This document shows, piece after piece, positions 1-64,000 of a stretch of DNA of 64,000 nt. A model generated the notes under the pieces. The model worked only from the letters and a program-made list of their open reading frames with translations. It was not told the DNA's origin and did no database searches. This stretch comes from Aureococcus anophagefferens (taxonomy: Eukaryota; Sar; Pelagophyceae; Pelagomonadales; Pelagomonadaceae). The translations under genes were made by a program, and so were the position numbers. Positions within the stretch are counted from its first letter, which is position 1. The number at the start of each line of letters is the position of its first letter. The DNA is taken from contig NW_008705564.1 in NCBI RefSeq assembly GCF_000186865.1, positions 2,095,978 to 2,159,977 of the forward strand, in the 5' to 3' direction.

Positions 1-1
1 C

Positions 2-1983
2 ATGGCGTTGGACGCGACGACGCTCAAGAACCTCGAGGTCCTCGGGTCCGCGGCGGCCGACGGCCGCGCCGGGTCGCTCTGGCAGCTCGTGGACCACTGC
101 AAGACGCCCTTCGGCCGGCGGCTGCTGCGCGAGTGGCTCGCGCGGCCCCTCGTGGACGCGCGGGACGTCGCGGACCGCACGGACGCGGTCGCGGAGTTGG
201 TGGAGGACCGGGCGCTCGCGGACGCGCTCCGGTCCAAGCTCGCGCGGCTGCCGGACCTCGAGCGCCTCCTCCAGCAGCTCCACACGCTCGGCGCGGCGCG
301 GCGCGCCGTCGCCGCCGGCGACGACGACGACCTCGCGCAGCACCCGGACGCGCGCGCCGTGCTCTTTGACGCGAAGAAGTTCGACGCGCGCAAGGTCAAG
401 CAGCTCGCGGACGCGCTCCAGGCCCTGGGCCGCTGCGCGGCGCTGGCCGAGGGCGCCGACGTGACCGCGCCGCTCCTCGCCGCGTGCCTCGGTCCTGCCG
501 GCGCGGGCGGCTGCTTCCCGGACCTGAACGCGAAGCTCGCGGCGTTCGACTCCTTCGATCTCGCCGAGGCGAAGCGCACGGGCGAGCTCGCGGCCGTGCG
601 GGGCGTCGACGACGCCTACGACGCGGCCCTGGACGACAAGGCCGCGCGCGTCCGCGACCTCGACGACTGGCTCAAGGACGCGAAGCGCGAGCACCGGTGC
701 CCGGACCTCAAGTACAAGACGAGCGCCAAGGACCGCTACTGCGTCGAGGTGCCCGAGCAATTCTTCGCCCGGGACCGCGCCTTCGAGCACCTGCCCGCGG
801 GCTGGACGCAGCGCACGAAAACCAAGAAGTGCCGGTCGTTCCTCGCGCCCGACGTCGCCGAGCTCGTCGAAGCGCTCGAGGACGCGGAGAAGCGCGCGGC
901 CGCGGCCAAGGTCGACCAGATGCGGAGCCTCTTCGCGGCCTTCGACAAGGAGCGGGACCGCTGGGCCGCCGCCGTCGCCTGCGTGGGCACGCTCGACGCC
1001 CTGCTCGCGCTCGCGCACGTGAGCCGGCGGCCGGGCTTCGCGCGCGCGGTCCTCGAGGACGGCGCCGAGCCCTTCGTCGCCATCGACGACGGCGCCCACC
1101 CCTGCCTCGCGGGCGACGGCGCGTCGGCCGGCGACGTCATCGCCAACGACGTCCACGTCGGCGGCGCCAAGCCGCGCATGCTGCTGCTGTCGGGGCCCAA
1201 CATGGGCGGCAAGTCGACGCTGCTCCGCCACGTCTGCGTCGGAGCAGGAAAATGTTGATTCAACGTCGCTTCAACGTGAGGCTTCCGCGCGCGATTGTTC
1301 CAGAGAACGGATCCACGCGTCGAGAGCGCTCCGAGAGATAATCGCTCGTCCAAGAATGAGCCGAAACGAGTGGAACATGACCGAGATAGGAGCCTTTGAA
1401 GTTGGGAATTTCGCACTCTTTTCCTGCCCAGGTCTGCGTCTCCGCGATCCTCGCGCAGGCGGGCTGCTTCGTCAAGGCCAGGGCCATGCGCCTGAGCCCC
1501 GTGGACCGCGTCTTCACGCGCCTCGGCGCGTCGGACCGCATCCTCATGGGCCAGTCGACGTTCATGGTCGAGCTCCTCGAGACGGCCGCGATCCTCAAGC
1601 AGGCGTCGGCCAAGTCGCTCGTCATCCTCGACGAGCTCGGCCGGGGCACGGCGACCTGGGACGGCGCGGCCATCGCCCACGCCGTCGTCCACCACCTCGT
1701 CGCGAACTCCAAGTGCCGCGCCCTATTCGCGACGCACTACCACGACCTCGTCGCGTCCTGGGCGGGCCACTCCGACGTCCAGCTCGGCCACATGGACTGC
1801 CTCGTCGACCCGGAGTCCGACACCGTCGTCTTCCTCTACAAGCTCACCGACGGCTGCTCCCCCAAGTCCTTCGGCATCAACGTCGCCAAGCTCGCGAAGC
1901 TCCCCAAGAAGGTCCTCGACCGCGCCGCGGCCAAGAGCGCCGAGTTCGAGGCCAAGCTCAAGGCCAAGTCCCAAGCCAAGTGA
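2..1983 (+). CDS. MSH6: MSH6 mismatch-repair protein, C-terminal part (5' end outside window)
   Basis: MSH6 pairs with MSH2 to form MutSalpha, which binds mismatches in nuclear DNA. The visible part covers the lever/clamp and ATPase domains. It opens with the MSH6-type connector (LDATTLKNLEVL, CKTPFGRRLL, LPDLERLL), then Walker A GPNMGGKST at visible residues 398-406. After the intron come the Walker B stretch ILDELGRGTATWDG and ATHYHDL. The N-terminal PCNA-binding and mismatch-recognition domains lie outside the window, so the ATG at 2 is internal. One phase-0 intron (1232-1431) is an introner; removing it joins LLRH to VCVSAILAQAGCF, the usual MutS order. MSH6 is preferred over MSH2/MSH3 because the CLVDPESD...CPKSFGINVAKLA-like tail matches MSH6. 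It is the partner of the MSH2 gene at 21.4-24.2 kb. Confidence 0.93.
1240..1431 (+). mobile_element. Introner element, copy 1 (in MSH6), sense orientation
   Basis: A 192-bp element flanked by the direct repeat GTCTGCGT at 1232-1239 and 1432-1439. Its ends are inverted repeats (CGGAGCAGGAAAA at the left, TTTTCCTGCCCAG at the right). The intron runs from the first base of the left repeat (donor GT) to the element's terminal CAG, exactly 200 nt. The left terminus is the most diverged of the five copies, which fits an older insertion. It encodes no protein, so it would depend on a transposase supplied elsewhere. Confidence 0.9.
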
Positions 1984-2158
1984 GGGGGCGTCCGCGCCCC
2001 CGACGTAAGAAGACGCGGTCCCTAAGTTGCGCCTCGGGATCGCTTGAGCATCCCTAGGGGCCGGGTGCCTGTTACTCGTACCCCGGCGAGACTCGCCGAG
2101 AACCCCTAACTCCTCTCTGTGAGGCTGATGGGCTGCGCGATGGGGCGCGTCCTCCCGC

Positions 2159-3715
2159 ATGGGTGACGCGCTCGAGCGCATCGTGCGCGAGTGCGCGGCG
2201 CAGGCCGCGCGCTCCGGGCGGCGGGTGACGCTGCGCGTGACGATCCGCGGGGCGGACGTCGGCGCGGCGGTGGAGTTCGAGACGGTGACGGTTGACGAGC
2301 GGGTCGGGGCTGCGCGGTGCGCGGCTGCTGCGCAGTGCGCGGCGCCCGACGCCGCCGACGGCGATTTCAGCGTGCGCGTGGACGTGCGCGCGGCTGGCGA
2401 CGACGCCGGCGCGCATGGTGTGCGCGCGGGCAAGTTTTGCCGTTTTAACGAATGGGCGCGGCCAGGTCGGCTGCCCCAGCGCCGCGCGCGCGGGAAGCGC
2501 CGGAAGCGCAGCGGTGCGGCGGAGGAGCGCCGCAAGCGCGTGTGGTTCGAGCGGTCCTGCCGCCGGACGCGCGCGAGCAACTTGATCGTCGCCGCGGTAC
2601 GGCGGCGCGCGGCGCAGCTGCTGGTGGCAGCGCGCGAGACGGACGATGGCTGCGCCGGCGGCGCGGCCTGGCGGCGCGACGGCGGGCGGCTGTCGCGGGT
2701 CGAGGCGACGACGACGACGACGATGATGACGACGGACGAGAACGAGGACGATCCCGTGATGTGCAGCGAACTAAAAACCCAAAACACCGACAAGCTCTGC
2801 ACGGGCAAGCTCTCCGCCGAGGACGAAGTCAACATGGTCGCGGTCGAGGAGACGGACGAGGAGGCGATGACGACGACGGCTACGACGATGACGACGAAGA
2901 CGACGGACGAGAACGAGGACGACCCCGTGATGTGCAGCGAACTAAAAACCCAAAACACGGACAAGCTCTGCACGGGCAAGCTCTCCGCCGAGGACAAAGT
3001 CAACATGGTCGCGGTCGAGGAGACGGACGAGGGCGGCCACCTGGACAGCGGCAACTGCGGCGAGGGCGGCGAGGCGTACGCGACGGCGACGGCGGCGACG
3101 GCGACGACGGTGGATGACTGCAGCGCCGACGGCGGTGTGGGCGCGGCCCTGGCCTACGGCGACGACAGCGGCCACTTGGACAGCGGCAACTGCGACGACG
3201 ACGGCGGCGAGGCGAACGCGACGGCGAGCGGCAGCTTCGCCTACTACCGCGACGAGGTGAACCTGGTGATTGATTGTTCCGGCAAGGTGAACCCGACGGC
3301 GTCCTGGTCCTTCGAGATGCGCTACGCCCTGGCCGACGCGGTCGCGGGGTTGCCCGAGTGCGTTGGAAGCACCATGGAGGTCGTGCACATCATCTACGGG
3401 TCGTCGCGCGTGCTCAGCAAAGGCAAACACACGGTCGACTTCGCTATGCTCAGTGACGGCGTCTGCGCGCAGCTCCAGGCCTTCGTCAACTTGAAGAGCA
3501 ACTTGAATGTTTCGGGAAAGAAGAAGAAGAAAAAGAAAGGGAAAAAGGAGAGTGAGAAGGAAAGCAAAATCGAGAAGGAAAGTGACGACGAGCGGATGTG
3601 CAGCGACTTGAAAAAAAAACAAAAACTACTAGCTCTGCCGCTCGTCGAAAATTCGGACGCGAATACTGCACCCCTGATGTGCTCCTCCAAGACCAACCTA
3701 CGCTGCGACGGTTAG
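2159..3715 (+). CDS. Hypothetical protein with internal tandem duplication
   Basis: No family recognised; 518 residues. The N-terminal third is Ala/Arg rich. The middle holds two copies of a 57-codon acidic unit containing DPVMCSELKTQNTD and LCTGKLSAED. A second, shorter repeat (GHLDSGNC) follows. The C-terminal part (about residues 365-450) looks most globular (SFAYYRDEVNLVIDCSGKVN, MEVVHIIYGSSRVL), then a lysine run and another MCSDLKKK motif. It starts 175 bp after MSH6 on the same strand. A 14-nt motif, ACTCGCCGAGAACC, occurs upstream of this gene (about 2090) and upstream of the next one (about 3769), possibly a shared promoter element. Codon use is normal for the window, so a real gene is likely, function unknown. 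Confidence 0.6.
   Translation: MGDALERIVRECAAQAARSGRRVTLRVTIRGADVGAAVEFETVTVDERVGAARCAAAAQCAAPDAADGDFSVRVDVRAAGDDAGAHGVRAGKFCRFNEWARPGRLPQRRARGKRRKRSGAAEERRKRVWFERSCRRTRASNLIVAAVRRRAAQLLVAARETDDGCAGGAAWRRDGGRLSRVEATTTTTMMTTDENEDDPVMCSELKTQNTDKLCTGKLSAEDEVNMVAVEETDEEAMTTTATTMTTKTTDENEDDPVMCSELKTQNTDKLCTGKLSAEDKVNMVAVEETDEGGHLDSGNCGEGGEAYATATAATATTVDDCSADGGVGAALAYGDDSGHLDSGNCDDDGGEANATASGSFAYYRDEVNLVIDCSGKVNPTASWSFEMRYALADAVAGLPECVGSTMEVVHIIYGSSRVLSKGKHTVDFAMLSDGVCAQLQAFVNLKSNLNVSGKKKKKKKGKKESEKESKIEKESDDERMCSDLKKKQKLLALPLVENSDANTAPLMCSSKTNLRCDG
2728..3032 (+). repeat. In-frame tandem duplication, 134-bp units, 171-bp period
   Basis: Positions 2728-2861 and 2899-3032 are nearly identical (about three substitutions). 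The 171-bp offset is 57 codons, so the frame is kept. Near-identity indicates a recent event or ongoing unequal exchange; the intervening spacer is (ACG)n/(GAT)n-like. Confidence 0.9.
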
Positions 3716-3817
3716 CTCAGCTAGCTCGGTTCGCCTAGGTACCCCCCTAGCCCCCCTGGATAAGCAACACTCGCCGAGAACCGAGGGATCGTTCGACGTG
3801 ACCACACCGCGAGCATC

Positions 3818-4528
3818 ATGACCTCGATCCAGCAGCGCGTCGATACCATCTTCGACGGGTATGGCGGCACGTTGGTGACACGCCTCGTCCGCACCATCGG
3901 CGTGAAGGAGGACAAGGCGAAGAAGGTCCTGCGCGCCTACAAGCAGTTCTTGGTGCTCAAGGCCGAGGGCGACGACTTCGACGCCACGAAGCTGTCACCG
4001 CCGCCGCTCGTCGACGAGATGTGGCATTTGCATGTCCTCGATACCAAGCGCTACCAGAACCAGTGCCTCGGGGCCTTCGGCCGCGTCATCCACCACGACC
4101 CCGACGGTGGCGCCGACGCCGTCGCGCGCGCCACGCGCATCGGCTCGACGCACCTGGCGCTCACAAAACGCTTTGGCAACTCGTTTAGCAAGCGCATCTG
4201 GTGCTGGACGGAGCCGCCGCCGTCCAAGGACCCCGTCGAATCGCCCACTGAGAAGGTCGCGGTCGTCGTCGGTGATCCGCTGCACATTCGCCTCCGGGAC
4301 CAGACCGGCGCAGAGACGAACTACAAGATCAAGACGACGACGAACCTCGACAAGCTCTTCAACGCGTACGCCAAGCGCAAGGGCGTCAACGCTACGTCGC
4401 TGCGGTTTTATGTCGACGGGCGGCGCGTCGGCTACGGCCGCGAAGAGACGCCCGAAACCATCCTCATGGAGAACGGCGTCCTGGTCACCGACCAGATTGA
4501 TGTCATGCTCGAGCAACAGGGCTGCTGA
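3818..4528 (+). CDS. WHxHxLDT-domain protein with C-terminal SUMO-like domain
   Basis: 236 residues in two parts. Residues about 1-125 carry VDEMWHLHVLDTKRY followed by FGRVIHHDP, a histidine-rich signature seen in bacterial and eukaryotic 'glycine-rich domain-containing' proteins of unknown activity. Residues about 150-234 are SUMO-like: IRLRDQTGAETNYKIK, then LFNAYAKRKGV, SLRFYVDG and DQIDVMLEQQGC, matching the SUMO beta-grasp pattern ending in DxIDVMLEQxGG. The end is GC, without the diglycine needed for processing and conjugation, so this is probably a fixed SUMO-like interaction module (as in Rad60-type SUMO-like domains) rather than a modifier. The ATG at 3818 is the first in frame and the product is full length. 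Confidence 0.8.
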   Translation: MTSIQQRVDTIFDGYGGTLVTRLVRTIGVKEDKAKKVLRAYKQFLVLKAEGDDFDATKLSPPPLVDEMWHLHVLDTKRYQNQCLGAFGRVIHHDPDGGADAVARATRIGSTHLALTKRFGNSFSKRIWCWTEPPPSKDPVESPTEKVAVVVGDPLHIRLRDQTGAETNYKIKTTTNLDKLFNAYAKRKGVNATSLRFYVDGRRVGYGREETPETILMENGVLVTDQIDVMLEQQGC

Positions 4529-4594
4529 GGAGACGACGCGCCTAGCCCACACAAGAGTAAAGGCGAACACCGAATCCGCACTAATGCGGCCGGC

Positions 4595-5968
4595 TTACGT
4601 CGCCTCTTTCGCGTAGGTCTCGCTCCGTCGTTGCTTCTTCGTGATGGGGTCGAAGAAGGTGCCGTCGCGCTTCGCGAGGCCCCGCCCTCCATATTCCTCG
4701 GCCAACATGTCCTCGCCGATGGCGGCCTTGAGCACGGGCACGTAGTCCTCGGGCCCGTCGAGGATGTGGATCTTCGCGCGCGTCTTCTCGTCGACGAGGC
4801 CGCGGATGAGCCTCCAGCCCCGGGCGAAGACCTTGCCGGCGTTGAGGATGTAGAGCGCCCCGAGCCGCTCCGGGTAGTGCGCCTCGTCGAGGCGGACCAT
4901 CGCGCGCGTGATGCGCACGCCGTCGCGCGACGGGAGCCCCCAGGCCCAGCGCAGGCGCAGCGCGTCGAGCACGACGACGACCTGCTCGACGGACCGCTCG
5001 CGGGACGCGTTGCCCAGCGCGACGTGGAACGCGCGGTCCTGCGCGTACGTGAGGTACGCGCAGAGCGTCGCCGGCGTCGCGCCGTGCCTCGCCACGAGCT
5101 CGTCGAGGCGCCACGACGCGAAGGGCTTGTAGAAGACGGGCCGGCCCTGCGTGTCCGTGCCCTCGATCCACATGGGGAAGAGGCGCGCGAGCGCGTCCGT
5201 GCTCCGGCTCGCGTCGCATAGGCCCGCGACGGCCTCGGGCTCCGCGGCGCGGAGCGCCTCGAGCTGGCAGACGTCCGCGCGCCAGGCCACGTCGGCCGCG
5301 AGCATGGCGGCGGCGCGGTCCACGGAGAACTTGCGCGCGCGGAGGAACCGGAGCGCGAGCTGCTCGACGGTCTCGCCCCGCGGCGCGACGTGCCGCGCGA
5401 GGTCGAGGCCCCGGCACCGCTCGAGGAGCCGCGCGAGCGCGTCTGCTTGTGATTTGTCGAGGCACCCCACGTAGCCCGGCGCGCGCTCGAGGCCCGAGGC
5501 CTCGTGGTAGGGCAGGCGCCCGGCGACGACGAGCTCCGCGCGCTCCGGCGCCGGCGCCGGCGCCGCGTCGGCGCGCTTGCCCGAAAGGAAGCCGCGCTTG
5601 CCCGTCGCGCGCGCGAGGCCCTTGCGCACGCGGCGCAGCGGCGTCGCGCGCCGCTCGGGCGGCGCGCCGCCCGCCCGGTCCGGCGCCGCGGCGGCCGGCT
5701 CGGCGGCGGCGACGGGCCGCGCGGCGGCGGCGTAGTCCGCGTCGTCGCCGGCCGCCGCGGGCCGGCGCGCGACGACGCCAGCGGCGGCGGCGAGGACGGC
5801 GGCCGCGGCGGCGGCGCCCCAGAGTTCGATGCTCCAGGACGCGGTCGCGCGCCGCAGCAGGCCGAAGGCCGCCGCGATCTCGCGCTCAAAGTTGCCCAGC
5901 ACCCAGAAAACGAGGTCCACGGGGCGCACGTCCAAGAACTCGCGCAATTGTTTCAGCGGCCAGATCAT
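4595..5968 (-). CDS. Sec14-like CRAL-TRIO lipid-transfer protein with N-terminal membrane segment
   Basis: 457 residues. An Ala-rich hydrophobic stretch (about 45-65) suggests a membrane anchor, followed by a disordered Pro/Ala/Arg region. Then comes a CRAL-TRIO-N helix bundle (RFLRARKFSVDRAAAML) and the lipid-binding CRAL-TRIO domain (PVFYKPFASW, VVVVLDALRLRWAWG, YILNAGKVFARGWRLI, EYGGRGLAKRDG). Sec14 proteins exchange phosphoinositides and other lipids between membranes. It is divergent from the TMX-like gene, with 134 bp between start codons. Substrate cannot be told from sequence. Confidence 0.85.
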   Translation of the reverse strand: MIWPLKQLREFLDVRPVDLVFWVLGNFEREIAAAFGLLRRATASWSIELWGAAAAAAVLAAAAGVVARRPAAAGDDADYAAAARPVAAAEPAAAAPDRAGGAPPERRATPLRRVRKGLARATGKRGFLSGKRADAAPAPAPERAELVVAGRLPYHEASGLERAPGYVGCLDKSQADALARLLERCRGLDLARHVAPRGETVEQLALRFLRARKFSVDRAAAMLAADVAWRADVCQLEALRAAEPEAVAGLCDASRSTDALARLFPMWIEGTDTQGRPVFYKPFASWRLDELVARHGATPATLCAYLTYAQDRAFHVALGNASRERSVEQVVVVLDALRLRWAWGLPSRDGVRITRAMVRLDEAHYPERLGALYILNAGKVFARGWRLIRGLVDEKTRAKIHILDGPEDYVPVLKAAIGEDMLAEEYGGRGLAKRDGTFFDPITKKQRRSETYAKEAT

Positions 5969-6102
5969 GGCGAGACTGTCGAGCGATGCTTGCTATGGCT
6001 TCGCGTGCGCCATCATGGAAGCCATCGGAAATAAAGCAGTTTCAGTCGTCGAGCCCGCAAGGTCGGCTTGTGGAGCAAAGGACGGCGTGGCTGCGCGCCA
6101 AG

Positions 6103-6678
6103 ATGGGTGGAATCCTGCTCGCCGCGCTGCTGGCGTGCGCGTCGCTCGCCGAGGGCCGCATGGTCGAGGTGACGACGCGCAACTTCGACGCGGAGACGTC
6201 GAAGCCGAACCTGCTGCTCGTCTTTTACGCGCCTTGGTGCGGCCACTGCAAGCGCCTCGAGCCCGTGCTCCAGCAGCTCGCGTCCGCCGACGACCCGGGG
6301 TACCGCGTCGGCCGGTGCGACGGCACGGAGCACCGCGTCCTCACGCAGCGCTTCGGCGTCCGCGGCTTCCCGTCGCTCTTCTACGTGCGGTCGCGAGCCG
6401 AGGTCATCCCCTACGACGGCGCGCGCGGCGCCAAGGACATCGACCACTTCCTGCGGAAGGGCTACGCGGGCGAGGCCCGGCTCGGGCTCATGAAGTCCCC
6501 CTTCGGCCCCCTCGGCCGGCTCAAGGGGCTCTGCGTCGCCGCGGGCCTCTACGCGGTCGACCTCCACGCGAAGCTCGCGGTCACCGTCGGCGACTACCCG
6601 GCCATGATGGCCGTCGCCTGCATGGGCATCGTCGCCCTCATCGTCGTCCTCATCCTGCCGCTGCTCTTCCTCGCGTGA
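6103..6678 (+). CDS. TMX-like single-thioredoxin-domain membrane oxidoreductase
   Basis: 191 residues from the ATG at 6103. A signal peptide (MGGILLAALLACASLAEG) is followed by a PDI-type thioredoxin fold with active site WCGHCK and a cis-proline loop GFPSLFYV. A C-terminal hydrophobic segment (about 166-190) would anchor it in the ER membrane, lumenal domain first. This is the layout of TMX1-like proteins, which form or exchange disulfides in secretory cargo. An upstream in-frame extension exists but would bury the signal peptide, so 6103 is preferred. Confidence 0.85.
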   Translation: MGGILLAALLACASLAEGRMVEVTTRNFDAETSKPNLLLVFYAPWCGHCKRLEPVLQQLASADDPGYRVGRCDGTEHRVLTQRFGVRGFPSLFYVRSRAEVIPYDGARGAKDIDHFLRKGYAGEARLGLMKSPFGPLGRLKGLCVAAGLYAVDLHAKLAVTVGDYPAMMAVACMGIVALIVVLILPLLFLA

Positions 6679-6703
6679 CGCGCGCGCGGTAAGCCATGGT
6701 GCC

Positions 6704-7774
6704 GTGTATGTTGCCTTTCAACTTGAAGCAGTGCCGGGCAGAATCAGAGGGAGCATGGGCTTGGTCGGCCAGAGCTTGGCGCCGCGCCGTCGCGCGCTCG
6801 TCGCGGCCGCCGTCGCCCTCATCACGTCGACGGCCCTCCAGCCAGTGGCACCACAACTCCGACCGCCGACGCGGCGCGGCGCCCACCCCCTCGACGGCCA
6901 CGTGCCGCTCGAAGACGCCTACCCCGGCCTGCGCTTTTTGCACCGGTCGCCGGACGTCGCGGTCATCGACGGCTTCCTGAGCGGCGCCGAGTGCGACGCG
7001 CTCGTCGCCATCGGCCGCGCGAAGCAGCTCGAGCGGTCGCCCGTCGCCTACGCGGGCTGGAGCGACGACGTCGCGGAGCTCACCCAAACCTGGGCGTCCG
7101 GCCCCGCGGCCTGGGTCGCGCTCGCGGCCATCCTCGCCAAGGCGAACCTCTACGGCGTCACGGACCGCGTCGACCTCGCGCTCACGGCCGCGGGCGTCTA
7201 CGCGTTGAACGTCGTCCTCGCCGCGGCCGCGGCGCTCGCGTTCGCGAAGCGGCGCGAGGCGGGCCTCTCCGCGCTCCGCACGTCCAAGTCCGTCGCGCTG
7301 CGCGGCGACAAACCCGGCGCCGCCGAGGTCGCGACGTTCAGCCGGCTCCTGGACGTGCTGCCGTCGGCGGCGCCCGAACAGATGGAGGCGCTGACCCTGA
7401 TCCGCTACGACGACGGCGACCGACTCGCCCCCCACTACGACGCGAACCGCGCGGCGGCCGCCGAGGACGCGACGCGCGGCGGCCAGACGCTCTGCACGCT
7501 GCTCGTCTACCTGAACGACGTCGCCGCGGGCGGGCGGACGACCTTCGGCAAGCTCGGGCTCCACGTCGAGCCCAAGCGCGGCGACGCGTGCGTCTTCTTC
7601 CCCGCGGACGCGTCCGGCGCCTTCGACGACCGGCTCGAGCACGAGGGCGAGACGGCGCAGTGTGAGAAATGGATCGGCCGCGTCTGGGTCCACGCGGACC
7701 CGATCCTGGGGCCCACGGGCGTCGACGGGCCCACGCGCGCGGCCGTGCTCGCGGCGCGCGCGGCGAAACACTAA
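6704..7774 (+). CDS. Prolyl 4-hydroxylase-like 2OG-Fe(II) oxygenase
   Basis: 356 residues from 6704; 6755 (MGLVGQSLAP) is the likelier start because a hydrophobic N-terminus follows it. The P4H fold begins at DVAVIDGFLSGAECD. The iron ligands are His244 and Asp246 (PHYDAN) and His313 (LEHEGE), with Lys322 (EKW) placed to bind 2-oxoglutarate (numbering from 6704). GGRTTFGKLGLHVEPKRGDACVFFP is the usual core strand pair. Unusually, two hydrophobic segments (about residues 140-185) sit inside the N-terminal half of the catalytic domain. It follows the TMX-like gene by 25 bp on the same strand; both are secretory-pathway type. Confidence 0.85.
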   Translation: MYVAFQLEAVPGRIRGSMGLVGQSLAPRRRALVAAAVALITSTALQPVAPQLRPPTRRGAHPLDGHVPLEDAYPGLRFLHRSPDVAVIDGFLSGAECDALVAIGRAKQLERSPVAYAGWSDDVAELTQTWASGPAAWVALAAILAKANLYGVTDRVDLALTAAGVYALNVVLAAAAALAFAKRREAGLSALRTSKSVALRGDKPGAAEVATFSRLLDVLPSAAPEQMEALTLIRYDDGDRLAPHYDANRAAAAEDATRGGQTLCTLLVYLNDVAAGGRTTFGKLGLHVEPKRGDACVFFPADASGAFDDRLEHEGETAQCEKWIGRVWVHADPILGPTGVDGPTRAAVLAARAAKH

Positions 7775-7807
7775 AAACCCCTAAATAATTCGTTAACGAC
7801 CCCCCGC

Positions 7808-9145
7808 CTAGGACAGGTCGACGACCTTGGGCTTGAAGGGCGGCTCGATGCCCTTGATGGCCATCTTCGAGAAGGAGAGGCCGTGGAAGAGGGGGCTCGC
7901 CATGACGTCGGCGGCGCCGGCCTTGCCGTAGCCGAGCCGCGTCTTCGCCTCCTTGCGCAGCAATTGGGTCACGGTCGCCAGCAGCGCCTTGGACGTGCGC
8001 TTCTCGTTCGTCGGCGGCGGGCTCTTCAGGATCCAGGAGAACATCTGCCGCGGGTTCTCGTGGTGGAACGGCGTCTTCCCGACGACCATCTGGAAGAGGA
8101 GGATGCCGAAGGCCCACCAGTCGACCATGAAGCCGTAGGGCTGGCCCCGGAGCAGCTCCGGCGCGACGCACTCGATCGTGCCGCAGAACGTGCGGAGCCG
8201 CTCCTCGCAGAACTCGACCTTGGTCTTCGCGAAGCCCATGTCCGCGACGACGACGTGGCCGTCGCTCTGCATGAGCATGTTCTCCAGTTTCACGTCGCGG
8301 TGGCAGACGCCCTGCTCGTGCATGTGCTTGATCGCGAGCAGGATCTCGACGCCGTGGTACCGCGCGCGCTTCTCCGCGAAGCACCTATTCTTCGCGCACG
8401 AGAGCTGGTCCTCGAGGCTGCCGCCCGCGTAGTAGTCCGTGACGATGTAGCGGCTCGACTCGTCCTGGAAGGCGAAGCGGCAGTGGAGCGTGAAGGGGCT
8501 GCCCCGGCAGAGCGAGAGGACCTGGCGCTCCTTCTTCGCGCGCGCCTCGACGTTCGCGCCGCTCTTGTCCACGCGCTTGATCGCGAAGAGGCGGCCCCGG
8601 TGGGGCTCGGCGATCTTCCGCGCGAGGTGCACCGTGGAGAAGGCGCCGCGGCCGATCTCCGCGGAGCAGTCGAACATGTCGATGGTGATCGCGTCCTCCT
8701 TCCGTTTCTCGTCCCTCTCGGCCTTTTTGGCCGCGGCGTTCGGCGCCGCGAGGAAGAAGTTTTTGAAGCGGACCGACATGCGCGGCGTGCCGCCGGGGCT
8801 CCGCCGGTTGTCGTCGGGCGGCGGCGGCGCGTCGCGCGGGGACATGGCGCCGGACGCGGACGCGTACGCGTCGTCTAAACCCTTGGAGACGTCGAAGGCC
8901 TCGAAGGTCTCGTGCCAGTCGTCGCGGTAGAAGGGGTCCATGACGGCGCTCGCGCCCGTCTTCGTCAGGACCTCCTCCCAGAGGTTCTCGAGCTCGACGT
9001 CCTCCATGTCGCTCTGGACGTCGCCGTGGCAGGCGCACCAGAGGTACTGGCCGATGCCCTGGGGCTGGGCGGCGATGGTTGGCGCCGGCGGCGGCTCCTC
9101 CTTCTTCTCCTCCTTGGCGACCCGGCTCTTGCGCTTCGACACCAT
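7808..9145 (-). CDS. AGC-family serine/threonine kinase
   Basis: 445 residues from the ATG at 9145; the frame stays open upstream to 9289. A long N-terminal region (1-155) has a lysine-rich start and a Pro-rich linker. The kinase domain has the glycine loop GRGAFS (165-170), the ATP lysine in AIK (Lys190), HRDVKLEN (282-289) and FCGTIECVAPELL in place of the usual activation-segment end. Where most kinases have DFG it has DMG (302-304). The tail FKPKVVDL resembles a short AGC extension. The PKA/PKG type is favoured, but no regulatory domain identifies a subfamily. Confidence 0.88.
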   Translation of the reverse strand: MVSKRKSRVAKEEKKEEPPPAPTIAAQPQGIGQYLWCACHGDVQSDMEDVELENLWEEVLTKTGASAVMDPFYRDDWHETFEAFDVSKGLDDAYASASGAMSPRDAPPPPDDNRRSPGGTPRMSVRFKNFFLAAPNAAAKKAERDEKRKEDAITIDMFDCSAEIGRGAFSTVHLARKIAEPHRGRLFAIKRVDKSGANVEARAKKERQVLSLCRGSPFTLHCRFAFQDESSRYIVTDYYAGGSLEDQLSCAKNRCFAEKRARYHGVEILLAIKHMHEQGVCHRDVKLENMLMQSDGHVVVADMGFAKTKVEFCEERLRTFCGTIECVAPELLRGQPYGFMVDWWAFGILLFQMVVGKTPFHHENPRQMFSWILKSPPPTNEKRTSKALLATVTQLLRKEAKTRLGYGKAGAADVMASPLFHGLSFSKMAIKGIEPPFKPKVVDLS

Positions 9146-9294
9146 GGCGGCGCCCGGGCCGACCCGGCGCGGGTGGCAATGCACCGCGCGAAAAGAGTGG
9201 CGGCCCCCCGAGCACAAGCCCAGGGCTGGCCTCGGGGTTTCTTCGGGCTCTACGAAACGAGTTGCAGTGCAACGTGAAGTTTCAAACAAAAGAA

Positions 9295-10701
9295 TTAGCC
9301 CGCGCCGCCCCGCGCGCGGTCGAGGAGCGCGGAGACGGCGTACACGTCGTCCTTGACGCCGTCGGACCAGTCGAAGACGACGGAGCGGTTCCCGACGAGG
9401 CGCACGGCCGTCGGCGCGAGGCCCTCCGAAAAGTCGCGGCCCGCGCGGACGTCGTTGGGCTCGAGGAACGACTCCGTCGCCTCGCCGTCCCGGAAGCTGC
9501 GCAGGACGACGCGCCCGAGCTTGCCGTCGTACTTGACGTCGAGGACCGCGTCCCGCCGCGCGTGCATCGAGCCGTAGACCTCGCGGATGACGCGGTCCGC
9601 GAGCGACAGGAACACGGGCTCCGGCGCCGCGTCGCCGACGGCGCCCGCCTCGTTCGCCGCCGCGACGGCCGGCGAGATGGGCACGCGGAAGACGCCCTCC
9701 GGCGCGACGCCCGCCGCGGCGGCGAGCTCCGCCGCGTGGCCGCCGCCGAACGGTCTGTTCTCCGCGCCGCAGCCCGGGCAGACCGCCACCGCGAGATTCT
9801 CGACGACGGCCGCCGTGGGCACGCCCAGCCCCTCCTGGAGCTCGAGCCCCTTGAGCACGTCCACGCGCGCTAATCTGCTCGGCGTCGTCACGACGACGGC
9901 GGCCTCGACGGCGACGGCCGCGCAGACCCCGAGCGTCACGTCGCCGACGCCCGGCGGCAGGTCCACGACCAGGTAGTCGAGCTCGCCCCAGTCCGTCATC
10001 CGGAAGAGCTGCGCGGCGACGCGGCCCGCGAGTGGGCCCCGCAAAGCGGCGCCGGGCTTCGTCGACGGCGCGACGTTCACGAACCCTAACGACGCCACGC
10101 GCACGCCGCCGCGGCTCTCCACCGGCAGGGCCAGCCCGCCGCCCGCGGGCGACGCCTCGACGCGCGCGTCCTCGAGGCCCAGGACCGTGGGGGCGGACGG
10201 GCCCATGACGTCCGCGTCGACGAGGCCGACCCTCCCGCCCCGCGCGGCGAGCGCGTGCGCGAGGTGCGCCGCGACCGTCGACTTGCCCACGCCGCCCTTG
10301 CAGGACGACACGGCGACGCAGCTCCGCACGCCCGCGAGCGCGTCCTCCGGGCCGACCGCGTGCCCGAACCCGGACGCGACCAACCGGATGGCGCAGTCCA
10401 AAGCGACGCCGCTCCCCTCGAGCGCGTGTCGCGCGCGCTCCGCGATGTCGTACGCGTGCGGGTGCGCCGCCGTCCGCACGTCGAGCGTGATCGTGAGTGC
10501 GTCGTTGGCGGCGGCGACGCTGGCCATGCCCGTGGTCATGATGTCCGCCGGCGCCGCGAGCAGGGGGTCGTCGACGGCGCGCAGCGCCGTTTCCGCGAGC
10601 GCGACCTGCTCCGCGGTCGTGAGCCGGCGCCGCGCGCGGCCTGCGACGGCCGACGCCGCGCCGCCGCCGCAGCGCGCGGCCACGGCAGCGGTGCGCAACA
10701 T
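9295..10701 (-). CDS. HCF101: HCF101-type Mrp/NBP35 Fe-S cluster carrier ATPase
   Basis: 468 residues. An Ala/Arg-rich presequence precedes a MIP18/DUF59 domain (about 30-110), the ParA/MinD-type ATPase with the deviant P-loop CKGGVGKS (134-141), DADVMGPS and DLPPGVGD (247-254), the cluster-binding CPGC (308-311), and a C-terminal DUF971-like domain (about 385-468, VVFDWSDG). DUF59 + Mrp + DUF971 is the HCF101 layout, a protein that delivers 4Fe-4S clusters, in plants to photosystem I. Plastid or mitochondrial location cannot be settled from the presequence, which lacks a clear AFAP motif. A mitochondrial IND1 is less likely because of the DUF971 tail. Confidence 0.85.
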   Translation of the reverse strand: MLRTAAVAARCGGGAASAVAGRARRRLTTAEQVALAETALRAVDDPLLAAPADIMTTGMASVAAANDALTITLDVRTAAHPHAYDIAERARHALEGSGVALDCAIRLVASGFGHAVGPEDALAGVRSCVAVSSCKGGVGKSTVAAHLAHALAARGGRVGLVDADVMGPSAPTVLGLEDARVEASPAGGGLALPVESRGGVRVASLGFVNVAPSTKPGAALRGPLAGRVAAQLFRMTDWGELDYLVVDLPPGVGDVTLGVCAAVAVEAAVVVTTPSRLARVDVLKGLELQEGLGVPTAAVVENLAVAVCPGCGAENRPFGGGHAAELAAAAGVAPEGVFRVPISPAVAAANEAGAVGDAAPEPVFLSLADRVIREVYGSMHARRDAVLDVKYDGKLGRVVLRSFRDGEATESFLEPNDVRAGRDFSEGLAPTAVRLVGNRSVVFDWSDGVKDDVYAVSALLDRARGGAG

Positions 10702-10760
10702 TTGCGATCGCAGAATTCGATGGTGGCGACGTTGTTCAATGCCGTCCCGCTAGTCCAACT

Positions 10761-12235
10761 TTAACGCCTGGCGAGCCTCCGGGCCGCCAGAAGCCCGAGC
10801 CCCGCGGCCGGGAGGAAGAGCGCGGCCGGCGGCGTCGCCGCCGCGTCCCGCCGCCGCCGCGGGAGCCCCGCGAGCCGCCGGAGGGTCCGGCGGACCGCGC
10901 GGCGCCACGTCTTCCGGTGGACGCCGAGCTCCGGCACGACGTGGTAGGAGTAGCCGAGGTTGAAGACGCAGGTGTGGATGCGCTGGTCCGCGTTGCCGCA
11001 GATGACGCGGTCGACGCACGCCTTCCAGTCGTCGCGCTCGATCGCCGCGAGCAATCCGCCGGAGAGCGCGTAGCCCGTGCCGCCGTAGGTCCAGGACCGC
11101 GGCACGGAGTAGGCCGCCTCGGCGCCGTTGGACAGGTCCAGCGTGTAGTCGTAGCCCGCGGCGCGGCGCGGGCCCGGCGGCGACGGCTTCACCGCGCAGC
11201 AGTCCTTGTGCTTCGTGTGGCCTGGGCAGGACAAGGGTGATTCAACGTCGCTTCAACGTGAGTGTTCCGCGCGCGGGCGTTCCGAAAAAAACATCCACGC
11301 TTCGAGACCGTTCCGAGAGATGATCGCTCGTCCAAAAATCAGCCGAAACGAGTGGAAAATGGCCGAGATATGAGCCTTTGAAGTTGGGAATTTCGCTCTC
11401 TTGTCCTGCCCCACGTGTGGCCCGCGCAGGTCTCCATGCGCTCGAGGTGCCCCCCGCGGACCTGGAAGAAGCCCGGGTCCGACACGAGCTGGGCGCCGGC
11501 GACGTCGACGGCGCAGGCGTTCGCCAGATCGCTGCAGCAGTCGACGGCCGGCCGGGGCCGGTCGCGCGCCGGCTTGCACTTGGGCGTCACCGAGGCCGGC
11601 TGGCGCGGGCCGACGCGGCCCGCGAGCACGGGCGTCGTGCGGGGATGTTGCGTCGGCGCGAGGAGCTTCGCGACGCGGCCGAGGTCGAACTTCGTGTCGT
11701 CGTCGCCCTGCAGGATCCAGTCGAAGAGCCCCGGCCACGTGTCGTTGGCGAAGAGGATCGCCGCCAGGGGCCGGTGGGCGCCGAGGTACTTGTTCCCGTT
11801 CGTGCGGAAGTCGACCATGCGCTCGCCCGGGTCGTCGGGGAAGCCCAGCACGCCCGCGGCCGCGTCGGTACGGTCAGACGCGAAGACGTGGCGCGACCGG
11901 CCCAGGTAGTTGGGCGCGAGCCACTTCTGCAGGAACCGCTCGCGCTCGGCCGACGTGAAGCAGTGGAGGATGACGAGCATGCCTCCCTTGGTCCCGCGCT
12001 CGGCGAAGCGCTCGCCGAAGAGCGCGGGCCAGGCGGCGACGAGGGCCTCGGGCGTCGGCGGCAGCGCGACGCGCGGGCCGTGGCGGGCCGCGAGGTGCGC
12101 GTGGAGCTGGGCCGCGTCCATCTGCGACGGCGCCAGAAGCGGCGCGTCGTCCGCGAGGGCCGACGCGGCGAGCACCGCGGCGAGGCTGCCCCACATCGTC
12201 ACAAAGGTCGATCGTGCCGCGTCAACTGGATACAT
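10761..12235 (-). CDS. GT31/fringe-like glycosyltransferase, two exons
   Basis: Exon 1 is 12235-11422 and exon 2 is 11221-10761, 424 residues; a start at 12196 (MWGSLAAVLAASALA, a good signal peptide) is more likely than 12235. Features are the metal-binding DDD in ILQGDDDTKFDL, FASDRTD, and the fringe-like loop YGGTGYALSG, all typical of family-31 transferases that work in the Golgi. Paired cysteines and a C-terminal hydrophobic segment follow. The intron (11222-11421) is an introner; joining CAG to HTKHKD restores an uninterrupted frame (814 + 461 nt) only with a GC donor. Divergent from the C2/IQ gene. Confidence 0.8.
11222..11413 (+). mobile_element. Introner element, copy 2 (in GT31-like gene), antisense to host
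   Basis: 192 bp, flanked by perfect 8-bp direct repeats (CGTGTGGC on the + strand at 11214-11221 and 11414-11421). On the gene strand the intron begins GCCACACG and ends CCTGCCCAG, so it is GC-AG and 200 nt long. The element lies opposite to the gene, yet both ends can act because the inverted repeat supplies the same CAG. Both termini carry the variant GCAGGACAAG instead of GCAGGAAAAG. Confidence 0.9.
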
Positions 12236-12276
12236 ACGGAGCGCCGCGCGGCATGGGCAGCAGCACCTAAACTATC

Positions 12277-15200
12277 ATGGCGGCTGCACCGGCGCCGCGG
12301 CGGCGGCCGCGGAAGAAGAAGGACAAGGGCCAAACATTCGAGAGCATCAAGCGCGCCGTCGACGCGTTGGGCGTCGAGCTCGAGCAGGTCGCCGCGTCGT
12401 CGACGGACTTCGACCTGCGGCGCGCCGTGGGGAAGATGGTCGCGGCGAGCGCGCCGAACCGGCGGCCGCTCGGCGCGCCGGGCGGCCCGCGCGTGCTCGG
12501 CGCCGACGAGGCGCGCGCGTGGATGCGGCGCTTCCTGCGCCTGTCGCTGTCGGCCGCGGGCGTCGCCGCGGTCCTCGGCCTGTTGCCCGACTCCGTCGTC
12601 TCGGGCGCGGGCCGCCTCTTCGAGGACGGCCCGCGGCGCGTCGACGCGGCGCTCGTCGTGGCGCTCTTCAACACCCTGGGCGAGGTCCAGCGCGAGCGCG
12701 TCGCGCGGCGCCGGGGCGGCGCGGAGCCGCGGCCGCGACCCGCGTCGGCGCCCGGCGGCCGCGGCCGGCCCCGGCCCGCGTCGGCGCCGGCGGCGCGGCC
12801 CGCGGCCTGGCGGACGACGAATCTGCGGCGCCTCTCGAACCTGCACCGCGGCATCCACGCCGTGCCCGTCGAAACGCGGCGCGACGCGGACATCCGCCGG
12901 GAACTCGCGGACGCGAAGCGGTCTTTAGAGCGCCTCGCGCGCGACGCGCGCGCCGCGGCGCCGTCGCCCTACGCGGCGCACGGGGCCGCCATGGGCAAGC
13001 TCCTCGCCGCGGCGCTCCACCACGAGCCGGGGTGCCTCGAGGCCTTCCCGCCGGGGCCTTTCGGTCCCGCGGCGTTCGACCACCTCGCGCGGCGCCTCCT
13101 CGACGTGAAGCTGGACCGCGCCGAGGCGCGGGCGGCGCTCGCGGCCGTCGCGCCCGAGGGCGCGCCCACGGGCGCGGCGCTCGTGGCGCTCCTCCGCGAG
13201 CTCCAGGTCGACGGCCTCCGCGCGTCGCCGCGCGCGCTCCGCGCGTCCGCGCGCGCGGCGACGCGCGCGCTCGCCGACGGCGCGCCGTCGGCCGTGGCGC
13301 TCGTCGACGACGTCGCGGCGCTGTGCGAGGAGCTTTTCGGCGCGGCCGCCGCGGGCGACGCGGGCGCCGCGGACCGGCTCCGGCGCCTCGAGCGGTGCGC
13401 GTGCGCGTGCGTCGAGGGCGACGTCGACGAGGGCCTGCGCGTGCTCCGGCGCGTCCACGGCGCCGCCGTCGCCGAGAAGGCGCCCAAGCCCCGAAACGGC
13501 CGCCGCGCGACGGTGCAGATCCGCGCGCGGCTCGACTCCGCGTCCGCGCTCGACGGCGTCGCGATCTCGCAGATCTTCGCGCCCGAGAAGGACACGCTCG
13601 AGCGGCTCCGCGCGGACCTCGCCGGCGCCCACGCGGACCGCGCCAAGGCCTCCGTGCTCGGGCGCCTCGGCGCCGCGGCCGCGAAGAAGGAGCTCAAGGA
13701 GCTCGAGGCCGTCCAGGATCGGTGCCGCCGCATGCAGGCGGCCATGCTCGGCAACGAGGTCGGCCTGTGGAAGGAGCGAGACCGCGACGACGCCGCGAGC
13801 TTCGGGAGCGGCTCCCTCGTGAAGCTCTCGCAGACTTCCAAGACCGGCGCGACGTACGCGCGCAAGAGCGCCTACGCGGCGCGCACGCCGCTCGCGCGCG
13901 CGAAGCGCAAGGCCGCCAAGCTGACGGGCTTCGACGCGCGCATCCAGGGGTCCATCGTCGCGACCATCGCCGCCCAGACGATCCAGCGCGCGGGGCGCAA
14001 GTTCCTGTTCCGGCGGCTCCGCGCGCAGATGCAGCGCGCGCAGGACGAGTGGTACCGCCTCCTGGAGGCCAAGGCGCGCAAGGCGCTCGCGCGGGCCATG
14101 CGCGCCTACAAGGCGCGGCGCGACCACGCGAAGCGCGTGGGCTCGCTCCAGGGGAAGATGGAGGCGCGCGCGCGCGCGGTCATCGGCCGCTGCATCCTGC
14201 GGAAGGTCCGCGAGGACCGGAAGAGGCGGTCCGCGGACCTCGAGGCCGCGCTGGCGGCGGAGGCGGCCGCGCCGCCCGCGCGCCAATTGAGCGACGACGA
14301 GGCGGCGATCCACGTGCAGGCGCGGTTCCGCGCCATCGACACGCGCGCGCGGTCGCGGGAGCTCATGGCCTCGCGAGAGGAGACGCGCGCGCTCCGCGTG
14401 GAGATCTTGAAGGCCAAGGACCTGCGCGTGGCCGACGCCAAGTGGGGCACGTCGGACCCCGTCTGCTACGTCAGTTTCCGCGGCGTCCGGCATTGCTCGA
14501 GGGAGCGTCCGGGAGCTGTTTTGCTTAGGTCACGGCGCGGCTCGGCGACCGGGGGTCCTACGCGCCCAAGGGCTGCGCGCCGCCCGAGGGCTCGTTCCAG
14601 AAGACGCTCGACGACTACAAGCTCGTGGAGCAGCGCAACGTCAACTCGCAGCACAAGCACAACGAGCAGACCCAGGCGTACCTCGAGCAGATCCGCGGCA
14701 AGAAGCAGGACGAGGGCGAGCGGAGCGAGGAGATGGACCGGCGGCGCGAGCTCGTGCGCAAGCACACGCTCTTCAGCGCGCACCTCGACCGCGCGTTGAA
14801 GTTCAAGATGATCGAGGAGAACCAGCCCTTCTGGATGCCGCCCATCGTGCGGAGCCGCGACTTCGACAAGTTCGTCGCGTACCCGCCGAAGTTCCAGTGC
14901 TTCTCGCACAAGACGCGCGCGATCGAGAAGACGCTCCACCCCTGCTGGAACGACGCCTGCTTCGTCGCCGGCGTCGACCCGGAGAGTTTACTAGCCTTCA
15001 CGGTCGTCGACGTGGACCAGGGCGACAACCACGACGATTTTCTAGGCCAGGTCACGGTGCCCATGAAGGTGCTGCGCCACGCGGACTCGCTGGCGGTGCT
15101 CGCGGCGGAGCAGCTCCGGCGGGACCGCAAGGCCCAGGGCCTGGACGCGCGCGGCGTGCGCCTCAAGCGGAAGCGCCAGTCGCTGACGATGTTGATGCAC

Positions 15201-15929
15201 GTGGACCGCGACATGGGCCGCGACGTCCACGGCATGATCAAGGTCGACGCGCATCTCCGAGGCGCGCTCCTCGTCCACGACGCCTACAAGACGCTGGGCA
15301 AGCAGACCGTGCCCGTCGTCGAGCCGGGCGCGGCGAAGCAGGTCCACCTCGACGACATCCACGTGCCCCCGACGGGCCACGTCTGGTACCGCGTCTGGGC
15401 CGCGCCCCGGACGACGTCGGTCTGCGGCTTCGTCGAGATGCGCTGCCTCCGGCGGTCGTTGATCACCTTCTGGAAGCCCGCCTGGGCCTGCCTCGCCTTC
15501 GGGCGGTTGCGGGTCTACGACCACCGGGGCGAGGCGGAGCCGAAGCTGGAGATCGACATGGACCACGTGGATCTCGTCGAGGCCCACAAGGACCACGACG
15601 AGGGCGACTCCTTCGTGCTCCAGGTCGCCGGCGCGGGGCTCCACCATTTTCGGGTGGCGGACATCGGCCACCCGATCCGCAGCCTCCAGTTCTCGAACTG
15701 GGTCCGGCGGCTCCGCCGCGCGGCGCCGCGCATCCCGACGAACGAGTTCGTCGCGTCGGAGGCGTCCTTCGCCGAGTACCTCGGCCACGCGGTCAAGGAC
15801 CCCGTCACGCGGCCGCGCCGGTCCCAGATCCGCGAGATCCAGAAGCGCCACGACGCCGAGGCCGACGCGTACCGCGAGCACCGCGCGTCCGTCGCCGCCA
15901 TGCGCGACGCGCCCTTTAATAAGGACTAG
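12277..15929 (+). CDS. IQ-motif and C2-domain protein, two exons
   Basis: Exon 1 is 12277-14469 and exon 2 is 14529-15929, 1,197 residues. A basic N-terminus and a long helical Ala/Arg-rich region come first, then an IQ motif (AAQTIQRAGRKFLFRRL, about 563-580; calmodulin-type light-chain binding) and a second one (IHVQARFRAID). A C2 domain starts at about 705 (LRVEILKAKDLRVADAKWGTSDP). It is split by a coiled, charged insertion of about 130 residues before resuming (LHPCWNDACFVAGVD, FTVVDVDQGDNHDDFLGQV). C2 domains bind membranes or Ca2+. The C-terminal 250 residues are not recognised. With the alternative donor at 14485 the protein gains five residues. Confidence 0.7.
14470..14528 (+). other. 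Short introner-like intron in the C2/IQ gene (59 nt)
   Basis: Removing 14470-14528 (GTCAGTTT...TTGCTTAG) joins SDPVCY to VTARLGD and continues the C2 strand in frame. The first four bases (GTCA) recur just after the acceptor, and CGGCGTCC occurs at intron position 12. A GT at 14485 is an in-frame alternative donor (44 nt). Confidence 0.6.
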
Positions 15930-16042
15930 GCGGTGGCGCGGGGGCTCCGTCGCGGTACGCGGGACGCAGCCCGAACTCGTGCGGTGTCGGGAACAAATTT
16001 TATCGCGGTTTATGTACAGGGCGGGCGATCGCGCCGCGCCGC

Positions 16043-17161
16043 TCAGACGAGGCGGCCGCCGACGGGGTAGGCGCTGTCGCTGAGGATGCCGCTCGTCCCG
16101 CAGGTCGTCATGTTCGCGGGCCCGGCCGCGCAGCCGACGCCGTCGAGGGGCTTCGTGTCGACGCCGCAGTAGGCGTCGAGGTCCGCCGCGTGGCGGCGGA
16201 GGCGGATGTAGCCCTTCTCGCCCCAGGTGGGCCCCCAGGAGTTGCGCACGAGCCAGTAGTCCTTGCCCAGAGCCTCGTCCGTGCCGTAGCCGACGAGGAC
16301 GACGGCGTGGTCGATGACGCTGTCGTAGGTGTCGGTCTCGAAGATTCCGCTCTCGTAGCCGCCCCACGACGCGTCGACGGAGACGGCGACGGGCCCCTTG
16401 GTCGCGACGGCGCGCATGAGCGGCGCGTACTCGTTGACGGGCAGCTTCTCGAAGCCCGAGATCGTCGCGACGGGGTGCTGGACGCCGCCCGGGTCCGGGC
16501 CCTTGTCCTTGGAAGCTGTTGTGTTCTTAATATAACAATCGCCGTTTTTGCCGTAGTAGGAAGTGTAGCCCATCTGGAACTCCTGGACGACGCCGCCGTT
16601 GTCGACGTAGTACTGGAACGCGAGCTCCGACGTCGCGCCCGCGCAGCCGCCCGTGCCGCCGCACTCCTTCGGGTTCGGCATGCACGACACGAGCTCCTGC
16701 GGCGACAGCTGGAACAGCGTGCCCGTCTCGATGGCGACGTGCGACTCCATCGTCGCGGTCGACGCGAAGGCCCAGCAGGAGCCGCAGCCGCCCTGGTCCT
16801 TGACGCCGCTGACGACGCCCTTGTCGCGCCAGTCGACGGCCTTGGGCAGCGCGGCGACGTCGACGGGCTCGGACGCCGCGAAGCGCCGCGGCGCCGCGGC
16901 GCGGAGCCCGCGGTGCAGGCCCTTGGGCGGCGCCTCGTCCGTGAACTTGTTGACGCCCATGACGTAGCTGGCGCCCTTGGCGTTGTGCGCGACGATCGTC
17001 TCCAGATTCGCGGCGAAGGTCGCGGCGCGGCGCTCGCGGGCCTCCTTGGGCACGATCTTGTGGAAGTCGGCGACATACTGCTCGTAAGAGTAGTCCATCG
17101 TCAGGTCCGGGCCCCGGGGCGGCAGCGCCGCCGCGAAACCGAGGGTGAGGAGCACGAACAT
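16043..17161 (-). CDS. Papain-family (C1A) cysteine protease, cathepsin-like
   Basis: 372 residues. Signal peptide (MFVLLTLGFAAAL), then an I29-type propeptide (YEQYVADFHKIV, VMGVNKFTDE). The mature enzyme starts near LPKAVDWRDKG. The catalytic residues are present: oxyanion Gln and Cys in QGGCGSCWAF, His in DHAVVLVGYG, and Asn in RNSWGPTWGEKGY. Length and order are normal for a secreted or lysosomal/vacuolar protease made as a zymogen. The ERFNIN motif of the prodomain is weak, so cathepsin L versus another subclass is left open. Confidence 0.92.
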   Translation of the reverse strand: MFVLLTLGFAAALPPRGPDLTMDYSYEQYVADFHKIVPKEARERRAATFAANLETIVAHNAKGASYVMGVNKFTDEAPPKGLHRGLRAAAPRRFAASEPVDVAALPKAVDWRDKGVVSGVKDQGGCGSCWAFASTATMESHVAIETGTLFQLSPQELVSCMPNPKECGGTGGCAGATSELAFQYYVDNGGVVQEFQMGYTSYYGKNGDCYIKNTTASKDKGPDPGGVQHPVATISGFEKLPVNEYAPLMRAVATKGPVAVSVDASWGGYESGIFETDTYDSVIDHAVVLVGYGTDEALGKDYWLVRNSWGPTWGEKGYIRLRRHAADLDAYCGVDTKPLDGVGCAAGPANMTTCGTSGILSDSAYPVGGRLV

Positions 17162-17243
17162 GACGCCCAGCTAGTCGATCGAATTGCCACAAAACTTCAC
17201 CATCGCATGTTGCACTCCCCAAACATCGTCCTCCCACGACCCT

Positions 17244-18287
17244 TTAGCAGGGCGCGACCCCGTCATCCTCGAGGAAGTCGAGGCTCGACGGGAGGCCCGC
17301 GGGCGACACCGCGCGGGGCGCGTCGTCCGCGCCGGGCCAGGAGAAGAGCGCGTAGTCGACCTTCTTCGGCGAGCGCTTCTGCGGCGGCGACGGCTTCGCG
17401 AAGGCGCCGGGCAGCTTCGGGAGCGACGTCGACGACGCGAGGGCCGGCGCCTTCTTCCGCCGCGCCTTCGTGCGCACGAGCGCGTGCGCGAGGGGCGCGT
17501 CGGGCGTGACGACGGCGCGCGTCGCCTGCCGCGCGCGGAGCGCCGCGGGCGTCGGCGCCGGCGCGTCGCCGGCCTCGGGCGACCGGCGCGGCGCCGCGGC
17601 GGCGGGCACCGCGGCGTCGTCGCGCCGCCGCCGCGCGGTCCGCGCGACGGCCGGCTTGCGCTCGTCGTCGCGGCGCCTCGCGCGCGGCGCCTCGCGTTCG
17701 GCGCGCGGCTCCGCGCGCTCGACGCCGCGCGGCTCCTTGGCGTCGGCGCGGTTGGACCCGCGCTTCGACGCGGGCCGGTCGCGGAGCGCCGCCGGCTCGC
17801 GCCGCGCGGCGGGCGCGTCGTCGCGCCGCGCGGCGGGCGCGTCGTCGCGCCGCGCCGCGGCGGGGTCGCCCCCGCGCCGACCGGGCGAGGGCGCCTCGGC
17901 CTCGCCCGGGGCCGGGGACTCGCAGTTCCACCAGACCTCGCCGAGCTCGGTCTTGGGCGCGCGCGCGGGGCTCAGCGCGGCCGCGGCCTCCTCGCCCGTG
18001 GGGGACCGCGGCCCGTCCTCGAGGGCGTCGAGGACGAGCTCGTCGCCCTCCCAGTCCTCGACGATGGCCCGCAGGTCCGTGAGCTGGAAGGCCGCCGCCT
18101 TGGGGGCGCGTTTCGGCTTTTCCTGGGCGCGCCGCGCCGCGGGCTTGCGCGTCTTCTCGAGCTGCTGGCGCTCGAACTTTTTGTAGTCGACGCCCGAGAT
18201 CGAGGCGAGCGTCTTCCGCAGGGCCTCGGCCTCGTCGCCCCCGTCCCAGGCCGTTCGCACGTTGGCCGCCAGCTTTCGCTGGGCCAT
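17244..18287 (-). CDS. Basic, mostly disordered hypothetical protein
   Basis: 347 residues, rich in Arg, Ala and Pro; no family recognised. The first 110 residues look best ordered (RTAWDGGDEAEALRKTLASISGVDYKKFERQQ, AFQLTDLRAIVEDWEGDELVLD). A small tandem repeat RRDDAPAA occurs about position 145-160. A conserved-looking C-terminus (VDYALFSWPGADD) closes the protein. The clean ATG and steady codon bias across the frame argue for a real gene. Nothing indicates function. Confidence 0.55.
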   Translation of the reverse strand: MAQRKLAANVRTAWDGGDEAEALRKTLASISGVDYKKFERQQLEKTRKPAARRAQEKPKRAPKAAAFQLTDLRAIVEDWEGDELVLDALEDGPRSPTGEEAAAALSPARAPKTELGEVWWNCESPAPGEAEAPSPGRRGGDPAAARRDDAPAARRDDAPAARREPAALRDRPASKRGSNRADAKEPRGVERAEPRAEREAPRARRRDDERKPAVARTARRRRDDAAVPAAAAPRRSPEAGDAPAPTPAALRARQATRAVVTPDAPLAHALVRTKARRKKAPALASSTSLPKLPGAFAKPSPPQKRSPKKVDYALFSWPGADDAPRAVSPAGLPSSLDFLEDDGVAPC

Positions 18288-18820
18288 TTTACCGGGCTTT
18301 GTCGACGATAACGCTGCCCCTCTCTGTCATGATACGCCAGGGCCAACAGCTCCCACAGCTTCACGTCCAGAATTAAATGCGTCGACTTGCGATTGTCAAT
18401 GATTCTGGCGCGCCACGGCTGCAAGAATTCTTGCCGAGTTGGGAATCCGGCGGGGGTTTTGTGGTGTTTCGGGTGGTGCGCGTGACGGGCTCCGTCGTCC
18501 CCCTCGACCGAGAGGCGCTCCTGCAGGGCACTGGCTTGGCGGCGCGGGGGCGTCGGGCGAGCCGTCGACTATTCCCACCCCGTGAGGCAGCAGATCCCCT
18601 GGGCGCGGTCACTGTGGGCGGTGCCCTCCTCAAAAACAGCTGCTACGCGCATTAACTAGGGTAAGCTGTTTCTTGAGATCGGGCCTTCGGCCACGTCTTG
18701 CTCAGCCTTCCGCCAGACGGTCCGCCGCGTAAGCGCCGCAGCCTCCCTGCTGTCGCACGCTCGCGGCCACCGACGCGCGCCGCCAACCCCGCGAAGGGGT
18801 CGGCACCGCGCGCCGCGGCC
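18288..18820. other. Spacer of about 530 bp between divergent genes
   Basis: Both flanking genes read outward, so this holds two promoters. A 92-codon open frame (18377-18655, +) starts with ATG but has no recognisable domain, and a similar antisense frame overlaps it; neither is called. A 41-codon upstream extension of the ankyrin-type gene also lies here. No repeats seen. Confidence 0.4.
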
Positions 18821-20011
18821 ATGGAGCCCGCGCGGCACGAGAGAGAGGCGCCGAAATCTGCCGCGCCGCCGTCGAGGCCCGATTCCGACGGCGACACGCC
18901 CGGCGAGACCCCGCTCACGCGCCTGCTCGCCCCGCCCGCCGCGCCCCCCCTGGACCTGCTCTACGGCATCATCGGCGGCGAGGCGCGCGCAAGGAAATGC
19001 CTCGCCGCTAGGGGCCGCGCGGCCTACCGCGTCCCCGAGCGCGAGGAGGTCGCGGGCTACACGATCCCCATGCTGACGCTCGTCCAGACCTGCCGCGACC
19101 CGGCGGCCCACCTGCCCGGCCGCAACCTCGCGGCGCGGAACAAGTTCGGCGTGACGCTGCTCCACAAGAGCCTGCGCTACCCGAACTGGAGCACGTCGTC
19201 GTTCATGATGGCGGCCGACGCGAGCCTCGCGCTCTACAAGGACGACCTGGGCCGCATCCCGCTCCACGACGCCTGCTGGAACGAGACGCTGGACTTTGAC
19301 GTCATCGTCCAGCTCCTCGAGTTCGACTGGACGGCGCTGGTCTGCTACGACGCGCGGGGCCACACGCCGCTCTGCTACGCGCCGCGGTGCTCCTGGGCCG
19401 CCTGGGCCGCCTTCTTCGAGGCCCAGCGCGACCGCATCGTCGCCGAGTTCGCCGACCCCGGCGACGCGCCACCGCGGGCGCCGGAGCGGCCCACGCAGCC
19501 GACGCCGCCGCGCGTGCACTCGGATCCGACGCTCGACCGCGCGGGCGCGCCGCCCCTGCGGGCGCCGCCCCTGCCGCCCCTGGCCGTGCCGGGCGCCGGC
19601 TCCTTCGCGACGTCCATCTTCGGCGCGCCCGCGCTGGAACCCGGCGTCGTCTCCTGCGACGACGCGTCGCACGAGTCGGAGGCGTCGTCCACGGCGTCCG
19701 TCGCGCGGAGCCGCAGCGACCCGTCGCTCGCGTCCCAGGACTCCGAGTCGGACCCGCCGGCGCCGAAGCGGCCCTGCCAGCGGCCCCCGCGGCAGACGCC
19801 GCGCGAGCGGTGGTCCGAGGTCGCGCGATCCGTGCTCTTGGCGCACGGCGTCGACCCGGACGGCGGCGGGGCCTCGCCGCCGGGGCCCGCCGCGCCGCCC
19901 GTCGTCTACGTCGCGGCCCACGCCTTCGCCAAGGGCCGCGTGTCGCCCGAGCCCGCGGCGCGCTTCCACGAGGTGCCCACGCCGCCCGCGCCGTCGCGGA
20001 GCCTCCAGTAG
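18821..20011 (+). CDS. Ankyrin-repeat-type protein, stramenopile family
   Basis: 396 residues from the ATG at 18821 (an in-frame start at 18698 gives 437). About residues 60-200 form degenerate ankyrin-like repeats (FGVTLLHKSLRY, LGRIPLHDACWNETLDFDVIVQLLEFD, RGHTPLCYAPRCSWAAWAAFFEAQRDRIV), the pattern of many diatom and pelagophyte proteins that end in a WxxFFxxR helix. The rest is a Pro/Ser-rich tail. Probably a scaffold; partner unknown. Confidence 0.7.
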   Translation: MEPARHEREAPKSAAPPSRPDSDGDTPGETPLTRLLAPPAAPPLDLLYGIIGGEARARKCLAARGRAAYRVPEREEVAGYTIPMLTLVQTCRDPAAHLPGRNLAARNKFGVTLLHKSLRYPNWSTSSFMMAADASLALYKDDLGRIPLHDACWNETLDFDVIVQLLEFDWTALVCYDARGHTPLCYAPRCSWAAWAAFFEAQRDRIVAEFADPGDAPPRAPERPTQPTPPRVHSDPTLDRAGAPPLRAPPLPPLAVPGAGSFATSIFGAPALEPGVVSCDDASHESEASSTASVARSRSDPSLASQDSESDPPAPKRPCQRPPRQTPRERWSEVARSVLLAHGVDPDGGGASPPGPAAPPVVYVAAHAFAKGRVSPEPAARFHEVPTPPAPSRSLQ

Positions 20012-20252
20012 GACCATCGCCGGGCGCCCGCTCGACCGCCACGGGCGCCCCCCGGCGGACTTAATCATCGTCATCGTACTACGTCGTTTTGTGGGGGGAT
20101 TTCGGGGCGTTAGGGAGTCGTCCGGAAACGACGTCGTCCGACCCCCGGCCAGGTTTCGCCGGGTATGCAGGCTCCTGCGAGCTCGGCGGGCACAGTCTGG
20201 GGCACTCAAATCGTCCGCGCGCACGCCGCGGTAGACCACCAAGCGCGCAACG

Positions 20253-21326
20253 ATGAGCGCCATGGAGCTCGACGAGCAGCCCGAGGACGCGACCATGGCC
20301 GTCGCCGGCGCCGCGTCGTCGAAGAAGGCGAAGCTCGAGGCCAAGGCCCTCGCGCGGCCCTGGGTCGAGAAGTACCGCCCGAGCTCCCTCGACGAGCTCG
20401 TCGCCCACAAGGACATCATCTCCGTGCTCCGGCGCCTCATCGAGGCGGACAAGCTGCCGCACACGCTGCTCTACGGCCCGCCGGGCACGGGCAAGACGAG
20501 CACGATCCTCGCGGCGGCGAAAGACATGTACGGCGCGGGCTACAAGAGCATGACGCTCGAGCTCAACGCGTCCGACGACCGCGGCATCGACGTCGTGCGC
20601 GACCAGATCAAGGAGTTCGCCGGCACGCGGCGCCTCTTCTCCAAGGGCATCAAGCTCATCATCCTCGACGAGGCCGACATGATGACCAAGGACGCGCAGT
20701 TCGCGCTCCGCCGCGTCATCGAGAAGTACACGGCGAACGCGCGCTTCTGCCTCATCTGCAACTACGCGAACAAGATCATCCCCGCGCTCCAGAGCCGCTG
20801 CACGAAGTTCCGCTTCGCGCCCCTCGCTCCCGACCAGATCGCGGGCCGCGTCGCCGACATCGTGCGGCGGGAGAACGTGGCCATCGGCACCAAGGCCACG
20901 GACGCGCTCCTCGAGCTCGGCAAGGGCGACATGCGCCGCGTGCTCAACGTGCTCCAGGCCGCCGCCGTCGCCTACCCGGGCGAGGTGACCTACGAGTCCC
21001 TCTTCCTCGTCACGGGCAACCCGCTGCCGGACCACGTCGACGCCATCTTCGCGTCGCTCCTCAACGACACCTTCGACGCCGCGCGGACGCTCCTCGGCGA
21101 CCTCTGCAAGACCCAGGGCTACGCGCTCCCGGACCTGCTCACGCGCATCAACGCCAAGGTCGTCGCCGCGAAGCTCCCCAACGCGGCCAAGGCCCACGTC
21201 CTCACGAAGCTCGCGGACATCGAGTACCGCTGCGCCTTCGCGACGACGACGGAGCTCCAGCTCTCCTCCCTCGTCTCCGCCTTCGTCGTCGCCCGCGGCC
21301 TCGCGCCCGCGCCCGCGTCGGCCTAG
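20253..21326 (+). CDS. RFC5: Replication factor C small subunit (RFC5 / yeast Rfc3 type)
   Basis: 357 residues. AAA+ clamp-loader subunit that helps load PCNA at primer ends. Walker A GPPGTGKT (75-82), Walker B LDEAD (138-142), and the arginine-finger motif SRC (181-183) in PALQSRCTKFRF are intact. RPWVEKYRPSSLDELVAHKDI and NASDDRGIDVVR are typical. The C-terminal collar with TKLADIEYRCAFATTTELQLSSLVSAF matches human RFC5 better than RFC2/3/4. Its stop lies 45 bp from the MSH2 stop (convergent). Confidence 0.93.
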   Translation: MSAMELDEQPEDATMAVAGAASSKKAKLEAKALARPWVEKYRPSSLDELVAHKDIISVLRRLIEADKLPHTLLYGPPGTGKTSTILAAAKDMYGAGYKSMTLELNASDDRGIDVVRDQIKEFAGTRRLFSKGIKLIILDEADMMTKDAQFALRRVIEKYTANARFCLICNYANKIIPALQSRCTKFRFAPLAPDQIAGRVADIVRRENVAIGTKATDALLELGKGDMRRVLNVLQAAAVAYPGEVTYESLFLVTGNPLPDHVDAIFASLLNDTFDAARTLLGDLCKTQGYALPDLLTRINAKVVAAKLPNAAKAHVLTKLADIEYRCAFATTTELQLSSLVSAFVVARGLAPAPASA

Positions 21327-21371
21327 TAAGGAGAAGCCCTAGTTAGGGCGCCGCGGGCGAGGCCATCGACG

Positions 21372-24163
21372 TTACGCTACCGCCGCGGCCTCCGCCGCCT
21401 TCGCGCGCCGCGCCGCGTCGGCGACGACGGCCGCGGGGAACCCCGCGAGCGCCGCGCACTCGACGCCGAAGGACGCGGCGCTCGCGCCTGGGCAGGAAAA
21501 GAGAGATTCAAGTTCGCTTCAACGTGAGTGTTCCGCGCGCGCGCGTTCCGGAAAAAGCATCCACGCTTCGAGACCGTTCCAAGAGATGATCGCTCGTCCA
21601 AAAATCAGCCGAAACGAGTGGAAACCGGCCGAGATAGGAGCCTTTGAAGTTGGGAATTTCGCACCCTTTTGCTGCCCTGGCTCGCGCCCGGCTTGACCTC
21701 GTAGAGGAGCGTGAGCGCGCCGTCGCGCGCGAGCGCGTCGACGTGGAAGTTCGCGAGCGACGCGTGTTCGTCGCCCTCCATGCGCGTGAGCTCGAAGAAG
21801 TGCGTCGTGAAGAGGCACAGCGGCCCCGTCGCCGCGTCGGCGAGCGTGCGGAGCACGGCGTGGGCGAGCGCCGTGCCTACCGAGCACGACGATTTCTCAT
21901 TGTCTTTCCCACCCCGACTCTCTCGAAAATCGGCCTCGGGACGCCGCGCCGCGCCGTCCTCCGTCGACGTGCCCCGGCCGATCTCGTCGACGACGACCAA
22001 AGCGTCGCGCGTCGCGCGCCGTAGGATCGACGCGGTCTCGCGCATCTCCCGCAGGAACGTCGACTCGCCGGCGCGCGGGTCGTCGGCGGCGCCGACGCGC
22101 GCGAGGACCCGCGACGCCCGGGGCACGACCGCGGCGTCCGCGGGCACGTAGGACCCGCAGTGCGCGAGGACGACGGCGACGGCCGCGGCCCGCGCGTAGG
22201 TCGACTTGCCGCCCATGTTCGGCCCCGTGACCAGCGCGCAGCGCTTCGCATGACCGCCTAGAGCGAGGTCCGAGGGCACGTAGGACGACGTCGCGGCCTC
22301 GACGAGCGGGTGCCGAAGCCGGTCGAGCGTCAACCCCCCGCCGTCGACGAGGGTCGGCCGCGCCCAGCCGAGCTCCGCGGCCGCGCCCGCCAGCGCGCAG
22401 AGCGCGTCGACGTCCGCGGCCGCGCGGCAGGCGCGGCGGAGCGGCGTCTGGAAGGTCCGCGCGACCTCGACGCACTGGGCCACGATTTGGGCGCGCGCGT
22501 CGTCGCGCGCGGCGTCCGCGCGCCGCTTCGCGAGCGCCGCCGCCGTCAGCGCGTCCGTCGTGAAGAGCACCTCGCCCCCGCGCCGCGTCTGCACGACCGT
22601 GGCGCCGGCGAAGCCCCGGACCTTGGCCGCGTTCGCCTTCGTCGCCCGTAAGAGCAGCGCGCCGTCGCCGTCTTCCACGTGGAACGCGTCGGCCTTGCGC
22701 TTGCGCTTCTTCGGCGCGCCGAGGATGGCGACCTCGACGCCGGCGACGACGTCGTCGAGCGCATTTGACGCCGCGCTTCGGGCTTGTTCCAGGGCCTCGA
22801 GGCCGTCGCAGAGGCTCGCGCGGACCGCGACTTTGGGCAGCGCCGCGACGTCGACGACTTCCTCGACGAGGAGCCGCAGCTTGCCGAGCCCCGCGACGGC
22901 GCGGGCCAGGGGCGCCTGGAAGCCCGCGAGCGCCTCGGCGTCGAGCGCGTCCGCGCAGCGGCCCAGCGCCGCCGCGGCGTCGTAGGCCCTGACGACGTCG
23001 GCCAAACCGCACGCCTCGCGGCCGAGCGCCGCGGCGACGCGGTCCACGTCCCGGCAGCTCCGGTGGGCCAGCGCGTCCCGGGCCTCGAGGCGCGCCTCGG
23101 CGTCGTCGACGAGCGCGCCGACGGCCGCCGAGCGTTTCCGCGCGACGTCGAGATCCGCCGACGGCCGCCGGAGCCACGCCTCGACGCGCCGCCGCCCCGC
23201 CGCCGACGCCGCGTGGCCCCGCAGCAGGCCGAGCACCGACGGCCGCGCCGGCGCGTCGCGCGGCGCGACGAGATCCAGCGCGCGGATCGTCGCCGCGTCC
23301 AGCTGCACGGCGGTCCCGACGTCGCCCGTCGATGCCCGGAAGTCGTCGTCGAAGGCCGCGGTCGTCGAGATGCGCTCCAGGAGCGCCGACGACGCCTTGA
23401 GCGCCAGACCCCGGTGGCGCGCGGCCGCCTCGTCGACGACGGCGCAGGACTCGTCGTCGTCGTCGCCGCCGCACCGCTGCTTTAACGTCCGCGCGACGTC
23501 CCTGAGCGGCTGCGCGAACGCCGGCGGCCCGACGACGGTGAGCGCCGCGCCGCAGCGCCGCGCCGCGTCGGCGAGCGCGCCGCTCGCGGCGTCCGCGACG
23601 AGCGCCTCGTCGCAGCCGACCTGCGCCAGGCACGCCTCGAGCGTGCCGAGGCTCACGTCGTCGTCGAAGGCGAAGAGCGTGAGGGCCCGCGCGGCCAGGG
23701 AGCAGGAGGCGACGCCGACGCGCGGCGCCGTCGCGCCGGCGCCTTCGACGACGACGGCGCAGAGGACGCGGTCGCCGTGCTGGTTCGCCCAGGCCTCGGC
23801 GGCGCCGGCGCGGCCCCGGCTCCGGAACTCGTCCGCCAAGGCCGACGCGTCGCCGGGCGTGCAGCGCCGCTCGAGCTTGCCGTCCTCGCGGATCTCCACG
23901 GCCTCGCCGCGGCCCAGGGCCGACGCCGCGGCGCTGAAGACGTTGGCGACGCTGAGCTTGAGCTCCACCGTGTCCTTGCAGGGGACGACGAGGCGCTCGC
24001 TGTGGAAGATCTCCCGCGCGACGCTCCGGGCTTGGTCGCCGCGCGCGGCGTACTGCGGGAACTCCGTCTTCAACCGCTCGAGCACGAGCGTCGGCGCGGA
24101 GGTCATTGCGAGCTCAGAGGCGCGCCCCAGCCAGACTCGAATCGTAGTAGCGTCAACTGGCAC
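21372..24163 (-). CDS. MSH2: MSH2 mismatch-repair protein, three exons
   Basis: Exons 24163-21955, 21876-21688 and 21487-21372 give 837 residues; a start at 24106 (MTSAPTLVLERL) is also possible. MSH2 is the common partner of MSH6 and MSH3. The MutS connector, lever and clamp regions are divergent but ordered. The ATPase has GPNMGGKST (about residue 647), VVVDEIGRGTSTEDG and FTTHFFELTRM. The short intron falls inside the Walker B/D-loop region; removing it gives EDGTALAHAVL as expected. The 200-nt introner then separates YEVKPG from ASAASFGVECAALAGFP, the standard MutS C-terminus. MSH2 rather than another MSH is inferred from overall length and the C-terminal motif. Confidence 0.88.
21488..21679 (+). 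mobile_element. Introner element, copy 3 (in MSH2), antisense to host
   Basis: 192 bp between perfect 8-bp repeats (GCTCGCGC on the + strand at 21480-21487 and 21680-21687). On the gene strand the intron starts GCGCGAGC and ends CCTGCCCAG: GC-AG, 200 nt, phase 1. No GT donor nearby keeps the frame: the next GT would add 23 nt. Confidence 0.9.
21877..21954 (-). other. Short introner-like intron in MSH2 (78 nt)
   Basis: On the gene strand the intron starts GCGCGGCG and the next exon starts GCACGGCG (7 of 8 identical). Inside, it opens CGGCGTCCCGAGGC and ends GGTAG. It is 78 nt, a multiple of three, so it would pass as 26 extra codons in the MutS ATPase if left in. An internal GT 12 nt downstream (CGGC|GTCC) is an in-frame alternative donor. 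Confidence 0.7.
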
Positions 24164-24298
24164 ATGTTGAGGCTCAACTAAGTTACTTGAGCTGTCTAAA
24201 CGGTGATCAGCGCGGGGCTGCCCCGTCCCTGCGCGCGCGTCGCGCGCCGGCGGCGTGTAGCGAGCGCGGCGGTGCGCCGCGCCCCTAGCCGCGCCACC

Positions 24299-27200
24299 AT
24301 GCCGACGAAGGGGACGCCCTTCAAGGTGAAGCAGGCCATGCGGCGGCGCGAGGCGAACTGGAATTTGGGCATCGTCGCCGTCGACAAGAAGGGCTCGACG
24401 CAGAGCGCCGTCTTCAACGACGAGACGTCCTTCGCGTCGAGCCAGAGCACCTACGACCCCCTGGGCGCCGCGCGCAACGCCGCGGCGCCCAAGTTCAAGT
24501 CGTCGACCGTCGGGCGCCTCCGCGAGGGCGCCGCGCGCGCCTACGGCGCCGCGCCGCTGCCCGCGTACGAGGGCGCGCGCGGCTCGAGGCGGCCGGGCCA
24601 GCGGGGCAAGGAGTTCGTCGCGCGGAAGCGCATTCTGGACGCCCGCGACGCCGAGGAGCGCGGGTCGCGGCCCGCGAGCCCCGAGAACGGCGACGCGCCG
24701 TCGCGACCGGGCACGGGGCAGAAGCGGCCGCCGGAGTTCACGCCGCTCATGAAGGCCGCCGCCGCGGGCAACGACGTGCGCGTCGAGTCGCTGCTCGCCT
24801 TACCGGGCACGCTCGTGACCATCTTCGCGACGGACCACAAGGGCCGGACCGCGCTCGACTGGGCCCAGGTCAAGGGGAGCACGACGATCGCGGAGACGCT
24901 GAAGATGGCCATGGAGCGCGAGCTGCGCATCAAGGCCCAGGACCGGGAAACGAAAGAGCGCGAGCACGAGCTGCGGCGGCTCGTGCGGAAGAACCTCCAT
25001 CTGCGGGCCATCCTCCACCACGCGATCAACACGCGCGACGTCGCGTCGCTGAACCGCGCGGTCCACGCGGCGGACTTCTCGCGCGACGAGTTCAACAAGG
25101 CCGTGCGCATGCTCAAGGGCTACGCGGCGCGGAACAAGCGGCCCGACCTCGCGGAGGGTACCGTGCTCACGGACGTCGCGCCGCCGCTCGAAGGGAAGGT
25201 CAACGAGAAGATGAAGGTCGCGGAGGTCGACGACGCGGATTTGGACGAGAAGCTGTATTTTATCGACGTGGAGACGGAGACGGGCGGCACGGCGCTTCTG
25301 GTGGCCTGCGCCGCGGGCAACGTGCTCCTCGCCGACGAGCTGCTCCAGCGCGGCGCGGAGGCGAACCACGAGAACCTCCGGGGGCACACGGCGCTGTCCT
25401 GGGCCTGCGTCTGCGGCGCCGACGGCGTCGTCGATTTGCTGCTGCGCAACGGCGCGGACCCGCGGCGGCCGACGAAGCTCGAGCAGCGCACGCCCCTCGT
25501 CCACGCGGCGCAGCACGGCCACGCGAAGGTGCTGCAGGTCTTGGTGGACCGCCTCTTCTACGACGCGCAGATGAAGCGCCACGAGGCGCTGCGGCCCGAC
25601 CGGCCGACGCCGCTGCCGGAGAAGGAGGCGCGCGTCAGCGAACGGCACTGGCTGCGCGACTTCGAGGAGGCCGTGCACTACGTCGACCCGTCGTCGGAGA
25701 TGACGGCGTTGGAGCTCGCGGAGTCCGTCAACGCGGAGCTCGCCGTCAACGTGCTCCGCACGGCGGAGGCGCGCATCGAGCAGCGCCAGAACGAGCTCGT
25801 CCAGGGCGACCTCAAGCAGGCGCCCAAGGTCTGCCCGCGGAACTGCGGCGCGGGCATGCTCAAGGCCTGCGACCTCACGAGCCACATGCTCAACGACTGC
25901 GAGCTGCGGCCCGCGGGCTGCGACAACTGCGGCGGCACCCTGCCGAAGCGGTTCCTCCTCGAGCACCAGGCGACGGACTGCCCCGCGCGCATGGTCGACT
26001 GCCACATGTGCGGCGCGTCGATTTTGGCGTCGTCGTGGAAGGCGCACCGCGAGTTCCGCTGCCCGCTGCGCACGGTGACCTGCCGCATGGGCTGCGGCCA
26101 GGAGATGCCCTGCGAGCAGCTCGCGCAGCACGAGCTGATCCGCTGCCGCTGGCGGGGGCTGCCGTGCCCGCTGCCGGGCTGCGGCCGCGAGATCCGCGCG
26201 TACGAGGCAGGGCAGGGAAAGAGTGATTCAAGTTCGCTTCAACATGAGCGTTCCGCGCGCACGCGTTCCGGAAACAGCATCCATGCGTCGAGAGCGCTCC
26301 GAGAGATGATCGCTCGTCCAAAAATTAGCCGAAATGAGTGGAAAACGGCCGAGATAGGAGCCTCCAAAGTTGGAAATGTCGCACTCTTTTCCTGCCCAGG
26401 TACCTCATGCGCGACCACAAGAAGAAGGAGTGCCTGCGGCGCCTCGTCAAGTGCCGGCTGGGCTGCGGCCTCCAGCTGCCCTTCGAGGACCGGGACAAGC
26501 ACGAGCAGGAGGTCTGCACGCAGGTCTGCCAGTGGGACGGCTGCGGCCAGCGCATCGGCCCGGAGGAGCACCGGCGGCTCCACGAGCGGTTCCACTGCGA
26601 GCGGCGCGGCGTGCCCTGCCCCTACGCCTGCGGCATCCCCGGCGTCGCGGCCAACGCCATGAAGGTCCACGCGGAGTTCGTGTGCCCGCAGCGCCCCGCG
26701 ACGTGCCCCTACGGCTGCGCGTGGGAGGGCGTCTTCGAGGATTTGCGGCTGCACGTCGACGCGGAGCGCGGCGACTGCCCCGAGCGCCAGATGCGGTGCC
26801 GCTACGACATGGTCGGGCGGCGCGTGTCCTGGTTCGTCGCCGCGAAGCGCGCGCGGGCGCGCGCGGCGGGCCGGAACGGCGACGACGAGGGCTACGAGCG
26901 GGGCGTGCTGCGGCGCTACAACCCGGACACGGACGAGTTCCTGCTATTCGGGAGCGCGTCGAAGCCCGAGTGGGTCAAGCTCGCGGACCTCGACGGCTTC
27001 TCGCTCATCGACACGGACAACTTCAAGTGCTACTGGGTGTCGTCCGCGCGCATGAAGACGCACCTCAGGCGCAAGTGCCCCTGCCGGCCCTTCGCGGGGC
27101 GGCAGAAGACGGCGGACGAGCTGAGCGACTCGGACGCGAGCGTCGAGGAGCTCGTCCTCGAGGAGGCGGAGCCCGGCGACGGCGGCGACGAGCCCGTGCC

Positions 27201-30200
27201 CGAGGCCGAGGTGCCCCGGTGGGACGACGACGCGCCGGAGGAGGAGGAGACGCCCTACGACGCGCGCGAGGGCGTGCGCATCGACCCGCGGACGCGCGAC
27301 GAGCACGGCGTCGAGGTCGGCACGAGCAAGCGCTGCAAGTACGCGTGCGGCCGCGTCTTTCCGATGACGGATCTCGGCATGGACGAGTACGGCTACCACG
27401 TGTTGAAGCTCTGCGGCAAGCGGCCCGTGACCTGCCCCCACTGCGGCGACGCCGAGCTCTGGGCCGAGGAGTTCGAGGACCACCCCGCGAACTGCCCCGT
27501 GCTCACCTTCGAGCCGCCGCCGCCCGGGTTCACGTGCGCGTGCGGCGAGTACGTCGCGGACAGCGACAAGGTCGAGCACATGGTCGGCTGCGTCGCCAAG
27601 GAGTGCTACTGCCCCCAGGGCTGCGGCGTCAAGATGCTCCAGTCGAAGCTCGAGAAGCACAAGAAGGACGAGTGCATCCGGCGCCACCTGAGGCACGGCG
27701 TCCTCGTGAGCTGCCGCCTCGGCTGCGGCAAGGAGGGCATCCGCTTCCAGGACGAGTGGGCCCACCAGACCTCGGAGTGCCCAAGGCGCGTCGTCGAGTG
27801 CAAGCTCGGCTGCGGGTCCCTCTTCCCCTTTGTCATGGAGCGGGACCACGCGGCGACGTGCCCGAAGCGCATGGTGCCCTGCGGCGTCGGCGCGCAGGGC
27901 TGCCAGCGCGAGCTCCGGAGCTGGCTCAAGGTCCACGACCACTACAACAAGTTCGGCGACCGGGCCAACTCCTTCGTCCTCTGCGACGTGCACAACGCGG
28001 GGGCGCTGCTCTACGCGGTGCGGACCAAGGACACGCTCCTCCTGCTCCACCTCCTCAACGCCATCGCCGGCGACACGGCCCAGATCGAGCTCGAGTCCAA
28101 CGACGGCTACAACGCCCTGACGAAGGCCTGCGGCCTCGACAACATCGAGCACGTCGAGATCCTGTGGCGCGCGGGCGCGATGATCAACGCGGAGACGAAG
28201 CGGGGCCGGACGCCGCTCATCGAGGCGGCCAAGGAGGGCCACCTCGCCACGTGCCGCTACCTCGTGGACCGCGGCGCCGTCATCGAGTACAAGAGCCGCC
28301 AGCGCAAGACGGCGATCCAGTGGGCGTCCATCAGCGGCCACGCGCACGTCCAGCGCCAGCTCCGACGGGACAACGACGTCCAGCAGTCCATGGCGCGCCT
28401 TTTTACGTTGGTGACCTGCGGCGACGCCGCCGCCGTCCGCGACATCGTGCTCCCCGGCGAGGTCTACACGCGGGGGGCCCTCGTGCGCCTCCAGCGCGAG
28501 CTCGGCGCGGAGGACGCGGCGCTCGACGGCGCGACGGCGGAGCTGGACCAGCTCCACAAGGAGATGCGCAAGTTCGCCTTCGCGGAGCGCGAGCAGAACC
28601 GGAATCTGCTGTCGAAGTCGAAGCTGGCCCACATCGTCGACGGCATGGCCGACGACGTCATGGAGTGCCGCGACAAGCTCGACCGCAACGTCGCGGACCA
28701 GCTGCGCAAGGCCGCGCTGGCGCTCAAGACCATCGAGGCCGCGGACGTCATCGAGCTCACTTCCCTGAAATCGACGGCCGTCAAGCAGCGCGTCTTCCGC
28801 GTGCTCATCATCTGCTGCGAGCTGCTGGGCGCGAAGCTGCCGCCGCCGACGGCGGCGCTCGCGAACGCGGCGTCGCTCTCGGAGCCGACGTCGCTCGGCG
28901 GCGACGAGGCGAGCGGCCTGGTCGAGGGCACGTCCATGGGCACGCCCGAGGTGCGCCAGGCGGCCCAGGAGAAGAAGCACCGCGTCGAGACCTGGAAGGC
29001 CTGCAAGAAGCTGCTGAAGACGCCCAACCTGCTGCGGCAGCTCCGCTTCTTCACGGACGCCATGGCCCCCGTCGACGGCGCCGGCGCGCGGCGCCTGCGG
29101 CGCATGTACTCCGACGAGTACCGCGACGGGAGCAAGCTTTTGAGCGAGGCCCTGTCCATGTCCGCGTCTACTATGAAGTCGTCCAAGGGGAGGCCCGAGA
29201 CCGTCAACGAGGACGACGACGAGAGCCACACGACCCACCTGACCGGCGACTCGCAGATGACGAAGCCGCCGGAGTACGACTCCGACGGCTACGAGATCCC
29301 CGACGAGAGCCACCTGCCCGAGAGCGAGCGCACGACGCCCGAGGACCGCGAGGCCGCCAAGGGCGTGCGCCGCGCGGCCGTGCGCGCGCGCGCCGTCGCG
29401 GACACGCCGCCCTTCTTCGAAGTGGAAGGATCGTCGAACGTGTCCGACGCGTCCACGACGTCGTCGACGGTCGACGGCTACCAGATCGTCGGCGTGCTCG
29501 CGCTCTGGGCGAACGCGCACATCGCGTCCATCGAGGCCAAGTCCTGCGTGCGGGATCTCGACGAGCAGGAGCGGGGCCTCCGCGCGCGCTTCGACCTCAG
29601 CCGCGAGCCCGAGATGCTCGTCGCGAAGCGGGACGCGTACGTCGCCGCGAGCCGCGTCAAAATGATCGAGCGCGAGGTCGAGCAGCTCGAGAAGGAGGTG
29701 AAGCACCGCCAGAACCGCGTCGTCGCCTGGGAGGGCAAGGTGCGCGTCGCGCGCGTGCTCCAGCAGTACACGCCCGGCGGCCACAGCCTCCTGACCTGGG
29801 CCTGCTGCTTAGGGATTTCGAGCGTCGTCGAGACGCTGCTGGACCACGGGTCCTGCCCGGGGCTGCCGGACGTCGTCGAGGCCGAGGCCGCGCGCGTCGT
29901 CCAGCTCGTCTACCGCCACCACGTCTGGCGCTCCGCGGAGCGCGTCCGCGTCGCGCGCTCGGAGCTGGCCGACTCCGCGTCCGAGAAGGCCGCGCGAAGG
30001 AAGCGCGAGACGGAGTTCAAGTTCATCCTGCAGCGGGCTTTGACGGTCTACATGGACAAGCGGACGACGCACCGCCTGCCGCTCTGCGAGGCGGCCTACA
30101 ACCGCAACGGCAACGTCTTCGAGGCCTTCGAGCGGCGGCGCATCTTGTACACGGGCCGCCACCTCTACGAGACGGCGCTCTACCCGGAGCCGCCCTTCCC

Positions 30201-32163
30201 CTTTGCTAGGCGGCCGCCCGTGGCGGCGCACCTGAGGAAGCGGCTCTACAACGTCGTCGACTGCGTCGAGCACGGCATGAAGGATCTAGGTGCCATGCAC
30301 TGGGCGCACGGCCGCGCGTGGGTGTCCGAGTACGCGGCGGACACGCCCCAGGCCCTGGCCCGCGAGGCGGCGACGGCGGCCTGGGAGGCGCACCTCGCGG
30401 CCGTCGAGGCGGGCAACGAGCTGCGGTCCCAGCGCGTCAAGGACCGCGACGCGCGGCGCCCGAACCTCGCCGCGATCGCGGAATTGGAGGCCGCGCTCCG
30501 CGACAACAACTTCATGGAGATCGCGCGCATCTTCGACGCCGGCGTCGTGCCCGTGGACCACGAGGACCCGCGCAACGGTTTGACGCCCCTCATCTCCGCG
30601 GCGTGCGAGGACACGACGGTCGCCGCGCGGAAGATGTGCTTCGACGTGGAAGGGCGCGAGTGCCTGGCCGTTATTCTGTTATTGGACCGCAAGAAGCGGC
30701 GGCCGCGCGTCGACGGCGAGAATAGGTACGGCCACACGGCGCTGACCATGGCCGTCGTCAAGGGCCGCTTCGACGTCGTCCAGGCGCTCCTGGACCGCGG
30801 CGCGAAGGCGGACCGGCGGTCGCTGAACAAGCGGGGCTGGACGCCGCTGCGCTTCGCGGCGGAGCGCGACAAGGCCAAGGCCGTCGAGTTATTGATGCTG
30901 CGGGGCGGCGACCCCTACGCCGTCGCCGACGACGGTCTGACGCCCATGGACGTCGCGCGGAAGAAGGGCTTCGTCGACGCGACGGCGGCCTTCGCGCGGG
31001 GCCTGGCGGGCCACGCGGGGCGGGCCGTCGCGAACCGGCGCGACGTCGCCGTGCCGGAGGTGCCCTGCGACTTTGGCTGCGGCACCTTCATCAAGGAGGA
31101 CGACGCGGCCGCGCGCGACGAGCACCGAAAAACGTGCCGGAAAAGGCCCGTCGTCTGCGGCGAGTGCGGCCTCGAGGGCCTGTGGGCCGAGGAGCTGCCG
31201 AACCACGTGGCCATGTACTGCCAGATCGCGCACGTCGCGCGGTGCCCGCTGCGCTGCGGCGAGGAGTTCCGGGCGGAGGACATGGCCGCGCACTTGCTGG
31301 TCTGCAAGAATCGCGTCGTCACGTGCGAGGCCTGCGGCATCGAGGTCTTCGAGGCGGGCTACGCCGTGCACCGGCTGAAGCGCTGCGCGGAGCGGCCGCG
31401 GCCCGTGAAGCGGAAGCCGCCGAGGGAGATCCCCCACGTGCTCTGCCCGCACTGCGGCACCTCCGTCCGCGAGGACTTTCTCGACCCGAACCTCCACAAC
31501 TGCCCGGTCTTCCGGCCGACGCCGTGCCCGAACAAGTGCGGCGAGCTCGTCGAGGCGCGCGACGTGCCGCGGCACGTCGCCGAGGACTGCGTCCACCGCT
31601 GGGTGCCCTGCGAGAACGGCTGCGGGCTCAAGCTCCGCGTCGTCGACATGGCCATGCACCTCCACGGGCCGGGCCCCGCGGGGTCGCGCTGCGGGTTGGC
31701 CGTCGAGGCCTGCGAGAGGTGCGGCCAGGAGATGCCGAGCCGCCAGATGCCCGTGCACGACGCGTACGCGTGCCCGCGGCGCGACGCGGGCTGCGGCCTC
31801 TGCGGGTCCTCTGTGCCCTTCGAGGAGCTCGAGCGCCACAAGAAGGTCGAGTGCCCCGTGCGCACGGTCCTCTGCCCGAACCGCGCGTGCTACAAGTACC
31901 TGCCGCTGAACCAGATGCGCCACCACGCCGCGCGGACGTGCCGGAAGCGTTTGGTGCGGTGCCTCCAGGGCTGCGGCATGGAGATGCCCGTGCGGCGCAT
32001 CGACAAGCACATGTCCGAGCGGTGCAGCCTGCGCCACGTCGACTGCCCCCTGGGCTGCGGCATGGTGCTCCGGGCCTACGAGGAGTGGAACCACATCGAG
32101 AAATTGTGCGTGAGGCGCTTCACGTCGGGGCTGAAGACCGTCGACAAGACCGGCGGCAAGTAA
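24299..32163 (+). CDS. Giant ankyrin-repeat / TRAF-type zinc-finger protein, two exons
   Basis: Exons 24299-26199 and 26400-32163; 2,554 residues. The ATG follows GCCACC, a strong eukaryotic start context. Order: ankyrin repeats (about 140-200 and 350-480), TRAF-type Cys/His fingers (about 512-770, CxxxCG units such as CRMGCGQEM, CRLGCGLQL), a Tudor/PWWP-like module (VGRRVSWF...VLRRYNPDTDEFLLF, about 771-850), more fingers (about 945-1140), ankyrin (1165-1290), coiled-coil stretches, ankyrin (2027-2160), and a last TRAF-finger block (2191-2540). TRAF-type fingers usually mediate protein or RNA contacts. The intron lies within a finger; splicing gives IRAYLMRDHKKKECLRR. Confidence 0.82.
26208..26399 (+). 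mobile_element. Introner element, copy 4 (in ankyrin/TRAF gene), sense orientation
   Basis: 192 bp with termini CAGGGCAGGGAAAG and CTTTTCCTGCCCAG. The preceding octamer GTACGAGG (26200-26207) and following GTACCTCA (26400-26407) share only GTAC, so the intronic copy of the target repeat has drifted while the exon copy is held by coding. The intron is 26200-26399, GT-AG, 200 nt, phase 2. Confidence 0.87.
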
Positions 32164-32480
32164 GGTGCTTTGGGGGCTAAGCCCGGGGTGGACTTGTGTC
32201 GGACTTGTGCCGGGTACTACGTAGTAGGCCTCGTAGTACTGTACTACTACAGCTGTATTAGGAATGCCTAGTAGGATTGAGCGATTTTGCCTTGACGCGT
32301 CTCTAAACGTATACAGCTGTAGCATAGGGGGGCCGGGAGGAACCGCGATTTTGCTTAGCCGCGGCGCAGGGAAGGACCGAAGGGGGGGAGAGAACAGCGA
32401 AGGGGGGCGTTTTTGCCATTGCATCCACGCGGTACAGCCGTAGACAGGAGACGATCGACGAATAAGCGACGCGCGCCGTC
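32164..32480. other. Spacer with short palindromic and repeated motifs
   Basis: No gene seen. It contains a palindrome-rich stretch (about 32211-32262, built on GTACTAC/GTAGTA) and the hexamer-centred motif TACAGCTGTA, once before and once after position 32280. The motif AGCCCGGGGTRGAC occurs here (about 32180) and again after the next gene (about 33752), flanking it in direct orientation. Lower G+C than the surrounding genes. Confidence 0.5.
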
Positions 32481-33542
32481 ATGTCGTGGCAGGAGAAGAA
32501 GTTGGAGTATGAGAATCGCATGGCCCGAGCGAGGGGCAAAAAACTCGACACTCTCAAGACCTGCACGATCTGCGGCGCCGACAAGGCCAAGGCTTGTCAA
32601 GGGTGCGGCACGACGGCCTACTGTTCGACGGATTGTCAACGCATCGACTGGCGCGACCGGGGCCACCGCAAGGTGTGCAAGAAGATCCAGGCCGCGGAGG
32701 CGGCGCGGGCCGAAGCGCCGACGCCCCCGCCGTCGCCGCCGCGGGACGTGTTCTACGGCCCCGCGCCTCGGTCGCACGCCGACGAGGTCCGCGCGCGCAT
32801 CGCGGCGGAACACGAGGCGGCGCGGGCGCGGCGCGAGGCGAACCCGGAGCCTGAGCCGCTGTCGGCACGGCTCGGGTCGCGGTGCCCGATCTGCCTCGAG
32901 GAGTGGGACGTGAATGTGAGGAACGTGTTTCGCGTCTGCTGCTGCCGGAGGGTCTGCAAGTCGTGCAGTGACAAGATCTTCGACTCCGACGCGTGTCCCC
33001 TCTGTCGTTCGCCGCCCCCCAAAAACGATGCGGAGGACCTCGCGCGTCTTCGCCGCCACGTGGAGAACGACGTGCCGGAAGCGATTAGGTTTTTGGGAGA
33101 CGCGTACCGCTATGGTGACTTCGGCCTTGTGAAATCCGATAAGAAAGCCGCGAAGATTTACCGGCGCGGCGTGGAGCTCCGCGATGTGGAGGCGATGAAA
33201 CACCTTGGGTTTATGTACGAGACTGGAAGTGGCGTCAAGCTGGACAAAGAGAAGGCGACGCGGCTGTATCGCATGGCCGCGGATCGGGGCGACGCGATCG
33301 CGCAATCCAATTTAGCAAAGTTCCTTGATTCTGAAGAGAGATTTGAAGAAGCGTTCCGGTACTACGCGCTCGCGGCGGATCAAGGCTATACCGATGCGGA
33401 GAATAGCCTTGGCTGCTGTTACAGTCACGGAGAAGGCACGGAAGTCGACCTCGGGAAAGCCAGATACTGGTTCGAGCGCGCCGCTGCCAAGGGCGACGAG
33501 AACTCTATCAATGCCCTCGCGCACCTCGACGCGCGACCATAG
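32481..33542 (+). CDS. MYND zinc finger, RING-like and SEL1-repeat protein
   Basis: 353 residues. MYND finger (CTICGADKAKACQGCG...YCSTDCQ...HRKVC, about 28-66); RING-like finger (CPICLEEW...CCCRRVCKSCSD...ACPLC, about 134-172); then four or five SEL1 repeats (about 180-345, e.g. AMKHLGFMYETGSGV, AENSLGCCYSHGEGT). The RING suggests ubiquitin-ligase activity, with SEL1 repeats as adaptor. This combination is strongly expanded in Aureococcus. The 3' half is visibly less G+C rich than neighbouring genes, which fits recent spread of the family. Confidence 0.9.
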   Translation: MSWQEKKLEYENRMARARGKKLDTLKTCTICGADKAKACQGCGTTAYCSTDCQRIDWRDRGHRKVCKKIQAAEAARAEAPTPPPSPPRDVFYGPAPRSHADEVRARIAAEHEAARARREANPEPEPLSARLGSRCPICLEEWDVNVRNVFRVCCCRRVCKSCSDKIFDSDACPLCRSPPPKNDAEDLARLRRHVENDVPEAIRFLGDAYRYGDFGLVKSDKKAAKIYRRGVELRDVEAMKHLGFMYETGSGVKLDKEKATRLYRMAADRGDAIAQSNLAKFLDSEERFEEAFRYYALAADQGYTDAENSLGCCYSHGEGTEVDLGKARYWFERAAAKGDENSINALAHLDARP

Positions 33543-33783
33543 CCTAAGTCTTTACGCCGCGTCGTCGCCCGAGCCTGGGATGCTGCGCTTGCGCGCGCGC
33601 GATGGCGTCGTCGTCGCCGCGTTCCTCTCCGCGCCGACCTCCGCCGCGGTCTGGTGCCTCGCGTTCTCAGAGGCTTGACGCGAGGCCCGCCTTGCGCAAG
33701 GACGACAACGCCGCCGACTCGGAGGGCATGGGAATGGCATGAGCGCGATGCTCTAGCCCGGGGTAGACCTATTTTAGGGGGAG

Positions 33784-36190
33784 TCACGCCGTCCGGTTCT
33801 TGACGAAGAGCTTGGCGATCTCGCGGACCTGGTCCGCGTCGAGGGCGTAGGCCGGCGCGCCGGAGCCGTCGAAGGAGAGCAACCCCGGCGGGAGGCGGCT
33901 CGTGGAGATCGCGGGGAAGGGCTGGACGGGCGCGACCTTGAGCTGGGCGGCGTAGGGCGTCGGCCGCGCGCCCGGCGGCGGCGGGAGCGCGACGCCGGTC
34001 CAGGGCTTGGCCGTGAACGCGTAGGGCGCGACGGCGTCCGGGTCGTCGGCCGCGCAGTCCGGGCGGAAGATGCCGTGGAGCCGGCGCCGCGCGGCGTCGT
34101 AGAGGAAGCAGCGCACGGCGCGCCGCGACGCGTCGGGCGCGCGCTTCACGGCGCGGACCACGGCGAGGTGGGACGCGGGGAACGCGAAGACGCGGCGGTC
34201 GAGCGACTCGTCGGCGGCGTCGCCGGACGCGCAGCCGAAGACCAGCCCCGCGGGCAGGGGCGCATCCTGGGCCGCCGGCGCCGCGCGGGGCGTCGGCGAC
34301 GCGCCCAGCGCCGTGCGCAGGCGGCTCAGGGGGCCGATGGCCAGGACCTTGGCGCCCGTCTGGGGATCCCGGAGGTCTTTCAACGTCTCGGGCGCGGCGC
34401 CGCGGAGCGCGCCGAGCGTCGCGAAGCCCGCGCGCGCGAGGGGCGCCTCGTACTTGGCGAGGTCCGCCGCGGCGAGGAAGGCCCCCAAACCGCCGTCGCC
34501 GGCGGGCGGCGCCGGCTCCGCGAGGAAGCTCCGGAGCTTGCTGAGCGGCCCGACCTGGGCAGGAAAAGGGTGCGAAATTCCCAACTTTGGAGGCTCCTAT
34601 CTCGATCATTTTCCACTCGTTTCGGCTGATTTTGGGACGAGCGATCATCCCTCGGAGCGCTCTCGACGCGTGGATGCTTTTCCCGGAACGCGCGCGCGCG
34701 GAACACTCACGTTGAAGCGACGTTGAATCACCCTTTTCCTGCCCTGGGACCGACGGCGAGGACGCGCGCGCCCGTCGCCGCGTCGCGGAGGTCCTTGAGG
34801 CCGTCGGGCCCGAGGCGGCGCACGTCGGCGACGGACGCGACGCCGCAGGCCGCTAAACCCGCGGCGACGCGGTCGATCTCGAGCTGGCGGAGGAGCGCCG
34901 CGAGGTCCGCGGCCGGCGCGGCCGGCGGCCGCGGCGCCGCGGGTGCCGCGGGCGGCGCCGCGGCCGCGGGCGGAGGACCCCCGGCGCCGGGCAGCGCGGC
35001 GCGGATCTTCGAGAGGGGGCCGATGGTGAGCACCTTGGCGCCGCCCACGGGGTCGACGAGGTCCTTGAGGGCCCCGGCGTTCGCGGCGAGGTCCGCCACG
35101 GTCGCGAAACCGCACCGCGCGAGGCCCGGCCCGACGCGCGCGAGCCCGAGGCCCTCGAGGAAGTCCGCGAGGTCCGGCGCCGGGCTCGCGGCCCGCGCCG
35201 CCGGGCTCGCGGCCCGCGCGGCCGGCGGCGCCGCGGCCTCGGCGTTGGCCGCGGCCGTCCGGAGCTTCGACAGCGGCCCGATTGCCAGCAGCTTGCCGCC
35301 CGTCGACGGGTTCGTCAGCGCCTTGAGCTCGTCGCCGGACGCGGCCTTGACGCGCGCGAGCGTGCCGTAGCCCGCCGCGGCGAGGGCCGGGCCGTACTGG
35401 TCGAGGTTCGCGCCCGCGAGGCACTCGGCGAGCGCCGGTTCAACCGCGGCGGCGGCCGCCGGCGCCGGCTCCGCGCGCGCGGGCGGCGGCTCCGCGCGCG
35501 CGGGCGGCGCCGCGGCGGCGCCGAGGGACGCCTCGAGGGCCGGCAGGGCCGCGCGGATCTTCGAGAGCGGGCCGATGGAGAGCACCTTGGCGTTGTCGAC
35601 GGGGTCGCGGAGGTTCTTGAGCGTCTCCGGAGGCGTCGCGAGGAGCGCCGCGGCGGAGCCGATGCCGCAGGCCGCGAGCTGGGGGCCGTGGCGGCCGAGG
35701 TCGAGGCCGTCGAGGAAGGCCGCGAGGTCCGGCGCGACGGCCGCGGGCGCCGCCGCCGCCGCGGGCTCGGGCGCCGCGGGCGGAACCGGCGCCGCCGCCG
35801 CGGGCGGCACCGGCGACGCGCGCCGGTCCTTGAGGGCGCCGCGCAGCTTGCTCAGGGGGCCCACGGCGAGGACGCGCGCGCCCGTCTCCGGGTCCCGCAG
35901 GTCCTTGAGCGCGTCGCCCGGCGCCGCGAGGAGCGCGGCGAGGCTCCGCGGTCGCGAGGAAGGCCGCGAGGTCGCCGCCGTCGGCCGCCGCCGCCGGCGG
36001 CGGCGGGGACGCCGGCGGCGGGGACGCCGCGGGCGCGAGGGCCGTCGAGGCGCGCGCGCAGCGAGGGGTCTTGCCGGGCGGCGTCGCCGAGGACCGCGCG
36101 GAGCTGCGCCAGCGCGTTCGCGTCCAGGGACGCGCCCTGGAGGTAGCCCAGGCACTCGGACGCACTGAGCGACGCGACGACGGACTCCAT
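33784..36190 (-). CDS. SAM-like repeat protein with C-terminal DCD domain, frame disrupted near 5' end
   Basis: Exon 1 starts at 36190 (MESVVASLSASE), exon 2 is 34554-33784; the intron 34754-34555 is an introner. At least six SAM-like repeats of about 75 residues share LKDLRDPxTGAKVLAIGPLSKLR. The C-terminal 150 residues are a DCD (development and cell death) domain: LVFGCASG, RVFAFPASHLAVV, FLYDAARRRLHGIF, YAFTAKPW, PYAAQLKV. Between about 36060 and 35940 the coding frame moves by +1 twice and the first repeat is shortened in its middle; no convincing intron explains it, so a sequence error, repeat collapse or mutation is likely. DCD proteins in plants act in stress and cell-death responses; function here is unknown. 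Confidence 0.7.
34555..34746 (-). mobile_element. Introner element, copy 5 (in SAM/DCD gene), sense orientation
   Basis: 192 bp. On the gene strand the preceding octamer is GTCGGTCC and the following one GTCGGGCC (7 of 8). The intron is GT-AG, 200 nt, phase 0; splicing gives RVLAVGPLSKLRSF, the consensus of the host repeat. Both termini share GGGCAGGAAAAGGGTG, the longest inverted match among the copies, which suggests a young insertion. Confidence 0.9.
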
Positions 36191-36403
36191 GGCGGGCGTC
36201 GGGGCTGAAGGCCACACCCAGACGAGCTTGCGGCGAGGGCTCGGCGTGGCGAGGTCGATGCTGAGTTTTGCCACAGAGAGAGAGAATCTAGAGAGAGAGC
36301 AAACGGAGCTCCGGAGAGCGCCCAGCATCGTCCCGGGAGCCGTGGCCAGCCGCGCGCCGCCGCCGACGCGGGGCTGCTGGACGACGCGCCGCGCCTCTCG
36401 TCG

Positions 36404-37480
36404 ATGAGCGCCATGCTCTACAGCGTGCGCCACAAGGCGCCGTCGAAGCGCGAGCTCGAGGTGCGCTCGCTCTGCGACCTCTGCCTCGACAGCCTCGCGG
36501 CCCACTTCGAGCTCATCGAGGACCTGGGCCCCCACGTGTCGAGCGCCCAGTACGCGGCGCTCCTCGCCCACGGCAACTGCCGCGCGACGCCCGAGGCCGT
36601 CGCGCGCGTCGAGGCCCTGCAGCCGCAGCTCGCGAGCGAGGCCAGCGACGAGGCGTTCTGGGCGAAGCGGCCCGAGGTCGTCTCCGCGTGGGCCCGGGGC
36701 GTCGGCCCCGTCGGCCGCGTCGCGGCGCTCGTCGCCGACGTCGCCGCGCCCCTCGAGGCCGCCGTCGCCGCCGGCGCCGTCACCATCGAGGGCGTCGTCG
36801 CTTGCGTGGCCGCCGTCGCCAAACTCGCGAAGCTGCCCGTGTCGCTCCAGGTGCTCGAGCGCACGCGCGTCGGGATCACGCTGTCGCGGGCCATCAAGCT
36901 CGGGGGCGCCGACGGGACGCATGGGGGCGCCGCCGGGAAGCAGTTCCGCGACGCCGCGGCGACGCTGCTCAAGACCTGGAAGGCGCGCGCCGCGGCCGCG
37001 GGCGCCGCGGAGCGCCAGGGCGTGTCCAAGAAGCGGCGCGAGGCGGCGACGAGCACGCCGCCCCGCGGCGCCGAGGACGACGACTTCGTCGCGGCGCGCG
37101 CGGGCGCGTGCGAGACCTGGAAGGACGTGCACGGCCTCCTCGTCGAGCTCGCGGCGCGGAAGCGCGAGCGGTTCTGCGAGAAGGCGCGGCGGCTCTACTC
37201 GGAGGAGAAGGCGTCGAAGAAGCTGACCAAGGTCATCCAGCCCGGCGACCGGCTCCCGAAGCGGCGCCGCGTCCGCTCGCCGGAGCCCGCGCCGGACTTC
37301 CGCGTGGCCTCCAACGTCTCCCGGCCGCCGTCGTTCGTCGCCGCGCGCGCGTCCCAGCCGCCGATGCGCGCGTCGCGCGTCGTCGCCCAGCCGCCGCCGC
37401 CGCGGCCCGCGACCGCCCTGCCCTACTCGCGCGCGCCCCGGCCTTCCGGGACCGCGCCGCGGCCGCACCGCGGGCGATGA
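36404..37480 (+). CDS. Elongin A-like protein with a TFIIS N-terminal (LW) domain
   Basis: 358 residues. Residues about 16-100 resemble the Elongin A domain: LCDLCLDSLAAHFELIEDLG (leucine-rich BC-box-like start), QYAALLAHGNCRATPEAVARVE, DEAFWAKRPEVVSAW. Residues about 125-200 fit the four-helix TFIIS-N/LW domain (VACVAAVAKLAKLPVSLQVLERTRVGITL, then LLKTWKAR). In animal Elongin A the TFIIS-N domain comes first and the Elongin A domain last; here the order is reversed. The tail is basic and Pro-rich. Probably a transcription-elongation or Cullin-adaptor factor; family assignment is by pattern only. Confidence 0.6.
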   Translation: MSAMLYSVRHKAPSKRELEVRSLCDLCLDSLAAHFELIEDLGPHVSSAQYAALLAHGNCRATPEAVARVEALQPQLASEASDEAFWAKRPEVVSAWARGVGPVGRVAALVADVAAPLEAAVAAGAVTIEGVVACVAAVAKLAKLPVSLQVLERTRVGITLSRAIKLGGADGTHGGAAGKQFRDAAATLLKTWKARAAAAGAAERQGVSKKRREAATSTPPRGAEDDDFVAARAGACETWKDVHGLLVELAARKRERFCEKARRLYSEEKASKKLTKVIQPGDRLPKRRRVRSPEPAPDFRVASNVSRPPSFVAARASQPPMRASRVVAQPPPPRPATALPYSRAPRPSGTAPRPHRGR

Positions 37481-37620
37481 TAATCCCCCCTTTTTTTTGA
37501 CAGCCGCGGTCCTTGCGCGGGCCATTCGCATCCATTCGCGGAGATCGGAGGCCCGTCGGCGGAGGACGCTTGAACTGCACGTTGAAGGCATCATTGAAGA
37601 AAGAGAGAGGAAGAGGGAGC

Positions 37621-38359
37621 ATGCGCGTGTCATTGCTCGTCGCCATCGCTGCGTGCTCGGACGCGTTCGTCGCACCGGCCTCGCGCGCTGCCCTGGGTCG
37701 GCGACCGCAAGCGAAGCCGGAGGCACGACGACCGCACGCGAAGGCGGCGACGGACCGCGACGCCGAAGTTCCGCTGCCCTGGCTCGGCAAGCTCGCCCTC
37801 GCCGGCGCGGCGCTCGGCCCCGTGTGCGACAACTTCCACAGCGGCTTCGGCGTGCTGGGGCGACGGCCACCTGTNTCAGACGGCCGCGTGGGTGCCGCCG
37901 CTCTTCGCCTTGGCGGCGCTCGTCATCGGCGGCATCGACGCGCTGGTCGCGGCGCGCGCCCCGCCGGCGGCCGCGCCGTCCGGGGCGCGCGCGGCCGCGG
38001 GCGTCGGCGCGTTCGTCGCGCTCTACGCGCTCTCGGCGGCGCTCGCGGGCGCGCCGCCGCTCGGCGCGGGCGTCGCGCCGGCGACGAGCTCGCTCGCGCT
38101 CTGGCCGCCGGCGCTGGCGCTCTGGGCGCTCCTCGACCCGTCGCCGAGCTCCTTCGTCGCCGGCGCGCTCACGGCCGTCGGGGGCCCGCTCATCGAGGTC
38201 GCGCTCCTCGGCGGCGGCGGCGCCTTCGCGGAGCCCTTCGGCCACCTCTATTCCTACGCGCGCGCGGACCTGCTCGGCGTCGACAGCTGGATCCCCGCCG
38301 TCTACTTCGCCGGCGGCCCCGCCGTCGCCCTCGTGTCGCGGTTTCTGCGTTATAACTAG
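37621..38359 (+). CDS. INSIG-like membrane protein with plastid-type N-terminus; frameshifted in this assembly
   Basis: The N-terminal reading (37621 on) gives MRVSLLVAIAACSDAFVAP, a signal peptide ending in an AFxP motif as in stramenopile plastid precursors, then LALAGAALGPVCDNFHSGFGVLG. The rest is in the next frame (QTAAWVPPLFALAALVIGGIDAL...), with four or more hydrophobic segments. One extra G in the GGGG run near 37858 and the N at 37875 would account for the shift. The WVPPLF...VIG stretch resembles the INSIG (insulin-induced protein) family; in animals these retain SCAP in the ER, but algal members are uncharacterised. Assignment is tentative. Confidence 0.5.
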
Positions 38360-38419
38360 GACCGCTGACAACACGAGGTACCTTAGCGCACTTCGGCGGT
38401 CGCGTTCGGTTCCAGACAG

Positions 38420-38499
38420 GCAGGCAGGCGGCGGCGGCGGCGGTCCCTCGGCGCCTCTTGGCGGCGGCGGCGGACGGCGGCGGCGGCGGCGGCGGCGGT
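38420..38499. repeat. GGC-rich simple repeat
   Basis: Interrupted (GGC)n tracts between the convergent ends of the INSIG-like and solute-binding genes. Its complement reaches the stop codon of the latter. Likely variable in length and prone to assembly error. Confidence 0.8.
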
Positions 38500-40374
38500 C
38501 TAGAGCTGCTCGATCTCCTTCTCGCGGATCGGGTTCTTGAGGGGCGCGAAGACGGGCTCGCCCGCGCGCTCCTTGCACCCCATGTAGGCCACGAAGAGGA
38601 CGGCGAGGAGGAGCGCGACGGCGAAGGCCGCGGCGAGGCCGCCGTAGAGCGCCTCGTCGTCGTCCGACGACTTCTTCTTCGAGGAGCCCCCCTCGGTGAC
38701 CGTCTCGACGACGGTCTCGACCTCGGGACAGTTGAGGAGCCGGGCCTTCTCGAGGTCGTAGTCGAACTTGGGCGTGAGGTCGATGTCGCAGTAGGGGAGG
38801 AGCGGGTTGAAGAGCGAGTCCGTCGGGCTCTCGAAGCCGCCGAGCTCGGCCTCGATGATGGGCCCCTTGTTGACGGCGTGGACGACGGTCTTGCGGACGT
38901 CGACGTCGGCGATGTTCATGATGAGGACGTTGTTCTGCGTCGAGATGCCGTGGAGCACGTCGAACTTGTCGTCGTACTGGAGCGTCGCGTACTCGGAGGC
39001 GGCGATCACGCCCGCGCCGACGACGACGTCGAGCGACTCGTCCTGGAGCGCCGCGAGGACGGCGTCCTGGTCCGCGTAGTAGACGACGTGGAGCTCCTCG
39101 ATGTCGGGCGCGCCGCCCCAGTAGTCCGCGTGCTGGAGGAACTGGGCGCGCTCGTCGTACTCCTCGTCCGTGTCCGCGTTGGCCTTGGTGACCGCGCCGA
39201 GCTTGAAGGGCCCCGTGCCGGAGACGGCGAGCGTCCCGGCGCAGACGACCGCGGGGTCCGTGTCCGTCGCGTCGACGGTGCCCCAGCCCGTCGGGCACGA
39301 GTTGTGCGTGTAGGGGTCCGTGGCCGCGCCGTTGACGAAGGCCAGGGGCGAGAGCATGCGGAGCGGGCGGATGTAGGAGAGCTCCTGGAGGAGCGGGTAG
39401 TAGGGCGCGTCCGTGTTGAGCACGAAGACCTCGCCGTCGCAGGACCACGACGACGCGGCGCCGGGGAGGCCGTACCAGCCGTGCCAGTCGCCGCCCGAGA
39501 GGCCGCCGGCGAAGACGTGGTCGAAGTTGAGCTTGACGACGGAGCAGTCGAAGGCCGCGCCGTCGTGGAACGTGACGCCCTCGCGGAGCGTGAAGCGCCA
39601 CGTCTCGCCGCCGGACGACGTCTCCTCGGACGTCCAGGCCGTGGCCAGGCTGGCCTCGATGTTGCCGTTGGCGCCGTAGGCCACGAGGCCCTCGTAGACC
39701 CAGTTGTTCGCGAAGAACTCGTTCGGGCGGTACGAGTGCGGGTCGAGGCGGCCCACGGACGTGAAGAGGCCCGTCTGCGCGCCGGGCGCGACGGTCACGA
39801 TCTTCTCGCCGGAGACGACGGTCATCTTGTGGACCGGGTAGTCGAACTGCTGGTAGCCCGACGTGTAGCCCATGAGGCGCTGCTTGTTGACGACGGAGGG
39901 GATGCGGACGCCCCAGAGCGGCACGTGGATGACCTCGTCGTGGACCTCCGACAAGAGCGCCGTCCACTTGTCCTGGCGCGTCGCCGCGTCCATCTCCGAG
40001 AGGACGTCGTCGACGTCCGCGGCGAAGGTCTCGGGGTCGAGGTTCGTCGTGCCGCCGGACATGACGCCGTAGTGCGCCTCGTCGGGCGTCGTCCACGACG
40101 CGACGTAGGAGTGGGGGTCGTAGGGCGCGCCCCAGGTCTGGGAGAAGACGACGTCGAAGTTGCCCGCGACCATGTCCGTGTTGTAGGCGTCGCGGTCGAG
40201 GAACCGCGCCGTCGCCGTGATGCCCACCTCCGCCAAATTCGCGCGGATGTCGTCCTCGATGGCCGCGAACGTCGCGTCGCCGTCGAGGACGAGGAAGTCG
40301 AGCGTCGTCGCCTTGCAGTCCGCGGCGGCGGCCGTCGAGGCACCGGAGAGGGCGAGGGCGAGGCTGAGCTTCAT
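38500..40374 (-). CDS. NikA-like family-5 solute-binding protein, circularly permuted, membrane anchored
   Basis: 624 residues. Signal peptide (MKLSLALALSGASTAAAA). Residues about 25-183 match the C-terminal part of bacterial NikA-type SBP_bac_5 proteins: ANLAEVGI, FSQTWGAPYDPHSY, HDEVIHVPLW. Residues about 193-548 match the N-terminal part: GRLDPHSYRPNEFFANNWVYEGLV, WRFTLREGVTFHDG, YYPLLQEL, GTGPFKL, HADYWGGAPDI, then VRKTVVHAVNKGPIIEAELGG and PYCDIDLTPKFDYDLEKARLL. The order of the two parts is therefore swapped relative to the bacterial family. A Ser/Lys/Asp linker and a transmembrane helix (577-600) with a short cytoplasmic tail follow. Such proteins capture Ni2+ complexes, peptides or haem for ABC import; here it would be a surface receptor. 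Likely of bacterial ancestry. Confidence 0.88.
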   Translation of the reverse strand: MKLSLALALSGASTAAAADCKATTLDFLVLDGDATFAAIEDDIRANLAEVGITATARFLDRDAYNTDMVAGNFDVVFSQTWGAPYDPHSYVASWTTPDEAHYGVMSGGTTNLDPETFAADVDDVLSEMDAATRQDKWTALLSEVHDEVIHVPLWGVRIPSVVNKQRLMGYTSGYQQFDYPVHKMTVVSGEKIVTVAPGAQTGLFTSVGRLDPHSYRPNEFFANNWVYEGLVAYGANGNIEASLATAWTSEETSSGGETWRFTLREGVTFHDGAAFDCSVVKLNFDHVFAGGLSGGDWHGWYGLPGAASSWSCDGEVFVLNTDAPYYPLLQELSYIRPLRMLSPLAFVNGAATDPYTHNSCPTGWGTVDATDTDPAVVCAGTLAVSGTGPFKLGAVTKANADTDEEYDERAQFLQHADYWGGAPDIEELHVVYYADQDAVLAALQDESLDVVVGAGVIAASEYATLQYDDKFDVLHGISTQNNVLIMNIADVDVRKTVVHAVNKGPIIEAELGGFESPTDSLFNPLLPYCDIDLTPKFDYDLEKARLLNCPEVETVVETVTEGGSSKKKSSDDDEALYGGLAAAFAVALLLAVLFVAYMGCKERAGEPVFAPLKNPIREKEIEQL

Positions 40375-40580
40375 GGTCGGACGCGCCTGCGGTCGGGTAA
40401 CTCGGAGTTGCCCTCGATGGAGTCGCAGAGATCCGAGAAATCCAACCAATCGTCGTCGCCCATGTAGGAGTAGGAGTATAACGAGGAGTCGAAACCGTCG
40501 GGGCAGTTCGTGTTGATGCAGTCGACCAAGGCTTCTTCCGCCGCCTCCGACTCGGCGGAGGCGACGGCGACCAGTGCGAA
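40375..40580 (-). pseudogene. Fragment of a small secreted-protein gene, 5' end lost
   Basis: On the minus strand an open frame runs FALVAVASAESEAAEEALVDC, then NTNCPDGFDSSLYSYSYMGD and ends just before the solute-binding gene's ATG. It resembles the end of a signal peptide followed by an acidic cysteine-containing mature start. The true start codon is missing: the sequence upstream is the 98-bp copied fragment. Either a pseudogene remnant, an alternative 5' exon, or an assembly join. Confidence 0.45.
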
Positions 40581-40678
40581 TGTAGCCCATGAGGCGCTGC
40601 TTGTTGACGACGGAGGGGATGCGGACGCCCCAGAGCGGCACGTGGATGACCTCGTCGTGGACCTCCGACAAGAGCGCC
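40581..40678 (-). repeat. 98-bp exact copy of an internal piece of the NikA-like gene
   Basis: 40581-40678 is identical to 39864-39961. On the minus strand it encodes the segment from ALLSEVHDEV to VVNKQRLMGY (residues about 138-170 of the solute-binding protein). Same orientation, 717 bp apart. Absence of any difference means recent duplication, gene conversion or misassembly. Confidence 0.95.
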
Positions 40679-41197
40679 CATCTTCGGTCGGGGTGTCGGC
40701 GCGCGCGCGGCGGTGGTGGGGTGCGTAGGGGCTTCGGGGCGGGCCGACTCTCGCGGGCGAATGCGGGAGCGGCGCGCAAGCGCTGCCACTTGGTCGACTC
40801 GCCGACGCTTTCGGCGAATCGCCCGTTTCGCGCCGTTCGACGTCGGGTTTGCGACGCCCCATCGGAAGATGGCGTGCATAGCACCTCTCGAGCCGGCAGC
40901 GCGAGGCTGGAAGCTGCATCAGTGCGTCGTGGACGCTGGATCGCGCGGTACTTCGAGATGAGCACAACTATCTGGTTCCGGATCCTACCCCTAGTAGCGC
41001 GCTCTAATTCCGAACGGCAGCATGGCGTCAATGAGAAGCTCAACGGGCTGCGAGTGATGATCGACATCGGCCGCAGAGCTAGCCCATGTCTGATGGTGCC
41101 AGCGTGTCGCTTCGTCCTGCGACAAACACAGCGCTTCACGGTGCTCGAGCGGCTGGAGGTCGCCGTCGCAAGACGAGAAGCCCTATTTGCAAAAAGA
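40679..41197. other. About 520 bp without a supported gene
   Basis: Lies between the copied fragment and the 2OG oxygenase start. Open frames cross it on both strands but none has consistent codon bias or a recognisable domain. G+C is lower around 40960-41060. It must hold the oxygenase promoter. No tRNA or repeat seen. Confidence 0.4.
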
Positions 41198-41779
41198 ATG
41201 GACGAGGCGGCAGCCACAGCCCGCCGCGCGTTGGCAGCCTGCGTGCCAGCGAAACGCTTCCCTCCGTCGCCCGTCGTCGTCGCGGCGCTCGCACGAGATG
41301 CACTCTCTCCGCGCCGCGCGATCGTCGGCGTCGTCGACGGCGCGCTCCCGGCGGACGCGTGCGCGCGGCTGCGAGAGGCCTGCCTCCGACGGTCGGGCCT
41401 CGAGCGCCACGACCCGCGCGTCCGGGGCAGCGTCCACGCAACGAGGCGAAGGAGATCCAACCGCTCGCTAGGTCCGAGGCGACCGCGTCGATTTCCTACC
41501 GTTGTTCCGCAGAACGACGCCCGAGTTCGAGCCGGCGCGGAGGCTCCTGACGGGCGTCGCGGCCGCGCTCGCGCCCGGCCTGCTCGTGCCGCCCGCCGCG
41601 CAGCTCGCCATCTACGAAGACGGCGCGGGCTACCGCGCGCACCGCGACAACGGCCCGGAGCGCGGCGCGCCGGGCGAGAACTATCGCGAGTTGACCGCGA
41701 TCCTCTACCTCGACGCGCGGCCGACCTCGGGCCGCGGCGGCGCGCTGCGGTGCCACCTCGAACGAGCCGTCGACGTCGA
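41198..41779 (+). CDS. 2OG-Fe(II) oxygenase, truncated by assembly gap, two exons visible
   Basis: Exon 1 is 41198-41419 and exon 2 starts at 41472, entering the N gap at 41780. The spliced reading GLERHDPRVRGDRVDFLPLF leads into LLVPPAAQLAIYEDGAGYRAHRDNG, which holds the HxD iron motif (AHRDNG), then YRELTAILYLDARP. This is the pattern of egl-9/PHD-like and prolyl-hydroxylase oxygenases. The distal histidine and the 2OG-binding arginine must lie in or beyond the gap and are not found after it, so the gap is probably longer than its 50 Ns. Confidence 0.72.
41420..41471 (+). other. Short introner-like intron in the 2OG oxygenase (52 nt)
   Basis: Starts GTCCGGGG; the following exon starts GTCCGAGG (7 of 8). 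CAGCGTCC follows directly at intron position 9 and the intron ends GCTAG. Phase 0. Without removal there is an in-frame stop (TAG at the acceptor) in the frame of the downstream exon. Confidence 0.72.
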
Positions 41780-41829
41780 NNNNNNNNNNNNNNNNNNNNN
41801 NNNNNNNNNNNNNNNNNNNNNNNNNNNNN
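41780..41829. other. Assembly gap (50 N)
   Basis: Fifty unknown bases, a typical fixed-size scaffold gap, so the true length is unknown. It removes the 3' part of the 2OG oxygenase gene. Confidence 1.
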
Positions 41830-41842
41830 TCCAGTAGCCGCG

Positions 41843-43012
41843 TTAGTCCCCCCCGGGCACCTCCGACAGGCCGATCTGGGCGAGGTCGTCGGCGAGGTGC
41901 GACAGGTACGCGGGCGTCGCGACGTCCGCGCGCGGCAGGTGCGGCAGGTGGCTCACCGTGGTGTCGAGGCTCGCGTCGACGTCGTCCCGGCGGATGACCG
42001 TGCTGCCGTCGGGCGCGCGCGCGAAGACGAGGTCCCGGTCGTCGTCGTCGTCGTCGCTGTCGCGCGGGTCCGCGGACACGGTGATGCCGAGCTGCGGCAG
42101 GTAGACGCGGCCCGGCGGCACGTCCGGCGGCGGCGGCGGGAACGACGACGGCGGCGGCGGCGGCGGCATGGCCGCCTCGTCGTCGTCGTCGTCGCCGACG
42201 GCGAAGCTCGGCGGGAACGACGGCGGCGGCGGCGGCGGCGCCGCCGCCGCGCCCAGGGCGTCGTCGTCGTCGGCCCTGGACGGCATGTAGACGCGCGTCG
42301 GCCGCTGCCAGGCCAGCGGCGGCGCGGGCTTGCAGGGCCGGCACTTGCGCACGTCCGGGTCGTCGTCGAAGGCCGCGGCGAAGGCCTCGGCGAAGGCCTC
42401 GGCGTCGCCCGCGCTCGCGAAGGCCTCGGCCTCGGAGAGGTCGCCGGCCGCGTCGAGGCCCTCGGTTGCCCCGGCGGGCAGCGCCGCGAGCAGATCGTCC
42501 TCGGGCTTCGCCGGATGCGCGTCGTGCTGGCGCCGCAGCTCGTCGATCTCGGCGATGACGGCGCCGTTGAGCGCCGCGAGGTCCTCGACGAGGCCGTCGT
42601 CGTCGAGGTCGAGGCCGAGGTCCGCGCTCCGCAGCGCGTCCGCGACCTGGCGCCGCGTCGCGACGCGGCGGCCGTCGACGTGGCGGCTCGCGAAGGCCGC
42701 GACGAGCGCCCGGTACTGGGCCGCGCGGAAGCCGTGTTGGCTTGCGAGGCGCAGGAAGAAGCCGCGCAGCGCGTCGTCGTCGACGTCGAGCACGCTGTCG
42801 GCGACGCGGTCGATGAGCACGTCGAACGGGTCGACGGCCGCCTCGTCGTCGCCGCCGTCGCTACCCGCCGCGTCCCAGTCGGCCATGAACGCCGCGTCCT
42901 CGTCCGTCCAGTCCAGCGCCTCGCCGTCGCCGAGGACGTCGATCGCCCCGGGCCGCGCGACGTCGATGCGGTCGGGCACGTCGTCGCCCTGCTCGAAGTC
43001 GAGCTTCGTCAT
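41843..43012 (-). CDS. Acidic, proline-rich hypothetical protein
   Basis: 389 residues, very rich in Asp and Ala. Two short polyproline runs (PPPPPPSFPPSF and PPPPPPSSFPPPPP, about 255-300) could bind SH3, WW or profilin-type partners. The N-terminal 200 residues contain amphipathic helices (LRGFFLRLASQHGFRAAQYRALVAAFASRH). No domain is recognised. The frame is open with consistent codon bias, so it is called as a gene. Its 3' end lies 13 bp from the assembly gap. Confidence 0.55.
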   Translation of the reverse strand: MTKLDFEQGDDVPDRIDVARPGAIDVLGDGEALDWTDEDAAFMADWDAAGSDGGDDEAAVDPFDVLIDRVADSVLDVDDDALRGFFLRLASQHGFRAAQYRALVAAFASRHVDGRRVATRRQVADALRSADLGLDLDDDGLVEDLAALNGAVIAEIDELRRQHDAHPAKPEDDLLAALPAGATEGLDAAGDLSEAEAFASAGDAEAFAEAFAAAFDDDPDVRKCRPCKPAPPLAWQRPTRVYMPSRADDDDALGAAAAPPPPPPSFPPSFAVGDDDDDEAAMPPPPPPSSFPPPPPDVPPGRVYLPQLGITVSADPRDSDDDDDDRDLVFARAPDGSTVIRRDDVDASLDTTVSHLPHLPRADVATPAYLSHLADDLAQIGLSEVPGGD

Positions 43013-43199
43013 TTTTTTTGCGTGCTGCGGCGCGCGCGGCTTCTTTTCGATCGGTGGCGGCGGCGCGCGCGCCGACGCGCGTTTGCGAGAGCGGGGGCGG
43101 TGCGATTCGCGTTTTGCGCTGCGCCTTACTCCTTACTCCATCGCCTTCCCTTGCGGCTTTTGCCTCAGGTATTTGCGGAACGTCAAGATCTTAAGAAGG

Positions 43200-43730
43200 A
43201 AGCCGGGCTTTGCTCCGCCAGTGGCGCCGGCCGCGCCCCGGCGTGCGCGGCAGGGTGGTACATCTTACTACAGGGAAATGGCGTTCCCCAGCCGTCACAC
43301 CCACGTCGCGCCCAAAACCAAGGGGCGTATCCAACGCCATCGATGGTGGCGCGCACCGCCACCACGGACTTGTACGCCGCGGCAGCCCCGCGGGGACGAG
43401 GCCCGCGCGGTGGAATTTGGTCGACGCCAGAACCACCTCCGATGAGGGCACCGACGGTCAGGCTTACGCCTAGGGGTCATGGAAGGCCACTCCGACCACC
43501 AGAACGGGCTGCCGTGCGTCGGAAGCGCGGCCTCGGAGGTCTCCGTCCCCGGCCCGCGCGTACGTGTTTGGTACTCAAGCCAGCGAAACGGCTAGCCATT
43601 CGTCCCAATCCGAGCGCTTGTTTTTGTCACGTATAGCCACCGGGCGTCCCTGGCCGCACACCAATCCCCGGTAGTTTAGACGGGGGGTGCGTCGGCCATC
43701 GGACGCCGTCGCCGGAGCAAAGCCCGGCTT
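43200..43730. mobile_element. Non-autonomous DNA element with 18-bp perfect TIRs (531 bp)
   Basis: The left end AAGCCGGGCTTTGCTCCG (43200-43217) is perfectly inverted at 43713-43730. It is flanked by the direct repeat AAGAAGG (43193-43199 and 43731-43737). Terminal inverted repeats plus a 7-bp target duplication are the signature of a cut-and-paste transposon insertion. The interior shows only short overlapping open frames with no transposase motif, so it is MITE-like. It sits between an acidic-protein gene and a cyclophilin and is unrelated in sequence to the introners. Confidence 0.8.
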
Positions 43731-43806
43731 AAGAAGGTACTAGTATTCAAGCAAACGCGCTGCTCATTCCAGGTACGACCGATGGAGCTCGAGATGGAGC
43801 TCGAGG

Positions 43807-44524
43807 ATGGCTACCAGCAGCAGGCGTCAACGTCGCGTCGCGGCCGTCCTATGGCCGCCGGGCAGCGGCGGCCCTCGTCGGGATCGTCGCCCTCTGCGGC
43901 GTCGCTGCGGCGTTCGCGCCGGCGACGGAAAGGCTGCCCCGACTCGCGTCGATCCCGGCGCAGCAGCGAAAGGAGCTGCGGGCGCGCGCCACGGCCTGGA
44001 CGGGCGCCACGTCGGCGGCGAATGGCACCTGCGTCGAGGTGAAGGTGTCCCACTGGGGCCGCATCGTCCTCCAGCTCACGGACGACGCCACGCCGAAGAC
44101 CGTCGCGAATTTCCTCGCGTACGTCGACTCGGGCTTCTACAACTCGACGATTTTTCACCGCGTCATCTCCAAGTTCATGATCCAGGGGGGTGCGGTCACC
44201 ACCAAGTTCGTCGAGAAATCCACGCGCGCGGCGATCGTCGACGAGGCGGCCGCCGGCCTGCAAAACCTCGCGGGCACCGTCGCGATGGCGCGCTACTCCG
44301 CCGCGGACTCGGCCACCGACAGCTTCTACATCAACGTCGTCGACAACACGTATCTGGACTACAGCTCGACCTCCGACGGCTACTGCGCCTTCGGCGCCGT
44401 CGTCGCGGGCTTCGACGTCGCGGAGGACATCTCCAAGACGCCGACGCACACGTACGACGGCTGGTCCGACGTCCCCGTCGACGAGGTCGTCGTGTCGTCC
44501 ATGGCGAGGACCGCGTGCCCCTAA
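43807..44524 (+). CDS. Cyclophilin-type peptidyl-prolyl isomerase, plastid-targeted type
   Basis: Exon 1 is 43807-43825, intron 43826-43865 (GT...CAG, 40 nt), exon 2 is 43866-44524; 225 residues. Splicing yields MATSSRPAALVGIVALCGVAAAFAPATERLP, a signal peptide followed by the AFAP motif used for import into stramenopile secondary plastids. The isomerase core is VSHWGRIVLQLTDDATPKTV, NFLAYVDSGFYNSTIFHRVI, FMIQGG, TVAMAR, DSFYINVVDN and FGAVVAGFDV, of the bacterial PpiB-like type. The domain is certain; the short first exon is inferred from frame and presequence only. Confidence 0.8.
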
Positions 44525-44614
44525 AATGGAGGTCGCAATCGAACTTTGGGGTGTAGGTTGAACTTCATCTTGAACTCGTTGCCGCGCTCCTCGGTGGGCC
44601 TGCCTCGAGCAAGA

Positions 44615-44842
44615 ACGGCCCTGTGCGTTGATGTTTGGTGTGTGGTTTGAGGCTGTTGAAAACGAGTGGTGTGTGGTTTGCAGGCATCGAAAATCGACGA
44701 TCGGTGTGTGGTTTGGGGGCCACGAGTCGGCAGCAGCACGTTCGGCGCGCGTTCTCAGCCACAATGGTGTGTGGTTTGGGCTGCCAGCATTAGAGTGGTT
44801 TGTGGTGTGAGCTCGCCCAATCACATCACCGCACAGGGCCGT
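44615..44842. mobile_element. Non-autonomous TIR element (228 bp) carrying GGTGTGTGGTTTG repeats
   Basis: ACGGCCCTGTGCG (44615-44627) is inverted at 44830-44842, and the match extends inward to about 21 bp with two mismatches. The direct repeat GCAAGA flanks it (44609-44614 and 44843-44848). Inside are four exact copies of GGTGTGTGGTTTG (44637, 44668, 44703, 44766) and a degenerate fifth near 44795, at uneven spacing. No coding capacity. Interpreted as a MITE-like insertion in the spacer upstream of the bestrophin gene. Confidence 0.7.
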
Positions 44843-44932
44843 GCAAGAGCCTCCTCATCCCCTTCCATCGCCGCGCGCGCCGTCCGCGTCACACACCTTC
44901 GCGTCGAGCGCGTTTAAAACGCACAAGCATAT

Positions 44933-46178
44933 ATGAAGTTCTACTCCGTCGAGAACGAGCAACCGACGGAGCGCACGCTCCAGCAGGAAGCCAACCGTTT
45001 GGAGCACCTGCGGGCCAAGGCGGCGAAGCAGAAGAAGTACAGCCCGGCCTCGTGGTTTAGCGTCATCTTCAGCTACCGAGGCCGCGCGGCGCACCACATC
45101 CGGCACCCGCTCGCCTGGGTGCTGCTCGTGTCCGTCGTCGCCGCGCTCGTCAGCACGTCGCACGGCACGCGGAAGTGGACCGCGTGGCTGAAGCGCTTCG
45201 AGGCCGCCGAGGCGCTGCTGCGCATGGCGCTGTCGTTCCTGCTCGTCTTCCGCCTCGGCCGGAGCGCGACGCGCTACTGGGAGGTAGGTGTTCTTCTGCT
45301 TCTGCTTTTTTACCATGTTTTTTCTAGGCGCGTCAGAAGGCCGGCGCGATGATCGAGGTCTGTCGAACGTTGGCGTCGACGGCGCTGGCGCACATGGTCG
45401 TCGGCGGCGACCTCGACCGCGTGGAGCACCGGCTCCGGTGGCCCGCGAGCCCGCGCGCGGCCCGGGACGAGGCCAAGGACGAGCCGTGGATGTCGACGAG
45501 CTGCAGCCCCGCGTCGGCCGTCTGCCGCTGGGTCGTCGTCTTTCCCGTCGCTGCGAAGAACTACCTGCGAGCCGACCCGGGCGACGCCGCGGACCTCGAG
45601 GGCCTGCTGAGCGGGCCGGAGGTCGCGGCGCTCTTCGCGGCGCCGTGCCAGCCCCTCTTCGTCCTCGACACGATGCGATGTTTGGTCGTCGCGTGGGCCT
45701 CCGACGCCGTCGCCGCGGGCGGCCGGCCGGAGCTCGTCGCCATGAGTTTGCAGGCGCTCAATTCCAACGTCGACCGCCTCACGAGCACCTTCGGCGGCAC
45801 AGATTCCGGCGTCCGACGCGTCCCGCGGACGTCCGAAACCCCCGTCGCGTCGCAGGCATGGAGCGCATCAACAACACGCCGCTGCCCTTCGTCTACGTCG
45901 CGCACCTCCGCACGTTCCTCCTCATCTACCTCACGCTGGTGCCCGTCGTCTTCTCGCCCGTCTGGCTCTGGGCGACGCCGCTGATGAGCTTCCTCGTCGC
46001 CTACGCGCTCCTCGGCATCGAGGCCGCGAGCGTCGAGTGCGAGCGGCCCGTCAGGGAATGCGCGAACCACATGCCCCTCGACGCGTTCGCCGCCGTCATC
46101 GCCGACAACGTCGGCCAGACCGTGCGCCACTCCGCGACGACGGCCCGGCGGCTCCGCGCGCGCGACGCCGCGGCGTAA
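44933..46178 (+). CDS. Bestrophin-like anion channel, three exons
   Basis: Exons 44933-45283, 45328-45796 and 45856-46178 encode 380 residues. The family signature is clear: WFSVIFSYRGRAAHHI, SFLLVFRLGRSATRYWEARQKAGAMIEVCR, then after the second intron MERINNTPLPFVYVAHLRTFLLIYLTLVP and LLGIEAASVECERPV...HMPLD, as in bacterial/plant bestrophins (YneE/VCCN type). Four membrane helices are expected. In plants and algae these channels sit in thylakoids and tune proton motive force or bicarbonate supply, but no plastid presequence is visible here. Intron 1 (44 nt) has an ordinary GTAGGT donor and pyrimidine tract; intron 2 needs a GC donor. Confidence 0.85.
45797..45855 (+). other. Short GC-AG intron in bestrophin, introner-like (59 nt)
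   Basis: Starts GCACAGAT and the next exon starts GCATGGAG (5 of 8). CGGCGTCC occurs at intron position 11; the intron ends CGCAG. The GT at CGGC|GTCC would shift the frame, so the GC donor is required to join STFGG to MERINNTPLP. Confidence 0.65.
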
Positions 46179-46330
46179 GTTGTGGTGCAAAACGCGAGAG
46201 GAGCCGCAGTTCAACCGGAAAATTGGCCCGTATTTCGCGAGCTCCCTCGAGGCCTACCTAGGGCGCGCGCTTGTACGGCGTCGGGGGCAAGTTGCAGTGC
46301 ACTCCTTGAAGGTGCCGCAATCCGGGCGCG

Positions 46331-49138
46331 ATGGTCGAGAGCATGCTCCTCCTCGTAGCATTGGCGACGGCCGCCAATGCCTTCGGTCCCGTGCACCGCC
46401 ACGCGAAAACGACGGCGCTCCGGTCGACGGTGGACGCGCGGCCCCTGGGCGGCATGGAGTCGCTCTTCGCGCCGCGCCGGTCGCTCGACACCTGCACGCT
46501 GCCGCCCATGGTGCACGCCTGCGCGGCCGTGCTCGACGCGGACCTCGACGCGGCGGCGCTGCGCGCGGGCCTCGAGCGCGCCGTGGGTCGCCACGGCATG
46601 CTGTCGCGGCGCATCGTCGGCGACGGCGCGCCGGAGCGCAGGGGCCCCCTCGGCGCGCCCGTGACGGCCGCCGTCTGGCGGAGCGTGCTCGCGCCCTTCG
46701 GCGACGACAACATGCGCGTCGGCCCGTCGACCTTCGCCTTCGCGCCCATGGCCGGCGCGACGGCGGCGAGCGTCGTCGCGGCCGCGCTCGAGGGCGACGG
46801 GTTCTCGCGGGAAGGGTGGCGCGCGGGCTTCGCGCGCGCGCTCGACGGCGGCCGCGGCGATGCCCTCTTCGCCGACGCAGATGGCGGCGACGCCTTCGCC
46901 TTCGACCTCGAGGCCGGCCCGCTCTGGCGCTGCAAGCTCTTCGAGGGCGGCGGCGAGAAGGCGATCGTCTTCGCGTTCGACCACTGCGTCAGCGATCAGC
47001 CGTCGGCGATGGCCGTCGTCAGCGACGTGCTGGACGGCGCCCGGGCCCACGTCGCCGGCGAGCGGTGCCCGGATGCGGACCTGGCGTCGCTGCCGACGCC
47101 GCCGTCGCTCGAGGACGACATCCTCGCGGGGGAGACGAGCCGCGGCTTCGTGTCCGAGGACCTCGGGGGCACGGGCCTCCTCGCGCTGGACAAAGGCTCG
47201 GCGCCCTACCTGTTCGCCAAGGCCTCGGAGCCGGCGAGCCTGGGCGCCCTCGCGGCGTCGCCGCACCTGCCGGCGCCGGACGAGCGCTGGGGCGACGGCG
47301 CCTACGCCGCGAAGGAGCGGAGAGCGGCGCTCGTCTTCGCGGGTCTGGACAAAGCGACGGTGGCGGCCCTGCGATCTTCCGCGCGGGCCGCGGGGACGAC
47401 CGTGGGCTCGGCGCTCGCGGCGGCGGCCGCGCGCGCGTTCTCGCGGGTCGCGGCGGCGCCCGGAAACGTCAAGGTGCTCCAAAGTCTGGACATGCGGCGC
47501 TTCGCGGAAACTCCCGCGCCCAAAGACGTGCTCGCGTGCCACGCCGGGTCCATGGACCTCGTCCTCGACGCCCAGAGCGACTTCTGGGACGCCGCGCGCG
47601 CCGCGGGGTCCCAGCTCGCGGACTTCGAGGCGAAGGGCTTCGGGCCCCAGAGCGTGCGCGTCTTCGACTGGGCGACGGACGCGATGGAGATGACGCGCCT
47701 CGTGGAGCTCGAGGCCGACAACCCCTACAGCCTCGGGCGGGCCTACTGCTGCGGCGTGTCCAACGCGGGACTCTACGGCGGCGCCGACGGCGTGGCCCAG
47801 ATGTACTACGCGACGTCGACGCGCTACGCCGGCGCGACGTTTCAAGCGTCGTGCGTCACGGTCGGCGGCGCGCTCAACTGCTGCTTCAACGCGCCGGAGC
47901 CCATCGCGACGCGCGCGAGCCTCGAGGCCTTCGCGAAGGCCTTCACCGAGGAGGCCGAGGCCGCGGCCTCCGGGTCGCCGCTCGCGCCGCCGGAGTTCGA
48001 CCGCGCGCCGGACGACGGCGGGCCCAACGGTGTACTCGCCGTGCTCGGCGGCGCCGCGCTGGGCCTCGGTGCGCACGCGCCCGCCGTCGCGAACTTTGGC
48101 GCGGCGTTCCTGCGCGCCCAGGCGTCGGGCGCGGCGCTCGCGGCGCCCTTTGGGTTCTGGGTCTTCTTCGCGACGATGCACCCGCTCATCGGCGGCGCGG
48201 GCGTCGGGCTCGGCGAGCTCACCTGGGCCGTGCCCGGCTACGCGGGGCTCGACGCCGCGTCGCAGGACGCCGCGGGCCCGCCGCTCGCGTTCCTCGTCGC
48301 GTCGCTCGCGGCGTCGAACGCCATTTCCTCGACGCCTTTACTCCGCGCGGCGGCGTCGGGCCTCGCGAGCTTCGCGCTCTGCCTGACGATCAGCTCGGGC
48401 CTCGCCGGCACGTCCGGCGACAACGGGTCGCTGAACCTGGCCTTGGACGACGCGCCCGTCGCCGGCAAGGTGTTCCCGGGCGACGTCCGCGGCTGCCCGA
48501 CCTACGCGGACGTGAGGCAAAAGTCCATGGACGGCTTCGACGTCACGAAATACACGGGCCGCTGGTACGAGCACGCCTACCACGACTGGACCCAGTTCGC
48601 GGAGGTCTACGACACGACCCTGGACATCGACCTCGCGGCCGACGGCAAGACGTGGGTCGACGACTTCGCCGTGAAAGGACCGTCGCCCGCCAAGGCGCCG
48701 CGGTCGTGGCGCGGGTCGCCCGTCGCCAACGGCGCGCACTACCCGCTCTACGGCACGCTGGACCCGTCCAAGCCGGGGGAGCTGCAGGAGAGCGGCTTCG
48801 GGAACGTGTTCCCGAACTACATCGTCGACGTCGTCCCGGACGGCCGGGGCGGCTACGGCGAGGCCATCCAGTTCCAGTGCCTGGAAGCCGGCGGCGTCCG
48901 CGTCTTCGAGGGCATCAACTTCCTCAGCCGGGACCGCGAGCTCGCGCCCGGGGCCCTCGACGGCTTCTTCGCGCGCGCGGGCAGGGCCGGCCTCGCCAAG
49001 TACGGCGCCGTGCCCGAGCAGATGCACGTCGTCGAGCACGCGCCCGCGGACTTCGCCGACGTCGACAACTGGTGGCAGGCCGCCTGGCGGGCCATCGGCG
49101 TCGACAAGCTCCTCGCGCTCATCGCCGCGGACATCTGA
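46331..49138 (+). CDS. Plastid-type HxxxD acyltransferase fused to a lipocalin domain
   Basis: 935 residues. MVESMLLLVALATAANAFGP is a signal peptide plus AF motif, indicating a plastid precursor. Residues about 45-560 fit the condensation/alcohol-acyltransferase superfamily: the catalytic HxxxD is HCVSD (218-222), with LDMRRF later. Then come several hydrophobic segments (about 565-700). Residues about 734-925 are lipocalin-like: DVTKYTGRWYEHAYHDWTQFAEVYD, WVDDFAVKG, YPLYGTLD. HxxxD enzymes transfer acyl groups from CoA to alcohols or amines; lipocalins hold hydrophobic ligands. I infer an enzyme acting on a lipid or carotenoid at a plastid membrane; the substrate is unknown. Confidence 0.75.
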   Translation: MVESMLLLVALATAANAFGPVHRHAKTTALRSTVDARPLGGMESLFAPRRSLDTCTLPPMVHACAAVLDADLDAAALRAGLERAVGRHGMLSRRIVGDGAPERRGPLGAPVTAAVWRSVLAPFGDDNMRVGPSTFAFAPMAGATAASVVAAALEGDGFSREGWRAGFARALDGGRGDALFADADGGDAFAFDLEAGPLWRCKLFEGGGEKAIVFAFDHCVSDQPSAMAVVSDVLDGARAHVAGERCPDADLASLPTPPSLEDDILAGETSRGFVSEDLGGTGLLALDKGSAPYLFAKASEPASLGALAASPHLPAPDERWGDGAYAAKERRAALVFAGLDKATVAALRSSARAAGTTVGSALAAAAARAFSRVAAAPGNVKVLQSLDMRRFAETPAPKDVLACHAGSMDLVLDAQSDFWDAARAAGSQLADFEAKGFGPQSVRVFDWATDAMEMTRLVELEADNPYSLGRAYCCGVSNAGLYGGADGVAQMYYATSTRYAGATFQASCVTVGGALNCCFNAPEPIATRASLEAFAKAFTEEAEAAASGSPLAPPEFDRAPDDGGPNGVLAVLGGAALGLGAHAPAVANFGAAFLRAQASGAALAAPFGFWVFFATMHPLIGGAGVGLGELTWAVPGYAGLDAASQDAAGPPLAFLVASLAASNAISSTPLLRAAASGLASFALCLTISSGLAGTSGDNGSLNLALDDAPVAGKVFPGDVRGCPTYADVRQKSMDGFDVTKYTGRWYEHAYHDWTQFAEVYDTTLDIDLAADGKTWVDDFAVKGPSPAKAPRSWRGSPVANGAHYPLYGTLDPSKPGELQESGFGNVFPNYIVDVVPDGRGGYGEAIQFQCLEAGGVRVFEGINFLSRDRELAPGALDGFFARAGRAGLAKYGAVPEQMHVVEHAPADFADVDNWWQAAWRAIGVDKLLALIAADI

Positions 49139-49252
49139 ACTTTAAGGTTTACCTGGCTACTAGTAGCCAAAGGGCAACCACTTCACCCTGAAGTTCAAGC
49201 CCTTGGCCTGCGGCAAATTATGGGGTGCTAGGGGGCGCGGAGAGAACCACCC

Positions 49253-49371
49253 GACCAGCTCACCGCGCCGCTTGTTTCGCCGCGCCGCTCGATCGTAAAC
49301 GCGCGCGAGAGAGCGTCCCAACCAGCTCGCCGCGCCGCTTGTGTCGCCGCGCCGCTTGATCGTGTAAACGC
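49253..49371. repeat. Imperfect direct repeat upstream of Pelota
   Basis: Two copies of about 50 bp (49253-49302 and 49320-49371) share ACCAGCTCRCCGCGCCGCTT and GATCGT..AAACGC. The second copy ends just before the Pelota ATG, so the repeat probably covers the promoter or 5' UTR. Confidence 0.75.
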
Positions 49372-49374
49372 ACC

Positions 49375-50784
49375 ATGAAGATCGTCCACAGCGACGACCT
49401 CGAGGCCCGCGAGGGCGGCTCCTTGACGGTCGTCATGGAGGAGTCCGACGACCTGTGGGTGCTCTACAACCTCGTGGACCCCGACGACACCGTGCGCTGC
49501 GGCACGCTGCGCAAGGTGAACAAGTCCGACAAGGCCGGCGCCAAGGCCGCGACGGAGAAGCGGCGCGTGACGCTGAGCGTGCGCGCCATCGCGTCGGAGT
49601 ACGACGGCATCGCCGACGTCGTCCGCGTGTCCGGCGTCAACGTCGCCGAGAACGACTACGTGAAGATGGGCGCGCACCACACGCTCGAGGTCGGCGTCCG
49701 CACCAAGGTGACCGTGACCAAGGGCGCCTGGGCGACGCACCAGCGCGAGGCCGTGAAGCGCGCCGCGGACGCGGCGGCGACCGCGGAGCTCGTCGCTTTG
49801 CTCATGGACGCGGACCGCGGCGAGGCGCGGCTCTACGTGCTGACGGAGGCCCTCGTGAAATCCGCCGCGGCCGTCGACGTCGCCATGCCGAAGAACACGA
49901 AGGCGGCCTACGGCGCCAAGTCGTCCGACGCCGCGAGGTTGAAGTTCCGGCGCAAGTGCCGCGAGGCGCTCGCGGCCAAGGTCAACTGGGACGCGGTCAA
50001 GTGCGTCGCGATCTGCGGCAACGGCGGCAAGGACTTCCTCGCGTGGCTGCGGTCCGATGGTCTAGGCACGGACCTCGGCGCCGCGGCGACGGACGCGGGC
50101 GTCCCGGCGCTGAAGAAAAACGTCGCCGGCGGCGCGTTCTGCGTCGCGGGGCCGCAGATCAAGGAGACGCACAAGGACGCCCTGCGCGTCCTCTTAAAAG
50201 AGCCCGCGGTCAAGAAGCGCGTCGCCGACACGTCCGTCGCGCGCTTCTGCGCCGCCCTGGACGCCTTCGGCGACGCGCAGCGCCGGGACGCGGACCGCTG
50301 CCTCTTCGGCTCCGTCGACGCCGCGACGCAGGCCGCGGAGCGGGCGGCGCTCGCGACGCTGCTCGTCCTCGACGAGAAGCTCCGAGGCGCCGCCGTCGAC
50401 GTCGACGCGCGGCGGAAGCACCTCGCGCTCGTCGAGGCGGCCGCGGCGTCGGGCGCCGAGGTGTTCGCGTTCCCGTCGCGCCACGTCGCGGCCGAGGGGC
50501 TCCGGGACCTCGGCGGCGTCGCCTGCGTGCTGCGCTACCCCTGCCCGGACCTCCAGGACGTCGTCGACTTCCTCCCGGACGCGCCGGGCCCGCCGGCGGC
50601 GCCGTCGGAGGCCGGCACCGTCGTCGCGCCGCCGCCGCCGCCGGCCGCGGCGCACGTCGAGACGAAGAAGAAGGCGCCGCCGAAGCCGCCGGCGAAGAAG
50701 AAGGCGGCGCCCAAGCCCAAGGTCGTCCACGACGACGACTACGACGACGGCTACGACGACCGCTACGACGGCTACGATTACTAA
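49375..50784 (+). CDS. PELO: Pelota/Dom34 ribosome-rescue factor with C-terminal extension
   Basis: 469 residues, against about 385 in animals. Pelota recognises stalled ribosomes with an empty A site and, with Hbs1, splits them in no-go decay. The N-terminal domain has GGSLTVVMEESDDLWVLYNLVDPDD and RKVNKSDK; the eRF1-2-like central domain lacks GGQ, as expected (YVLTEALVKSAAAV); the third domain ends DVVDFLP. Extra C-terminal residues are Pro/Lys rich and then Asp/Tyr rich (YDDGYDDRYDGYDY), not part of the family core. Confidence 0.92.
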   Translation: MKIVHSDDLEAREGGSLTVVMEESDDLWVLYNLVDPDDTVRCGTLRKVNKSDKAGAKAATEKRRVTLSVRAIASEYDGIADVVRVSGVNVAENDYVKMGAHHTLEVGVRTKVTVTKGAWATHQREAVKRAADAAATAELVALLMDADRGEARLYVLTEALVKSAAAVDVAMPKNTKAAYGAKSSDAARLKFRRKCREALAAKVNWDAVKCVAICGNGGKDFLAWLRSDGLGTDLGAAATDAGVPALKKNVAGGAFCVAGPQIKETHKDALRVLLKEPAVKKRVADTSVARFCAALDAFGDAQRRDADRCLFGSVDAATQAAERAALATLLVLDEKLRGAAVDVDARRKHLALVEAAAASGAEVFAFPSRHVAAEGLRDLGGVACVLRYPCPDLQDVVDFLPDAPGPPAAPSEAGTVVAPPPPPAAAHVETKKKAPPKPPAKKKAAPKPKVVHDDDYDDGYDDRYDGYDY

Positions 50785-50802
50785 AACGTCGATTCAAGGT
50801 CC

Positions 50803-52056
50803 CTAGCTGCCCACGAGCATCGTGTTGAGTCCGGCGACGGCATCCTCGAGGATGTCGCGCTGCCCGAGGCGGTAGAAGGCCGCGGACGCGGCGTGGCCGC
50901 CGTCGTCGTCGGCGGCGGCGGCGTCGGCTGCCGACGACGCCACGAAGGGCGCGAGGCGCGCCCTGAGCGTGGCGAGGAGGAGCTCGACGGCCTCGACGTC
51001 GACCTCGGGGACCGACGCGTCCGAGTCGGACGACGACGTCGCGTTTCGCGGGTCTGCGAGCGCGCGCCAGAGCCGGGCCGGGACCGCGCCGCCCCGGAGG
51101 AAGAAGAAGGGTCCGAGCCGCCGCGCGTCGCCGCCCTCGACGGCGACGTTGAGCACGAGGCCGACGCGGTCGTGCGGGTTCCCGCGCCGCGCGAAGCCGT
51201 GGGCGACGAGGAGCTCGTCGTTCGCCTTGTCGCCGTAGTTGTTGAAGACCTCCGCGCCCGCCGCGACGCCGGCCGCGCCGGCGACGAAGACGACGGCGTC
51301 GCCGCCGCCGCGCCACTCGATGTCCGTCCCGCCGGAGTGGTTCAGGAGGTCGAAGAACGGCAGCAGCACGCCCGGCGCGCCCGCCCGCGGCGCGCCCGCG
51401 TCGAGGAGCCGCGGCGGGAAGCGCCGCGACAGGTAGCAGCCGCGCGCCCACGCGAGGTCGGTGAGGGTGACGGAGTGGCGGGCGTCCAGCGCCGGCACGA
51501 CGCGCGCGTGCTCCGCGGCGAGCGCGGCGGCGCCCGCGGCGACCGCCGCGCCGACGTCGGTGCCCGCGAGCGCCTCCCGGTCGGCCTCGGACCAGCTCGC
51601 GCAGTCGGGGGCGACCGCGGGGAGCGACGCGAGGTAGGGGTGCGACGCGTGCGAGCGGTCCCGCCGGCCCGACGCCATGTCCAGCCACAGCACGAACTCG
51701 GGCGACGGCGGCGGCGAGAGGCGCGCGCACGCGACACCGACGGCCGCGGCGGCGCTCGCGCCGACGCTCAGCGCGACGGACGCCGGCACGCTCGCGATCA
51801 CGCCCCCCGGTGCGACGCCGCCCTCGCCGCTGAACACGCCCGCGCCGTCCGCGGACACGCCCACGCGCAGCGCACCAAGACCCGTGGCGCCAGACGCCGT
51901 CAGCCAGGCGCACATGCGAGCGACGCGCGCCAGGCGCTCTTCGCTGCCATCGTCGTCGGCGTCGGACCGCTTCCGCTTGGGAACTGTGCGGTCACCATCG
52001 TCGTCGGCGTCGGACCGGGCAGGTGCCTTTTCCATTGCGTGCAGCGGATGAGTCAA
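50803..52056 (-). CDS. SET-domain protein methyltransferase (SETD3/Rubisco LSMT-like)
   Basis: 417 residues. The SET parts are LPFFDLLNHS (Asn-His of the cofactor pocket), a long insert, and GAEVFNNYGDKANDELLVAHGF with the catalytic-type tyrosine. This is the class of plant Rubisco large-subunit methyltransferase and animal SETD3, which methylate Lys or His on non-histone targets. The N-terminus has a duplicated SDADDDG segment around PKRKR. The C-terminal half is compatible with the Rubis-subs-bind helical domain. Substrate cannot be inferred; no plastid signal is seen. Confidence 0.82.
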   Translation of the reverse strand: MTHPLHAMEKAPARSDADDDGDRTVPKRKRSDADDDGSEERLARVARMCAWLTASGATGLGALRVGVSADGAGVFSGEGGVAPGGVIASVPASVALSVGASAAAAVGVACARLSPPPSPEFVLWLDMASGRRDRSHASHPYLASLPAVAPDCASWSEADREALAGTDVGAAVAAGAAALAAEHARVVPALDARHSVTLTDLAWARGCYLSRRFPPRLLDAGAPRAGAPGVLLPFFDLLNHSGGTDIEWRGGGDAVVFVAGAAGVAAGAEVFNNYGDKANDELLVAHGFARRGNPHDRVGLVLNVAVEGGDARRLGPFFFLRGGAVPARLWRALADPRNATSSSDSDASVPEVDVEAVELLLATLRARLAPFVASSAADAAAADDDGGHAASAAFYRLGQRDILEDAVAGLNTMLVGS

Positions 52057-52228
52057 GCTTGAACTTCAAGTTGAAGACTTCCTGATATCATGTTGCATCG
52101 TCGGAGGCGTCGCCGACTCGGCTTAAGGCGTCGTCGGGTGTAAGAGAGGTATGGAAATAGTTGCAAAATAGTTTGTCCCGGCCGGCGAAATACGTTACGC
52201 TACGACGCGTGCGATTACGAACCGGCGC

Positions 52229-53404
52229 CTAGCGCGACGCGACGGCGTTCCTCTCGGCGATGAGCTTCCGCGACGTCGCGTGGACGTCGTCGACGAAGGC
52301 GTTGACGAGGCCCTGGTCCTCCTTGCCCATGAGGCCCTCGCCGAGGTTGGCGATGAGCTTGTCCGGGCCCAGCGCGCGGAGCATGGCCTCGAGCTCGTCG
52401 TGGAGCTTCGCCTCCGAGGACCCGTCCGCGAGGAGGAGCTTCGGGTCGAGGTTGCCCTGGAGCACCTGGCCGGCGCCCAGGGACGACCGCGACGCGGCGC
52501 GGTCCGCCGCCGTGTCGAGGGTGATGACGTCGTAGCCGAAGCTCTGCAACTTCGCGTTGACGCCCGCGGGGTCCTCGACGCCGCGCGCGAAGACGAGCAG
52601 CGGCACGTCCGGGTGCCGCGCCTTGAGCTTCGTCGCCAGGCTCTCGAGGTGGGGTAGGGCCAGCACCTCGAAGTCGTGGCGGCCCAGCGTCATGCCCATG
52701 GCCTCGAAGACCTGGAGCGCGTGCGCGCCCGCGTCCACCTGCGCGGACATGTACTCGACCACGAGGTCCGTGTAGGCCTCGAGCATGGCGTGCGTCTCGT
52801 CCGGGTTCGCCCGGGCGAAGTCGATGCCCGGCGGCTGGTTCCGGCTCGAGCCGCCCACGGTGTAGAAGAGGAGCGTCCACGGCGCAGCGGAGAAGCCGAG
52901 GAGCGTGCGATCCAAGTCCTCCGCGAGCTGCGCGGACCGGATCTCCGACACGGCGCGCGTCACGTGGTTGAGCCGCTTCGCCACGAGCGCCGCCGGGTCC
53001 GCGGCCGCCTTCTTCGCCGCCTCGAGGAGCGCGGGGCCCGTGGTCAGCGGCTCGGGGACGACGATGCCCCTGCCGCCGGGCATCTCGACGCGGACGTCCA
53101 GCGCCTGGGGCACGACGAGGATGTCGCTGAAGAGGATGGCCGCGTCGACGCCGTAGCGCCGCAGGGGCTGGAGCGTCACCTCGGCGACGTCCAGCGGGTC
53201 GTCGAGGAGCTGGAGGAAGTGCTTGCCCGTCTTTTCCTTGTAGGCGTTGTACTCCGCCATGTGGCGGCCCGCCTGGCGGAAGAGCCAGACCGGCGCCTCC
53301 TCGACGGCCTCGCCCCTGGCGAGGCGCAGCAGGAGGTCATTCTTCGGCGGCGCGAGGGCCAGCGCCGCGGGCAAAAGCAGGACTGCGGCGAGCATCATAT
53401 GCAT
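52229..53404 (-). CDS. Uroporphyrinogen decarboxylase-like protein, plastid-type N-terminus
   Basis: 391 residues. UROD converts uroporphyrinogen III to coproporphyrinogen III in haem and chlorophyll synthesis. VWLFRQAGRH (RQAGR, 43-47), the essential Asp in FSDIL (about 94), FYTVGGSS and QVFEAMG are in place. At the position of the conserved C-terminal NLGHG the sequence is NLGEG (Glu356), replacing an active-site histidine. The N-terminus (MLAAVLLLPAALALAPP) resembles a signal peptide with an ALAP variant of the plastid motif. It could be a divergent paralogue with altered activity rather than the main enzyme. Confidence 0.85.
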   Translation of the reverse strand: MHMMLAAVLLLPAALALAPPKNDLLLRLARGEAVEEAPVWLFRQAGRHMAEYNAYKEKTGKHFLQLLDDPLDVAEVTLQPLRRYGVDAAILFSDILVVPQALDVRVEMPGGRGIVVPEPLTTGPALLEAAKKAAADPAALVAKRLNHVTRAVSEIRSAQLAEDLDRTLLGFSAAPWTLLFYTVGGSSRNQPPGIDFARANPDETHAMLEAYTDLVVEYMSAQVDAGAHALQVFEAMGMTLGRHDFEVLALPHLESLATKLKARHPDVPLLVFARGVEDPAGVNAKLQSFGYDVITLDTAADRAASRSSLGAGQVLQGNLDPKLLLADGSSEAKLHDELEAMLRALGPDKLIANLGEGLMGKEDQGLVNAFVDDVHATSRKLIAERNAVASR

Positions 53405-53769
53405 AAGCTCCAGCTCTCCTGATCATCGATCTTCAAGCAGTGGCTGCTACTGCAAGCGATGCGCCCGGCCTGGCGCGCGCCCGGGCCATCGGTCGGGTAT
53501 GTCGGTGGCTAGTCCGACGCTGGAAGCCTCGGCTTCGGGTCGTGAAGGCATGTAAGCGTCGTTAGCCACGGCGCGCGCGCGGGCGCGAGACGACCGCGCG
53601 CGCGATTCGCACCGGCCGCAACTCGTCCTTCGGAGCGCACAGCTGCTGCGAGACGGAAGCGAGCGCCGTCTGGCACTTCTCGCATGTGTAGGCGGTTGCC
53701 CAGTGAGGATCCCTCGCTTGAAGGTCATGTTGCCTTCAATGTCTTTGCGAGAGCTTCTTGCCGCAAGCG
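53405..53769. other. Spacer of 365 bp between divergent genes
   Basis: Contains the promoters of the UROD-like and methyltransferase genes. A G+C-rich block (about 53570-53620, alternating CG) and the motif TTGAAGG...TTGCCTTCAA just before the methyltransferase start are visible. No coding frame or RNA gene is supported. Confidence 0.45.
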
Positions 53770-55137
53770 ATGGCGCGAGAGACCAAGCACGACGAGGTAG
53801 CAGTAGATGACGACTCGTCCGACGGCGACGAGCCGTGCCTCGCCTACATGTTCGACGGCGCCGCGGCGACGGAGGAGCGGACGCTCCAGCTCACAAAAGA
53901 CATCGCCGTGCGCTACTACTGCCTCGAGGCGAGCGAGGACGCGGCGAAGACCGCGCACATCAGCGGCCACTCGGCCTGGCCCGCGGCGGCGACGCTCGCG
54001 AAACGCGTCGTCGAGGACTGGGACCTCCTGCCGCATCGCTCGGCCCTCGAGCTCGGCTGCGGCTGCGGCGTCGTCGGCCTCGCGTGCGCGGCGCTGGGAT
54101 GCCAAAGGGTGGAGTTCACGGACCGCGACGAGGGCGCGCTGAAGCTCGCGCGCCGCGCCGTCGAGCTCCAGGGCTTTTCCGGGTGCACGGCGGCGCGGCG
54201 GAGCTGGGGCGCGGCCGAGTTCGCCGGCGAAAGGTTCGACCTCGTCGTCGGGAGCGATTTGATCTACGACCCGGGCGTCGTGGGCCCGCTCGTTGCGGCG
54301 GCGGCCGCGGCGCTCGCGGACGGCGGCTGCTTCCTGCTCTCGCAGAGCTTCGCGCTCGGCGACGAGTCGACGGCGGCGCTCAAAGGGGCCTGCGCGGCGC
54401 GGGGCCTCCGCCTCGAGCTCGTGGAAGAAGACGGCGCCGCGACGTTCTGGCGCGCGCGGCGGCGCGAGAGCGTGTCCGCCATCGCCGCGCGGTGCCCGGC
54501 CTTCGAGCTCGCGCCGCTGCGCTTCCTCGTCTGCTGGCGGGGCGTCCTCGCGCTCGCCTTCGAGGGCTGGCCGCTGCCCGTCGAACGGCTGAAGCGGAAT
54601 TTGGACGGCGCGCTCGGCGACGCGCTCCCGGCGGAGAACCCGGGCTCGAAGTGGCCCAAGGTCTCCCTCGCCGCCGTCGTCGACGGCGCGGCGCCGCTGT
54701 CGCCGGCGGACTACGAGGCCCTCGACGGCGTCCTCCGGAGCCACGAGCTCCCGAACTCGCGCTGGGCAGTAGAAGCGCTGGCGATGACGCTCTACGCGCA
54801 GCCGTCGCACGAGTTCGTCCTCGACGCGAAGCGCATCGCCCTCGGCCTGCCGGGCCGCGACGCCGCCGCCGTCTCGGAGGCCGCGCGTTCGTCGGCTGCC
54901 GCGGTCGTCGCCGAGACAGCGGAGCCGTCCTACGTCGACCAGGCGAACCTCCCCGGCGGCGCGCCGGAGACGTACCGCGCCGTCGACCGCGGCGCGTCGC
55001 TCGTCGCCTTCCTCGACGACGCGGCGCTGCGCGCGGCCGTCGACGCGCTCCGCGTCAAAGTCGACGCCGCGTTCCCGGGTCGCTACGCGTGGTTCGACGC
55101 GGACGCGCGCCACTGCACGCTCCGGGCGCTGGCGTAA
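53770..55137 (+). CDS. METTL21-type (Methyltransf_16) protein methyltransferase with extra C-terminal domain
   Basis: 455 residues from the ATG at 53770. The N-terminal 230 residues are a class I SAM-dependent methyltransferase: GHSAWPAAATLAK, motif I LELGCGCGVVGLACA, EFTDRDEGALKLA and DLVVGSDLIYDP (the D-L-I-Y form of the lysine methyltransferase DxxY signature). After about 255 a separate domain begins (FEGWPLPVERLKRNLDG, SKWPKVSLAAVV) and ends RYAWFDADARHCTLRALA. One HxTxR-like motif hints at a 2H-phosphoesterase/ligT-type fold, but the second is not obvious. Confidence 0.8.
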   Translation: MARETKHDEVAVDDDSSDGDEPCLAYMFDGAAATEERTLQLTKDIAVRYYCLEASEDAAKTAHISGHSAWPAAATLAKRVVEDWDLLPHRSALELGCGCGVVGLACAALGCQRVEFTDRDEGALKLARRAVELQGFSGCTAARRSWGAAEFAGERFDLVVGSDLIYDPGVVGPLVAAAAAALADGGCFLLSQSFALGDESTAALKGACAARGLRLELVEEDGAATFWRARRRESVSAIAARCPAFELAPLRFLVCWRGVLALAFEGWPLPVERLKRNLDGALGDALPAENPGSKWPKVSLAAVVDGAAPLSPADYEALDGVLRSHELPNSRWAVEALAMTLYAQPSHEFVLDAKRIALGLPGRDAAAVSEAARSSAAAVVAETAEPSYVDQANLPGGAPETYRAVDRGASLVAFLDDAALRAAVDALRVKVDAAFPGRYAWFDADARHCTLRALA

Positions 55138-55255
55138 TGTGGTCCCGTGGCAAGCTTTTCCCGCCGTGGACTCTCGGCACACTCGCTCGAATCGCAAAGT
55201 ATACACAAGCGCGCGCCGACGGAGAGTCCTCCCGACGGCGCGCGACCCTCCAAAC

Positions 55256-55951
55256 TCACCCGAGGGCGTTGAGGATGCCGCGGAGGCCCGGCGCGTAGTC
55301 GCGGGCCGTCGCCCAGTAGGCGTTGCCCTGGAGCACGTGATTCACGTCCGCAACGACGAACTTGTAGTCGTCTTCCCGGACGGGCTCGCCGTCGCCGTCG
55401 ACGTTGAGGTGGCGCGCGCTCAGCGACGTCTCGAAGGTGTAGGTCTGGGGGAAGTAGGCCGGGTCGTCGCGGTCCTCGAAGACGAAGTCGAGCTGCACCG
55501 TGCAGCCGGACTCGCCCAGGATGCGCTGCTGCGTCGACTGCGAGTAGAGGAAGTCGTCGGCCTCGCGGCCGAGGACGACGAGGCAGTCGCCGAGCTCGAG
55601 GCGGTTGAGGTCGAGGTCCTTGGCCCGCGCCCGGTCCGGGCCCAGCACGAGCTTCACGTTCGAGAGCCGCGCGGCGCCGCGCGCCTCGCGGAAGAAATTA
55701 CCAGAAGCGGACCGCTGCCGCACGCGGTCCACCTCGCCGTGGAGCTCGCCGTCGACGAGGCCCGCCTGGAGCAGCGCGTCGACGCCGATGCCGCCGTCCT
55801 CGTCCCTCACCAGGGCCTTGCTCACGTGCTGGGCGGCGACGGTGGCGCCCTCGATGACCGTCTCGGGACTGCTCCGCAGCGCGTGCTGGAACACGAAATC
55901 GGTCACGTTCGGTCGCAGCATGCTGTCGACGAGGCGGCGCGCGAAGGCCAT
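55256..55951 (-). CDS. Hypothetical protein, possibly Tim44/MAIP1-like
   Basis: 231 residues. The pattern FLxxA-type helices (FQHALRSSPETVIEGATVAAQHVSKAL) followed by a beta-rich half (LSNVKLVLG, LDFVFEDRDD, YKFVVADVNHVLQG) weakly resembles the Tim44-like/MAIP1 fold of mitochondrial matrix proteins. The identification is uncertain. The basic, aromatic N-terminus (MAFARRLVDSMLRP) would suit mitochondrial import. A two-copy tandem repeat (TGCTTCGGCGGGC units) lies just upstream at about 55960-56012. Confidence 0.45.
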   Translation of the reverse strand: MAFARRLVDSMLRPNVTDFVFQHALRSSPETVIEGATVAAQHVSKALVRDEDGGIGVDALLQAGLVDGELHGEVDRVRQRSASGNFFREARGAARLSNVKLVLGPDRARAKDLDLNRLELGDCLVVLGREADDFLYSQSTQQRILGESGCTVQLDFVFEDRDDPAYFPQTYTFETSLSARHLNVDGDGEPVREDDYKFVVADVNHVLQGNAYWATARDYAPGLRGILNALG

Positions 55952-56088
55952 GATTGCGTGCTTCGGCGGGCGGTGCTTGTGTCGTGCTTCGGCGGGCAGC
56001 GCTTGTGTCGTGTCCTCGTCAGAGCGGTAGCTCGTGCGGGCCAGCGTTGAGCGGCAACTCGAACTTCAATCCACCCGTGTTAACACAC

Positions 56089-57151
56089 CTACATCCGCTC
56101 CTCGGTGCCCGGTTCGAGCCTCGCGTCGTCATCCGGCGCCACGACGTCGAGCCGCGCGGCGGCCACGTCCACGCGCCAGTCGCTGGAGCCGCCGCGCGCC
56201 GCCGACCCCGGGACGACGTCCAGCACGACCGGCGGCTTCGTCACCGCGAACCAGCCTACCAAGGGAACGAGTCGCCATCACCCGAAATCTCTCTAAGATC
56301 GTCACTGCCGCGGGACGCCGGAACCAGCCGTCCGTGTTCGAGCAGTTGATGAAGGTCGTCCCGCCGAGGACCGCGGTCCCGGGCCGGTTGTGCTGGTGGC
56401 CGAAGACGTGGTAGGCCGGCTTGAACTCGTCGACGAGCCGCGCGACGCGGCGGCTGCCCCGGCCGCCGTCCAACACGCCGACCGGCGGCCCGTGGGTGCA
56501 GAGCACGTCGACGGCCTTGCACGCGTGGAACTTTGCGAAATTCGCGCAGAGCGCGTCGCCGTGCGTCTTGCCCTGGAAGGCGCTGTTGCGGCTCCGCGCC
56601 GTGTTCGGGTTCGAGTAGGGCGACAGGAAGAGCCGCGCGCCGCCGACGTCGACGCCGCCGTGCGCCACGTACTCGACGCGCGGTCCCAAGAGCTCGGCGA
56701 CGCGCGCCGGCGACGACGCCTCGAGCGTCCGGTCGTGGTTGCCGCCCGTGACCAGCACCCTTCCGTGGTCCTGCGCCGCGAGCCAAACCCCCAAACGCCG
56801 GAGCTGGGCCTCGCCGTCGCCGCGCGTCACGTCGGCGCGGAGCACGTCGCCGCAGTGGACGAGCGCGTCGCCGGGAGGGACCCGGAGCGCGTCGTGGTAC
56901 GTGTGCGTGTCGGAGACGACGCAGAGCCGCACGGCGCCGGCGGGCTTCGCCGGCAGGTCCGCCGCGCGCACGACCGCCGCGCCGTCGCGCACGTAGACGA
57001 CCTGCTCCTGGAGCAGGTCGCGCAGCCAGTACCGCAGGAAGAAGCGCCGCGCCGCCGTGTGGGCCAGCCAGAACTTCTTCAGGTAGGCGGCGTAGAACTC
57101 CGACGGCAGCGATTGCACGCGCGCGGACACGCGCGCGGCGCTCAGCAGCAT
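56089..57151 (-). CDS. Calcineurin-like metallophosphoesterase (MPPED type), two exons
   Basis: Exon 1 is 57151-56329 and exon 2 is 56255-56089; 329 residues. The five metal-site motifs are present: VVSDTHTYH, VHCGDVL, VTGGNHDRTL, LCTHGPPVG and FGHQHNRPG, the set found in MPPED1/2-like phosphodiesterases. The spliced C-terminus is INCSNTDGWFAVTKPPVVLDVVPG, the normal end of this family, and the lengths (823 + 167) are in frame. The intron (56256-56328) shows a perfect 8-nt duplication. The N-terminal 70 residues are helical and unassigned. Confidence 0.85.
56256..56328 (-). other. Short introner-like intron in the phosphoesterase (73 nt)
   Basis: On the gene strand it begins GCTGGTTC and the next exon begins GCTGGTTC: a perfect 8-nt repeat. 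The insert opens CGGCGTCCCGCGGC, contains CGATCTTAGAGAGA and TCGGGTG, and ends GGTAG. It aligns with the short MSH2 intron. Donor is GC, or an in-frame GT 12 nt inside. Confidence 0.78.
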
Positions 57152-57386
57152 TTTTGTCGCGAGGATGCCTCAATCGCGGCGCTCCTCCCGGTCGCGACGA
57201 AAAGCCACGTCGGAAGCCTCAAATCATTGCTGCTCCACGCCGCGACGAAGGCCGAGGATGGCCATGTCATCGAGCCGAGACTGCAACGAGCAGCACCGTT
57301 GGTTCAACCGTTGGTTCAACATGGGAGTTTTTCAGTGCCGCCGGAGCATGGCCAGGCGGCTTCGGTAGGTTTCTCGAGCAACAACG

Positions 57387-58736
57387 ATGCGGCGGGGGTC
57401 GCGCGTGGGGTCGCGCGTCGGCGGGATGGACGGCGGCCTCATCGGCGTCGACGTCGACGGCGACGGCGTCACCGATTTCACGCTGCCGGTAACACCATCG
57501 ATGGACCCGGACCACGAGCCCTTCGCCCTCGTGGACCTGTTCATGTCGCCGCACCGGCCGCTCGTGCCCGTCTGGGTGAACAACGTCGTGAGCATCACCG
57601 TCTACGCCGGCGCGCTCGCGCTCTTCTTCCTCGTGCTCCTGCAGACCGGTTCCGAGACGTACCGCGAGACGGAGATCTCGCAGCACGTCATGACCGGCGG
57701 CGGCCCCGGGAGCCGCACGGGCAAGCGCGACGTCGAGTGCCGGTGCCTGAGCAAGCTGACGGCGTCCCTGGACCTCGAGGACCCCGTGCTCGCCGACGGC
57801 GGCTCCTGGCGCGTCGTCAGCGACATCGCTCTGCCGAGCGCCGCGAACTGCGAGCGCCAGTTCGCGGACCTGCCCGTGGAGGACGCGCACGTCGTCGCCT
57901 ACGACGGCGCGCGGGGCGACGCCTACGGCTTCTGCTACAGCGCGGCGGCGAACCGCACGTGGGCGCCGCTCGCGCGGACCGCGGCGGGGCCCTGCCGCGA
58001 CGCGCTCGACGGGACGACGCCGTCCGCGGACGTGTCGAACATGATCGTCGTCAAGATGCGCGTCTGCCCCCAGGGCGGCCGGCGGCTCCAGCCGGGGTCG
58101 GGCAACGGGCCCACTGGCCAGGGCCAGGGCCAGGGCCAGGGCCAGGGCCAGGGCGCGCCGGGCGGCGGCGGCGGCGGCGGCTGCTACGACAACGCGACCG
58201 CGGCCGTCGCGGCCTGGAACGACGCGCGCGTCTTCGCGTCGTTCTGCCGCGAGTTCGAGGACCACCCGCCCTACATCTGCTCCTGGTACCGCTACTACGG
58301 CTACGCGCGCGTGCTGTCCATCGCCCACGGGTCCGTCGACTTCCTCCTCGTGCTCGTCGCCCTCGTCACGTCCTTCGCCGCCTGCGCGATCGGCGAGGGC
58401 GTCCACTCGAAGCGGAAGGGGGTCGGCCGCGTGGTCACGACGCTCGTCACGGGCCGGCGGCCGTCCAAGGTCGAGGCCATGGCGGACCCGGAGCCGCCGC
58501 GGACGGCCCAGCCGGGCGGCGACCTCGCCGTCACCGTGGCGCAGCTCCGGCGCGACCTCGACGAGACGCGGCGGCTCCTCGACGAGGTCCGCCGGGACCC
58601 GCGCCTCGCGGCCGCGGCGCTGCCGCCGATCAAGGGGCGGCCCCTCGCGGAGACCAGGGAGGGCCAGGACGCCGAGCTCAGCGACGCCCTCGCGAGCTTC
58701 TGCCCGCTGCCGCCGTCCGCGGTCGACCCCGCGTAA
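57387..58736 (+). CDS. Two-pass membrane protein of unknown function
   Basis: 449 residues (a start at 57429, MDGGLIGVDVDGDG, is also possible). Two strong hydrophobic segments (about 65-85, VVSITVYAGALALFFLVLL; and about 315-335, VDFLLVLVALVTSFAACAI) bracket a 230-residue loop with about ten cysteines, some paired, and one N-glycosylation-type site (NRT), so the loop is probably lumenal or extracellular. It contains a GQGQGQ run (about 249-258) encoded by a CAGGGC hexamer repeat and a Gly run. The cytoplasmic tail has a coiled-coil (LRRDLDETRRLLDEVRRD). No family recognised. Confidence 0.65.
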   Translation: MRRGSRVGSRVGGMDGGLIGVDVDGDGVTDFTLPVTPSMDPDHEPFALVDLFMSPHRPLVPVWVNNVVSITVYAGALALFFLVLLQTGSETYRETEISQHVMTGGGPGSRTGKRDVECRCLSKLTASLDLEDPVLADGGSWRVVSDIALPSAANCERQFADLPVEDAHVVAYDGARGDAYGFCYSAAANRTWAPLARTAAGPCRDALDGTTPSADVSNMIVVKMRVCPQGGRRLQPGSGNGPTGQGQGQGQGQGQGAPGGGGGGGCYDNATAAVAAWNDARVFASFCREFEDHPPYICSWYRYYGYARVLSIAHGSVDFLLVLVALVTSFAACAIGEGVHSKRKGVGRVVTTLVTGRRPSKVEAMADPEPPRTAQPGGDLAVTVAQLRRDLDETRRLLDEVRRDPRLAAAALPPIKGRPLAETREGQDAELSDALASFCPLPPSAVDPA

Positions 58737-58775
58737 TTGTTGGGCGGCAAGGGCGGCTGCGATCGGAATGCTTTT

Positions 58776-59654
58776 TTAGTACTCGGAGTCGCGCGCGCTG
58801 CGCCAGAACGTGAGCACGTGCACGAAGACGTCGTCGGGGATGCGGGGGTCGAGGAAGAGCCGGGCTTGCGCGCGCTCGCGGCACGGGGCCGTGCGGAAGT
58901 GCGTCGGCAGCTCGCGGCGGAGGGCGAGGAGCTGGTTTCGCGGCGCGGCGACGTACGCGGACCAGCCGCCGGCCGCGCGGACGTCCGCGAGGAACGCGGC
59001 CACGTCCGGGCAGTCGTCGAGGTGCGCGTCGGCCTCGGGATCGTTGCCGCTGTCGTCACGCGCGTCGAGCGACGCGCCGCGGCTGAGGAGCAGCTTGCAC
59101 ATTTTGACGACGTCTACGGCGTACGGGCTGCTGGCGACACAGTGGAGCGCGGTACTCGAATAGTGACTGCGCGCATCGACGTGAGCGCCGGCGTCCAGCA
59201 GGAGGACCGCAGCTTCGCATCGGCCGAAGTCAGCGGCGACGTGCAGCGGCATCCACCTCCCGATGCCCATCACCGCTTGCACTTCCGCGCCGTTCTCAAG
59301 GAGCCATCGAACAACCGAACGGTACCCAAGCTCACATGCGCGATGCAGGCGCGTGGCCGAATCATAATCAGGATCGAAGTCATTGATGTCGCCGCCAGAG
59401 CGGACCCACGCCTGCGCTTCGTCGAGAAAGGCCTGTTCCTCGGAGCTGACCATCGTCTTCGCGTAGGCGACGTCGTCGTCCGAGTCCGCGCCGCCGCCGA
59501 CGTCGGCGAGGGCGGCCGCGGGCCGGCTCGGCGCGCCGCCGTCCACCGCGGGCGGCGCGCCGCCGCGGCTCTTCTTCGCGCGGCGGCGCCGCCGCCGCGC
59601 GGAGCTGACCATCGTCTCGACCCGGGCTTCTAAAAGCGCGCATTGAAGCATCAA
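58776..59654 (-). CDS. Ankyrin-repeat protein
   Basis: 292 residues (or from 59612). Basic, disordered N-terminus, then about four ankyrin repeats (SATRLHRACELGYRSVVRWLLENGAEV, MPLHVAADFGRCEAAVLLLDAGAHVDA, TALHCVASSPYAVDVVKMCKLLLSRGASLDA). The C-terminal IPDDVFVHVLTFWRS is F-box/SOCS-like and recurs in stramenopile ankyrin proteins. Probably an adaptor. A repeated GGAGCTGACCATCGTCT (about 59443 and 59601) marks a small internal duplication encoding the two MVSS segments. Confidence 0.75.
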   Translation of the reverse strand: MMLQCALLEARVETMVSSARRRRRRAKKSRGGAPPAVDGGAPSRPAAALADVGGGADSDDDVAYAKTMVSSEEQAFLDEAQAWVRSGGDINDFDPDYDSATRLHRACELGYRSVVRWLLENGAEVQAVMGIGRWMPLHVAADFGRCEAAVLLLDAGAHVDARSHYSSTALHCVASSPYAVDVVKMCKLLLSRGASLDARDDSGNDPEADAHLDDCPDVAAFLADVRAAGGWSAYVAAPRNQLLALRRELPTHFRTAPCRERAQARLFLDPRIPDDVFVHVLTFWRSARDSEY

Positions 59655-59666
59655 TAAACAGTTTCC

Positions 59667-60341
59667 TTGCCCCGACCGAGGTGGCAGCCGCTGGAGCGCG
59701 GCGCCGCCCTTCTCTTCCGGCAGGATGGGGGCCTCCTCCGCGGAGACGACCCGGCGGCGGCTGGACGGCTGGCGCTCTGGACCGCCAAGGACGAGGCCGC
59801 GTGCGACGCGTGGCGCGAGGCCAAGGCCAAGAAGTACGAGGCCGGCGACGAGAAGCTTCTAGCCAAGTACGCCGACCGCGGCGCCTTCGACGCCTGGCTC
59901 GACAAGCAGTGCCTGTCCACGAAGAACCAGGCGCTGTGGAAGCGGACCAAGGCCGCGAAGCGCGCCGCGGGCGCGGACGCGTCGAGCCCGCCGCCGCCCG
60001 ACGAGAAGCCCAAGCTCGACGCCAAGATCGCGCGGAAGCTCCTCGACGGCTGCCTCGCGGCCATCACCGTGCCCGCGACGAAGGAGAAGCTCGTCAAGAT
60101 CGTCGAGGACATCGAGGGTACGGGCGACGAGTCGCAAAAGGGCATGCTCCGCATGGTCAAGCTCATGCCCGTCGTCTCCGAGATCCTCGCGCCCGTGCTC
60201 GACGACCACGGCTACGCCAAGGACGACCTCATGACCGTCGCCATGCAGCTCCAGGGCTTCGCGGCCGAGGACCCGACCATCGGCGTCGACACGATGAAGC
60301 TCATCAAGGCCGTCCAGGGCGACCTCTCCGACTTCGTCTAG
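59667..60341 (+). CDS. Protein C10-like domain protein, start unresolved
   Basis: The coding-like frame has no ATG before 60147, so the 5' exon or start is unknown; 59667 is only the open-frame limit. The C-terminal 110 residues (ARKLLDGCLAAI, MLRMVKLMPVVSEILAPVLDDHGY, FAAEDPTIGVDTMKLIKAVQ) resemble the small eukaryotic protein C10 family (human C12orf57), whose molecular role is unclear. The N-terminal half is charged (AWREAKAKKYEAGDEK). The gene's last codons and stop are duplicated downstream. Confidence 0.5.
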   Translation: MPRPRWQPLERGAALLFRQDGGLLRGDDPAAAGRLALWTAKDEAACDAWREAKAKKYEAGDEKLLAKYADRGAFDAWLDKQCLSTKNQALWKRTKAAKRAAGADASSPPPPDEKPKLDAKIARKLLDGCLAAITVPATKEKLVKIVEDIEGTGDESQKGMLRMVKLMPVVSEILAPVLDDHGYAKDDLMTVAMQLQGFAAEDPTIGVDTMKLIKAVQGDLSDFV

Positions 60342-60408
60342 GCGACTTTAAAAAGGTTTGCTCATCAGGGCCGTCCAGGGCGACCTCTCCGACTTCGTCT
60401 AGGCGACT
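60299..60408 (+). repeat. Tandem duplication of the C10-like gene's 3' end (49-bp units, 61-bp period)
   Basis: 60299-60347 and 60360-60408 differ at one base. Each unit carries the last codons (AVQGDLSDFV) and a TAG. The second copy lies after the first stop, so it is untranslated. Confidence 0.95.
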
Positions 60409-60422
60409 CTAGGAAAAAACGG

Positions 60423-62432
60423 TTAGTCCCGGCCGAAGAACGACGCGAGCGCGGCCTTGGCCTTCTTGAGCAGCTTCCGCGCGCCCTTCTTCCGCTTCTT
60501 CGGCGAGTCGAGGCCGTCGAAGAGCGCGAACGCGGGTTTGTAGCCCGCGCAGTCGACGTCCGGCGCGTCCGCGTCGACGCAGACCGCGGGCGTCTCGACC
60601 GTCGCCGCGTAGACGCACGTCGACGGCTCGTCGACGTCCAGGATGCCCGTCTCGGCGCCGCAGACGAGGGTCACGGCGAGGGACTGGCTCGGCCCGTTCC
60701 AGCAGTGCTCGCCGTGCTCGTAGACGAGCGTCGCGGTCACGTTGTTCGCGTGTTTCGTCGACCGCTGGTAGTCGCCGAGGCGCGTCGACCCCTGCTTGGC
60801 GCCCTTGAAGAAGCAGACCTCGTACTTGTAGCCCGAGAACTTCTTCGAGATGCACGTCTCGCGCAGCGGCCACAGCGCGGAATCGCGCCCGTAGCGGTCG
60901 TCGTCGCCGAGCGCGTCGCGCGCCTTGTCGAGGCGCCGCTCCTTCCGTCGCTGCTCCTCCTCGAGGTCCCGGAGCGCGCCCTCGAGCTTCTTCAACGCCT
61001 TCTTCTGCGCGGCGCTGACGTAGCCCTTGTCCGGGTCCGCGTGGCCGTCGACGTCGAGCCGCGGGTCCGCCGGCTCGTAGCTCTTCCCGTAGTCGAAGTC
61101 GTCGTCGTCGTAGCGCCGGCTCTTGTAGTCGTCGTCGGGGAAGACGTCGTCGGGGATGTCGCCGTACTCGTCGTCGGGGAAGTCCTCGTCGTCGAGGCCC
61201 GCGAACGAGTTCGACCCGTAGTCGCCGTCGCCGTAGTCGTCCCTGAAGTCGTAGTCGTCGCCGTAGGCGTCGTAGTCCTCGCCGCCGCCGTCGAGCTCCA
61301 CGGTCTGCTCGTACTCCGGCGCGGGCTCGTCGAGCGCCGCGTCGGCGTCCGCGTCGGCGTCCGCGTCGGGCCGCTCGGGCTCCGCCTCGGAGTCTGCCGC
61401 GGCGTCCGCCTCGACGGCCTCCGTCCCGGGCTCGGGCGCGGCCTCCGATTCCGCTTCGGCCTCGACGGCCTCCGCCTCGGCGCCCTCCGCCTCGGCGCCC
61501 TCCGCCTCGACGCCCTCCGCCTCGACGGCGTCGGCATCGGGCTCGGGCGCGGCCTCCGATTCCGGTTCGGCCCCGACGGCCTCCGCCTCGGCGCCCGCCG
61601 CCTCGGCGCCCTCCGGCTCCGGCTCGGCGGCCTCGTCGGCGGCCTCGGCCTCGAGGGCCTCGGCCTCGGTGGCGGGCTCGTCGGCCGCCGGCTCGGCCTC
61701 CGCCTCGAGCGCGCCGAGGCCCCCCAGGACCTGGCGCACGGCGCCCGCGCAGGCGGCCTCGGAGTAGGTGCCCCGCTCGACGATGCGGCTGTAGAGGTCG
61801 CCGCCGCTGCAGAGCTCGAGGACGAGGACGCACTTGGGACCTCCCGCGTCGCACTCGAAGGCCTCGAGGAGCCGCACGACGTGGGCCGTCGCGCACTCGC
61901 GGCCGACGCGGCGCATGAGCTCGAACTCGCGGCAGGCGACGCGCTTCTCCTTGGACGTGCGGAACGGCAGCGCCTTGCCCGCGCGCCGCGCGCCGTCCTC
62001 GCCCGCGACGAGGCGCACGACGCCCTGCGCGCCGCGGCCCAGCACCGCGCCGAAGCGGTAGCCGGACCCGACGCGCGCCGTCGCCGCGCAGGACGACACC
62101 GCGGCGACGAAGGCGTCGCGCGCCGCCGCCGCGGGGAAGCGCAGGTGCGCCGCGGCGTCGGCCGCGACGACGGCCGCGGCGAACCCTCCGCCGAAGAGCC
62201 GCCAGCCGTCCGCGCGCGCGGCGCAGGCCCCGCCGATGCGGAAGTCGCGGAGCACGCGGACGGCGCTCTCGGCGCCGGTCACGGGCGCCTCGACGCGCAC
62301 GCGGCCCTGGCGCACGCGCACGACCGCCGGCAGCCACTCGCCGACGTAGGACTCGAGCAGGCCCGCCTCGCCCTGCCACCACTCGACGTCGTCCGGCGCA
62401 AAGTCCGCGAAGCGGTGGAAGCGAGCGGACAT
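60423..62432 (-). CDS. Chimera: PH-like and kinase N-lobe fused to glucosidase II beta C-terminus
   Basis: 669 residues. Residues about 20-118 look PH-like. At 125-239 lies a protein-kinase N-lobe with glycine loop LGRGAQGVV, a VAIK-type lysine (Lys153) and LELCSGGDLYSRI, breaking off before the HRD and DFG motifs. Residues 240-360 are Ala/Glu/Pro/Asp repeats. An acidic DYD-rich region and a coiled coil (KKALKKLEGALRDLEEEQRRKERRLDKARDAL) lead into an MRH-type domain (about 520-615, CISKKFSGYKYEVCFF, GEHCWNGPSQS, LVCGAETGILDVDEPSTCVYAATVETPAVC), as in the glucosidase II beta subunit of the ER. The kinase cannot be active as drawn and no ER signal peptide is present. A real fusion or a repeat-driven misassembly. 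Confidence 0.7.
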   Translation of the reverse strand: MSARFHRFADFAPDDVEWWQGEAGLLESYVGEWLPAVVRVRQGRVRVEAPVTGAESAVRVLRDFRIGGACAARADGWRLFGGGFAAAVVAADAAAHLRFPAAAARDAFVAAVSSCAATARVGSGYRFGAVLGRGAQGVVRLVAGEDGARRAGKALPFRTSKEKRVACREFELMRRVGRECATAHVVRLLEAFECDAGGPKCVLVLELCSGGDLYSRIVERGTYSEAACAGAVRQVLGGLGALEAEAEPAADEPATEAEALEAEAADEAAEPEPEGAEAAGAEAEAVGAEPESEAAPEPDADAVEAEGVEAEGAEAEGAEAEAVEAEAESEAAPEPGTEAVEADAAADSEAEPERPDADADADADAALDEPAPEYEQTVELDGGGEDYDAYGDDYDFRDDYGDGDYGSNSFAGLDDEDFPDDEYGDIPDDVFPDDDYKSRRYDDDDFDYGKSYEPADPRLDVDGHADPDKGYVSAAQKKALKKLEGALRDLEEEQRRKERRLDKARDALGDDDRYGRDSALWPLRETCISKKFSGYKYEVCFFKGAKQGSTRLGDYQRSTKHANNVTATLVYEHGEHCWNGPSQSLAVTLVCGAETGILDVDEPSTCVYAATVETPAVCVDADAPDVDCAGYKPAFALFDGLDSPKKRKKGARKLLKKAKAALASFFGRD

Positions 62433-62687
62433 GGTGGTTGTCGTTGCAGGTCGCTAGCGTGGATTACGAGAGCGTGCGCCGCGCATTGCGCGCGCTCATT
62501 GCAATACTGCTCAGAGCTTCACAGCAACATGCTCTGGAATGCATGATCAACGTGGGCTAAATGTCACGCGCGCGGGCGCTCGTGCTTTGTCGCTGCTCTA
62601 GATCTGGAGAGTGCGGTGCAAAGGCTCCATGGGCGCGAAAGAAGCTTGGCCTCCCAGTCTATGATCTTCTTAATATTGCACTCAGAT

Positions 62688-63255
62688 TTATTTCCAGGCG
62701 CAAGGGCCTCCTGCGTTGTAAATGAACTTGGCCCAGTCCGGGCACGACTGAAGACCTGAGTCAACGAACGCGTCCCCCATATCAGACACCTGCGACGCGT
62801 CCCAGGCGTCGATGTCCTGGCTGAAGGCGGAGGCGTTTTTGAACATACTGTTCATGTTGCCATTCTTCGACACGTCCCAGTCGCCGATGTCCTGATTGAA
62901 AGCAACGGCGTTAATAAACATCCAGCGCATGTCCGCCGCCTTTGCCACATCCCAGGCGCCAATGGGCTGATTGAAAGCGACGGCAGTGTTCAACATATCT
63001 TGTGTATAAAACACCTTCGACACGTCCCAGTCGCCGATGGGTTGGTTGAAGGCGGCGGCGGGTCCAAACGTCCCGTATGTTCTCGTCACCTTCGACGTGT
63101 CCCAGTCGCTGATGTCCGCGTTGAAGGCGGAGGCGCCTCGGAACAGGGAGTCGATGTCGGTCACCTTCGACACATCCCAACCTTTGATGTTCGCGTTGAA
63201 GGCGGACTTCAACGCGTTGTTGAAGAACGTCGCGGACATACGGGTCCAGCTCCCA
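62688..63255 (-). CDS. DUF285/BspA-like repeat protein, 5' end unresolved
   Basis: About 185 residues from MSATFFNN are clear; the frame stays open upstream to 63905. Repeats of about 23-32 residues follow the pattern F-N-xx-I-xx-WDVSKV-xx-M-xx-F (FNANIKGWDVSKVTDIDSLF, FNQPIGDWDVSK, FNQDIGDWDVSK). These DUF285 repeats are common in surface proteins of bacteria and very numerous in Aureococcus. An upstream exon with MSEEAMDLLSAIISTRARV (63511 leftwards, minus strand) in another frame could supply the start through an unseen intron. No membrane anchor is visible at the C-terminus. Confidence 0.7.
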
Positions 63256-63420
63256 TAAACAGAAGCAACATCGTCGGAAATCCGGAAAAGTACATTTACG
63301 GCCGCTACGACGCCGGGGACGCCTGGTCTTACCCCGGGGACGCAGAGCCGAAGCCAGAGGCGTCGACGGACGCCATTTGCGCCGTCGGCCCCGGCCCCAG
63401 TCGGTCGGCCGGCCGGCCGG

Positions 63421-63457
<37 letters not shown>

Positions 63458-63976
63458 GCGCGCGCGCGTGGAGATTATAGCGGAGAGCAAGTCCATGGCT
63501 TCCTCGGACATGTTCTAGACCACCTCCATGAAGCCGCGCAGCGCCCAAGCACCGGTTTTGGTCTGGAGCGCCTCCTTGCCGCGCGAAGCGCGGGAGAAAA
63601 AATTCGGCGGGATCCAGCGCGCGTAGCGGTCCAGAACCGGCGCAGCTGCACGTGTCGCTCGCGCACGGCGTGCAAGCGATCGCGCCCTCGCCGGAAAATG
63701 AGGCCGCTCCGCGCAGCCGCCGCCGCCGCAGACGCCGCTGCCACAGAGTCGCCGCACCCGCCCCGCGCGCAGCGCGGGAGAAAATTTCGACTTCGTCGCT
63801 GGCCAGAGCGCAGAAACGACCCTCGCGAATGGGTGTGAGGTCAGGCACGCAGCGCAGCAAGTCCACCGCGCGCAGCGCGCTGAGATGGTAGCTCCATCCT
63901 CTCAACTACGCTGTGGTATTTTTCGTCCGCACACCGTCGCCGGGGGTAAAAAAAAAGTACGGTGGTCGATTCGGGC
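63256..63976. other. Upstream region with GTC microsatellite and paired GC-rich motifs
   Basis: A (GTC)n tract of 11 units lies at about 63423-63455. The motif GCGCGGGAGAAAAWWTTC occurs twice (about 63585 and 63772), and a related GCGCAGCGCG core appears again near 63860. Open frames on both strands overlap but lack domains. It should contain the promoter of the DUF285 gene. Confidence 0.4.
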
Positions 63977-64000
63977 ATGGGGCGCCGCCCGAAGCCCAAA
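63977..64000 (+). CDS. Possible start of a further gene
   Basis: An ATG at 63977 opens a basic reading MGRRPKPK that runs off the window. Only eight codons are visible, preceded by an A run at about 63949; this is a weak call. Confidence 0.2.

Follow-up and report, generated by a model that had tools for sequence, protein, structure and literature searches.

The locus

The DNA analysed here, a stretch of 64,000 nucleotides from Aureococcus anophagefferens that we call the window, carries on its minus strand a reading frame that runs from ATG to stop uninterrupted and without any N (Table 1). Within the assembly (49.05 Mb, 86 contigs), this is the sole full-length copy of the gene, and a 38-residue fragment of its protein is encoded upstream. 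A 98-bp direct repeat, exact along its length and present in two copies only in the assembly, has one copy inside the gene and the other upstream of the start codon; it looks like a recent partial duplication. Compared with the window protein, the NCBI protein P0003 (Aureococcus anophagefferens) lacks two in-frame stretches, carries two substitutions and differs at its very end; otherwise the two are equal. The absent stretches are 31 residues each and are kept by relatives, and one of them contains Cys378 and a GTG motif; this public gene model is probably wrong.

The flanking genes are uninformative on function: the scan covered 10 of the 44 other coding stretches and returned INSIG-like (below the cut-off), cyclophilin, eRF1 and URO-D domains. 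At 33796-35942 on the minus strand lie repeats with weak SAM-domain matches, together with a Dev_Cell_Death domain match.

Table 1. Feature map of the permuted gene and its upstream flank, in window positions
Feature	Positions	Strand	Basis or remark
Whole coding sequence	38500-40374	-	624 aa + stop
Predicted signal peptide, residues 1-19	40318-40374	-	Hydropathy rule and helix in model; cleavage site inferred
Cys20, new N-terminus, proposed partner of Cys549	40315-40317	-	Conserved cysteine counts
C-part, residues 20-186 = NikA 333-499	39817-40317	-	Alignment and superposition
Ligand-pocket stretch, residues 81-101	40072-40134	-	Alignment to NikA
Joined old ends, residues 187-205	39760-39816	-	NikA C-terminus to N-terminus, hardly any linker
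N-part, residues 206-550 = NikA about 11-321	38725-39759	-	Superposes from residue 189 = NikA 2
Cys549, new C-terminus of fold	38728-38730	-	Conserved cysteine counts
Predicted transmembrane helix, residues 574-603	38566-38655	-	Hydropathy and helix in model
Tail motif KERAGEPVFAPL, residues 601-612, GxP[LIVM]F type	38539-38574	-	Tail comparison
Exact 98-bp copy of coding 39864-39961, outside protein	40581-40678	-	Upstream of start codon

A circularly permuted NikA-type protein

The encoded protein is a genuine circular permutation of a NikA-type protein, in which the equivalent of NikA 333-499 (residues 20-186) precedes the equivalent of NikA 2-321 (residues 189-550). A sequence-only reading had proposed such a permutation, and it is upheld by profile, sequence alignment, structure model and part-wise superposition; its placement of the cut also holds, at the NikA 321/333 boundary, where about 11 NikA residues are absent. 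The SBP_bac_5 profile (PF00496), the check which that reading had named, scores 138.7 bits, above its gathering cut-off of 32.4. The nickel_nikA equivalog model (TIGR02294) is matched in three separate stretches and stays below its cut-off (253 against 393 bits), as does the CntA model (NF047575; 167.7 against 800 bits). NikA and CntA are nevertheless the top-ranked relatives, by sequence in the profiles and by structure in the superposition, and the N-part is 29.5% identical to E. coli NikA over 349 residues. The linear N-to-C order of TIGR02294 is absent from the window protein by blastp, by an HMM of bacterial relatives and by structure. Order-preserving Foldseek covers only part of the fold, with a TM-score of about 0.5 against NikA chains (by target length); therefore, the C-part and the N-part were superposed on NikA separately.

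Signal, anchor and tail

A signal-like start, the fold and a C-terminal hydrophobic helix together give the receptor-like build that the sequence-only reading had described, and each end of that description is borne out. By a simple hydropathy rule, the N-terminus is hydrophobic in 104 of 120 aligned proteins, and the structure model of the window protein has a helix at residues 2-12. The same rule finds a hydrophobic helix after the fold in 109 of the 120 and in 180 of 213 proteins of the wider set; the model of the window protein has a helix there as well. This helix is not seen in 33 of the 213. Some of these are incomplete, and among them the models from Pycnococcus and Chloropicon end right after the place of Cys549.

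Tail types vary by lineage. In 47 of 180 tails, a juxtamembrane GxP[LIVM]F motif comes after a basic segment; these tails belong to pelagophytes, to Triparma and to the P0129 group, which is close to green algae. The remaining tails, compared by eye, often carry GKxxG (dinoflagellate-like) or a short Ala-containing end (diatom-like). Judged from sequence, the conserved tails suggest cytosolic partners. The tail motifs are possible candidates for trafficking signals.

Cysteines at the cut

Mature E. coli NikA has no cysteine, and random 12-residue stretches within the fold contain one in 12% of cases. At the cut the picture is different: in 177 of 185 proteins each new end has a cysteine nearby, one no more than 12 residues ahead of the first conserved strand and the other directly behind the last helix. 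In five proteins the second of these is present without the first (two of the five have no residues where the first would lie), in three both are missing, and in none is the first present without the second; with wider limits the numbers are 178, 4, 3 and 0. These counts cover 185 of 213 proteins, with 28 that are without both ends dropped and the double protein P0122 excluded. By column, Cys20 is cysteine in 179 and Cys549 in 181 of the 185. An alignment of 120 of the 214 family proteins gives 95 and 119 of 120, respectively, the diatom-type cysteine being displaced by a gap. Given this pattern, a Cys20-Cys549 disulphide probably bridges the cut.

Both end cysteines are lost together in P0049, P0079 and P0209 (3 of 185; Fisher p 5.4e-5, uncorrected for kinship). 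Only P0209, with a normal hydrophobic helix and tail, is a clean case; P0049 ends at the site, and the end of P0079 is odd. The N-part also contains Cys277, Cys312 and Cys360, each present in 185 of 185 proteins, and Cys378, present in 184. From these patterns we infer three disulphides, one of them closing the broken chain.

A family across algae

Three protein searches, from which the best 120 of 1810, 437 and 611 hits were taken, gave 214 distinct proteins including the window protein (P0001). Compared by blastp with the two parts of E. coli NikA, divided at the position of the cut, 210 of the listed proteins read C-part then N-part, one (P0122) reads C-N-C-N and three (P0036, P0175, P0208) have no detectable C-part; thus 211 of 214 are swapped, and no listed match has the canonical order throughout. 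Because the searches started from permuted proteins, canonical algal relatives would rank lower and may exist beyond the list. An HMM of 40 bacterial NikA-type proteins places the C-part first in 213 of the 214, the exception being P0208 (466 aa), which has an N-part only.

Most of the listed entries are without a source name. Those named come from the pelagophytes Aureococcus, Chrysophaeum and Chrysoreinhardia, the bolidophyte Triparma, the diatoms Bacillariaceae, Thalassiosira, Skeletonema and Coscinodiscus, the dinoflagellate Symbiodinium and the prasinophytes Pycnococcus and Chloropicon. Part of the family sequences derive from transcriptomes (MMETSP, EukProt), which here take the place of a cDNA check. 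Two separate genes or a gap in the assembly, the accidents that could imitate a permutation, are excluded by the open frame without N, the single full copy and the same order across the family. The permuted form is not peculiar to this alga; it is a widespread algal family, very probably that of the published ZCRP-B.

Some members carry additions. P0070 (981 aa) has a Peripla_BP_2 domain (PF01497, precomputed match) ahead of the permuted unit, that is, two binding folds in one chain, and by eye no second signal-like stretch between them. P0051 (944 aa) and P0059 (723 aa) have, also by eye, long coiled-coil-like additions before or after the permuted fold.

Tandem relatives and the origin of the permutation

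P0122 (1320 aa) consists of two units, and its residues 343-859 match the bacterial NikA model 53-539 in one piece (308.7 bits). By the same HMM, a C-part (163-323) lies before this canonical match and an N-part (879-1229) after it. The seam is a CxxxC stretch in which the end and start cysteines almost meet. Over about 511 residues the two units do not differ at all, their only differences being at the ends; this tandem could therefore have arisen very recently or be in part a product of assembly. At the start of P0005, the end of an N-part runs straight into a C-part (residues 3-208 = model 318-536 by HMM), and this N-part end differs from that of its own second copy. P0055 has a similar seam by sequence, across which the HMM match does not extend. 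The tandem forms suggest that the new ends could be joined through a few residues. In P0122 the seam recreates a canonical NikA, and the permutation thus likely arose by duplication followed by trimming.

Two short peptide patterns, run against 84,980 prokaryote species represented by a single genome each, matched 63 stretches, and 42 loci encode a relative. Together with E. coli NikA these make 43: 41 read N-part then C-part in one reading frame, L016 is split over two frames and L047 is cut off after the N-part. The bacterial homologues with the same permutation that the sequence-only reading had thought worth seeking did not appear in any of the 42 loci, a scan that distant permuted forms could escape, being based on the two patterns. 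As far as these loci go, a bacterial origin of the permutation is rejected. The best identity to the bacterial relatives is 35% over about 350 residues, or 40% over 147. In viral contigs, 27 stretches matched a pattern and none encodes a relative.

A tree of 16 algal rows, re-ordered to the canonical arrangement for alignment, and 40 bacterial rows places the algal proteins in one group on a long branch (support 100/100). A single origin of the permutation is the simplest reading. The algal group stands beside no single bacterial group that would point to a donor lineage, in a bacterial sample biased by the two patterns. Inside the algal group, the Triparma row P0078 joins the prasinophyte rows P0123, P0134 and P0129 (98/99), not diatoms; thus transfer between algae, or old duplicates, likely lies behind this grouping.

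The ligand pocket

Pocket residues are numbered here as in mature E. coli NikA, and we take the positions of W100, R137, W398, Y402, H98, M27 and R97 to line the NikA pocket. W100, R137 and Y402 (W300, R336 and Y85 in the window protein) are kept in 120 of 120 aligned proteins, W398 (W81) in 116 and H98 in 119. M27 is replaced by Phe in 119 of 120, and R97 by Trp or Tyr in 100. At the place of H416, 115 of 120 have Glu (E99), followed two places later by His (H101) in 82; no strictly conserved histidine substitutes for H416. Among 40 bacterial relatives, the same position holds His in 21, Glu in 11, Gln in 7 and Asn in 1. As read from the alignment, the pocket is NikA-like, yet it differs from that of NikA. 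PDB entry 3qim names His416 in its title as essential for nickel uptake.

Partners in the assembly

No match to the permease family PF00528 (BPD_transp_1) was found in the assembly by a six-frame search that is blind to introns and in which organelle genomes are perhaps absent; all 14 control genomes were positive. Counted by exon, there are 11 ZIP transporter and 22 cobW/COG0523-type matches. Peripla_BP_2 has one weak match. Self-made nicotianamine, considered as the chelate, was set aside: the genome gave no match to nicotianamine synthase (NAS, PF03059), in a search whose control is weak, with 1 of 14 genomes positive.

The assembly holds a second SBP_bac_5 gene in canonical order (L005 2670-4433, minus strand; G000:C23 230538-231649), with a signal-like start and a hydrophobic C-terminal end. 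Its closest model is Opp5A_nikA, of which 249-470 is matched in one piece, and against E. coli NikA it reaches only E 6e-10 over 91 residues. It is apparently broken by an intron or a frame change. This paralogue shares the family and the hydrophobic C-terminal end with the permuted protein and is not itself permuted.

Discussion

How marine algae obtain zinc and cobalt from picomolar concentrations is an unsolved question (Kellogg et al. 2022; PMC9010474). We consider the best explanation of the gene, and one that is somewhat more likely than not, to be an ABC-independent, membrane-tethered receptor for a scarce divalent metal or its chelate, built on a permuted NikA closed by a disulphide. 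We propose the following. The protein would be exported and stay anchored to the cell surface through its C-terminal helix, with the new ends, in the second lobe, facing the membrane. The Cys20-Cys549 disulphide would seal the cut, so that the two-lobe clamp may operate as in NikA. The predicted ligand of the clamp is a divalent metal, Zn2+ or Co2+ being the most likely, which would probably be bound as a small chelate; the pocket keeps W100, R137, W398 and Y402 of NikA and has Glu for His416. No ABC permease would be needed: the loaded protein may pass its metal to ZIP-type transporters, or it may be internalised by means of its tail. As to its history, a single round of head-to-tail duplication and trimming presumably reshaped a bacterial NikA-like gene, either before it spread among algae or in the course of that spread.

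The same fold and build could instead serve nickel capture, as the sequence-only reading had tentatively suggested, in a receptor that feeds urease and has Ni2+ or a nickel-histidine complex as its cargo. The closest named family is indeed NikA, most aromatic and arginine pocket residues are retained, and Glu at the H416 place occurs in 11 of 40 bacterial relatives too, so that Glu alone decides little. However, in 115 of the 120 algal proteins Glu stands where NikA has His416, the score of 253 bits falls short of the equivalog cut-off of 393, and the reported diatom relatives answer to Zn and Co (PMC9010474). On these grounds nickel appears the weaker reading beside zinc or cobalt, and we regard the nickel receptor as unlikely. 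About equally unlikely is a receptor for a ligand other than a transition metal, such as a peptide, an opine or an organic nutrient. The ligand range of SBP_bac_5 is wide, and dipeptide, oligopeptide, opine and glutathione binders also align; against this, NikA and CntA rank at the top by both sequence and structure, and the reported relatives respond to Zn and Co (PMC9010474). An artefact of assembly or gene prediction, or a tandem gene read out of register, would have the adjoining 98-bp repeat and the existence of tandem relatives in its favour, but we give it practically no credence in view of a single open frame without N, one full copy only in the genome, the same order in 211 of 214 listed proteins from many sources, some transcriptome-derived, and the cysteines that adjoin both new ends.

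Returning to the tethered zinc or cobalt receptor, a larger proposal can be made, whose chances we put as evenly balanced. Through one ancient permutation, the binding protein of a bacterial importer would have become a metal receptor that is purely eukaryotic and independent of ABC partners, with the anchor on the other lobe, a disulphide replacing the broken chain, the ABC partner lost and trafficking taken on by cytosolic tails whose conserved motifs differ by lineage. This receptor would then have spread through diatoms, pelagophytes, bolidophytes, dinoflagellates and prasinophytes; the tandems would show the path, and ZCRP-B would be the permuted protein. If the ZCRP-B family is indeed a permuted, disulphide-closed NikA, linear alignments and the topology need revision. 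The metal site would then be mappable residue by residue onto NikA structures, and clear mutants would be possible at Cys20, Cys549, E99, H101 and the tail. More generally, the family offers a naturally occurring case of circular permutation in a large two-lobe binding protein, with tandem relatives that resemble evolutionary intermediates.

Comparison with known systems

ZCRP-B (Zn/Co Responsive Protein B) was described from diatoms by Kellogg et al. 2022 as a protein that responds to Zn and Co, rising at low Zn or low Co and located at the plasma membrane by YFP (PMC9010474). It is 30.5% identical to E. coli NikA (E 7e-49), has one predicted transmembrane span, placed near the N-terminus, and is mostly extracellular; relatives of the ZCRP proteins were reported in Bacillariophyceae, Dinophyceae and Prymnesiophyceae (PMC9010474). 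Its proposed role is that of a surface metal ligand, perhaps feeding ZIP transporters or endocytosed, and it was put forward as an indicator of zinc stress in the ocean (PMC9010474). The construct for the P. tricornutum protein is named PT-YFP-49168 (PMC9010474). Cobalt uptake by an overexpressor was not significantly different from that of the wild type, which the authors blame on a Zn-rich medium and missing partners (PMC9010474).

The likeness of ZCRP-B to the algal family is close: a NikA-like protein, about 30% identical to E. coli NikA, with one membrane span and with diatom and dinoflagellate relatives. Among 17 picked diatom-type permuted members (6 diatom-named), identity to the E. 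coli NikA N-part is 29-34%, with pairwise E values of 5e-40 to 1e-55 that are not on the scale of PMC9010474. Because the permuted diatom-type members reach this identity, and the canonical paralogue only E 6e-10 over 91 residues, ZCRP-B very probably is the permuted family, judging by sequence. Two published findings count against this: the predicted span near the N-terminus, where the window protein has a signal-like stretch, its hydrophobic helix being C-terminal, and the lack of a significant effect of overexpression on Co uptake (PMC9010474). The string 'permut' has 0 occurrences in the main text of PMC9010474, and the cut cysteines, the tandem forms and the pelagophyte and green-algal members do not appear in the sections of it that were consulted. 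No earlier description of a permuted NikA was found in the PMC literature searched. The kind of protein is thus already known, whereas the permutation, the cut cysteines and the tandem forms appear undescribed in that literature.

ISIP2a/phytotransferrin resembles the proposed receptor by description only, being an algal surface protein of metal starvation with one transmembrane span and uptake mediated by endocytosis (PMC9010474). It has no significant sequence similarity to ZCRP-B and takes Fe3+, not Zn or Co (PMC9010474).

Of the solved proteins, NikA (TIGR02294) is the nearest, sharing the fold with both lobes and the residues W100, R137, W398, Y402, H98 and H20. Next come structures of CntA (NF047575), the staphylopine-metal binding protein, which has the same fold and a different order of the halves. 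CntA binds Ni and Co complexes. NikA itself differs from the algal protein in its genomic company, the algal assembly showing no NikB/C-type permease match. In the protein, the differences are the swapped halves, Glu for His416, the conserved cysteines and the C-terminal hydrophobic helix.
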